A DNA stretch of 64,000 bases. Origin: Sipunculus nudus (lineage: Eukaryota; Annelida; Sipuncula; Golfingiida; Sipunculidae). The stretch spans positions 17,133,664 to 17,197,663 of the forward strand of contig CM049315.1 in the NCBI GenBank assembly GCA_026874595.1, in the 5' to 3' direction. Position numbers and translations under genes: made by a program. The notes beneath the pieces were generated by a model. That model was not told the origin of the DNA, ran no database searches, and worked only from the letters and a program-made list of their open reading frames with translations. Positions 1-64,000 of this stretch are shown one piece after another (positions within the stretch are counted from its first letter, which is position 1; the number at the start of each line of letters is the position of its first letter).

Positions 1-72
1 TCAAACAATCCTTTAACCAAGGAACTTTATTGAAAGAATTGTCATTATTATTATTTTTTACTTCAATGGCAG

Positions 73-3000
73 TATCTGCTGGTAAAATTTTTGAAGAACG
101 TCGATACCAAGAGTCACCCCTGTTACTGGCAGCACAGCAGTTTCTTGCAGTGCTATTTGTTGAGGAAGCCAGGCTGCCAGTATCTGAGCAGGAATCCTGT
201 AAAAGGCTGTCACAGATCCTGGATACCCCTACAAAACAAGGTAAGACACGGTCTTTCTTCTGTCTGTGAGACACAGAGAAAGAGAAAGACAATAAGCGAG
301 AGAGAGAGAGAGAGCGGTGGCAAGGGCAATTACACAGGGGGCAGAAATAATAGTAAAATTATTGATTTAATACATGATTTAAAACATTTTCTGCAATTAA
401 CCAGACATACATATGTATACTCTTAACTGCATAGTTGTAATCTTAGAACAAGTTACAGTAATTTCTAGTGATCTTGGTTAATTTTGAGGAATTGTATTAT
501 CTTATTCTTAGGATCATCAGAAAATGGGGATGTGTTCTCAAACTGCACAGGTGCCCACCTTTGTCAGTCGTTAATCAAAGTGTACGACGCAGTCAGCATG
601 AAACCTTTTGAACAGGCTGCTGTATTTAAGTTAGCTGCTGTTAATTCTCTTAAGGGATTAATGGCAGTCAGTGCATCAGCTAAAATGGCAGCATTGGAAG
701 GTGAGAATGTTCTTCTTTTACTTCTGTTGTATGAATTATTCTTTTACAATGAATATGATAAATGTAATAGTTACAGAATATAATACCAGTTACCAGAATT
801 AATATACATTTTAAGATATAAAGTCTTCTGTCTGAATATTTTTATAGGTCAAGGCAAAAGGTTAATATGAAAATCAAAGTCAAAATGACCATGAATCAAC
901 ACAATGGTATTTGTAAATTTGTTATGCAAGTCTTAGATTGAGAGTGTAGTATGTTGTTTTACCCATGAGTAGTCCACCTGTTAATAGTGTAATTTTCTAT
1001 GTTTCAGCTGGTCTTGTAGAGAGTATAACAAACAACATCCGTCACCTTCACGTACAGCTGAGTCTAGATGCCTTGGAACTTAACAGGGCTGGAGGAAACA
1101 AGAAAAAGGTACATGTTCACCTGCACAGAAACAGATAATATGCAAACATTTCATAGACTTAAAACTAATTATATATTATCTATTTGGAACAGTCTCCTGG
1201 CCTTAGAAGCCCAAGCACTGTTTGATTAAAATGTCCTTTCACCAGCAGACCTGAATCAATATACATCTTTTATATTATTGACAGTGGTGGCACTTGACTT
1301 TTGTCATAGAACTCCTCTGTGGCCACACATTGGTAATTTCCCATATTTTCACCTTAATTCTGAGAAATTTGACATTATTTTTCCAAAAGGTGATTAGCAG
1401 CACCATCTGCCAGCAACTACATGAACTCAACTTTATTGCTCCGCAATGGTGCCAGGTGCTGTTATTTAAAGGAACAATACAGACTTTCTTGTCATAGATA
1501 GCATGTGGAGATTGATTCCGTATTACTCTCTCATGACATCTTCCTCAGAGCCAGGTGTCAAGCTGGGTTGAGCAGAGACCTTGCTTCAGAGGGACTCCTG
1601 GCCTGCTGTGTCATGAATTTTGAACAAGCGTGCATGTGATTGTCAAAAATCATAGAGCTGCCAATCAGATCCATTCCTACAATAGTAAATGGTGCACAAA
1701 AATCTAAACTGTTCACAAGTCTTATCAACAAGAACACATGCACTGGAAACTCTCCAGGTTTACAAGCCTTAATATCATTGGTCAGATTTTCTATAACAAC
1801 TCCGATCACCAGAAAGTTAATCCCTGATACCTAGAAGGGTCGCATGCAAGCCACCAGATTGGTTCAATTGATTTATTGATAATCCATGAAATAGTGTATT
1901 TGGGGCAAACTACTGTATTTCTTCTATTTTAAACCGCACATCTATTTAAAACCAGACCTAGACTTCGCCAAAATCGATTATGAAATCCCTCTAGACAACT
2001 AATACAAAGAGCCCCCATTTCGTACAAAAGGTAAAGGAATATTTCAAGGAATATTTATGCTCTGATTTCGTGCTTGAGATGGTGGATTCTTGAGAGTTTG
2101 AATGTTCATTACAGCCCTAGTGATTCTTATATGTTAGGAGAACCCTCTGCTGGTTGAGTTGACACATACACTGGAGCTGCTGAGGAACTTCATGCATCAG
2201 AACCAGGAGGTGAAGCAGGCGGCCTGTGAATGTAATGTGGCGGGGCTACTGCATGGGCTGTGGGCCTGGTGCCAGCTTGAACAGAGTCTCATGTCCACAG
2301 TGCTGGCCACGCTGGCTGTGTATGTAGCAGGCTGTCCACAAGGTAAGATGGTGCTGGCCGCGCTGGCTGTGTAGGTAGGAGGCTGTCCACAAGGTAAGAC
2401 GGTGCTAGCCACACTGGCTGTGTAGGTAGGAGGCTGTCCACAAGGTAAGACAGTGCTAGCCACACTGGCTGTGTAGGTAGGAGGCTGTTCACAAGGTAAG
2501 ACGGTGCTAGCATCGCTGGCTGTGTAGGTAGGAGGCTGTCCACAAGGTAAGTCGGTGCTAGCCACACTGGCTGTGTAGGTAGGAGGCTGTCCACAAGATA
2601 AGATGGTGCTGGCCACGCTGGCTGTGTAGGTAGGAGGCTGTCCACAAGGTAAGATGGTGCTGGCCACGCTGACTGTGTAGGTAGGAGGCTGTTCACAAGG
2701 TAAGATGGTGCTGGCCATGCTGGCTGTGTAGGTAGGAGGCTGTCCACAAGGTAAGATGGTGCTGGCCACGCTGGCTGTGTAGGTAGGAGGCTGTTCACAA
2801 GGTAAGATGGTGCTGGCCACGCTGGCTGTGTAGGTAGGAGGCTGTTCACAAGGTAAGATTGTGCTGGCCACGCTGGCTGTGTAGGTAGGAGGCTGTCCAC
2901 AAGGTAAGATGGTGCTAGCCACACTGGCTGTGTAGGTAGGAGGCTGTTCACAAGGTAAGACGGTGCTAGCCACGCTGGCTGTATAGGTAGGAGGCTGTCC

Positions 3001-6000
3001 ACAAGGTAAGACGGTGCTAGCCACCCTGGCTGTGTAGGTAGGAGGCTGTCCACAAGATAAGATGGTGCTGGCCACGCTGGCTGTGTAGGTAGGAGGCTGT
3101 TCACAAGGTAAGATGGTGCTGGCCACGCTGGCTGTGTAGGTAGGAGGCTGTCCACAAGGTAAGATGGTGCTGGCCACGCTGGCTGTGTAGGTAGGAGGCT
3201 GTCCACAAGGTTAGATGGTGCTGGCCACGCTGGCTGTGTAGGTAGGAGGCTGTTCACAAGGTAAGATGGTGCTGGCCATGCTGGCTGTGTAGGTAGGAGG
3301 CTGTCCACAAGGTTAGATGGTGCTGGCCACGCTGGCTGTGTAGGTAGGAGGCTGTTCACAAGGTAAGATGGTGCTGGCCACGCTGGCTGTGTAGGTAGGA
3401 GGCTGTCCACAAGGTTAGATGGTGCTGGCCACGCTGGCTGTGTAGGTAGGAGGCTGTCCACAAGGTAAGATGGTGCTGGCCACGCTGGCTGTGTAGGTAG
3501 GAGGCTGTCCACAAGGTTAGATGGTGCTGGCCACGCTGGCTGTGTAGGTAGGAGGCTGTTCACAAGGTAAGATGGTGCTGGCCATGCTGGCTGTGTAGGA
3601 GGAGGCTGTCCACAAGGTAAGATGGTGCTGGCCACGCTGGCTGTGTAGGTAGGAGGCTGTTCACAAGGTAAGATGGTGCTGGCCACGCTGGCTGTGTAGG
3701 TAGGAGGCTGTTCACAAGGTAAGATGGTGCTGGCCACGCTGGCTGTGTAGGTAGGAGGCTGTTCACAAAGTAAAATGAATATGTGCTTGGAGGTTGTTCC
3801 TTGTTCCATTGCAGTTTTTGAAATTATCAGACAGATTTAAAAAATGAAACTTATCGTAAAATCTGCTTGGAATTTCCAGAGTATGCTTCATATACAGTAA
3901 AGCCTTGTTGTGTTGAAGTGGAAGAACTGATAAAAAATTAAGATACAACAGAGGTTCACATTAGTGGATAATACTTAGTATTCATTAAACTAAACTTTGC
4001 AGATCATATAGCTTTATATTGACACCAGTGGGGTTTCCAATATCAACAAGTTTTGACAGGTGTTTAGCTCAGCTGACTTTCAGGCATGCTGAGCTATAGC
4101 AGTTGGTCTTCGTCCTTTGTTTTTCTGCCCCGCAATCATGCCATTTGTTAGCAGGGTTAAAACCTAACTATTAGACACAAAAATTTCCTGCTTAACATCT
4201 ACCGTAAACAGGTACTGGTAAAATCTCTATGCAAACCTGACATCTTTGACAAGTGCAAATCATTATTGGACTCATTTATATTTCTTTACAGATATTTTAC
4301 TTTATTATTATCATTATTTTTATTATATTATTTTATTACTATTATATTATTTATAGTGATATTATATATTATCATTATAGCATGTAGCTCCTTAGCCTTC
4401 ACATCAGCCATGGCTGGACAGGAGAAGGCCCCAGTGAAAGGTCCCCACAGCCCCAACTCCCTGGTCCACGCCCTGATTAAACTGGTGCAGAAGAGCCAAG
4501 CATGCGGTAATAGTCGACTCGTAAAGAGCATCTTTACTATCCTGGCTACACTGACATTCTCTCAGGAATGTAGAGGTATTCTTTGGAAGGTAGGTCTGTG
4601 TATGCAGTTCCCTCTCAATTAATACCCAGATTCTCAAAGTAATAGGGGTGATATTAGAAAGTGTTGTATAATGGTGTTTAATTAGTGACCTGGGTGCGCA
4701 CTAGATGTCGGAAGCAGTGATGCAGTCGAGTCCTCACATTTTCAAGTCTGTGTACAAGTCCAAGTCCAGCCTCCATGAGTCCCAGTCCAATTCAGAGTCT
4801 TTGAGGTTCAGGTCCAAGTCCCCCCTTCAAGTCTGAGTCATCCAGAGTTCAAGTCCTAGTCCAATAAAAAACTTTTTTTATAAAAAGAAAAATTAAAGTG
4901 GAACTTAGAGATTACATTGAGAAGTACTTTTATGTCAGTTTACACATGCCCTTTATGTTAAGGTTTAATTGCATTAAGCTCCCGATGCAGACCTACAGCT
5001 TGTTATATGCCGTCTTTTTTGTAATACTCTGTAAGTAATTACCACATGTATATTAATGTCTTTATGGTATGCAACAGAGGTTTCCTTCTGCTGGACTTGA
5101 GATTGACTTGGCCTGATTTCTCGAGTCCTTACCTCTAAGTCTGAGTACAAGTCCAGGACACTCAAGTCCAAGTCCGAGTCATAAAAAATGGACTAGAGTC
5201 CATGTCCGGACTCAAGTCCTCCATCACTGGTCAATCACTGGACTGAAGATGGCAAGTTATGTGAATAGCAAGGCCTGTCTTACTTGGAGGAACCAGTGAG
5301 GTACCAGTGTGTTTAAAGCGTGGTCACCTGGCTCAGAATAAATCAATCAAGAATATAAATCAATTGATCCATAACACCAATACTGCTGTGACCAATCATG
5401 TGTTTTTGTTTGTTATCATGACTTCATTTTAGGCTTTTTTGCATAATTTAATCCAGGGATTTGGCATACATAATGCAGTGGTGAGGTCACAGACAATTAT
5501 TATGAGACAAATTTTTATTCTGGTGTTAATCAGGGGGGATATTTGAATGTTATGTGTCAAAGCCACCATTATGTAAAGAAGTGTAATGTGAACCAAAAAT
5601 CATTCTTAACAGCCCAGCCAATGATGCTCAGCCAGTTTGTAAAGTGGCAAAATACTGGTCTCATTGTCTAAGTTCCTCAGATTAACCCTGAAAACTTTCA
5701 CTGGCACCATACTTCAGGCCTGGGAAGTGGTATTGTTGTTCCACCCTGTCACAGAGGTGACCCTTGGGATGGCCCATCAAACAGATCATCCTCAGAGAGG
5801 GGATGATTATGACTGTGAACTCAAAACCATCTGATTATTCTTATCAGTAAAACTTTCTGTATTAGCAAATATTTGTGCATGTGGGTTTGATGCCAGAGGT
5901 CAACCATGCTGGTTGTTCCATCTACTTAAACATGCTGTCTGTTATCATTCCTATATGGCAGAAGCTTACTATCATCTTAACTTTGCTATTATAAGACATG

Positions 6001-9000
6001 TTAAATCAGATATTCAGCTAAACTTTTGACAGCACCATATCAGCCCTCTGACATTATGACAAGATTACTGGCCTACTGAGTCGTGTTTGTCAGGCTAAGC
6101 TTTTCATGGAATATTGGATTTAACTCTGGATGTGTATTTTTGGTTTCAGAGCAACTTCCTGCAGGAGTTTAGCAAGTTTTCTACCAAGAAGAGTAAAGGC
6201 GCCATGAAGGAGACACTATGGCTGGACTTGTTTGTGAATCTCTCATTCTCCACAGAAGGCCAGCAGATGATGCTCAAGATACAAGGTTGGTCCACAAATA
6301 AATTTGAGACCCATCAGAAATCCAGTTTGGCCACAATGCTGCAAATTTTGAAGGAGCCCTAAATTGATGGTAGCCTGTAGGGTCCCAATCATTTATAGGT
6401 AAAATAACTGTAAGACAACTGAGCTATAGTGATCACCCTTTGTCCATCATCTGTCCGGTTGTGCGGCCATCTGGCCATTCACAGGGTATATCTTAACTGT
6501 TTGACCTAGAAACTTTTAATTATACATCAAGGGAGATCCTTGGCAAGTCTCCTTGGAAACCTGAAATTAGGTCATGGTGAACTATATTTTGTGACCTATG
6601 GGCCAAAAATATGATTTTGAGCTCCCAGAGAGTCGGTTGGGCACAAATTGTATGTTAGGCCTAGAATCTTCTAATGCAACATGCTGGGATGTTTAAGGAA
6701 ATTCTTCTTATAATCCTGATATTAGGTCATGGTGACCTATATTTTGTGACATATGGGTTGAAAAAAAGGTTTTCAGCACCCAGACAGTCAGAAGGGGCAC
6801 AAATGTTATCCATTAGGCCTAGAATCCTCTAACATAACATTTAGGAAGGTCCTAGACAAATGTCCTGGGAAAAGTGAAATTAGGTCACTGCGACTTTATT
6901 TTGCGACCTATAGGAAAAAGATGTCATATGAGCACCCTGAATGTCAGATGGGCACAAATCTTATCTGTTCAATCAAGAAACATCCAACTGTACGTCCAGG
7001 GAGGTCCTAGCTGAATCTCCTTGGAAACCTGAAATTAGGTCGTGCTGATCTATATTTTGTGACCTACGGGTCAAAAATATGATTTTGAGCACCAAGAGAG
7101 GGTCAGAGGGGGCACAAATTGTATCCATTAGGCCTAAAAATTTCTAACATAACATCCAAGTTTGGCCTAGGCAAATGTCCTGGGAAACATAAAATTAGGT
7201 CACTGTGACCTATATTCTGCAACCTACTGGTAAAAAGGTGTCAGATGGGTACAGATTGTATGCATTAGGCCTACTTCCTGGGAAAATCTCCTTTGAAATT
7301 AAAAATAGGTCATGTTGACCTTTTTTCGTTGAGCTACGGACCAAAAGCATAATTTTGTATTTATTTTCCTTGGAACCTTCTATTGTGAAATCCAAGGGGT
7401 TGGGGTCCCTTGCAAGATTCCTGAAATTTTTATTTTCCTTCCATTTTTCAACATATTAACATCAGCCATAGGCTATTCTCACAGAGAATATATAACATTA
7501 ATAAAAGAAATTAGCACCCAGTTAAATTCAGCTGAGTGTCATGGCCCATGGGCCACTTCTTAGTTCTGCATTAAACTTGAATTACTGGTGAGTCCAGTAA
7601 AGGGTACAAAATGAACTATAATATTGCCATATTCATGAGTTTGTTGATAGCACTTTTACTCAGAATATTTCATACAATGGTTCTTGGAATGTAAATTAAT
7701 ATTTTATTGGTATATAAACCTTTAAGTTTCTTTTTTCAGTAAAACAGGTAAATATGATGATGTTTGAAATATTTTCAGAACAGAATGTATCAAAGAAATA
7801 AGCAATTTTATTACTTATATGGACAAGGGAAATAATTTTCATAGATGTTCCACCAGACAAGTTATTGTTAAATCTCAGCTTCATGATGTTCAGTAATATT
7901 TGTCTGTTTTTTGAAAGAGCTGGTACCTGCCAGTAATATTGGTCCCATCCAGGAACATCTTCACTTCAAAACATTTGATTTTAATTAAACTGTTTATTAC
8001 TATACTTCATGTATTTGACAATATATATATGATATATATACCAATATAAAATAAAATGACCATATATTTTTGGTAGGTTGTGTTGAATTATTGATTGAAA
8101 TGGGTAACCGGGGAAACCAACACCATCAACGATGCTGTCTTCTGATTTTGCGGAATATGTGCTGTCATGCTGGGAATAAACCAAAGTTACTAACAAATGG
8201 TAAGATGTTCACATGTTTGTATTATTCATGCTAGTACACCGGGTGTGGTTTTGATGTGTACTGTGAACCTTTGTCAAGATCTGTTGGACACCATTCCACA
8301 ACTGTTTAAAACCACATCTTGTCAATAATATTCAGTATTTTGATTGCTAAGGGTTAAACATCCAGCCCTTTATAATGGTACCTGAAAACTGATTAAATAT
8401 TTGTTGATACTTGGTATTGTCAATCTTTTTGTTGATCGTAAAAAAAAGCCTTGAAATATGTTATACTCTTGGAAAGCTTCTTGATTTCCAATACATGGGA
8501 CACAAAAGTTTCTAGCATAATGAAATAGCAAAATGTGATGTGTGTAAACCTTGACAAAATTTGATATGTGTGATGTAATTTTAACTAAACCTTGACTTTT
8601 TATAAATGCACCATTGTTTTCTTTTTCCAGAGAAACTGTTGCCATTCTTCCTACAGCAGCTGAATGGAGAGTCAGATGAGCTGAGGAACATAGCATCATC
8701 AGCTCTGTGGGGACTCCTGTATAACAACCAGAAGGTAAGCGTGTCATGTCATGTCATATCATATCATTATCACAAAGAATGCTGAATGGAGAGTCAGATG
8801 AGCTGAACATAGCATCATCTGCTCTGTGGGGACAGGATATCCATTGCAGTATATACCATGTCTTTCCAAGTTAGACATATACTATTGCTTAATGTTGCTT
8901 CATGCTATATTGTACAAATGTTTAAATATATTATATGCCTTTTTAGCCCTCAGCCCTCTAGGCTGATGGGCTATTGTCATCACCCAAGCTGTCCGTCCGT

Positions 9001-10539
9001 CCAGCGTCAATTAACTTTTACCTTGTGAGCGGGATATCTCTAAAAGGATTCGCCATAGGAATTTTATTTCATGGGTGAAAATATATATCGACATAATCTC
9101 TGTCAAATTCAAAGATGGGTGACCTTGACTTATTTTTCAACGTTTTAGAGCTGATTATAGAAAAACACTTAGAAGCTTATTTCTCTGGAACCATTGGGTG
9201 GATTTTCACAAAACTTACTATAATCACTGATATGGACTGATGGTCTGTACCTGCTGCACAAGTTTGGGGTTTTTAATGAATTTTTATTGTATTTTTCAAC
9301 CTGGCCTTGTGAGTGGGATATCTCCAAAGGTATTCAACACAGGAACTATTTTTCTTCAGTGCTTATGAATATTAACAAAATCTCGGTCAAGTTCGAAGAT
9401 GGGTGACATTGACCTACTTTCAAGGTCACAGAGCTTAGATTAGAAAAAAAACTTATGAGCTCCATTCTCAGGAACCATTGGGAGGATTTTCACAAAACTT
9501 ACAATGAATATTGGGATTGTTGGTCTGTACCTGCTGCACAAGTTTGGGGGTGCCACCTACAATTTCTGATTTTTAATGAATTTTTAATAGATTTTTCAAC
9601 TTTGGCCTTGTGCGCAGGATATCTCCAAAGTAATTCAACACAGGAACTTCATTTCCTCAGTGCTGATGCATATTAACAAAATCTTGGTCAAGTTTAAAGA
9701 TGGGTGACCTTGACCTATTTTTCAAGGTCACAGAGCTTAGAATAGAACAAATTTAGGAGCTTATTTCTCAGGAACCAATTGGTAGATTGTTATGAAACAT
9801 GGTATAATGATATGCCTTGATGATCTCTAAGTCCTGTATGTGATCTGTTATACTTGCAAAGGCACTACATACTTCTCCAGTTCAAATTTATAACTGAGAC
9901 ATGTACAGATATACATCCATGTGAGAACAAATATTTCATACTTGAAACTGTTACCACCTATAAACACTGTTCTTTTGGCTGAGGGCTTTTGTCAGATTCT
10001 GCTGATATTCTAGTTATATCTTGTCATATAATTCTTATTTTAAACGCATTTAATAACATAATAAATCTCTCGTAGCATTCACTGGAGCATGACAAAGTAA
10101 TTTTTTTAATGTATTTATTATTATTTTTTCCTTGAAATATTGCAGGCTCCCGAAATTGTTTGTTGAATTTCCACGGTTGACACTAATTTTTTAATTTATT
10201 TTTTTTTATTCGAAAAAGCAACATTGATATTACACCAATGTCCTTCACTCCAGGTGACAACTCAGAGTCAGTTTTAGGAGAGTATATCATATTGATCAAC
10301 ACTGAACACTGATTAGTATTGTATCAAACAGTATACCACTCACCTGGTTGTTTTACTAGAGGGATGATCTGTTTAATACATATTTCCTTCTGTTGCAGGC
10401 CAAGGTGGCACTGAAGTCAGGACATTTCATGAAGATGATACAGCATGCATACAACAACTTGTTAAACCAACCTGCCAACTCTCACGCTGAACCAGCAGCA
10501 CAAAACCTTCATAATGTTATAACAGAACTCAGACAATAG
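73..10539 (+). CDS. rttn: Rotatin (RTTN), C-terminal nine exons, 5' end outside window
   Basis: Rotatin is a large armadillo/HEAT-type centriolar and ciliary-base protein needed for centriole elongation and left-right axis formation (family knowledge). Exons read here: 73-240, 512-700, 1008-1108, 2138-2342, 4396-4589, 6150-6285, 8077-8199, 8631-8734 and 10399-10539. All have AG/GT borders and compatible phases, giving about 453 codons and ending in TAG. Recognisable pieces are AGLVESITNNIRHLHVQLSL (exon 3), SNFLQEF...LWLDLFVNLSFSTEGQQMMLKIQ (exon 6) and ASSALWGLLYNNQKAKVALKS (exons 8-9), which match the rotatin C-terminus as I remember it; the remainder is alpha-helical repeat. The human protein is about 2,200 aa, so this is roughly the last fifth. 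Introns are full of repeats, and exon 4 ends inside a minisatellite. The first exon boundary (AG at 71-72) is the least certain. Confidence 0.9.
1905..2035. mobile_element. Diverged fragment related to the element at 10771-12178
   Basis: The stretch with TTTAAACCGCACATC, then AAAACCAGACCTAGACTTCGCC and AGCCCCCATTTCGTACAAAAG, follows the same order as AAAACCGCACCCAGACTTCGCC and AACCCCCCTTTAAAACCGC in the element after rotatin. It has no inverted-repeat ends of its own. It lies in the rotatin intron before exon 4. Confidence 0.5.
2300..3776 (+). repeat. 51-bp minisatellite that includes an exon end and its 5' splice site
   Basis: About 29 head-to-tail copies of a 51-bp unit starting GTGCTGGCCACGCTGGCTGT and ending CACAAGGTAAGATG. 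The first unit (2300-2350) is the last 43 bases of rotatin exon 4 plus its splice donor; the rest lie in the intron. Later copies differ from the exon copy at two sites that turn TAT GTA GCA into TAG GTA GGA, so every extra copy has an in-frame stop. Most copies keep GTAAGA; some have GTTAGA or GATAAG. One copy near 3595 lacks one base. Since 51 is a multiple of three, the minus strand shows long open frames, which are artefacts. Confidence 0.95.
3894..3916 (+). repeat. Solo terminus like a Tigger/pogo inverted repeat
   Basis: CAGTAAAGCCTTGTTGTGTT is close to the left end of the small element at 51288-51470 (CAGTGAACCTTTGTTGTGTC). No matching right end was found nearby, so this is a fragment in rotatin intron 4. 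Confidence 0.35.
4063..4155 (+). repeat. Truncated copy of the AGCTCAGCTG repeat family
   Basis: It starts TTTAGCTCAGCTGACTTTCA, then TGCTGAGCTATAGC and GGTCTTCGTCCTTTG, the same head as the longer copy at 26773-27522. Only the head remains. Confidence 0.45.
4715..5229. mobile_element. Non-autonomous DNA element with CAAGTCC-rich ends
   Basis: The left end is CAGTGATGCAGTCGAGTCC; the right end is GGACTCAAGTCCTCCATCACTG, whose reverse complement begins CAGTGATGGAGGACTTGAG. Both arms are packed with degenerate CAAGTCC / GAGTCC units, the middle is AT-rich, and there is no coding capacity. CAGTG ends would suit a hAT-like MITE, but flanking 8-mers (GTCGGAAG / GTCAATCA) do not match, so the superfamily is open. 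It lies in the rotatin intron between exons 5 and 6. Confidence 0.6.
6414..7560 (+). mobile_element. AGCTCAGCTG-family repeat with internal ~160-bp tandem units
   Basis: It begins CAACTGAGCTATAGTGATCA and ends AATTCAGCTGAGTGTCATGG followed by CCCATGGGCCACTT. Between are at least five degenerate units of about 110-165 bp, each with GAAATTAGGTCA, TATTTTGTGACCTA and GGGCACAAAT. Three units hold perfect AGGTCANNNTGACCT palindromes (6724-6738, 7197-7211, 7307-7321). No open reading frame. It lies in the rotatin intron before exon 7. Confidence 0.65.
8781..8833 (+). repeat. Partial copy of rotatin exon 8 in the following intron
   Basis: This segment repeats exon bases 8659-8714 with one 3-nt deletion and one A-to-T change, starting 47 bases after the exon 8 splice donor. 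It has no polypyrimidine-AG acceptor in front and is followed by AGGATATC, so it is probably not spliced in. Confidence 0.85.
8941..9991. mobile_element. Non-autonomous element with inverted ends and ~290-bp internal repeats
   Basis: The ends AGCCCTCAGCC (8945-8955) and GGCTGAGGGCT (9977-9987) are exact inverted repeats. Inside, the phrase CCTTGTG(A/C)GCGGGATATCTC recurs near 9022, 9304 and 9606, giving a period of about 285-300 bp. Each unit also has GATGGGTGACCTTGACCTA and AGGAACCATTGGGNGGATTT. There is no transposase frame. It lies in the last rotatin intron. Confidence 0.6.
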
Positions 10540-10770
10540 TGACAAACTATAGAGTAAAACCCCACTTACATGACCATCTGTTAGACCAACATCTGTGATC
10601 ATGTGGTCGAGTTGGTTTTATTGGACATTTAAACCCACTCTAATGAAGGCCAAATCATTACTATAAAAAAATGGGCATTACAATGGGATGGTCATGTTGT
10701 CAGTGAACATCATGAGTCAGTGTGCTTCAACTGTTACCTTGAATAATACAGTGGAAGGTAAAGAGAGTGA

Positions 10771-12178
10771 ATACCGTAAAATCTCCACTTAAAACCGCAC
10801 TTCTGATTAAAACCGCACCCAGACTTCGCCGAAATTCCAGGCGAGACACCGCGAGGGGCTCAAATACTAAGAACCCCCCTTTAAAACCGCACCAACTTTC
10901 GCTAAGGAATGATTTGACAAAAGACACAATCAAGCAATCATATAGAAATGAACACGCGTAGGTTGCGATTCGGCCATTCCTGTCCACTTTAAAAATTCCT
11001 TGGGAATTTTATTTAAACACATCATAACACTTTTTTGCAGGGTCACTCAAGCATGAAGTTTGGGAAGACGTAAGTGCCGGTGAACCTCTGCCTGTTTATA
11101 CAGATTTTATATTCCGTGCCGTATTCTTGTTTGCTACTGATTTGTCATTATATTTTGGAAAAAATATTCTGCTGATCCATTTCAAGTCACTGTATATTTT
11201 AATTCTAAAAGTAATATTTTGAAATCTTAATTTTTGATGAAAATTCCATTTTCTGGAATTACTCTGAAGATTCAAATCATTTTCATACCGGTTACTTCGG
11301 TATTATCTTCGTCACATCGTACGTTGACATCGCTCCATGTCACAATTTGCTGGTGCGTTTGAAAACATCGCTGGTCAACTTAACTAAATATCAAAGTAAC
11401 TGAAGTTACCTTTTAGAGATACGCACGTATAGGAAACATGACGCTTGAAAACGAGTGATTTTAAGGTAAAATTAAAGTGGCCAGTCCGGGTTACCAAGTT
11501 TTTTTCCTGAAGAAAGTTTCCGTGTGGAGAGCCATTTTGTCAAGGCAGTGTTCGCGCAAGGCACGCTGGGACGAAATAGGTGGCTGTTCTATTTACCACC
11601 CACCGCTTACAGCCGTTCAAAATATTCTTAGCAGAATACCGGGGTGTTTCAGCACATGGCGGCACCCAAACTTGATTTTAAAACGATCGTCTGCCATTGT
11701 GTGACTCTTTAGGATGTAAGCTTTTTATTCATTTTACGTTTTAAACAATTAATCATTGCTAAATAATGCCGCAAATGGGTTTAAAGTAGGCTTTTATTTC
11801 AATTTTGCTTGACCATGCCCAACGAAGTGGACCGCTGTGTGTAACAACAGGGTTGTTGTAAACGTATTATTTGGTGACAATTTCCAAGATTTTATAACAA
11901 GTTATATATCACACGAAAACTTATCAGCAATATTTAATTTATAAATAACAAATAATTGTAAATAATACATTTACACACGGCTCCCATGCATGCTAAGAAC
12001 AGCCTTCGAAAGTTGCAATATTATCGCCCACGCGCCGGCCCAAAAACGATGTCTGTCAGGAAGATGTTCAGGAAACACTTCTAGTATAAACCGCACAGTG
12101 CTTTCAGGTAATCAACCTGATTTCAAGATTTTGAATTTCTTGATTAAACCGCGGTTTTAAGTGGAGATTTTACGGTAT
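10771..12178. mobile_element. 1.4-kb DNA element with perfect 28-bp terminal inverted repeats
   Basis: Bases 10771-10798 (ATACCGTAAAATCTCCACTT...) and 12151-12178 are exact reverse complements over 28 positions. If the outer TA is the duplicated target, the element proper starts CCGTAAAATC, as expected for a TA-inserting (Tc1/mariner-like or similar) non-autonomous element. GGTTTTAA / TTAAAACCGC units recur just inside both ends. No transposase frame is visible. It begins 232 bases after the rotatin stop, so it probably lies in the rotatin 3' UTR or just beyond it. Confidence 0.8.
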
Positions 12179-12677
12179 CTATCCAGATATTGAGGTTTGA
12201 GAGAATGCTACAAACTGTTACACATACATATTAGGCAGTACAAATTTATATTACTTTACAAATACAGACAACTGATATAATCCGTCCATGATCAGCTATA
12301 TGTACATATGTATATGTGTAAATATGATGGTTTTAGAATATATTTTGTTATATGAATGGTGCTTATGCATGCAGATGATGGAACATCACTTGACACTTAT
12401 ATCAATGTAATAATTATAATGATAAACGTATGAAAGTTTTTTTGACCCATTTTATGTTAAAAATATATAAGATCTGTGTTATGCAAGTGACTTTTATGCT
12501 TTCAATGCTGTTGTTATCTACGCTCCTGAGGCAGCGCAAATCTTCCGCTTCTAAAGTAGCAACTGATTTTCACGCTGCCAGCTTTGATGGTTTATGATAT
12601 ATTTACACACCAGATGGCGGTTCGTTTTCCACTAAAAAAAACGTGCATATGAGGTGATAAGCAGCCAACCAGATGCC

Positions 12678-12683
12678 AATAAA
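12678..12683 (+). promoter_or_regulatory. Possible poly(A) signal AATAAA downstream of rotatin
   Basis: This is a clear AATAAA after the rotatin stop codon, beyond the inserted element. Another is at 13604-13609, followed by a T-run. Which one is used, if either, cannot be told from sequence. Confidence 0.25.
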
Positions 12684-15600
12684 TGAACACTCCTGGCTCC
12701 GCCCATAGCTGCGCTTCAAGCGCCGCATGATGAGAGTTTATGGTCAAATTTTAATTGCTTACTCTGTACTCTGGCATCATTGACCGATTTGATTATGACA
12801 TTATGACTGTGTTAGCATAGCCATGTATCTGTTGTCTACAGAACTGAAACCAGCCAGCAAGGTGTGCACGCAGCCTTTGTTGTTACTTTTCGTTTTAATT
12901 ACAACTCACCGGCCGGGCATCCTATGTGCCAAAGGCCCTAAGCAAACCATGTCTGGGGCAATACTCTCTGAGCCTGTGGCCTGTTCAGACGGTTACCGGG
13001 GCGATAAGCTGTCACTCAAAACGAAATGAAAATGATTGGCTCCATGTATTCCTCGCTTGGCTGTGTCTTCCAGCACAAGGTCTCATATGATTGGACAAAA
13101 ATACAGTGCTCCCCTCTGGTGTAGCAATTCAGGATACAGGGTCATAACAAACAGCGCTTATGATATACGGAGCAGGCCTATAGTTAAAGCGCTGTGTAAA
13201 TAGCGTAGTTGTTATCAAGCCTAGTTGATTAGTCAGTTGTTTCTGCTTTTGAAAAGAGAACCATGTGGATATGTTTTTTATTATATATTGAAACGGGACT
13301 GTGTATGCTGTTGATGAAATGTTTTACAAACACACAAGTTCAGTGCACAATTTTTTTGAAGATTTAATCATTTTTCCCTTCATGACACATATGAATCATT
13401 ATTATCATATAGAGGATAAATACATTGGGTGAAAAGAAAACAAACTTTCTTAGTTCAATCAATCTTGAGTCAATACATTCCCACATTGTTTGTAAAGGTT
13501 TTCCTTGTAGAAAGAAATACAATCCTAGGATAACCTTAGGATAGTATCTTGTGTAAAAAATGGACATTTGTGAATTTTATATACCAGTATATACATGACT
13601 GTCAATAAAAGTTTTTTTTTTAAGTTAATTGTTATGTTTAGTTATTTTGCTGTTGCGAAATTTATATTTCTTTATATATAACATTGTGTTTGAGGATCAC
13701 TAAACGTAATGAGTAAGCAGTGTGAACACGAGTAAATTTGTAGTTCAATATGATCATCTTTGAGGGCAGCAACAAACCTGCAAAATGTCCTTGTAGATCA
13801 GTCTGCTCCATCTAGTTGTGCATTCCCACATTTCCCAGTAACCGGTTGATAATAAATAGAACATCCGTGGTCATTGGTTCTTTGTAGAATTTTTCTCTCC
13901 ACGTACAAAAAGGCAAAGTTGTTCTGGATGTTGTCATGATTTATAAGGCGTTTTACAAAATTGAAATTTTTATTATCAGAGCAAACCTTTGTATGAGTTT
14001 TATGTGAACTATGATTAAAAGAATACAACTGTTCACACAAATGTTATTACCCAGTTTTACAAGCCGATTAAGGACCAAGTGACTATTATACAGCAAGCAC
14101 AGGAAGAAAAACATTCTGACAGTTGTTGAATTTTAAAAACTCAGCCCGAACCCATTAACCTTTTTATTACACTATAGCCGTGAGTTGTACGGCCCGCCCC
14201 TGCCTTTCTGTATCATTCCATTTTCCTCAGCAGGCTTGTGGGGACGAAGGGTACGCGTAAGGCCACATATTATGTAGGCTGGCAGGTCATAGAGTAAATT
14301 ACAAGAAGTCAATTCCGTTTAGCCGATGATCTGCATGTGTATGACCAAGGATATGGTGGAAAACATACTATTAAATGTTGAAGCCTTCTTCATCTCCGCC
14401 CGTAATCTTTTAATTAACCCTAAAAGTTGTCGTCCTTTGTAGTAACCGTCATACTCTCCTAACTCTCTTCATGGGCGGATCAAAGGGGTCGGGGTTTGAT
14501 TGGAGATGATCTCTCTCTCTCTCTCTACTCTCTCTCTCTCTCCCCTACACCTGCGCACAAACACGCAAAGCATCAAGGAAGATACTTATGCTTTTTATTA
14601 AACCACGATATCCAATCTGCACTATGTCGAGATAGCAAAGGAAGATCACCTCTTGCTTTTAAATGGCGCGATAACCCGTGAAACACAAATGGACTTGGCA
14701 CATTAATTTTTATAAATTACAATCTAATGTCAGTACTTTACGTCCAGAGATAAATAAATAAAAAAAAGACGCATAAGATTTATGGATCCATGAATGGTAT
14801 ATCTTTTATGCAGAAATACAGACCCGACAGGTGGTGAATTACCCCGTGTAAAGAGAGACAGTTCATAATATAAAACTAACTCACTAAAGATCTTATTAAC
14901 TTATCATTTAAACAATTGTTAAATGTTTTCCATATTTGTTCGACTCTTGGTGTTAGAGTTGGACGGCATAGCAAGACCTCGCACGTTGCGTGTCACTCAT
15001 GCTGAGTTGACAGTAATCTCGGTGACATGTGAATTCCTAAATTAACGCACGTAAATTAGATTATCGTGCCCAGCGATCGAGGCCTATATGCGGTCTATGG
15101 TCATGTTAACTGACTAACATCGATCTTTTATATAGCCTTGTATTATTATATTCGAGAACAAAGTAAAATGGAAATTATATTACCTGTTTTTCTCGTGTAC
15201 CAATAATATCACACTATGCCGGATTAAAAGATATTCGTTTTAATATTATTCAATATTTATTTTTATTATAAATTTTAAAAATTAAATATGATTAAATTAT
15301 TACTTCTTAACAACATTTATTATCTGCAGGTTGTATCTGTCTCTTTTTATGCAAAAATGTTACCCACCTGTTGTTTAAACCGTATCATATATTCCACGGA
15401 TACATTATATACCTGTTATACACACTACATACACCAACATATTATAATTAATATTATGAGGGAGATATATTTGTGCAATTTTACAAGTTGGAAAAAGAAA
15501 TACGAAATTCATGTTAGAACGCAGGTATTGGGTTATTTTGATACTCGTAATTCTCTTTCTCCTGGAAAGCAACGAGAGTATCCAGAGAAGGGAATCACTA

Positions 15601-15892
15601 AATGTGTGATTAACATGATTGTCTTTCACGGCTGCATGCGCCGGGATGCCCCAAGACACCTGAGAAGGAGTAGTACTCCTCCAGGGGGCGCCTCGTCAAC
15701 ACATCAAAGGTGATTGATTGATTGATTAGATCAGAAAGAGAGAAAGAAGAGAGAGAGAGAGAGAGAGATTGACGGTATGGGAGCGTAACTGCGTGTATGC
15801 ATGTATGCAGTATATTTGGTTATGCTGAAGATTTATCAAATAATGTATTGATGCACTTAAAACCCGAGAAGGACCAAAGTATAATTTTACAA

Positions 15893-15895
<3 letters not shown>

Positions 15896-15947
<52 letters not shown>

Positions 15948-15973
15948 TTTATATATATATATATATATATATA
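15896..15973. repeat. (AT)n microsatellite
   Basis: Nearly pure AT dinucleotide run with a few interruptions. It generates false YIYIYI frames on both strands. Confidence 0.95.
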
Positions 15974-16925
15974 ACTATTCATTAAATTTATTGGTTAAGA
16001 TAATTAACGAAGAAATACGTAAAAAAAGTTAAACTCAGTCTTTTCATGAAAATAGGTGTCATGTCTATTAAACTGATCTATTCTATTTTTATACATATCC
16101 AAATGATCTTTATGATCTTCTCTCAGAGTCACGCGAAACCCGTATACTCGAAACTGACGAAGTGTGTAATTGGACTGAATGCCAAGAAACGGGCTCATTG
16201 CGCGAGAGAGGCTTATGTTTATCGGCATATGTTGAAATCAGCAATATGCGTGTATATAGTATTAATATATAATACAATCTCAATCCTTTCCGTCAACTTT
16301 AATAATTACAAGCAAACACTGTTGGAAATACTCAAAAATCCTCAATCCTCTGGTTAAGCCAACTAGCTCAGCGGGGGCACTAACTGGCTGTACGTAATTA
16401 ATCTGCTCATTTGGCGTGATTTTGTTTATTTGCATCTGTAACGTGAAAATATATTATAAAGCTCTCCCTAACTAATGCTATTACTGTAAATTTTGCCACT
16501 CCGGCAGATGTAAATAATATTCAATTAATATTCTATTATGGCTGCCAACGGATTACGCGGCTGACCTTGGGTCACGTGACCAAAAGATCTCGCCTCCCGC
16601 TGACATCTGAGCGATAGACGCTGGAACACGCCTCTAGTGGCTTTACATCTCTCTTAACACCCTGGACACCCCGCAGTCTCTTTATTTTCATCTTGCAAGG
16701 AACTGAAGCCAAGTCTAATCTGGGGTTACGCACGATTTTGTTCTTTGGAGTACAATTCCAAATTAGAAGTCAAACCGCAGACGACGATTGCATTTCGGTG
16801 CGACTACCACGCATTCGTGATTTGCACTTCGCACCAGCAAGACGAATGCGACAACTCTATTGTTTATTAACTAAATTTAAATTTTGAAATTTTAAATTAT
16901 ATTATTTTATGCTCTTCTCCGCACC

Positions 16926-24923
<7,998 letters not shown>

Positions 24924-25133
24924 CGGAAGTGACGTCATTCAGGTGTGCGCCTGGTTACCCGTTGCGCACTTAATTAAATTAATATGCCTATGTAAATACA
25001 TTTATGTAGACAATAACTTTATTGATATGCTGTGCTCAATTTATTTGTACATATTAGGATAGGATGATATATATTTCTTGACTGGTTCGTGCTTGTGTTA
25101 TTTTATGAGTAAGGAAAACTGCATGGTTTTAAA

Positions 25134-25139
25134 AATAAA
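25134..25139 (+). promoter_or_regulatory. Poly(A) signal for the homeobox gene
   Basis: The first AATAAA after the stop codon at 24923, about 210 bases downstream. A plausible 3' UTR length; not proven. Confidence 0.5.
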
Positions 25140-25543
25140 CAGATATACTAAGTCTCACGCATTAAGCGAGAGACTCAATTATGTCTTGTCTCACACTCTC
25201 AAGCCAACGGACATCAGTCTCATCTATTGGACTTTAAGCTATGTATGAAGAAATCTCATCAAAATATGCCTACGTCTGCAGGAGAGCTAATATTAACCAG
25301 CATTTGATAACCGATTTGTGAAATGTTTGCGAGTTGTTTAAGAGAGAAAAAAAATATATAGGCAATTACAATATTTTGCTATTAATCGTGAAGTCACATT
25401 TTGCGCAAACAGTTTAATCAGATTGCATATATTTTCATTTAATTTTCAAAGGTTTTCTGGGTGAGCTAGACCACAAACACCCAAAAGAATTTGATATCTA
25501 TAATCAAAGGTCTTCGGGTTGTGTCAACTTGACATTTCTGAAT

Positions 25544-25594
<51 letters not shown>

Positions 25595-26717
25595 GGGAGG
25601 AATATTAGGAATGTTAGGAGCTTTTTATCACATGTTAATCAAGGTGTCGAAAGTTGCAGATGCACTCTTGTTTATATTCATGTACTTGTTCAAATATCAG
25701 AAAGACTTGATGAAAAGGCAAAACAAATGTACGATTATTTAATAAAATATATTTGTAGTATTCCATTGTTTTCCAATTTGTGTTCGAATGTGCTCTCTTT
25801 GATATGAATCCATTCCATTTCTCTAGACTAGCGGCACCTGTCGCTGTTGAACAAAAACTCACAATAGAGCATGCACAATGTGAACAGAATTTGGCCTTAA
25901 AAGCTCACGATAAATGTCACTTACAGGCTTGATATATCATTTCAATTGGGAAATTGCAAGTTTAACTGATATGAGGTTCCAATTTGTCTCTGATTAAAGT
26001 GTCGATTTCCTTGAAATCTCCTGTCATTATTCATCTAGGAAACCTTAACTCTTTTATGAGATTAGTAGTGCTACCTACATTTATATTTTTACACGGATGA
26101 CAACTGATGATAAAGTTGATAATGAATACAACTAGTTGTGAGATCTATATCATGGGCAACATTGAGAGTCTGGAAAAAAATAGACCAAGCATTTTTTAAA
26201 ATGTGAATATCAAATGTGATATCTCAACATAAATAGTAATCTTGAGTAAATTTTCCTTTGGGGAGCAAGGGGTTGGGCAAAGAGGGTATAGTTTTGCCCC
26301 CCCCCCCTATTTTACCAGTCATAAATTTTAATTGTGTAAAATGAGCTGAAATATTTATTGACATTTCTATGAACATTTTGTATGGGCCATTGGCTTCAAT
26401 GGTATAAGGAAATATGCCCATGTACAAAAAAAATGTTTTAAATTTACAACACGGTGGGAGGGGGCTGACCTCCCCACCTTTTTTTGCCATTGGTTTTCCC
26501 TGCATGATTAGTACCCCTAATTTTCCTGTAGGGATTCTTTGCCAGCATAAATCTTTATCCCCGCATATCTTCAAACCCTCCGTCCCCTACCATCTGCCCC
26601 CCCCCCCACGCTCCACAAAAATTTAACCCCCCCCCCCCGAAATGAAAATCATATTCCCACCCCTATGATAACTAATGCATGGGCTGCCTTGAAATTTGTC
26701 ATGCATTTCACAACTGC

Positions 26718-26753
<36 letters not shown>

Positions 26754-28144
26754 TATATATATATGTATATATTTAGCTCAGCTGGCCTATGGTCATGTTG
26801 GGCTATTGTGATGGGTCTATGTCCGTCGTCCTTTTATCCGGCCGGCTGTCTATCTTAGCAGGACCTGGAACATAAGCATTGCAGCTAGAAAGTGTTTGCT
26901 TGACATTTAGACAGGTCGTGGTGAAATTTTTAGGAATTAAGGTAACAGATCTATGAGCAATTTGGAAATCAGTCTGGAAGTCAGATTCAGTTTTACGAGT
27001 GGGACCTCCACTTAAAAGTATAAATGGAGGAGTCCATTATTTTGGGCTTGCTGAGCTGTAACGATCGTTTCTCTGTCGTACTTATGTTCAACCGTCCGGC
27101 CGGCCATTTTACTGGCCAATGTGCCTTCCGTCCGTCTGTACCTTTGCCTAAATTTAGGATCTTTACAGTTTCATCACATCATTACTGGTTTTTCATTTTG
27201 GCTAGCTTGATTGGTATTTTGAGAATGAAAAATTCAACTTGTGTCACAATATTCGGTCAGCATTCACACACACACGTATACCCTAAATTATCAAGAAACG
27301 TGCTTTACTAGAAAAAATATTCCTATACTCCTTTTTGTAAATGTGAATAACAGTTGTAAATATTAGGCCATATATAATGTAATGCCAGTCAGCGGAGGAT
27401 CATGACTCCTTGATCACTTGAACAGGTATGCATTGCTATGGTTGAAATGTGACTAACAGTTGTGATTGTTTAGCCATAAGGTGATGCTGGTTTACTGAGC
27501 TTCATGACCCATGGGTCACTTGTATAATTTTGCGTGACTGAGTTCATTGATCATGAAATCACATAAGCTGACGCTACATACTTCTGTGCCTCCCCGCACC
27601 TGGACTTTACACTTGGTCACTGACCGCCCACCTCACGTGACTATTGTGACAAATATCTTACAACCTTGGGGAATAAGGAAGCCGCTGTCATTAGTGCTAA
27701 TATATGATCGTCAACAAGTTTTTCTTAGTATCTGGGTAAGTGGGATAAACATGTAAGTTTCCTTACACACTCGTTCAGTTCAGACTGACTGGTGTAGCTC
27801 TAGTTTTTTTTGTAAGTAGAATCTACATGTATATAGTACCAGAACAAGACTGGTCTCAAGAAAGATATAACCGGCCTGACATGCTTATTGATTTCACATT
27901 ATGTTTTCACTTTGGGTGATGAGAGTGATGCACTGAGAATCTTTCAGGGCTAGGGCATTTAATGATTTGTTATATGTATGCAAAGTTATAATAATATAAA
28001 GCTGATTTATATTACACATACACATACACATACACATACACGCCTCGATATGTCGAGTATTATGTTGATGCCGAGCTGTGATAAACATGTTGTAGATACA
28101 AATGAATTCTTTCGATCAATATCAACACATATACCTTCACATCG

Positions 28145-28204
<60 letters not shown>

Positions 28205-28352
28205 GAAAATAAATAAAAAAATTTCCATCTTGCGTGGTGCAGCAATATTGCAATTACAATCATTTCCTTTGTCGTTGCAACAAACTAACATTCAAGCTGT
28301 TTTCAGTTACATTCTCTCATTATCTCATATCTCTCATTTCCTTTTTTTTCAG
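25140..28352. other. Intergenic: homeobox gene to dehydratase gene
   Basis: No coding gene is supported. It contains an (AT)n run at 25547-25590, C-runs near 26300, 26598 and 26627 inside a probable transposon remnant (CCCCCCCC with ACGCTCCAC), an (AT)n run at 26723-26769, a repeat element at 26773-27522 and an (AT)n run at 28149-28199. A 5' non-coding exon of the dehydratase gene probably lies here but I cannot place it. Confidence 0.55.
26773..27522 (+). mobile_element. AGCTCAGCTG-family repeat, nearly complete short copy
   Basis: It starts TTTAGCTCAGCTGGCCTATG, then GGGCTATTGTGATGGGTCTA and TCCGTCGTCC, and ends GAGCTTCATGACCCATGGGT followed by CACTTG. It has the same head and tail as 6414-7560 and, inverted, 53216-54264. 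It directly abuts an (AT)n microsatellite, as does the copy ending at 51240. No ORF. Confidence 0.6.
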
Positions 28353-28355
28353 CTT

Positions 28356-28385
28356 ATGAAATGGCAAAAAATGTTCCAAGGATAA
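28356..28385 (+). promoter_or_regulatory. Overlapping upstream ATG before the dehydratase start
   Basis: An ATG at 28356, out of frame and five bases before the main ATG, gives a nine-codon frame that ends TAA at 28383-28385. Its context is weak (C at -3), while the main ATG has GAAATGG, so leaky scanning would favour the enzyme. Confidence 0.4.
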
Positions 28386-29641
28386 AGGCAGTTCGTGCCT
28401 ACATCACTGAATCAAGCGGTGGTGATCAGGGAGCCGACTGTCATGACGTCATTGATAAACACTGGATTAACGGTTACCCCACCCCGGTGGCCAATCCCAT
28501 GTCCAGTTACCCCCAGTACGCTAAGACCAGGAAATCATGGGGTATCAACGCTTTGGGCTCTCTAGTGGTGGAGGTAGAAGCCGAGGATGGCACCACTGGG
28601 GTCGGTGTAACAATTGGTGGAGAACCAGCATGTTACATTGTGGAGAAGCATCTGAGCCGTTTCGTGGAAGGTCAAGACCCACGTGACGTTGAGCTGATGT
28701 GGGATCAGATGTTTAGATCCACCTTGAACTACGGGCGGAAAGGTCTTCCGTTACAGGCGATCAGTGCGGTAGACATTGCATTGTGGGATTTATTGGGAAA
28801 ATTAAGGAATGAGCCCGTCTATGCCTTATTAGGAGGGAAAACGAAACAGCGACTACCGGTGTATTCTACTACAGCACGGCCAGATTTGGCGAAAGATTTT
28901 GGATTTGTTGCAGCGAAGATTCCCTGTCCGTATGGACCCGCAGACGGAGATGACGGATTGCGAAAGAATGTAGAATTCTTTCGATCATGGCGGGAAAAAG
29001 TAGGACCCGACTTCCCACTCATGTTAGACTGCTACATGGCTCACACGGTCTCCTACTCGATCAAACTGGCACAATCCCTGGAACCTCACGGTCTCAAGTG
29101 GATGGAAGAATTTTTACCGCCTGATGATTATGACGGATATAACCGTGTCAGGAACTCGCTGAACAGCAGCAAAGTCATGTTGACCACGGGCGAGCACGAG
29201 TACACTCGTTACGGCTTCCGTCAGCTGATAGAAAGCCGCTGTGTTGATATCTTACAGCCGGATATCACGTGGTTGGGCGGTATTACGGAGGCCCGGAGGG
29301 TGGTTGCCATGGCATCTGCGTACGATATTCTCGTGATACCACACGGCTCCAGCGTTTATTCATACCACCTTCAGTACGCATTCCGCAACTGCCCTCTGGC
29401 GGAGTATATTAACCTCAGCACCAACGCAGACGAGATAGTTCCGTACTTTGGCGGGATTTTCCCAGACGAACCCCTGCCCAAGGATGGGTTTATCGATTTA
29501 CCTGATAGGCCCGGATTTGGGGTTACTCTTTGCAAGGATAATCTTAGGAGACCTTACAACAGATCAGTGGAGGAATCCGCAGCACAGTTTGCCCGAAATG
29601 CTCAACAAGAAATGCCAAAAGTGGCATCAATGCCGTTCTAA
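28361..29641 (+). CDS. L-rhamnonate dehydratase-like enolase-superfamily enzyme, intronless
   Basis: 426 aa, about the length of bacterial RhmD (about 400), which dehydrates L-rhamnonate to the 2-keto-3-deoxy sugar acid; substrate here is inferred from family. The enolase N-terminal lid is about residues 8-155 and the barrel 165-395. Mg ligands visible by family pattern are D223 (LMLDCYM), E249 (KWMEEFLPP) and E278 (TTGEHE); D301 (LQPDITW) and H328 (VIPHGSSVYS) fit the catalytic dyad. H28 and H34 near the N-terminus match RhmD substrate residues. The whole CDS is one exon, GC-richer than its surroundings. A strong acceptor (C-run, T8, CAG) at 28341-28352 implies a 5' UTR exon upstream, or an N-terminal extension since the frame stays open to the acceptor. 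The bacterial-type sequence in an animal contig suggests old horizontal transfer. Confidence 0.9.
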   Translation: MAKNVPRIKAVRAYITESSGGDQGADCHDVIDKHWINGYPTPVANPMSSYPQYAKTRKSWGINALGSLVVEVEAEDGTTGVGVTIGGEPACYIVEKHLSRFVEGQDPRDVELMWDQMFRSTLNYGRKGLPLQAISAVDIALWDLLGKLRNEPVYALLGGKTKQRLPVYSTTARPDLAKDFGFVAAKIPCPYGPADGDDGLRKNVEFFRSWREKVGPDFPLMLDCYMAHTVSYSIKLAQSLEPHGLKWMEEFLPPDDYDGYNRVRNSLNSSKVMLTTGEHEYTRYGFRQLIESRCVDILQPDITWLGGITEARRVVAMASAYDILVIPHGSSVYSYHLQYAFRNCPLAEYINLSTNADEIVPYFGGIFPDEPLPKDGFIDLPDRPGFGVTLCKDNLRRPYNRSVEESAAQFARNAQQEMPKVASMPF

Positions 29642-29872
29642 ATAATAAGAAAGTAAAGAATGAAAACTTCATTACTTTATTTTATATCAAATCAGGGTTC
29701 TTACGGCTTAAAAATCATCAATGCTTTTCCTGCGCTTCCTTTCCACAAATCAGTATATCGAAGGCGCGCTTACCAGTTTCGATTTTCTACATTTCCTTCC
29801 GATGTTATGGCAAATCATAGCCTGAGGAACACTGACACGGATCCCTCCACGAATCATCACGAATGGGCCGCA

Positions 29873-29878
29873 AATAAA
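29873..29878 (+). promoter_or_regulatory. Poly(A) signal for the dehydratase gene
   Basis: AATAAA 232 bases after the stop codon; the first such hexamer downstream. Confidence 0.5.
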
Positions 29879-29879
29879 C

Positions 29880-31256
29880 TTCACTGATTATCCGTCACTG
29901 ATGATTTAGTGATAGGTACGTTTACCCGTGAAACACTTTGAAACGTTCGGCGTATGAAATCCTACCAAAGCCCTGTCTACGTCCTCACAGACCGTGGGAA
30001 AACGTCACATATAGCACGTTAGAATTAAATAAAAAAAAAAAAATTAAATGATAATCACACGTCACACATTACCAGAACAATAGGGGGAGTAGTACGTGGA
30101 TAGTGTACAAGGGCACCTGTATTACTGGAATATTCCTGTGCAATGTTCAGAATTAGTTACAAAACCTACCACCAGATGGGGCAACAAACAAGTAGCTGGA
30201 ACTTTGACGTCTCAAATTTTTTCACCACTCGTTACTTCTGCTTTTGAAATAAACCACAAATGAATCCATAAGACAACACTTTGGTTTGCCAGACGGACGA
30301 ATGAATATATTATATTGAATAATATATCCTTTTGGAAAACAAGATGAAACGTATCACCATGGCACGTTAGCATAACCTAAGTGTTAGGCCTATATTGGTA
30401 TTTAAACTAACGTGTATAGTTCGTATAACAAAACCGATAAGTCACATAACATACTCTGTTCTTATAAATGATGTTTGTTCGTTCTCTAGCAAATAGTTAT
30501 AACCTTTATTATGAAAGACGTGAACAGTAGGTCTACACGTTGTAAACAGGAGAGCTTAGATTTATGTGCACTGACAAAGATTAAGAGGTCATAGTGTATA
30601 TATCAAAGCTGAAGAGATTTTTTTAGACGTCAGATGTAAAAGCATTGTGCGACTGCATGAACTAGAAAGCATAAATCTTCGTTGGTCGAGACATACGGGG
30701 CGACCTTTCAGACGATACACCTTGTTTTACTGTGATGAACCTGCCATGCGAAAAAAGCATGGAGCCTCTCCGACTAGCACTTAGTTGATCTGTTTACGCT
30801 TGCTGGTTTTGGAATGTCAACCTACCATTACTTATACCTATCTTATGGTGTGCGTGTGTAAGAACGTGGGACACTGATTTAGCGCACAACGTAATTATTA
30901 AATACTTTTTTTTATTATTTGTCAAACCTTTATTATCATCTTAATTTGTTAATAAGATGCCTAGACACGTAGGTTTAACAAGAACTTATTACAACTAATA
31001 AAAAAAGCTATTTACATAGACAGAGTGAAATTGCAGAGTTGTACCTTGGAGCGCATACATTTAATGATTCATAGTTCATAGTTCTATCAACCCAGCAGGT
31101 CTGGGTTTTAATGCACATTCATATGCATGTGATGATTGGCCACTGATTTTTTTCTTACTTTGATTTATAATTAACTTTCTCTACATCCACACCAATTTAA
31201 GTTATATCTCATCCATCTCCATTCAGCTGGTGACCCTTTACGTATGCCCAATCATA

Positions 31257-31337
<81 letters not shown>

Positions 31338-32171
31338 GGGGGGGGGGGGTTAAGGATACAATAACCAATATAAGGGCACATATATATTTTAATATGGATA
31401 ATACCCTGATTGCTCACTGTTCTATTAAATCCTTCCCTGTAACCTGAAATCGGGCACCTGTGTATGTGATGGTGACCCGTGGTGATCCCTGTCTTTCTAT
31501 ATACACAAACGTCTCAATTATGCACGCACCATGGACCGCACATGAAGCATGTTCAATGAATTGCACCTGAAGCTATGATACAGGAGTCTCCATGTGTAAA
31601 TGATCCATAATATTTACACCAACTGTATAGGTCCCGTAATCAGTGCTTCCGAAAACATACAATTGGGTATTATATGAAGGGACTGGACCTTTTGATTTCC
31701 TTTCCGTCTGTTTATTGACTCAAATTTATCTTTTTTTTCCCAAAAGGGTCAAATTGTCCGGAGGGTACAAATAGTGCGTGTTTATTCAAATTCTCTGTTA
31801 ATTTTAAACAGGAATCTCTTGATTGATTGAACCTTAAACCTGTTGTATTCTGCAAGGTTTTCAGTGAACACACTTTATGGAGTCCAAGATGAATACATGT
31901 ATATTCTTATGACATGGGGCTAAATGGTTTGCCAACGTTGTTTATACTACACTAGTTATATATATGACAATATATTGCAACTTAAACATTCCCCTTTAGC
32001 ATAAAATGAGACTTATAGGAACTGCCCATAAAGCAAGTGAAGACAAAGGGACAAGAGTCATATGAGAGAGAGAGAGTTTTATTTTCAGATGAAACCATAA
32101 CTGGCTGATCTTGAGTATGTATAAATAATATGCATATTTATAAATATGGATATTAAGAAGGGATTATGCAT

Positions 32172-32212
<41 letters not shown>

Positions 32213-33700
32213 ATAATCTTGATATCAATGGTGGAGGAAATTAATTTATTTACTCTTAGGAAAACAAGTGGATTTTCATTCTGTGACGGGAACAGATTTT
32301 TAAATTTTAGAACTGCTCAATTCCAGAATTACTACTGCATATATTTTTCATTAACAACTGCACAAATAAGGGTCAACTGTAGGTGAAAATATTCCCTAGA
32401 AGTGTGTTTCTCTATGTGTGTAGTCGCAATAGGCACATAATATCATTTTACTAAAGTGGATGCGTCACGTATGACCGGTATACAGGCTTGGTTATGAATG
32501 TTCCTTTTTGAATACAAGAATGAGGTAAGCGATTCCGGCCGATTAACCACACACAAGTTTTTATCGGTTTATACAAATCATTCCTTTTATGATGAGTGGA
32601 ACGACCGTAAAGGGATCCGCTCATCCATGAGAAAAAGGGGTATCTGTTTTGTTGACATTGCACTCGCGAGACCTTGTGCCATTCAACGTGTTTCATACGT
32701 TTTGTATTGGAAAAAAGCAGCTCCGTATCCGAGCCGGAGCTGGAATATAGAATATCTCCGTGTGGTCGTATATATTCATGTAACATTCTTGGTTCATCAT
32801 GTCTTACGTCACTTCATATCTAAACACCATTTCCTGACGGTAATTACCAGACTTTTAAGTCTTTTTAACAAAAGATCTCTAAATCGGAAAAAGGATTTCC
32901 GGTGACTTTTAATCTTAGTACATGTATAATGCAATTCGAAACATATTAATAAATCGAAGACACTCCAAGTTATTTATCGATTCCTGTTTAACAATTGCCC
33001 AAGTAGCTTAGATTGATAAGAAGACTAAATAGCTTGACTGCATGGGAGAATGCAAATTATCAACAAATATTTTTTGAGGAAATCATAAACAGAGGCTGGA
33101 AAACCGGATCATTGTGAATATTTTGTAATGACATGTGGTCTGCTGCGATAACATTGAATCGGACTTAAACCCAGCAGCTGGCCTAAATACCATTGTTACA
33201 ATTGTGACGTCATAATAGTTACCATAGTAAAATACATATGGCCCTGGGCGCAAGTGACCAACATGACTAAAGTCACCATGTTGCAACACACCCATGATCT
33301 GGATAGAAAGGGATACTAAAGCCAGCTTTAGCTAAATTCATTTAAACGAGATCATTCTGAGACATATACCTACCAGGATCATGATTTTTTCTGACAGACA
33401 TTCCCCTATCAAATTGCTTATAACCGCCTGACAGGTATTGTTCTGTATGTAGATGGACAGATCGAAACGACCATGCATGCAGGGAGAGATTAAGTTAATT
33501 TCTGTTATAAATTAAAAGAATTGTTCCATGCCCTTTAGTCAGTATTCCATCAGATAAGATGAAGATATATGATCCCTGATTTCCAGTTTTGCGAGAGTAC
33601 ATTATTCTTTATCGGTTCAAACATATTTTTGTTTTGCATGGTGGAAAACGTTCCTCACCAATGACATGATTTCATCTGTCAGTTAAAAAGGCGCTGGCCT
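29880..33700. other. Intergenic: simple repeats, no gene supported
   Basis: It holds a long (GA)n run at 31261-31334 followed by a G-run, an (AT)n run at 32178-32209, and otherwise AT-rich sequence. Overlapping frames at 32451-32905 on both strands have no recognisable domain or splice pattern. Upstream exons of the gene ending at 33946 should be here or further left, but I could not identify them. Confidence 0.5.
31261..31350. repeat. (GA)n microsatellite with adjoining poly-G run
   Basis: About 37 GA units, then GAAGG and a run of about 14 G. A non-B-DNA-prone purine tract. Confidence 0.95.
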
Positions 33701-33707
33701 ACTTAAG

Positions 33708-33946
33708 GATTTCAACATTGGTGATGGAATTACTCCGGTGGGTGCCAACGTAGGTGCTGAGGCACAACTGATGGAAGCGCTCAGACAATCGTAAGTGAGG
33801 CAGTTTGATGACCCACAACTCAGACTATATATATCAGTTAATTTGCATCTTCTAACTACCTATTCTGTTGCAGGTACGCTTTCACACACATTGATTCAGC
33901 GAACCGCTCTGAAATCTATTTCATGGATTATGAAGAAGGCAGTTGA
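33708..33946 (+). CDS. Last two exons of an unrecognised gene with a degenerate EF-hand
   Basis: Exon 33708-33790 (donor GTAAGT) joins in phase 2 to 33874-33946 (acceptor CTGTTGCAG) and ends TGA. The translation is DFNIGDGITPVGANVGAEAQ, then LMEALRQSYAFTHIDSANRS and EIYFMDYEEGS. The second part fits an EF-hand: helix, then a 12-residue loop starting at D of HIDS with I at loop position 8 and D at 12, but without the usual Gly at 6 and Asp at 3 and 5, so calcium binding is doubtful. The first acceptor (CTACTTAAG) is weak and the upstream exons were not found. It could be a gene fragment. I do not recognise the family. Confidence 0.5.
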
Positions 33947-34359
33947 ACCAATCATAAAGTGATATAAATCTGTGTCCCGTTTCTGGTGCATATATTCTAG
34001 TATTGACGGCCAGTGAACAGGGTATTGTTTACATTTTTTTTGTTTGATTTAAATTTTTATTTTGATTGACACAGATGTTTACTACAGAGCCACAAGTGGG
34101 TCTACTATGAGAGTATACTGCAATGGCCTGTCCAAGGTCTGTGTTTTTTCCCAGGTTCTTCGGTTTCCTCCACCCCTGGAGACTACCGCACGCCACCAGC
34201 TCAGCCAACGAGAGTGCCTTGCATTATTTATCATAACTATGAGTACAAAGCATGTAAAATAACGGGCTTGTCTCAAGTGCCCCTAAAAGAGAGGTGCCCG
34301 AAAAGGGAGGTTTCCTTGATTGTGTATAAATTGGTGTGTATCTAATCACCCTCTTGTCG

Positions 34360-34362
<3 letters not shown>

Positions 34363-34399
<37 letters not shown>
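34363..34399. repeat. (AT)n microsatellite
   Basis: AT run about 500 bases before the miniprotein start codon. Confidence 0.95.
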
Positions 34400-34401
<2 letters not shown>

Positions 34402-34615
34402 TAACCATTAAAGGTATGAATACATACACAACGTGTTGTGATAATGACACGAAAACCTTCACATTCTACAGTTTACCTTGCGATCTATTCATGAACCGGC
34501 CGAGCCCGTGCTCACTCACTCATAAAGATCCTCGTCGTCGAGAGCAGCCTGACCCGGTCGCGGCTCAATTACATGGGCCGCGTATATATGTAGGTACATA
34601 TTTAAACACGCACAG

Positions 34616-34844
34616 GTAAGTTTTTACCTGGACTACGCTCCCCTGGCCTGAATCCGTGTTGAGTGACAACACATGATCTGCATTACGCCCATACACTCTT
34701 GGCGCAAGACGTCACTGTTAGCGGACCTTCCACAATCTGAGTCCAGAAACAGAAATAACTTTAATTCAACTGGCGAATAATCAGTCGGGACAAAGGCTAT
34801 ACTTCTAGCATCAAGGTGGTATACCCGACGTATTTTCACTCCAG
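34616..34844 (+). other. Probable 5' UTR intron of the 74-aa miniprotein gene
   Basis: CACAG|GTAAGTTT at 34616 is a near-ideal donor and TTTTCACTCCAG ending at 34844 is a good acceptor, 229 bases apart. Exon 2 would start 66 bases before the ATG at 34911. Inferred only. Confidence 0.4.
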
Positions 34845-34910
34845 GTTGGTTCGCTTTCTCTCCGAGAGGGATATTTCACACAAGCTTGGGAAGACAATAC
34901 TGTTGTAAGA

Positions 34911-35135
34911 ATGGCGAATAAGTTGATGTTCGTTTTGGCTGTGACCCTGTTGGCTCAGCTGGCTATGGCCAGCGACCCTCCTAAGCCCAGTGGGGCTCTT
35001 CAAGGTAACATTATAGTGGTCGGTGTATTCGCAGGCCTGGGAGCACTTATCTGTGTGGTCGTGTTGGTGTACACTGCTTGGGTGTGCATATACCACAAGG
35101 AAAGGTTAGGGCGGGGAACCGGGGATGACCATTGA
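34911..35135 (+). CDS. 74-aa type I membrane or secreted miniprotein, family unknown
   Basis: Residues 1-20 form a typical signal peptide (MANKLMFVLAVTLLAQLAMA) with likely cleavage before SDPP. A Pro/Gly linker (DPPKPSGALQG) follows, then one hydrophobic segment at about residues 33-60 (NIIVVGVFAGLGALICVVVL), then a short basic-to-acidic tail (HKERLGRGTGDDH). It is predicted to sit in a membrane with the mature N-terminus outside. The ATG context (AAGAATGG) is good, and a small 5' UTR intron is likely. I recognise no family. Coding potential is supported by the ordered signal-linker-TM layout, not by homology; a chance ORF remains possible. Confidence 0.55.
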   Translation: MANKLMFVLAVTLLAQLAMASDPPKPSGALQGNIIVVGVFAGLGALICVVVLVYTAWVCIYHKERLGRGTGDDH

Positions 35136-36127
35136 CAGAATAGTGACTGAAATCATAGACTCCAGTTATCAAGCATTTTCTTAAAATAATTACATTCGTA
35201 TCATGTTTGAATTATAAAAATCATAGCCAAGCTAGAGAAGGATTACCACAGTGACTGACTAAAATCGATGCCATAAATTGATGGGACCTTTCAGCCACAA
35301 ATTAGAATATGACCTCATTTTGGAATTAAAATAACAGTTGCGGTTACATTGGCTTAAATGGCATATATGCTTGTACTTCGGTAATTCCTTTACGGTATGG
35401 AGTTCCAGAATAGTGAATGTATAAACAATGAAAGTGCCTAGCAAGAAAATATTAACACGGATATGTGAAACAAGAAAATTGGAGAAAAGTACTCCAGACG
35501 CATTTATATACATTACAATACTCTCGGTCGGATGCAGATTTGTTTATGTTTACTTAAGACACGGAGCAATTGGACAGCAACCATCACAAAAAAAAACAAA
35601 AAAAAAAACAAAAAAAACAAACGGAAATATCATCATCAATGGTGTACCATCATCAGAGTATTCATCACACACGGACAAGTCAACAGATAAAATGACCTGA
35701 AAAAATGCATACAGAATCAGGTCAATTTGCCATCAGGCCTTGCCAGTGTCTAGGACAAACGTCACATTCTTCCAAGACCTACGTCTATCAAACGAATGTG
35801 AGAAGATCTAAAGGGACAAAAGGTGTTGTAATAGATAATGGGACACTTGAGCACTCTTATCGTGTTAAATGTGTAAGGCGCAGACCCACAGCGGATCACT
35901 CGATCACTCTTACAATGATATATAAAATGGGCACTTCAGAGCTCTTATCATCTTATGTATAGGGGGCGGAGTATTTCATCAACTGAGTCTGTGTATCCTT
36001 TGTTTCTGTAGAGTTACGTATAACAAAATAACGATGAATCACGTGACAGTAACTGACAGCTCATTAATCGGTTGTAACTAAGTTAACTTTACATTTTATC
36101 ATATAGTTCTGTTCAATTTATAAGGCG

Positions 36128-36139
36128 CTATATATATAT

Positions 36140-36192
<53 letters not shown>
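36128..36192. repeat. (AT)n microsatellite
   Basis: AT run with two single-base interruptions. Confidence 0.95.
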
Positions 36193-36193
<1 letters not shown>

Positions 36194-37841
36194 CTCAAAT
36201 AACATTTTTTATTAACTACAGAGCACAGGGACCATCAAGGGTTTCGGACAGTCTGTTAGCATTTTACAATAATTACTTTTGTAAAATAGCCAACTCATTA
36301 ACATTTTCAGAGGAAATTATTAATAAATAAACTGAATATACACGGAGATTGATTGTAAGGAAAACATTCGATTTGTAGACCGTGGTCTTAATGCTTGTAA
36401 TAAACATAACACCTGAAGCAGTTCTCATGTCACTTCCTTTTGTACTGTGAAGATTTAAAATGAAATTAGGATGAATTAGATAATATATTGAAAATAATTC
36501 AATTTAAATGTGGAATTAGCATTTTTATAAGATTTTAAAATAAAGATAAAATGGAATGTATTTTGTTTTATTACACGAAACTATCCTTTTAGTTTAGGTA
36601 TGTTATGCATTGAAATAATTTGTTAAACCAGGTTTCAGATGCATGACGTCACTGACAGACCTGGTGATTTGATTATATATATTATCTGTATTTTGTATTC
36701 TTTCATATATCAAACTAAAAATAAAGATATACAGTATATGGTAGTTACAAAAACTTTTGACCTGAGAATAAATCCGCATTGTTAGGACATTCGGATTTGG
36801 TTCATTTTAGATCTTGCCATGTTTCTATTTTTATAAATAAAATATTTTGGATGATGCATGTGTAGTTTTCCGTACACTGGTCTTACTAGAACTAGTTGCA
36901 CTGTATGATAGTATTTATTATGTAACAAATCATATCAATTTTAACATGACTGAAGCATAATTGAACCTTACGATCAATGGCTTATATAAAGAATATTACT
37001 GAAGGCTGAAGTTTCTGGTGTCTACCAAGCAGTCAAAGGGACCTAGTCACATACCAGGTTTGTTAAATATACACGAAGCGCAGCGTTATTATATGCTTAA
37101 AATATTATGGCATCTGACAATATGTCGGCCCAAAACCGTGTGCTTACTCTTGTACACAAGTCGAAATAAACCTGCACCGGACGCGATCAGTGGCGCAAAA
37201 TATAAACATAGCACGTACGCCACCTGGTAGCCGTACCGTGCAACTTCACAAATCAATATAATTAAGCTTTCAATCAGTATTTCATCTGTGTTATTTCTGT
37301 CATGTTTCTCTCTGACCTCTAGCCACGCAGTCTTTTTATGGAAATCAAACACTCGTGTCCTTTGTTTGCTCACGCACAGAACCATATAACAACGTATAAA
37401 AATAGTATATTAAAAGTACTAAGTCCGTGTACCAGGATGTTTTGCTGGATCACCATTGTTTATCGCCAAAATGTACTAATGGTGTGAGATAATTCACATA
37501 TTGTATGACATGTTTATGTACATTTAAAGGTATGGATATCAAAGTAGGAGCACGGGTTTTGGAGTGCCATTGCGAATAACTCGCAAAAGTAACTTTCCTG
37601 ATAAATTTTTTTGGATACAAAATCAGAGAGAGAGAGATTTCAAACAAACATCACATAATCTTTTATCAAGTATTATAAATGTTAATATCATCCTGAAGAT
37701 GTAGAAACCCGCGGATCCTATCGTATCTTTAAAAAAAAATAATTGCTAGTCATCCATATATTAATTTTATATACATTCAAATCTATCATTATGTATGCAT
37801 AGGGAGCGGAAAAAGAAACTTAACTGAATATTTTTTTTCAG

Positions 37842-37974
37842 TTTACCAGTATAAAGCTAGTGGACACGTGGAATTTATGACCGCTCGTGTGCCCTTAAAG
37901 TCTGGCATAGCATTAATAAAATGGGACGCTACCTTAGGAATATTTGCACTTCAAACAAGAAGGGCCTTTCTGAG
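37842..37974 (+). other. Orphan exon candidate
   Basis: It is bordered by TTTTTTTTCAG and GAG|GTAGGT and is open through 44 codons in one frame (YQYKASGHVEFMTARVPLKS, then GIALIKWDATLGIFALQTRR). Entry is phase 1, exit phase 2. No partner exon was found on either side and the peptide is not recognised. It could be a real internal exon, a non-coding exon or chance. Confidence 0.3.
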
Positions 37975-40900
37975 GTAGGTAATAATGAGGCCATAAACGT
38001 AAGTTATGCGTATCACCTGAGAATGTACACTTGAACCCCAATATAAATTCCTCTGTCGTTACATTTCATGCAGTCCTCCTCTGTTTTTGAGTATTTGGAA
38101 ATTGGCAGCTTTTAACAGAGAAAAATGTATTTTTTTCTTTTGTAAGTACAAATACCTAATGCAATCGCTCTCGGTTTTTAAAACAGGATTGACAGGCCAG
38201 TTTAAACAGACAAATGCCTTTTTTTACTGGCTGAGTTGAAGTGCACATGCACCGACCGTTTATGAGGCCATGGACGGTGACCAAGGACACACTAAAGAAG
38301 ATCTTACAGATTCATTCGCCACTCAACATGCCTGAGTAGATAAAAGTTATAAAAAAGGAAAAAGCCAATTCATGGTGCAAGGTGAAACATATCCTCATAA
38401 GACATGTGTCACGGGTGGGAGCTTACTAGCATTTTCAAATTACGTGTACTAGTATAATCCTTAGAATCCACATGACACGTTCTTATAGGCATATAAATAA
38501 TGTGTGAACATAAGGATGGTGCTTGGAGGGTCAGAGATAAAAAAAAACAAATAACGGTGTGCTAAGGCCAGTATGGGATGAAATCCAAAGATCAGTTGCA
38601 ACAAGGTCTATATTAAATAAAATCTCATCTTTATTACGGGAATCTGTGGTTAAGATCAAAATCATAATCAAGAGCTAGGATTAATCTCAGCATATAGAGT
38701 TTCATTTTTTTTTTTTAAATTAATTTCAAATGTTTAACGTATGATATAAAAATAAATATCGACATAATACAAAGTACAATAAAATAAAGAGGTTAAACTT
38801 TAGTAGGAATGTAGGGTTTGAATTTACAATTTTTAATCTGGGGGAAGGTTATGTTTACCCATCAGATCTAATTTCGATCTTCCACTTGAGATCTGGTATA
38901 TGATATAAATACTGGAATTATGGTTTAAATCTGACTTTGATTCTAGTTTTCATGCGTCGCCTGGTATCTACAGTTTATTTCTTACTATTATTTGTAGATT
39001 TGTAGCACGTTTTGATTATAATATTTGTCTGGTTACTTAAATATAAATATTGTTGTCGAGGAAACAACATCAATTTTATATGAATATCCTCATTTTCATT
39101 TAACAAACAATAGATATTTCCCAACCTCTGAAAATATACTTAGCTACTGTAACATAACTGTGCCGCTATGGCCTATTTCTTAATCTGCTGAATATAAATA
39201 TATACACTTTAAAAACAAAATTGCATTAGGGTATTTAAATTGTTTTAAAACCTAGTTTTTGCATTAACAAATGTACAACATTTAAACATTCTCTAGTTTG
39301 AAGTGATTAGGCCCATTAATTCATATGGTGCGCATAATTTAAACATTTTCCTTGACAAGGGAAAATATGATATGTTTTATGAAATCTTACAAAGGCCCTC
39401 ACCATTATAGACGGAGGTCAAGGTCATAACACAAACAAAGAGTTAAATCTTATACCAAACATTACAATAATATATTGAATCCCACGAGGTTTATATTATC
39501 TGTCTTGATTCAGTTTTGTGCTAATGAAGAAACATTGAAATTGGATTGAAAGTCCCGTTCCTTTTGAACTTTGAACTCTAATCTAGATAAAGTGCACATG
39601 TACTTTTTTTAGCCTGTCTCTGACACTTGATCATTAGTTTCAAGTTTCTGTATCAGAAAATGGCCGTGAGGTTTGATCTATTACACGAGTAAACTTCGGT
39701 ATTTAAATTCTCCTGTCTTTAAACATTAACCTAGAGCTATAAATGAAGCAATGACTTGAAATCACATGACGTGATATACCTCCTACGAGCGCACACAATA
39801 TCTAGATATCTAGATAAACGGACAGATAGAGCTCATATTATACATGTATATCAAAACTCAATTCATGCGAAACAGAAGGGACCGACCATGGTTAAACAAA
39901 TAATATGACACACTGTATGCATTATATCTAATTTCTTAGCAGCCTTGTCCTTATTTAGAATATTTAAATCTGGCGTGCCAATATATGTCATAGCATAATG
40001 AGGCATACATAGTGTGCATGTACACGGTCTTTCTGCAACGACTGTGTAATATATGTATAGCGTAGACCTATATTATCATATGTTAGATCTCGGTACCAGT
40101 TTTGTTACACATGTTTGTCGTGTTCGGTGCACTACAGCACAGACTTGCTCCAAAGGCAAAATGTTTGTAAATTTTATTGAAAATGAGGAAATATTTTCAC
40201 GAACTCTGCCGAGATATCAGGAAATGAACAATGCACTTGAATAAAAATATACATTCATTGAGAAAGAAACATAGTAAGAAATAATGTTTCAGGACATTTC
40301 TATGTAATTAAAGATTAAACCCACTATAACATTGCAATCCTTGGTGATTATAAGTCGCTATTTTTGTTTTAAATAATCAAATTTCACATAAATGTGAATG
40401 AAAATATCATCAATACATAGATCAAAGAACGTTGTTCAAAGTTTAAACTGATGATGTATACATTATGGGTCTCATATAAATTTGACATTATTTTCTTATT
40501 CAAGTTAAATGAAGGAGTTATTACTAGGGATGTTGCCTATATAGGGCTTTTATTTCATGATTTCTACTTGCATGGCTTAGAATAGTCTAGTTAATTGTCA
40601 AGGGGTGTTCACTGACATATTTTGTAAGGAATAATTCCTTGGTGCTAGTTCAACAAAGCACCAGGCACATCTGCAGAATACTATTTCGGAATTTCGAAAT
40701 GCGTGAGAGGGCAATTAGCACACCAATATCCCGCCGTCCTTGGTGTGTAATTGTTCCTGTTCCTGGGTCGTAACTCGTAGGGATTCCCCGAAAGGTGCAT
40801 TCATTTGCCTTCCCATTAATCCTGCACAGCGCTCAGCCTTGGTTGGTACTGACAGTGAAAATTTTAAGCCCTATGCCATACCCCTAGACCACAGAAGCCG

Positions 40901-41460
40901 GTCACGAACATGTGGTTGTATTTTTTTCTTTAAATTGCGAGGTCGATTTACAAATATATATGTAAATATCAAGGGAATATGGTAACCCATCAGAGAAACC
41001 TAACCCCCTAACCATGGAATGCAGGATAAACAAAAGTATGTTCTACAAATGGAGAGCCCATAGAAATTTGTTGATCTTTTTTAAACTCACAGATAAGATC
41101 CCTAAAATAAGCTGCAATGGTAGAATGAGGCATAGGCCTAATTAACTAGAATGAAACCAAAATTATACCTTGTAAAATATTATAGTGATTCATTAAAATC
41201 AACAATTGAGAAAACAGCCTATTTTTACATCTCAACCAACCTGATGAAGGCCAAGGTCGCTGGTCACATGCTCAAATAACTACTTTTCAAAGCTGTTGTT
41301 TGGTTGTTGAATGTCATAAAAGAAATCTTAAAATGTAACTGTGAAAGTGAGGCTGCTAACCCGTTAAAGAGGCCATGTTACTTGGCCAAAAGATTAAGAA
41401 GAAACAGATGTTGGATTTTGTCTTTTTGATAGAAGTATAACATCTCATATTAGGCTTTTG

Positions 41461-41604
41461 CTCCCTCATTAGCCCATCTCTGGACCTATCATTCTATGCT
41501 AGATCTGTTAGACGGATTAGTTCTTGAGGTGATTAGCTCCTGAGGTGTTCGTCCAACAGATCTAGTATAGGACGATAGGGTCAAGAGATGGACTACTCCC
41601 TCAT
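41461..41604. mobile_element. 126-bp foldback MITE with 9-bp target-site duplication
   Basis: CTCCCTCAT flanks the element exactly at 41461-41469 and 41596-41604. The element 41470-41595 starts TAGCCCATCTCTGGACC and its right arm, reverse-complemented, starts TAGTCCATCTCTTGACCC. The arms pair imperfectly over about 44 bases, leaving a loop of some 38 bases. A 9-bp duplication is typical of Mutator-like elements. Confidence 0.85.
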
Positions 41605-43191
41605 CAGATTTAGTGTCAAATTGTGCGATAATAAATTAAGTTTCAGAGAATAATCACCAATTTGTTATGGGCACCATTTAGACTTTAGAAGATTTTTTTC
41701 AGCTCATTAGGAATCATTTTTTATTTGATATCCTTTTAAACATTCTTGGATTTTGATATATGGGCAATATTCAGGTATATTTGATTGCATATCCTGTTAC
41801 ATAATGTAGAATTGAGCATTTTAGTTCCGGTATATACGGTATGTATCACTGCATCATCACATTGCATTTACGGCTTTAACCATTTTAAAAACAGTTGAAT
41901 CACGTAATGCTAATATCTATCTCGAAGCAAGCACTTGCACAAGTTTCTATTTACAATGCATCATCACTGATAGAACACCGCACAGTAGATCTAATTTGTA
42001 TAGCAAAATATACCATGTTTAACCATCAAATATTTTATTTTTTTTTTTTCATTTATTTTTTTCACTTGGAATATTGTCGCATGTGTATGCTCTCTTCACT
42101 TAAAGTGTAAATTTACAAAACAGCTTGTGTCTGTCTTTAAAGCTTGCGGTGCGCATGAGTAGGGGCAGGGGTTTATCCTAGACATTATAAACCAGATAAC
42201 CCATATAATGATAAACCATACTAATGTACTGCCCTCTGCCGGTTATACAAGGAATCATATAGAGTTCTAATCTCGAACATGTTCATGTATTTATCTTATT
42301 AATTATTAACTCGGGTATTTATTTTCAAGAGTTTAACACACATTAGGTAAGATCAGTTGTGAAACACTTTCTTTAGTTAAGTGTATAAAACTGAAGCGAT
42401 TTCGCAGGACCGAAGTTACTATTTCCCTCCAGAGGTCAAAACGGAAAAAAATTGTAGAATTCCCAAATGATGTACTGGTCGACTTCACGTTTCCATTTAC
42501 AAATATTTTTTCTAAATTCTCAACCTTTAAAAAGCAAAGTGTTACCTTATTTTTTAAGGGTTATTATTAAGTCATAAGTATTGCATTTATTACTTAATCA
42601 TCTTGCATTCGAATTAAGAAAATAACTTTGTTTAATGTTTCCGAAAACTGCACACTAAAATTGCAGCCTTAAATGACAGAAAATATTTTACTACTTATCT
42701 TGCTTTGATTTGACAACACATTTCGTGCATGAATATGCGCTTATATGTCAGCTGATTACCTTTAAGAGATCGTTTGAAATCAGCACAAAATAGGGACTGT
42801 TAAATATTTTTTTATTCTTTGAGCAAACACCTTGACTTCTACAAGTGGGGTTGAAATCTTTCAAAAATAAATTATTTTATCCTAATTTACCCAGTTTATC
42901 TTGGTTTAGAATTGACAGTTTGAAAAATATCCCCACTGTAAGTATAAAGTTTTAAAAACAATGGTTACGATATTTCTGGAACCTGTCACGTGACATGTGA
43001 AGCCCGATGATATTAAATTGAAAGTATTTAAAACAATATATCATTATGTTTTGTTAATAAATAAAATATGTTTCTACCTTCCATTAGGCATAAAAGTACT
43101 GCTAAAAGTACATCTATTCCATGTATATTTCAATACTTTACATTGACATCTTGGATGAAAAAAATACAACTTGATACATCGTAAAATAAAT

Positions 43192-43197
43192 TTTATT
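43192..43197 (-). promoter_or_regulatory. Poly(A) signal candidate for the minus-strand gene
   Basis: TTTATT on the plus strand (AATAAA on minus), about 510 bases after the stop at 43705. A (GT)n run (43491-43515) would fall in this 3' UTR. Confidence 0.35.
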
Positions 43198-43490
43198 TAA
43201 GAAAGGGGGTGTACAGTTTGTAAGTATCATAAGCCATAATCAGTTCTAACACGAACAAACAATATTGTGTACATGCAGTATTGTGTATACGTTTAGCAGG
43301 TCATTATCAAGTCATTAACAAGTCATTATCGATCTTCTATTAATAATATTAATGTTGCTTTTTACCCCTCCCGTTGTTAGTAGTAAAACCCTATGACCCT
43401 TTTAATACACATACTTAATGTCGTTTTAATAGATATTTCCAAAACCCATCTATTAAATTCATCATATATACATGTATATGTGTGTGAGGC

Positions 43491-43515
43491 TGTGTGTGTG
43501 TGTGTGTGTGTGTGT
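43491..43515. repeat. (GT)n microsatellite
   Basis: About 12 GT units. Confidence 0.9.
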
Positions 43516-43704
43516 CATATAACCCACACGAGAAAATTCCAGACTTTCACTTGTACTGTCATATACCACCACTTATGATACAACCTACGCCGTCCACACA
43601 TCATTTATATTGAGATGTACTGTTATATCCCAGATATACCAAATATAGAAATATAGTATTCAGCCGAACCCAGATATGTCGTATATACAGAAAATATTAT
43701 CGTT

Positions 43705-46700
43705 TTATGTACAGCATCCACGCAGCCTGCCTTTGATTTCCTGGACAATCTTAGGGAAGGCAAAGTCGTAACGCTGTTTGTACTCACTGCTGTTGGTAAT
43801 TCCTAGCAGAACCAGTGTAAGCTGTTCGCTGACCTTGGAACGTGCAAGGGCGAATCCTGGAATGTCAGTAAAAAATGACTACTTTAAAATCTACGTAACG
43901 GTTAAAGACTGTATGGGCGACAAATGATAAGCGCCATCTAGTGTTTGTTCTTTTAAACAGAATATCACTGAGGAAGAAATTGTTCTTATCAGAAGGCAGT
44001 TGAATTTCCTAGTTGCGTTTATCTTTCCAGTGTAAGAATTAAAAAATTTTGTGCATTTAAGCGAAACTAACAATTAAACAACAATAAAATGTGTCCATGC
44101 AAGTGTCCATGCATAAACAATAGCTAGATTATCAACTTAAATGGTCTTAACCTTAAACATTATTTTACCGGAGCTGCGCTGTAGTTGTATAACGAAACTT
44201 CTTTCATGTAACCTGATGAGGGGAAGTCAACACACCAGTTAGGATGGATTTATTAATCATGGATATTGTTGAATTGTTTCGACAGATGGCTGCCACCCTT
44301 TGAAAGGTCCATTTCGGGAAATTCAAAGTTACAATATACGGAGGAAATCACCGTAACGGAATAATAGGATAATATTGTACCAATCAGGGCAAATAGAGTA
44401 AATTCTATAGCAGTGTACAGAATGTGGTCTCTTTGTGTTCCTTAATGGACGTAAATCTTTATCACAATGATGGTCACATTAAAATCCTTACTCAGTGCTC
44501 CCGTTCAAGTCCTAGTGATTCATTCAATTCTACAACAGTTTGCATTAGGGGGGGGGGGGGGTCGAACCAATAGTCGCCTTGTGGCTATATACGGCAAATC
44601 CTCCTCGTGCAAGCAGTGGTTTAGTAAAATGAACAAGAAAGAATGAAATGAGAGCACTGCGCAAATAGTTTATCGTAATATCGGAGTTTATTGCATATAG
44701 GTTTATATATACATGCAAAGATCATGTAGCATAATAAATAATATGTGCTATATGTCACATTTAATGTGTTATGCGTGATTATCACAAAAGCTTGGGCATC
44801 AATAACTGGGAAGGAATGATATAACGAATGCCTACCGGGATGCGCATTGCACCTCAAGTGTTCATCTTCATCCAACAGAAAGCGGTTATCAATGTATGCG
44901 TTAGTCTGAAAAAAAACATAGAGTAAGGTTTGTGTCTGTCTAAAAAACGGAACAGAAGAAAATTCCAAGATAAATACGCTAAAAATAATGACCTCTATTT
45001 CAGTGTTGTATGGCATGTCTGTGTTTCCTGAGCAAAATAACCATAACCGTTAATTAATAACCGATCATGCATGTAATTAATCAACCTGATATTGGTACCT
45101 CTGCCCATGAGATCATATTTGGTTAAATATAAAACACACACATATGTAAATAATGATAAACAGCTTGTCTGATCTTTTAACAGATCATATTTTGTTTATG
45201 ATAATAGTGAAAATATTCTCTTATCTGCACGTCTAGCTTGTGTCTGACTTCAATTGAATGAACATGGGATGGTGCCTCATTTGATCCTATCACAGCAGAC
45301 GATCGCCACGCTCATTGCGCATGATCATGGATACGGCGTACTGCTATGTCTAAATGAATTCACCCTTTTTCACGAAGCAATCAGGAAAATTAATTTTTAG
45401 TATATGAAGAGCGTATACATACTCCTGACCCATGCGTCGTCCTAGTGAGAGTAACTGATGTTAGCGAATGCACCCAACATGCCAAGGTGCCGTTTTCTAT
45501 GGTAACGGCTGGTATTCTGTGTCGACCGATTTTTACAGTTGTGACCTGTAGGGAACCAGTACCTGGAAAAAAGTAATAAAAATTCTAAAAGGATTCCTAT
45601 AAAAAGCAGAATTAAAAATATTGCTAATATTAATATATTTGACTTTGTCCGCCGAGGTGAAGGTCTTTCCACTAAGGTTGTATGGTTGACACCGATGTTT
45701 GGTGGAACCTGAAAACGCAGCCTGAGACCCCATACCTCCGCCAGGTTTGTTATGCACAGATAAATATGCAAGTACAGAGTTAAGAGTATGACGGTCCACC
45801 AGCTCCATTGTTGGATGAAAGGTGTACTCTGGCATCAAAGGCGGCTCTAACATAATGTATACGGTATGAGACACATGGGAAAATGAAATTCTCAGTGGAG
45901 AACTGGATCCGCATACCGCGCGCGGTATAGCGCCCATTTTTCCTGGCTATCATATGTTTAACCTGTACGGATGCAGCATAATCTTGTTGGTTTTGACATT
46001 ATCAGGTATATATCCCAGTATAAATGTTCCATGTGATTTTATAACGCATTCCACATACCGCGTTCTGCTGCCGCAATCCGCATACAGGATACCGTGCGCG
46101 GTAAAAGTATCTTAATGTTGTCAACAGAGAAGTCAACCAAAACAAAAATAATAGTACCTTACCTCTTGTAGGAATTAATAATAAACCTTCATGTGTCTAT
46201 GTAAAATATCTGACGGTAGAACCAAAGTAGAAAATTCCTCCTATACTGACTGAAATATTTAATTAAACATTTTTTTATTTCGTAGTTTGAGACTATGAGA
46301 ACGCATCGTTTTGACGCTGAATGGCGTTATTCTAAATTCATTAGCATGCTGATTTTTTTTTTTAGAATATTTATGATCCTTACATCCAAACAGCGTCTTA
46401 CAGCTATTTTTTTTATCCAGGTGTTCACAATTTCACAGTTAGCCCGACGAGGTACTCTGTTTATTCTCATCTGATTAATCCCTTTGTTTAAAACGATTTA
46501 TCATGATTATGTGTGAAGGTCTCATTTTCAGTGTCGAATTCTTCTGGTTTATTAACAAAATTAAAACTGGTTTTTACTCTCGGGCTAAATTTCTTCAGGT
46601 TGTTTATGTTTGCAAAACAAGTAAACATCAAACTTAAGATACGCATTATTCTTAATAAACAAGGAACATATTACCTGACTTTGTTTTCGTGGTCTGTCTC

Positions 46701-47614
46701 CTTTTTCTGGAGTGGTATTCCATGTAAGCGTTGAAATAAAATGATCCACTGGACAACACAAGCCCAGACCCGCTTGGTTGCATACAGGAGTTTCCTGCAC
46801 CAATGGAATAAGCGTATTTAGATATTTAGACCTCGAAGAGTTGTCCGTATATACTAGCCTATCTTATCATGGCATTGTTACTTGAAGCAAAATATGTAAA
46901 TGAAATATGTTAATACGGATTTTTTTTCGATAGGTTGGTTCTTTATGTTAGTTGGTAAATTTCCTTTGCATTTAGTAGACGAGTTTTAAGGAAAATATAT
47001 CTGTCTTGAGGAGAACTGAGGGTTAGTATCTAGATTAGAGTTGGGTCGAAATTGAAAGGAATGGTCAGTTGTTAAAATTACCAAGTATATACCAAATATA
47101 TCTATATACTATACTTCACTTTGAGCTGTGAACCACAATTTACTAGTAGGAATAGGGTTAGCTCTTATCATCAATACAGATTGAGAAATACACATTAATA
47201 TACACAATATATAAAATGAATGGAAAGAGACTATATAATATTCATGAACCCAACGAGGAATGTTTGATTTAATGAAGTATTCCTGTCCATTGAACCTTGA
47301 GGTGAAGAACTCGATTACTTACCATTTTTACAAAGAGTGGCTTGATCTCCAGAGGAGAGAGAGAAACTCAGAAGAACTGGTGAAGACTGAGAAGAAAGAC
47401 AAGAAAATACACATGTAAACACATGAAATGTATAAATACTGAATATATATATAGAGATAAGATATAAATATCACGGTGGCTCTTATAGGACACATAAAAA
47501 ATATAATTATTTCGTGCACACGCGGTAATAAAGAATGCATATGGAGCGGGCTCACCACGCTGAGACCTGAACGAGTGCAACATCAACTGTAGTAACAGTC
47601 CTTGCCCATGTCTT
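43705..47614 (-). CDS. Six-exon gene, partial at 5' end; possible TNF-type ligand domain
   Basis: Exons in transcript order: 47614-47556, 47376-47323, 46794-46675, 45562-45423, 44905-44836 and 43856-43705 (stop TAA). Every border is AG/GT and all phases agree (1,1,1,0,1), giving about 165 codons with no stop. Pieces: LLSFSLSSGDQATLCKNG; GSGLVLSSGSFYFNAYMEYH; SRKRRQTTKTKSG; TVKIGRHRIPAVTIENGTLA; TNAYIDNRFLLDEDEHLRC; FALARSKVSEQLTLVLLGI; then a basic tail ending RLRGCCT. The order (hydrophobic-aromatic strand, RKRR, Cys-containing strand, FLLDEDEHL, LTLVLLGI) recalls a TNF jelly-roll, but key family residues are not decisive and the tail is unusual. The 5' end (signal or membrane exon) was not found. 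Confidence 0.6.
45913..46104. repeat. Cluster of GC-rich palindromes
   Basis: ATACCGCGCGCGGTAT at 45913-45928 is a perfect 16-bp palindrome in AT-rich DNA. ATACCGCG recurs near 46056 and ATACCGTGCGCGGTAA at 46089-46104. It lies in an intron of the minus-strand gene. Perhaps the ends of a degraded element. Confidence 0.5.
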
Positions 47615-50100
47615 CTGAAAAAAAATGTGAGGGGGCCAATCAGTTGAGGTGAGTACAGAAGCCACCCCGTCCTTGCTGATATAAAAGCGTATGACATCCT
47701 CTCATGACAGCCCAACCTCCTAGAGAATCATGCTTTTCTTAAGTATACCGCCACATATAATACAGAATATTTTACCATTTTATGAAATATTTAAATTATA
47801 CTTTTCATATTTCAGTTTTGAGTTTGCTAATTCAGTGGTACAAAACACTTTACAACATAAACGTACGATAATGTAGAATAACATGTTGGTTGAATGGTTC
47901 ATTTGTCTTATATATCATATCCTAAGTGTTCCTGATATGAGATGCATAACTTATAGATAATTCTTGAAATATTCGAGGGACAATAGATGATAGAAGTAAT
48001 TCTTTCACAATGGCTAGGTTAACAATGACACGTTTGGTCTCCCTTAAAGTCAAGGGAACATCTTATACCACCAACCCAGTCTGCCACTTGGAAACAAGGA
48101 CCATATCAACAGTTAATGTTTGGTGTTTTAATATAAATGCCTGAAATCTCCTAATCTTATGGAAACCGCTGTGCAAATTCTGTTCATAAAATGAATTATT
48201 ATGGTATATATATATGATATTATGATATTAGTATGCCATCATGCTATCAAAGAAATTGTGTCATATAATATTTTTATTATATGAGACTTCAATTACGCGT
48301 ACAAATTGATGTGCCATGGCTGGCCATTTGGAGGTTTACAGGAAGTTGTGGGACAAAATGACAGGTTGTTTTTCATGTTCGATATAACCGGATTTATTTA
48401 ACCCTAACTCTGTACACGCCCCTCAATCCTGAAAAATATAAGATTTTCCCTGATCATATAAGAAAAAGGCACAGGTCGTTTTACATAGTTGGTATACAAA
48501 GAATATAAGGAGCGGATCAAGGATTTAGGAAAGAGGGGGGGGGGGGTTCCAACCCAAGAAAACCTTGATAAACCCTAAATAAAAGGTCCTCAGGTGAGGA
48601 AAGGGGGGGGGGGGGGGTCCAGACCGCAATATTTGTCTGAAACCCTTTAATAAAAAAAGATTGCTTCGGCTAAAAAAAAGAGGGTGGGTGGGTGGTCGTG
48701 CACCCGCTTCTGAATTAAATGAACATTGCTTTACCGTAAACCTAAGTAGACAAATGCTTTACCCCGGAAGAAATAAAACATGGACTACAAAGTAAACATA
48801 TCTAAGTTTATCCTAACGCGAAGCAGCGAAAGCCGCTTTAAAATTTACAATAAAGCATAACGAAAAAATGTACACGAAAAGAGCGAGATTTAATTTGAAT
48901 AAATCCTCCTATGTAGAGGGGACAGGGATATTTACAAAAAACAGGAGTCCTTTTCAAATTAACACATTAAATACGTCCACGATTTAAGTTTTCGTGGTGT
49001 CCTATACGAGCCACCGTAAAATTCCAACAAATATAACTCTTATCATTTCCTTAATATAAGTTGCAAAGAAAAAAATCCATACAGGCATTTGTAGTCTAAA
49101 CCTGTGGTACAATATTTACTCATTGTTCAGAAAAAGAGATGTTCTTTTCGCTCCCTTAACCAAGGCTTTCTTAACTTTGAGCCTCAGGAATATTCAACTA
49201 TATTTTATATATATTATAACATGATTGTAGCATGAGTATACGGGCTCTCAACAATTCTGAACTTACCCCCAGTCCAACATAAGTACCGCTACCTCGCAGC
49301 ATTCGTAACGAGTTCGACCACAACCAGTTTGAATTCCTTAACCCATGAAATACACCTGTATATATTTAGAAGATAAATCGATAAAATTCACGGACTCATA
49401 TGAATTGCGTTTTATATTTAATTTCAGAAGCGGTCTTGAAGACTGGGCATAACATGTTCAAGTGCAACCTTCATGTAATTCAGCAGCAGTGTAAGCTAAA
49501 ATTCTTTCTTAATATTTCAATATTATAAATTTCAAAAACTAATTTGAGAACATGACCTTATTTGCTTGATTTGCATGTAAAGCACTTCGTCGCTTTCATC
49601 ATTTTGGTGGCCGCAATCATCAATAGGTGAGTGGGATGGGATGGGGTTGTAAACAAAGCAAAAATGCAATAAAGAATGATGGAAGATCGCACAATAAGTC
49701 TGATACAATTTAAGATAAAGATACCCAGGATCTTTTGTCATATCATATTTAATGACAGTCTATTAAAATTTTATTTGATATATATTTGATGTTATGGAGA
49801 ACTGAATCTATACATCAGGATATAACACATTTTTTTCTTACATTTTGGTCTCAGATAGTTGTAATAACCCGTCGAAAAGGATTGCATGTGAAGCCCAGCC
49901 AAATTCTCCATCACATAACGGTTGGTGGAAGGGCTTGCAAGATAACACCAAAAGAACGGCCACAACCACATTACTCTCTGTAAATAAATCATTTATGTAT
50001 TTATAAGTATGTTTAGAATATTTAGAAGTTTGATCCTGGTATCTGGAAAACAAGTGGTATGTGGAAAATGACGCTAAACTGAATTGGACGTTCAGGTGAT
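47615..50100. other. No gene supported; G-run remnants
   Basis: Two repeats of a GATTTAGGAAAGAGGGGGG-like phrase with long G-runs (about 48533-48547 and 48604-48619) mark a transposon remnant. A possible short exon at 49429-49489 (TTTCAG|...|GTGTAAG, peptide AVLKTGHNMFKCNLHVIQQ) is too weak to call. Confidence 0.4.
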
Positions 50101-50109
50101 GCAGGTATT

Positions 50110-51235
50110 ATATATAGATTTTATGATCTGGTAAAAATATTTTTGAGTGAATCTTGAACAATGGGGAGAATGACTTTCAGGTTGCTCAAAATCATGATAT
50201 TTTGCCCATAGTCCTTAGGAAACAGGGTTACAGCGACCTTATTTATGGTTTCCAAGAAGATTTTACTACTAGTATAAATTGTGCCAGTATGAACAATAGG
50301 TTCTTTCACACGGCTCGCAGAATATAGGTCACAATGACATTATTTCAGGTTTCTAAGGTATTTTAACAGGAACTCCCTCGATCTTATTCCTTGTGTCCTG
50401 TCTGACTTTCTGGGTGCTCGAAATCACATTTCAGCTCATATTCACATTTTGGCCCGTCGCGCACAGAATATAAGTCACCATAACCAGGTTTCAGGTTTCC
50501 AAAGAGAATTGCCCAGATTCTTCAAGAATGTTCCGTTGAAAGATTCTATGTCCAAAGGACAGACTTTGTCCGGTGTCTAAATGTTCGGGTGCTCAAAGTC
50601 ACGTTTTTGGCTAGCATCTCCCAGAATAAAGCTCACCGTGACCATGGAGAGTTGCCCATATATTGATCACTGGATGTCGCCAACATTCAGACTCTTTTAT
50701 ATTAGAGTCTCACCTAACCAGAGTAACGGAGACGTGAATTAAGCCATCTGGTTAGAATGAATCAAACCGGGCAGCAGCTCCAGTTTTCTTTCGATGTAAA
50801 CTCGCTCACACGTCAATAAACATCCCGACACAACAGTGACCTTATTTCACGTTTACACCGTCTGTTCTAAGGACCTCCCTGAAGATTCTTTGCCAAATGG
50901 ATACTATCTGTGTGTGTTCAAAATTATGTTTTTTATCGGCAACTCACAGAATGTAGGTCCCAATGACCTCCTTGGACATCCCAGGATAAAGAGTAGGAAG
51001 TTCCTAGTACAGACGTTTGTGGTTTGTGTCTTGTTAACGTCCGGACTGCATCATTTAAATTATTTTTATTATAATTAAGAGATTATACGTCGCATTGACC
51101 AAATATTAGGTGTACAAGACGATTTTGCAAGGACCTCCATGGATTCCAAGATAGAAGATTCTGGGTCCAACGGTTACGACCTTTGCCGAACGGACGACGG
51201 ATAAAGAGTGATCACTAAAGCTTTATTCAGTTGAG

Positions 51236-51240
<5 letters not shown>
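50110..51240 (-). mobile_element. AGCTCAGCTG-family repeat, inverted copy
   Basis: Internal units repeat GTTTCCAAGNAGA, CAGAATATAGGTCACNATGAC and GGGTGCTCAAAATCA, the reverse complement of the units at 6414-7560. The end at 51180-51240 (ACGACGGATAAAGAGTGATC then TTCAGTTGAGCTTATATAT) is the family head, directly next to an (AT)n run. The other end is unclear. Confidence 0.55.

Positions 51241-51287
<47 letters not shown>
51239..51287. repeat. (AT)n microsatellite between two mobile elements
   Basis: Pure AT run with the repeat copy on its left and a MITE on its right. Confidence 0.95.
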
Positions 51288-51290
<3 letters not shown>

Positions 51291-51470
51291 TGAACCTTTG
51301 TTGTGTCGAACTCGCTTAAGTAGAATACTTCGCATATGTCGAAGTTACAGACTCGATATTCCGGACAATTCTGGTCAAATTTTTACCAGATAAAACTTGC
51401 TTGTGTCGAACCTCGAGTGTGTCGAAGTTTTCTAAAGAGTCCTTCGACCTAGACACAACGAGGTTTCACT
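51288..51470. mobile_element. 183-bp Tigger/pogo-like MITE
   Basis: The left end CAGTGAACCTTTGTTGTGTC and the right end, reverse-complemented AGTGAAACCTCGTTGTGTC, form inverted repeats. The internal sequence repeats GTGTCGAA phrases on both sides. A TA precedes the left end. No coding capacity. Confidence 0.7.
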
Positions 51471-52017
51471 ACATATATATGGTAATGCAGTTTTTCTCCG
51501 CGTGAATGTATCGCCCAGAGTTTTTAACAAAGCACAATACTCATAATTGTGTGATGAATTGGAATCCCTGCCATCCGTTTCGCTTGATCGGGTGATCAGG
51601 TAACTGATTCAACTACTGTGACACCTGTAGTATCTTTTCATTGCATTATTTTATTGAACTTGCTTCATGACGACATGTGAATACTTTTTCGGATCTTTTT
51701 TTAGAAGGTTATTTTGTTTTTGGTTTATGATTCTCGGCTATGCACATTTTTCTCTGATACGATGAAGTCATGGATGTGTTTGTGACTGCTGGATTATGGA
51801 CAAAGCGATATTATTGTGTTGTTTTTCTTTCAGGATCCAAACATGCATTGTAAGTCTATTTCATCTGATTGAGGTATGTGTTTAAGCGATTTATTGTGAT
51901 GTTATGGCGCTGTTTAAAACAGCTCATTCATTGCCTATTTACATTTCCGACGCATCTCTGCTGTGAACGACCATTTAGAGGGCAATGAAATTTGATGCGT
52001 CAAATTTTTGTTTCACG

Positions 52018-52036
52018 TATGTGTGTGTGTGTGTGT

Positions 52037-52092
<56 letters not shown>
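52018..52092. repeat. Compound (GT)n(GA)n microsatellite
   Basis: GT run of about 10 units followed by about 29 GA units. Confidence 0.95.
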
Positions 52093-52095
<3 letters not shown>

Positions 52096-53215
52096 CAGGC
52101 AGTCAAGCTGGCAGAGGAATGTTATTTTGAAGAGGCAAATGCGTGGTAGACACAGGACGTATTTGACATGCTTGAATATGCAGTGTGCTTGGAGAAAATA
52201 ACAGTTGGGAATAAAACTACCAAATAAACTCTTTCTCTTATACCAGAAGGAATCAAGAAGTGCATGATGCATATACTTACATTGGTTCATGGAGATGACA
52301 AATTCGAGAAGAGCCGCCTCTTTATCGGGTAATACGTATATCGTCGGGTAACCTGTCTTTCGTCAGGTAAGCTGTGGTTCGTCAGGTGGCCCGTAATGTC
52401 AGGTCGTAAAACTTCATCAAGGGAACAGAGTAAAGCGTCATCAAGAGGAGAGCGTTCTGAGTTAATAACACTACACAAGGACACTGACATGGTTTTCACC
52501 CTTGACTTCACTGGCTCACACTTACACAGACCATCAAAGCATGGTGTCAGAAGATACACTATTAAAAAATCATCCATAAAGTTGTTGATATGACCTATTT
52601 TTGTGTGTTTGCTAATGCGAAAGTGAGTTGCATGCTTGTGGTGACGTACAAACATATGTGATGAATGCTTTAATAAATTTCACAAGACCAGAGTAAAATC
52701 CGCTCAGTTGTATAGATTGTATCACTCACCGTGTTCCATAAAGCCTGAATGCTATATACATATATCTTTTACAGTATTAGACACGACATGCTCCTTCGAC
52801 TCTCAATGTCATTTAATAGAAATCTCCTGCTCCTTATTCAGGTCAAATACAGTATAAAAATTCATGAATAAACGAACAAAGCACCGCTTGAGTTTTATGC
52901 TTTCACCTCACCTATATATAAAGTCAAGCGTAATATCAAATAACAACATATATGTATATATAGTTATATATATTTATATATATTATTGTATATATATATA
53001 TATATATATATATTTATTCTCTTCTTACATTGAGTTTTGTTCTCACGCAATGCGGCAATGCAAGTCAAAGTTAATGCTTTATGTGCCATTTTGAGGAGAT
53101 GAAACGCCACCCTGAAAAACTTGTAAATTGACATAGAAGAAAACGTGCCTGTATCCGTACACACAGACACGTAGCTTTCTTTCAAGTGCCCTTTTTTCAC
53201 TGTCATTCGTAAAAG

Positions 53216-54264
53216 CAAGTGGCCCATGGGTCATGACACTCAGCTGAATTTGACATATAGGCAGTGCATGTAATAGTCTAATGATCTAATGATCAGGTGA
53301 AAAATATTTGTTAAGGAAATTTGAATAATAGGTATTTCCATTACCCCTTGCAGACTTCCAGCGTGTTCTAACTCATGCTTTTGGCCTATCAAAAAAACTT
53401 TTCAGCAAACTTATTTTGTTTTTCAAGAAGATTTTACCAGGGACTCCTTAAACGTAACTACAACCAACTGCTACGATATGTGCCAATCTGACTTATAGGG
53501 TACTCAACTCATGTTCTTTTACATATTTTGCAGACTTATTTGGATATGCAGAAAGACTCAACAATGACTTAGCTCCCTTTACATTAAGCAAGACGTTTCC
53601 AGATCCAACATTTAAGATTTGTCCAAATTAGGTTTCCCCCTAGGACCTTATATAAAATATAGACAACAGTAACCTAATTTCAGGGTTCAAAGGAAACATT
53701 CCAAGGACTCCCCGGGATGTTACAATGCAGGGTTCTAGATCCAACAGATACGTTTTGTGCACAGTCTGACTGTCTAAGTGCTCAAAATTATGTCTCTAAG
53801 GAGATATACCAAAAACTCCGAAAAAAATTGAGGTAGAAGATTCTTGGAATATTGGATACAAGTTATGCCCATCGGTCATTCAAATCATGTTTTTTTTTTT
53901 CACTATAGCTCGCTAAAAATGTTTCATGAAGACCTAATTATACATGTGTCCAAAAATATTATTCAGCAGCTCTTTGAACGTTATATCAGATGATTCTAAG
54001 ATAATGGATACAATCTGTGCCTCGTCTGACTGTCTGGGTGCTCAAAACCATGTTTTCGACCCCTACCTGAAGAATATAGGTCACCAGAGTCTTAATTATG
54101 GTGTCCAAAGAGATTTGTCTTGAACCTCCCTGTATATAGAGTTAGAAGTTTCTAGACCTAACAATTACGATCTGTGCTATGTGAACGGCTGGTCGACCGG
54201 AAGGCCGACGAACAAAGAGTAATCGCTATAGCTTAGATGACTTACTCTCAGCTGAGCTAAAAAA
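53216..54264 (-). mobile_element. AGCTCAGCTG-family repeat, full-length inverted copy
   Basis: The left end CAAGTGGCCCATGGGTCATG then ACACTCAGCTGAATTT and right end CGACGAACAAAGAGTAATCG ... TCTCAGCTGAGCTAAAAA are the reverse complements of the tail and head seen at 6414-7560 and 26773-27522. It has several degenerate internal units and no ORF. Confidence 0.65.
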
Positions 54265-54624
54265 TATGCACACACAGGTACTGGCATTAGTTCCTGGCTA
54301 TACAATGAAGCTGTAAGGAAAAATTATGTTAAAAAAGATTGTATTATATATTTAAATGGTTGCAGCCGATAGCTACTATAATCGTGACCGTAAAAGGTTG
54401 AAAATTGTAAAAAAATTATTACATTAGCTTTTCAATTTAAAAGTTAAATTAAATTTTACCATACGGTTAATATAGATGATTATAAACAGTACGTATCACA
54501 TAGCACATTTACCAGAAGCAAAATGATAAGTCCCTCAGTATTTAAATGGCAGTACTAATGTTCCAGGCTCTTTAAATATACGGCACCTCATATAATCTAT
54601 CTTAATACATCATTTGCATAGCGT

Positions 54625-54870
54625 ACTCTTGGTTGCGTGATGGCTAAGGTGCCAGACTTGTGATCAAGTCTTCATAGATTCGAATCTCATTCGAATCACT
54701 TCTGCGTTGAAACCCTTAAGCAAGGTCTCAGCCACAAGTGTGCTTACGCAGTACAATTGTTACCACGGGGAAAAAAATGTAAAGTCTTCTTTGACAGTTC
54801 TTGAGAAAGGGACTTGAAAACAACTTTTTACTCCTTGTTACAGATGATCAGATCCAGCCAGCTTCTACTC
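54625..54870 (+). mobile_element. tRNA-derived SINE candidate
   Basis: Pol III box A TGGCTAAGGTG (54641-54651) and box B-like GATTCGAATC (54677-54686) are 25 bases apart, as in tRNAs, but the flanking stems do not fold into a tRNA. The body continues with non-tRNA sequence. A SINE rather than a working tRNA gene. Confidence 0.55.
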
Positions 54871-55570
54871 TCATTCTGACGTTTTCATATTTAGGCTTTC
54901 TATCCAGGTGAAACCGTGTTGCTTCTTTAGCATCTAAGCACAGAGGAGTAAACTGGGCAATGCCAAGGAAAACACACATATGCGCCCATGGATTTTGGTC
55001 CTGCATGGACTTCCATCTTGGCCCACCTGGTCCTTTTGTCGAGTCCTTTTGCGTTTCATAAGCGAGACATCTGGTGATGATATTCGGTATTTGTTAAACA
55101 GCATTTACACTAATGAGGTATCGATGTAAGGAATTTTAAATAATTGCTACAATTTTCTGGGCTCACATTAGGTCTTGGCGGAGGTGCAAGCTCACCGGCA
55201 GTTTCATATATATCATACATATATATATATATTTACCGACAGGCGGCAACGGTTGTTTGCGTAAATTCACTTCTCGTTTGCATTACATGCGTAGGTTTAT
55301 GCAAAATATAACATATAGGATAACACAAGATAAGCCTTTATTTGTTGTGTACATTGATTGCAAGTATTTACAGCACAGGTAGTAACTACAGCACAGGTAT
55401 TTGTATATGCAAGTAAGGAAAGACAATCTTATACCCAAGGAAGTATATATCTATATGTCACACAACTAAAGATGTGAACGACCAGGTCTTTTTAAATGTC
55501 AAACCAACTTGCAAAAACTCATACATACATACTCCTTAAGATGAATAAGACTTGCGTTAACAAAAACACA

Positions 55571-55574
<4 letters not shown>

Positions 55575-55614
<40 letters not shown>
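55575..55614. repeat. (AT)n microsatellite
   Basis: Pure AT run. A smaller run with interruptions lies at about 52996-53012. Confidence 0.95.
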
Positions 55615-55619
<5 letters not shown>

Positions 55620-56601
55620 GTACACACACAATTTCTCTGGAGAAGCCCTCCATACATATAAGCACTGATGATTACAAGCGTCCGATAATAAACACATATA
55701 AAATCACTAATTCCATTTATTACACTGCACAGGGTAGTCCTCTGTTCACACTGCTCCTGATCACATGACCATGGTGCAAACGTGACATTGGAATGTTGAG
55801 CCGCTCACATCACCGTTTGCTCTCGCTGTGTATACAGTACTATTAGTCTGCTCACAGATACACGAGGCTCCAAACACCAACCGTCCCCGCTGGAGCACTG
55901 ATGTCTCCTTGAATCATCCAGCCCTAGGTAACCGAATATGTTTCAACACAACGATATCCAGTACCATTGTACATTCGCGTGTAAATAATGTCCTTCGTCT
56001 GTTCTTGGAAGCGTTCACAACATTTATAATTCGCTAGTATACCAGTCCGTTGGCAACTGCGATATCCGCTCTGAAGTCGTTACAGAGATATCAGCGTGGC
56101 CTTCCTCAGACACCGACTATATATGCCTAAAGTCATCACTTCATTTATATGCTTGCTGACGTCACAATCATCACTTTTTGCCGATCGTCAACAATTACAT
56201 GAATGTTTAGATGGACTCGCCTCCAAAGATAAAACCCTGAGAAAAACAAACTAAACAGGTGCTCGGCCTTTTAAGTCTACATTAAGGGGGCCCAATCACC
56301 TATAAAACACGTTGAATTAACACGAAAAATAGCTTATTCCCTTTCAAATAAATCTGTATCTGCCAAAAAAATTGCCTTGAAACCGTTTCCTTACTCCTGT
56401 AAACGAGTGTTAAAAACAGTGGACCGGGCGCGATCACAGGTGTCAACATAAACACAGCGCGCGGGGCAGTGTGCATAACAGAGCCGCAACACGTGTTAAT
56501 CAGGACATGACTTGACTGAGCTTGCCAAGAAATATAATACATATTCCTGCTGGATAAAACACCTCGGGTTGCCGCTCACAATCGGACCTCCGGTCACGCG
56601 G

Positions 56602-56640
56602 CCTTGTTATGGTAACAGACACGTTGACACCATAACAAGG
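56602..56640. other. Perfect 12-bp hairpin
   Basis: CCTTGTTATGGT (56602-56613) and ACCATAACAAGG (56629-56640) are exact inverted repeats around a 15-base loop, in a locally GC-richer stretch. No T-run follows. Function unknown. Confidence 0.7.
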
Positions 56641-58659
56641 TGTTAAACTGCTGCTTGCGCGTTACTGGGACTGTGTGCTGGTATGGTTTTGCTGGGAAAC
56701 TTTTGAATAAAGCGAAACTGAACTGATAGTGTGAAAGAACAGGCATAATATTGATTATGTCCATTTAAGTTACATACTATAGCGACCGCTTAGGCAGAGG
56801 CGGCTCCCACAGAATTAAACTGTACTGAAATAAATATCAAACAAGACACGTGTGCTCTCTAACCAAAGGTCTCACGCTAATATCTGAACATGATACTCCA
56901 TATAAATGTGCATGTTCAGACAAGAAAAATTTATATTCTTTCTCGGAGATAGTCTCTGTGCGCATGCGTACCTTTACGGTCTGCATTAACTATAGTCTGT
57001 TCCCCCCCAAATGTAAAAATTCATAAAAAAAACATTATTTATATTTTGCATGCTTCTGGTTCTTCTGAAATGTTTAGCCAAGTGACATACTGCCTCGGCC
57101 ATGGGTTATCAGGAGCTTTAAAGATTGTTGTTTGAGCAAGTGTCCCATGACCTTAACCTTTTTAAATAGAGTTGACATGTTGTAAAATATAGACTGCTCA
57201 CTTAGATTTCGAATTCATTGAATCACTTAAATATTTTGCAAGGTTTTGGTTAAATTTCATTATAATTAATTAAGTGTATGCCCTATTTCTTCATTGTATC
57301 ATGCCACTTGTTAATAATATGTCAGTTTGTGAAAATATTGCCAAATTTTAATGTCCGCCCTACTGTGAAAAAGACCTTAGTCGTACATCATTATGCTTTG
57401 CGTGTATTAAAGATATATACTCATACGCTTGTTTTTCTTTTTAATTGGGTTCACTCATTTGGCGCTTCATGCTGATAAATTAAGCCTTAAATTCATCAGT
57501 AGTCTTCCAAAACATGCTATTTCCAGTGATATCAGCCTTTTTGTTGATATATGTATGAAAGATTCTCTCGTGTGGTTAATGCATGCAAGCTGCACTTGAG
57601 GAACCAGTTATCTATTTACTTCTCATAGTATTATTGCCGACCATTTAATAATCAGTGGCACAGAAACAATAACAGGGAATAAGCTTAGAAACCTACGACC
57701 TTGAAAGTTAGGTTTAAGCAAAAATATGTATCACATGCAAATCTGCCATCTCTAAATATTACCGTGACCAAATGTTAGTTATTTGAATATATATTTGGAT
57801 ATATATAATAGTATATTACGTGTCCAAAGTAGTAACAGGGGGCAAAATGTCGGAAGGAACACCAGCGGTAATGAGCATGCAACTATAAACCAGTTCACTC
57901 GAACCGAGACTTACACATGATTCAACTTAAGGAAATTGTATGAACAATACATGTATACATCTGTGTGTGTAAGACGTGTGTGTATGTTAATGAATTTACA
58001 TTTAAATGAAAGGATCCCCCCTCAGAATAACTGGTTATTTTTAGATTAAATGTTTCCTGTCTGATGTACCTAATATATATCACGATATATCTTCACAAAG
58101 TCTTGGTCAAGTTCAAGCACTTGAGGTTTAATAAATGTATTTAATTTTATTGATTTACCCCAAGTTTAATTACTCACAAGGGAAACGTTCTTTTGATAAG
58201 CAGGAGATTACAACGCGCATATAGCCATTTAATCTTTTTATGACCATCCATTCTCGGAAACAATAAAGTTTAAGCAATTCAAGTGGTTTAACTGGTTACG
58301 TATACCTGCCGTCTAAACCGTTCCATCTATCGTAAAGTTAGCATATTTACACGATATACGGGACTGACATGTTGGGACTGTTCTGTTTGCAGTGTTAATG
58401 TCATTTTTATTATATTTTATAATGCCAAAATATTGTGATACATGTTCTCATGTACGTGTTTCAGTATTTTTTTCAGTGTTTCTCTCTCGACCCACGAGTG
58501 AATGGGTACTGCTTGGTCATGGGGATATTATGACTGCTTGTGTTGTATGCTACACAGGGTGAAAAGAGCAAAACTTCAAAAATATAAAACCTCACAACTT
58601 GCAGGCTTTGTGCTCACTGTATACCACTCTTCAGGTGACCGACTTGTTTTGGTTTGTGA

Positions 58660-59330
58660 TTGTTCAGTGCGTGATTAATCACAGTTTTATGTCTCCTCTC
58701 CCATTGATTTGGTCCGTGGTCGTCATCATCGCCTGTGTCTTCTTGTGAACGTGATTACATTTTTGACATTTGAAATTTGAATTGGTCCTTTCAAAATGTC
58801 TCACTAGTTCGAAGATCAGTGATCTTGACCTTCACTTCCAGGTCAATTTAGCCGAAATTGAATAATTTTATGAACCTCATAACTTTTGTAGTATTGCGTA
58901 TTTCCTCCCAAATTTGATACACAAGTTCTTCATTGGGCTCTGACCATGACCTGGATCTCCAAGGGCGAATCAGCGAAAATATCACTCAGTGTTTCTACGA
59001 TTTTTTGTGAACATGGTAACCTTTGAAGCAATGCATATTCTTTTTTTCAAATTTGATGCACAAGCAGTTTCAACCCAGTTCTGGAAAAAGATGAACACTA
59101 ATGACCTTGACCTTCATCTTCAAAAATCAGCCAAGAAATTCAAAATCTTTGTAACATTTTAAGACTAAAACCAAGACATAGCTACACTAATAAATAATTT
59201 GTTTGAAATACATGGTTCTATTTTCTTCAGTTTCTTGTTACATTTTGAAAACAAAGTCCTCCAGAAAGATCTCTTTTTATCAATTAATTGTCTCTTGCAG
59301 ATGGAAGTGTACGGTAGTAAAACTTCATGT
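58660..59330. repeat. Degenerate repeat with GATCTTGACCTTCA phrases
   Basis: Phrases such as AGTTCGAAGATCAGTGATCT, TTGACCTTCACTTCCAGGTC and CTTGACCTTCATCTTC recur in about three units of some 150-170 bp, similar in style to 8941-9991. No clear ends, no ORF. Confidence 0.4.
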
Positions 59331-59439
59331 AAACATGACTGATATTTTCATGATTTTGTAATACTTTCATATTATAATTTTCTTATCAGATATTTAGTGT
59401 CTGAAAAGTTTTTATCGAATATTACATGCCAGGTTAGAC

Positions 59440-59506
59440 GGGGGGGGGGGGGGGGGGGGGGTGCATGGCCCTCTGCGGCACCCCCCTGGCTACGTCCCTG
59501 AACGGT
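59440..59506 (-). mobile_element. Transposon-end remnant with 22-base G-run
   Basis: On the minus strand it reads CAGGGACGTAGCCAGGGGGG followed by a long C-run. CAGGG(A/G)CGTAGCCAGG is a common end of invertebrate DNA transposons. Only one end is visible. Confidence 0.4.
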
Positions 59507-59788
59507 TTCGTTTGCACGTCATTATATGTAGCTTTTCCTAAAAAGTAATGAAAATAATGCGTTGACGTAATTTATAAACACATAGTAGATCTACTGTTAT
59601 ATTTCAAGCATTTAGGTACGGCAGCAAGACCTTAGAATTTACAGAACTCTTGTGATGACACAAAAAGATATTTCAAGCATAACCCTTTACTAAATCGTAT
59701 TTATAAAGCTCTATGTAAAATAGTCTACATGAGTGGCGTCAATTTATCTTAATATTTTTAAAAAAATGTGTCATACAGAAACTAAAAA

Positions 59789-59792
<4 letters not shown>

Positions 59793-59827
<35 letters not shown>
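59793..59827. repeat. (AT)n microsatellite
   Basis: Pure AT run. Confidence 0.95.
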
Positions 59828-59829
<2 letters not shown>

Positions 59830-60215
59830 CAAATTTCAAATATATATACTTAATCACATTCCAAATATATTACGTTTAAATGCAAGGTTTAAGAAAATAA
59901 GGTAAAATGTTTCCAGTATAACTTAATTCTAAACCAGGTTGAGATAATATTTCATAGTATATTTATAAACCAAAGTCGGATGCATCACATGTAGTGAAAC
60001 TGAAATATGGTGTGGCACAATTGAGCTTTGATTTTTATTCTTTCTGAGACAATTAACATTTTCCAGACAAAATGATATTTTGGGTATGAGTTTTTGCTTT
60101 TTCATAAATTCAAGAGTAGCACTAAAAGAACTGAAATTTTTTTTCATAGTATTTATTAAAAATAATTGTCCATGTCTCTGTGTCAGAATGTTTCCGGTGA
60201 AGGACCTCATCAGCC

Positions 60216-63007
60216 ATGAAGGCCAGTACCTTCTGCTTGGTTTGCCTGTTCATGGTGTCAAGCTTTGTGTACAAAGCAAACGCACGAGCTACCAAGGAAA
60301 CAGAGAAGCGAGGCTGCTATCGGCGATGCTGGCGCGTGTGCCTTCTTGTTCTTTGCTACTAGTTGTGGAAAAAAAAGTCTGGAACAGGTGAGTCGTATTT
60401 ATCAAAATAACCAGCACTCACAGAGCAAAGAAACATTTATCAAATCATAATATGTAAAATTTCTCATTTAATTAAGGTGCAAACAATTTTCGGTTTCATT
60501 TAGGATAAGGCGTTGATCACTATATATGATATGAATAAAGACGTATTGACCGTAGATTATAAATTTAAATGTGATAAAATGAGCGAACTAATTGATTTAC
60601 AGTCTGATACCACTTGGCCAGACCTGATTATTCTTATTTCCCTATATATGGAGCATACACTCCCTGTCGCACATGACCATTACTCGTTCACTCCTTGGTA
60701 TAGAGGCCGTACCATTTTGGTCAAGACTTGGGCCAGGTATCTTAAAAGGGTTCGGAGAACGTTTACAGTGGACTCGGACCCACACCCTTGCAGTCACTGA
60801 TCCAAGGCCCAGACCGGTAAACCTTCACGCTCAAACATGGATGTATACAGCTCCAAATATGGAGGTATACACTCCGCGCATATGATTTTTTTTTGCTTAA
60901 TTTTTTAATATTTGTGCACATTATCCACATTGATTTTGCTTATAAGTGTAATACTTTTATTACAAGATATACGGGGCAGCTTGATTTTCCAATCAAAAGT
61001 ATGAGGTTTACAGCACCATCTTATTGTAGAATGACATCGCCTACCCTGCTGTTAAGTCGAACTTAGGGCCTCAATAGATCAGGTGAAAGGATAATTTTCG
61101 CCCACTGGTTCAAAATATCTGGCAAAATTCTAAAAAAAATGTCTTCAAATTTTATCAATTTTATCATGGTTACATTATCTGGTCCAGTTTATAATCTTTG
61201 TCGGGATAAAAAAAAATTCAAATATCCCCACGTATTATCCTCTCGGGTTTCCCGGCTCGCGAATGCAGATGGAGCTAGGCGAATACTGAATGTGAAAAAA
61301 AATAATTGTCTCCCAAATTCCTTAATTCCTAGAACAGGCTGTTCTTACAGCGAGTCAATCAAACATGGGATGGGGCACGACATTAGTTTCCCTTTCCATT
61401 TTGGCAATAGTAGGATAACAAAAAAGTTCGTGATAAAACGTTTCAATTTCATCAGTTATGGAATAGTTTAAGGAGAAAGATGTTAGCAACACTCTGTAAT
61501 GATCATATAATATCATTTTAAAGTAAACTATAATATTCCGTAAGGACACCAGGCAGCACGTACTTCCATTATCTTGTTTAAATAAACGTACATGCGGCTG
61601 GACTTACTTTTGGATTTCCATCGTCCATCAACCATCAACATGAACTCAGAGAGCGCATACCTTCGCCCGAGTATTACCAGACCATATCTATCTTTTTAGT
61701 CTGTTCCTTGTAGGGGTGTCCATCTGTGTTTAGTGATAATTACAAAATGTTTATATTTCTATTTCACATGCGAGAGTGACAGATCAGTGTCAAGGCTCGG
61801 CGATGGGGCAAGAAATATTATACTGAAATATTACCAATTGCTTAATTTTAGTTGAAAATGCATTATATATAATTTATGCCACCGTCTTTTCCCCCCTCAC
61901 TTCATTGAAGCTGTTATTAAAAAAGGACTGTTTTCTCAGATTTTAACTTGATCGATTCACGTAAACCCTTTGCAGGCTCTGGTGTTAGCAACATTCTAAA
62001 TATTCGCCCTGAAAAGAGTGCGCTTAATATTTACCGACGTAGGGGATATAGCTAAGAAAAATATGATGCTCAAATGCTGGAAGGCGCCATGAATATATAC
62101 CATTCCTTGTCCTAAGACAACCAAGTCCTGTTTTTAGCAACTAGTTTGTTTATCAGAAATCTCCACACATTACAACTAACAGAGCTGTTGAAAACGTTTA
62201 TGATTGTGTATAACATTTAAGATATATGTGTATGTTTAAATGCCTGACCTAATATATATAAGATGTAACACTATTTTCAGGCCCCGCAAGTCCAAGAGCT
62301 TCCCTTTGCAGCAAAGTTTCAGACCTATGAACAAGACTACGATGGGTTCATATCCGAGGAAGAGTTTATCAAAACCAAAATATGGAAGAACTCTCCGGCC
62401 ATGCCACCGTGCAGCTTGCGGATAAAAATGGTTATTAATTTCCCTTTGATTTCCAATAGCCTAATGGTTATTCCTCGCCTTTATTTTGTAATGATCAGTT
62501 ACAAAATAATAAAATCACCTACTTTTTGTATTTACAATGTGTTTGTTAGTAAGCATGCAAAAATAGAACATAGCAATATAATTACAAGCGTAAAATTGTT
62601 ATAGCATGAAGAGGTCTCTCCTACCGTTGATACTTGACCCAAGGAATTTATAGGAGTCCTATAAACTCCTTGTTTGAACGAAATCTTGACTAGACCATGG
62701 AATTCAAGATTTACAAAGTCGACTTTTATTACTGTCTACCTAAACTTGAGTGCGCTCTCAAGAAAATTTATTTGTGCTGTAACCAGGCATACATTTTAAA
62801 CATTGAATTTTTCATCTGCTTCGTCGATGAGCATAGATCTGCTTTAAGTGGTTAATAATGATATAATTCCTAACAGGAAATAGGATAACTGCAAACAGTG
62901 TCTATTTTGATTTATTGTTTATTTTAGGTGACGGAAAGTAGGACAGAGATGAATTTGACGCCGCTCCTTTTGTGAAAGGTCTGGTTAATGGAGAGGTGAA
63001 GCCATGA
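60216..63007 (+). pseudogene. Secreted EF-hand protein, three exons, decayed
   Basis: Exon 1 (60216-60387, donor GTGAGT) starts with a signal peptide (MKASTFCLVCLFMVSSFVYK). Exon 2 (62281-62430, acceptor CTATTTTCAG) encodes EF-hand one, loop EQDYDGFISEEE. Exons 2 and 3 (62928-63007) meet inside a second loop, ADKNG|DGK, then TAG at 62939-62941, then DRDEFDAAPFVKGLVNGEVK and a natural-looking TGA at 63005. Three lesions break it: a +1 frame change in exon 1 near 60309, a frame change in exon 2 between the two EF-hands (near 62380), and the TAG at the position where EF-hands carry a hydrophobic residue. Splice sites remain intact, so decay looks recent. Sequencing error could explain the shifts less easily than all three. 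Confidence 0.7.
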
Positions 63008-63143
63008 CAACCTAGAAGCGTTAAGCACATAAGTGAGTGCTTGTTTGTACTAGTTATGTACTCTCTCCCATGCGAGGGCATTAAACACACAAACACCCTT
63101 TCACACACATACATAAATGTGTATTATATATTATATGAATGAT

Positions 63144-63144
<1 letters not shown>

Positions 63145-63178
<34 letters not shown>
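63145..63178. repeat. (AT)n microsatellite
   Basis: AT run with one G, downstream of the EF-hand pseudogene. Confidence 0.9.
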
Positions 63179-63179
<1 letters not shown>

Positions 63180-63588
63180 GGTTCTACTTGTTATATAGTG
63201 ATTATATGTATTTGTATGTATATTACTGAATCAAAAAGTCATATTTACTTTTTTATGTATCATAATGTGATAGTATCAATGCTAACACAGTCTAAGATTA
63301 AAGTTTAATTAATGTTTTATATGTATTTTTGTTTCTTTGGCATTCCCAGGAGCCGTTGTGGAAGTACATCAATCATAATCTAGGTTTTCTTAATGAACAC
63401 AAATTACTGTGACAATTAGTGCCTTTTCAACTTATCTTCTCTTTATATCGTTTCTGCTAATGAGTTCACATTTTCACATGAATCTTTAAGTAAAATAAAA
63501 AAACAAAGGCATAAGTGTTTGTTGTTGTTGTTTTATAACACAACTTGCTGTGTGGTAGCATAAGAGTGTGTATATATTGACATAAAAA

Positions 63589-63852
63589 TTTATCAATGGG
63601 CTCGCCCCTTCTTACCTTATTAAGAACTTTACTTTTACCCGTGATGTTCATCAGTATAACACCCGTTCATCAGTAAATTCCCATGTTAATCCTCTCAAAA
63701 CCACGCACAGAAATCCTAAAAACTCATCTTTTTATGCAGGAAGTGTTCTATGGAATGCCCTTCCGACAAAACTAAAAAATGCCAACAATCTAAAGAGCTT
63801 TAAAATGCTAGCGTGCACATATTTCCTTGCATATAATACCAAGATAGAATAA
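63589..63852 (+). pseudogene. 3' coding end of a non-LTR retrotransposon reverse transcriptase
   Basis: An 88-codon frame reads FINGLAPSYLIKNFTFTRDV, HQYNTRSS, then SSFYAGSVLWNALPTKLKNA and NLKSFKMLACTYFLAYNTKI before TAA. NGLAP-Y, YNTRSS and LWNALP followed by a K-rich helix are the usual post-RT tail of CR1/Rex-like LINEs. A TAA just upstream and no RT core mean this is a 5'-truncated or decayed copy. About 150 bases to the window end may hold its 3' UTR. Confidence 0.85.
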
Positions 63853-64000
63853 TTACCTTTCATTTTCTACTTGAATATAGCTAAATAATACTAATATTTG
63901 AGCGTCATCTAATTTTTCATTACCGTACTTATGCGCATCTTATGTAGACTTTTATATATACATTTCATTTATATCGTACACAATTGTGCTTAATTTGTAT

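What the first reader, a model, noticed from the sequence alone, without database searches (positions are those of the whole stretch)
2300..3776. Minisatellite that has multiplied a 5' splice site in rotatin
About 29 tandem 51-bp units each carry the exon end and, in most, an intact GTAAGA donor. The first donor is the only one that keeps the frame: reading past it meets GTG TAG in the next copy. So splicing must pick the first of nearly thirty similar donors, or shifts between them would give a premature stop. Copy number is likely to vary between animals and could tune rotatin output by nonsense-mediated decay. The exon copy differs from all others at the TAT/GCA codons, suggesting selection holds it.
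Basis: partly seen in the sequence, partly recalled or inferred. Interest (0 to 1): 0.8.

Follow-up and report, generated by a model that had tools for sequence, protein, structure and literature searches.

The report
Tandem repeat copying an exon's end
A 51-letter stretch covering the end of one exon of an animal gene and its splicing signal has been copied about 29 times in a row, and similar arrays sit at other exon ends in this genome, so its cells may often have to choose among many near-identical splice signals.

Summary
At 2300-3777 lie 29 units (28 of 51 bp, one of 50), each the last 43 nt of a rotatin exon plus 8 intronic nt. Twenty-one of 29 keep GTAAGA and one has GTAAGT. Only the first donor avoids an in-frame TAG, and 20 decoys equal it in predicted U1 pairing. 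Rotatin is named by similarity to a recalled human sequence and found at one place in the genome.
The stop and the founder differences are weak evidence of selection: 7 of 10 such arrays have a stop in the first decoy, near chance. NMD tuning is untested, but human CBS carries the same anatomy (31-bp VNTR; more copies, less activity), and IFI6 is another precedent.
The larger result: the rotatin array is not alone. The donor word AAGGTAAGA occurs three in a row 550 times in this genome against 63 for its reversed control, although the single word is rarer than the control. All 7 distinct arrays in the capped listing (first 331 Mb) start at what I read as an exon end. One acceptor-word array looked at ends at an exon start.
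Best reading: a largely neutral exon-edge minisatellite, hidden because the outermost donor wins.

The parts
2138..2342 (+). rotatin exon (205 nt) whose 3' end seeded the array; acceptor atatgttag|GAG, donor AAG|GTAAGA at 2343
   Evidence: open frame, joins open to next exon; tblastn of a recalled human rotatin C-terminus hits 2168-2344, E 1.9e-10
2300..2350 (+). copy 1, the exon copy: 43 exonic nt + GTAAGATG; only copy with TAT and GCA and without TAGG
2343..2348 (+). first 5' splice site GTAAGA, inferred to be the one used
   Evidence: only donor reached without an in-frame stop
2351..3777 (+). 28 intronic decoy copies; 21 keep GTAAG, 28 of 28 carry TAG at unit position 22-24, 27 carry TAGG twice and one (copy 26) once
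2372..2374 (+). first in-frame TAG met if donor 1 is passed
4381..4589 (+). next rotatin exon (acceptor tatcattatag|CAT, donor AAG|GTAGGT)
   Evidence: a protein search of the genome returned this exon and 2138-2342 at this place only
73..240 (+). upstream rotatin exon
   Evidence: joins open
512..700 (+). upstream rotatin exon
   Evidence: joins open
1008..1108 (+). upstream rotatin exon
   Evidence: joins open
6147..6287 (+). downstream rotatin exon (bounds of the tblastn match)
   Evidence: recalled human rotatin, E 1.3e-5
8070..8219 (+). downstream rotatin exon (bounds of the tblastn match)
   Evidence: E 5.2e-7
8630..8746 (+). downstream rotatin exon (bounds of the tblastn match)
   Evidence: E 0.005, colinear with the others

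Best explanation
A segment spanning the exon-intron boundary (last 43 nt of the exon + first 8 nt of the intron) was tandemly duplicated. The downstream copy acquired two substitutions and became the founder from which the 28 intronic copies grew by ordinary minisatellite turnover. Splicing uses the outermost, exon-proximal donor at 2343, so the extra copies are intron and are removed; any slip to a later donor brings in an in-frame TAG and a message expected to be degraded. The array is therefore mainly a neutral passenger, tolerated because a duplication across an exon's edge hides in the intron. Similar arrays at other exon ends show that this is recurrent in this genome. Shown here: anatomy, founder pattern, reading frames, one gene place found, recurrence of the anatomy. 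Inferred: use of the first donor, NMD of slips, near-neutrality, the order of events.
For: Array and unit anatomy. Two substitutions shared by 28 of 28 intronic copies. Of the donors joined to the next exon in a script (1, 2, 3, 6), only donor 1 gives an open join; every later donor lies beyond the TAG of copy 2. Rotatin exons found at one place in the genome. Same anatomy elsewhere: AAGGTAAGA three in a row gives 550 matches against 63 for the reversed pattern, although the single word is slightly rarer than its reverse (15,857 against 17,969); 7 of 7 distinct arrays in the capped listing start at what I read as an exon end. Of nine such exons given to Pfam, three matched at E below 0.01: TPR_EDRF1 1.4e-21, ASXH 5.6e-4, PDZ 8.1e-3, the last two below the curated cut-off. 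Human precedents with a unit across an exon end: CBS and IFI6.
Against: No RNA data: use of donor 1 is inferred. Copy 5 has a stronger donor than copy 1, and 20 decoys are equal, so strength does not explain the choice. In the five arrays aligned, donor columns vary less than the rest (30/909 against 221/3002, p=4e-6), which would argue for some constraint; but four of the five were found by a donor pattern, and rotatin alone shows no difference (7/225 against 38/850, p=0.46). With the looser pattern AGGTAAG only 3 of 6 listed arrays were at exon ends in what I fetched. Exon calls in the sister arrays are my reading of flanks; 6 of 9 had no Pfam match below E 0.01. The automated exon test fails for rotatin itself by one pyrimidine.
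Confidence: 0.74

Rival explanations
1. Copy-number dial: a fraction of transcripts uses one of the 21 later GTAAG donors, carries the TAG and is destroyed by NMD, so rotatin output falls as copies are added, in the way reported for human CBS activity.
For: 21 of 28 decoys keep GTAAG, TAG in 28 of 28; at least four exons lie downstream of the stop. In human CBS more 31-bp units go with lower activity (PMC5188458 passage).
Against: No expression, population or copy-number data. A stop in the first decoy is near chance expectation (7 of 10 arrays). Decoy donor columns in rotatin show no constraint.
Confidence: 0.2
2. Silenced decoys: the two founder substitutions each made a UAGG (UAGGUAGG ahead of each decoy donor), the core motif of hnRNP A1-type silencers, so decoys are bound and masked and the bare exon copy wins.
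For: TAGG twice in 27 of 28 decoys, once in copy 26, none in the exon copy; none in any of the five rotatin exons counted; only 4 of 11,475 possible double substitutions give a stop and two TAGG. A review gives UAGG as an hnRNP A1 motif and says that an excess of hnRNP A1 over SRSF1 favours distal 5' splice sites (PMC9634572 passages).
Against: Motif chosen after the fact: a stop plus some previously absent 4-mer made twice arises in 22 of 588 stop-giving doubles. Only 2 of 10 exon-end arrays show TAGG in the first decoy and not in the exon copy. Nothing was tested of this animal's hnRNPs. GGAGG, also made, resembles SR-protein sites (recalled).
Confidence: 0.1
3. Splice-promoting decoys: many U1 sites just inside the intron recruit U1 and strengthen definition of the exon or block premature polyadenylation.
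For: 21 decoys with predicted U1 pairing of -9.5 kcal/mol or better.
Against: No direct evidence; 7 of 28 have altered donors without visible constraint.
Confidence: 0.06
4. Recursive splicing through the AG|GTAAG of each unit.
For: Each intact unit has AAG|GTAAG.
Against: In the unit tested (copy 2) the 17 nt before it hold 7 pyrimidines and 3 T, against 10-13 and 9-11 T in five acceptors of the gene.
Confidence: 0.02
5. Assembly artefact.
For: No raw reads available here.
Against: 17 unit types in 29 copies, longest exact repeat 183 bp; one place found in a 153-contig, 1.43 Gb assembly; sister arrays with other sequences.
Confidence: 0.03

Closest known systems
Human CBS 31-bp VNTR, c.1444_1467+7(16_21), exon 13-intron 13
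   Same: Unit spans an exon end and the first intronic bases (24 + 7 nt by my reading of the name; 43 + 8 here); tens of copies (PMC2630376 passages; PMC5188458 passages; PMC1395315 passages).
   Different: CBS is polymorphic (16-21 in those passages) with more units going with lower activity; here polymorphism is untested. The unit of 51 is a multiple of three and each decoy carries TAG; 31 is not a multiple of three.
Human IFI6 (6-16) minisatellite
   Same: Minisatellite that supplies several splice donors; two downstream repeat units are used as donors (PMC4526556 passages). The original paper, Turri et al. 1995, is not held; its title was seen in reference lists.
   Different: There alternative donors are used and give protein isoforms; here later donors meet a stop at once.
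Intron gain by tandem duplication of AGGT segments (ATP2A1; fission-yeast 24-bp repeats)
   Same: Tandem duplication around an AGGT creating extra splice signals (PMC4974935 passages).
   Different: There a new intron arises inside an exon; here an existing intron's donor is multiplied and the unit's acceptor potential is poor.

Membership tests
Exon-end (5' splice site) minisatellite, as human CBS and IFI6 | Tandem array whose unit contains the last bases of a coding exon and the donor | tested here: met
Exon-end (5' splice site) minisatellite, as human CBS and IFI6 | First unit is the real exon end | tested here: met
   open frame joining to next exon; blastp against recalled human rotatin runs across the junction without a gap there; by sequence only, RNA not available
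Exon-end (5' splice site) minisatellite, as human CBS and IFI6 | Several units keep an intact donor | tested here: met
   22 of 29 keep GTAAG
Exon-end (5' splice site) minisatellite, as human CBS and IFI6 | Copy number varies between individuals (VNTR) | not testable with these tools
   one assembly only
Exon-end (5' splice site) minisatellite, as human CBS and IFI6 | Alternative use of later donors or effect on expression | not testable with these tools
   no RNA data
Intron gain by tandem duplication | New intron with AG and GT from the duplicated segment | tested here: inconclusive
   anatomy is an existing intron whose donor is multiplied, and the unit tested has 7 of 17 pyrimidines before its AG; no RNA to exclude splicing inside the array
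Rotatin (RTTN) gene | Colinear exons similar to rotatin's C-terminus | tested here: met
   four colinear tblastn matches, E 1.9e-10 to 0.005, with a recalled human sequence; a fifth at 55839 has E 6.4 and is taken as chance. Pfam gave only two hits below cut-off to unrelated families, PDB none

The most novel reading that the evidence does not exclude
Exon edges are preferred birth or survival sites of minisatellites in this genome. Arrays across an exon's edge are shielded because the outermost splice site wins, so the genome holds a standing library of genes (about 30 for this one donor 9-mer by extrapolation from 7 in 331 Mb, plausibly hundreds over all donors and acceptors) with tens of near-equal splice sites in a row. 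That would be a natural experiment on how a spliceosome picks among identical sites.
Probability: 0.5. Interest if true: 0.68.

Novelty: new member of a known kind. Interest (0 to 1): 0.5.

Why it matters
How the spliceosome chooses among identical competing 5' splice sites is usually studied with engineered duplications (recalled). Here an animal genome has made them itself, with 20 decoys equal in predicted strength to the real site, and the rotatin case is not alone. RNA-seq from this animal would show directly whether the first donor always wins, with what error rate, and whether the error grows with copy number. It also suggests a filter: tandem duplications inside exons change the protein, while those across an exon's edge hide in the intron and can grow.

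Tried and rejected
RNA structure hiding the decoys: 2250-2450 folds worse than all 200 shuffles (z +2.68), rejected for that stretch. Higher-order repeat structure: offset 9 gives the closest copies (p=0.006 alone, 0.105 over 15 offsets), not significant. Selection on decoy donors in rotatin: none seen; pooled over five arrays donors vary less, but four of the five were found by a donor pattern (units without the exact anchor or of another length were dropped: 25 of 28, 19 of 38, 28 of 38, 14 of 21 and 15 of 22 anchors used). Recursive splicing: poor pyrimidine tract. UAGG silencer: kept as a weak rival. Relatives of the rotatin exons in GTDB genomes: none; PDB none at E 1; Pfam none above cut-off. 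Paper searches for a report of exon-edge minisatellites across a genome listed none in the rows shown; most subscription papers are not held. One listed paper on tandem repeats in human duplicated genes was opened (PMC2812944, outline and one section) and does not describe splice-site arrays in that section. A repeat with the donor word CAGGTAAGT and a search for the rotatin unit's own word did not complete, so the class rests on two donor words and one acceptor word; single-word base rates were obtained genome-wide for AAGGTAAGA only. Automated exon test (acceptor-like AG with at least 11 of 17 pyrimidines, open frame to the donor): 9 of 10 exon-end arrays pass (for L066 and L074 through an AG further upstream, for L072 in another frame, than the exon I read); rotatin fails (10 of 17 pyrimidines); 0 of 3 other donor arrays and 0 of 4 reversed-word arrays (5' side only) pass; 355 of 2000 random window positions pass at 60 nt or more. 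The threshold was set after seeing real acceptors, and only 4 of the 10 control arrays were fetched. In L039 and L010, and partly L040, the repeat goes on upstream of the first exact word, so an exon origin further upstream is not excluded.
Full report
The array is real. Tandem Repeats Finder reports 2300-3777, period 51, 29 copies, 94% matches. Cut by anchor there are 28 units of 51 bp and one of 50 bp (copy 26). Each unit is the last 43 nt of an exon and the first 8 nt of the intron. Of 29 donors 21 are GTAAGA, 1 GTAAGT, 4 GTTAGA, 2 ATAAGA and 1 AAA|GTAAAA; predicted U1 pairing is -9.5 kcal/mol for copy 1 and 20 decoys, and -10.6 for copy 5 (U1 sequence and weight matrix recalled).

The gene. 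Five exons (73-240, 512-700, 1008-1108, 2138-2342, 4381-4589) join to one open frame. A recalled human rotatin C-terminus matches 2168-2344 (E 1.9e-10), 6147-6287 (1.3e-5), 8070-8219 (5.2e-7) and 8630-8746 (0.005), in order, plus one chance match (E 6.4) far away. In blastp the alignment has no gap at the 2342/4381 junction. Pfam has only two hits to unrelated families below their cut-offs and PDB nothing. A protein search of the window's own genome returned the two exons at this place only; the genome has 1.43 Gb in 153 contigs.

Reading frame. Passing donor 1 gives GKMVLAALAV* with the stop at 2372; every decoy (28 of 28) has this TAG in the unit. Donors of copies 2-25 keep phase, so the problem is the stop, not a frameshift. 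With at least four later exons, such messages would be expected to undergo NMD (rule recalled).

Founder. The exon copy differs from the unit consensus at two sites only (T24G, C29G), and the 28 decoys share both. This is what one diverged copy that then multiplied would give. Retention of TAT in the exon needs no special explanation, since TAG would be nonsense. Both changes also make a TAGG: two in 27 of 28 decoys, one in copy 26, none in the exon copy. Of 11,475 double substitutions of the exon unit, 588 give a stop and 4 a stop with two TAGG; but 22 of the 588 make some absent 4-mer twice, so after-the-fact choice weakens this. A review gives UAGG as an hnRNP A1 motif and says that hnRNP A1 in excess over SRSF1 favours distal 5' splice sites (PMC9634572, passages).

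Recurrence. In this genome AGGTAAG three times at a period of 20-50 gives 2539 matches against 996 for the reversed pattern (listing capped). Of 6 distinct arrays in that listing, 3 start at what I read as an exon end (C1 3.297, 3.445, 10.194 Mb) and 3 show no exon at the first exact word (1.645, 1.888, 2.780 Mb); in these the repeat, more or less decayed, goes on further upstream. AAGGTAAGA three times (period 29-59) gives 550 against 63, while the single word gives 15,857 against 17,969. The capped listing holds 7 distinct arrays in the first 331 Mb (C1-C3 and C4 to 24.05 Mb); the reversed word has 10 in the whole genome (all 63 matches listed), 2 of them in the same 331 Mb. Expected from the control density is 2.3 (hand calculation, Poisson P of 7 or more about 0.01). 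All 7 donor arrays start at an exon end by my reading, with acceptor and open frame; one of the 7 (10.194 Mb) is shared with the first listing. Of the nine sister exons given to Pfam, three match at E below 0.01: EDRF1 TPR (1.4e-21), ASXH (5.6e-4) and PDZ (8.1e-3), the last two below the curated cut-off. The automated test passes 9 of 10 exon-end arrays (rotatin fails narrowly), 0 of 3 other donor arrays and 0 of the 4 control arrays fetched, with 355 of 2000 random positions passing.

Acceptors. TTTGCAGG three times gives 376 against 118 (no single-word base rate taken); the one array looked at (C1 33.046 Mb) ends at what looks like an exon start. So both edges of exons may be affected.

Is the stop special? 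In 10 exon-end arrays (rotatin, L036, L037, L038, L066, L071-L075) the first decoy holds an in-frame stop in 7. For about 15 codons chance alone gives about half (hand calculation). TAGG is in the first decoy and not in the exon copy in 2 of 10.

Known relatives. Human CBS has a 31-bp VNTR named c.1444_1467+7(16_21), i.e. 24 exonic + 7 intronic nt, 16-21 copies (PMC2630376, passages), with more copies going with lower activity (PMC5188458, passages). IFI6 uses two downstream repeat units as donors (PMC4526556, passages). The original papers were not held. The rotatin array is thus a new member of a known kind; its recurrence across one genome was not seen in the listings.

Verdict. Observation confirmed; interpretation partly supported. 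The most likely state is that donor 1 is used, the array is intronic ballast, and any effect on rotatin output is small or conditional. The recurrence makes the case worth following.

Noticed in passing
window 8659-8714 and 8781-8833: The 3' part of a later rotatin exon is repeated once in the following intron (two blocks at 100% and 97%, 3 nt missing) without its donor: a second exon-derived duplication in the same gene.
   Followed up: partly
G000:C4:24040866-24048079 (start in L075): A 55-bp exon-end array running over at least 7 kb (listing cut there) after an exon with weak ASXH similarity; its decoys carry TAGGGA where the exon copy has TGGAGA.
   Followed up: partly
L066 (G000:C1:79.647 Mb): 42-bp exon-end array in an EDRF1-like gene; the first decoy is open and in frame (VREFISEERHYYVK), so use of donor 2 would add 14 residues without a stop.
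   Followed up: partly
L083 (G000:C1:33.045 Mb): 47-bp array whose last copy looks like an exon start: a minisatellite multiplying a 3' splice site.
   Followed up: partly
window 2197-3210 and 2289-3836, minus strand: Two long antisense frames (337 and 515 aa) of 17-residue repeats; probably a by-product of a 51-bp unit.
   Followed up: no
window 6469-7357: Several diverged copies of a ~155-160 bp tandem repeat in a rotatin intron.
   Followed up: no
window 19361-19648 and 23869-24237: A homeodomain apparently split by an intron.
   Followed up: no
window 28289-29641: A 450-aa open frame of the mandelate racemase/enolase superfamily, apparently without introns.
   Followed up: no
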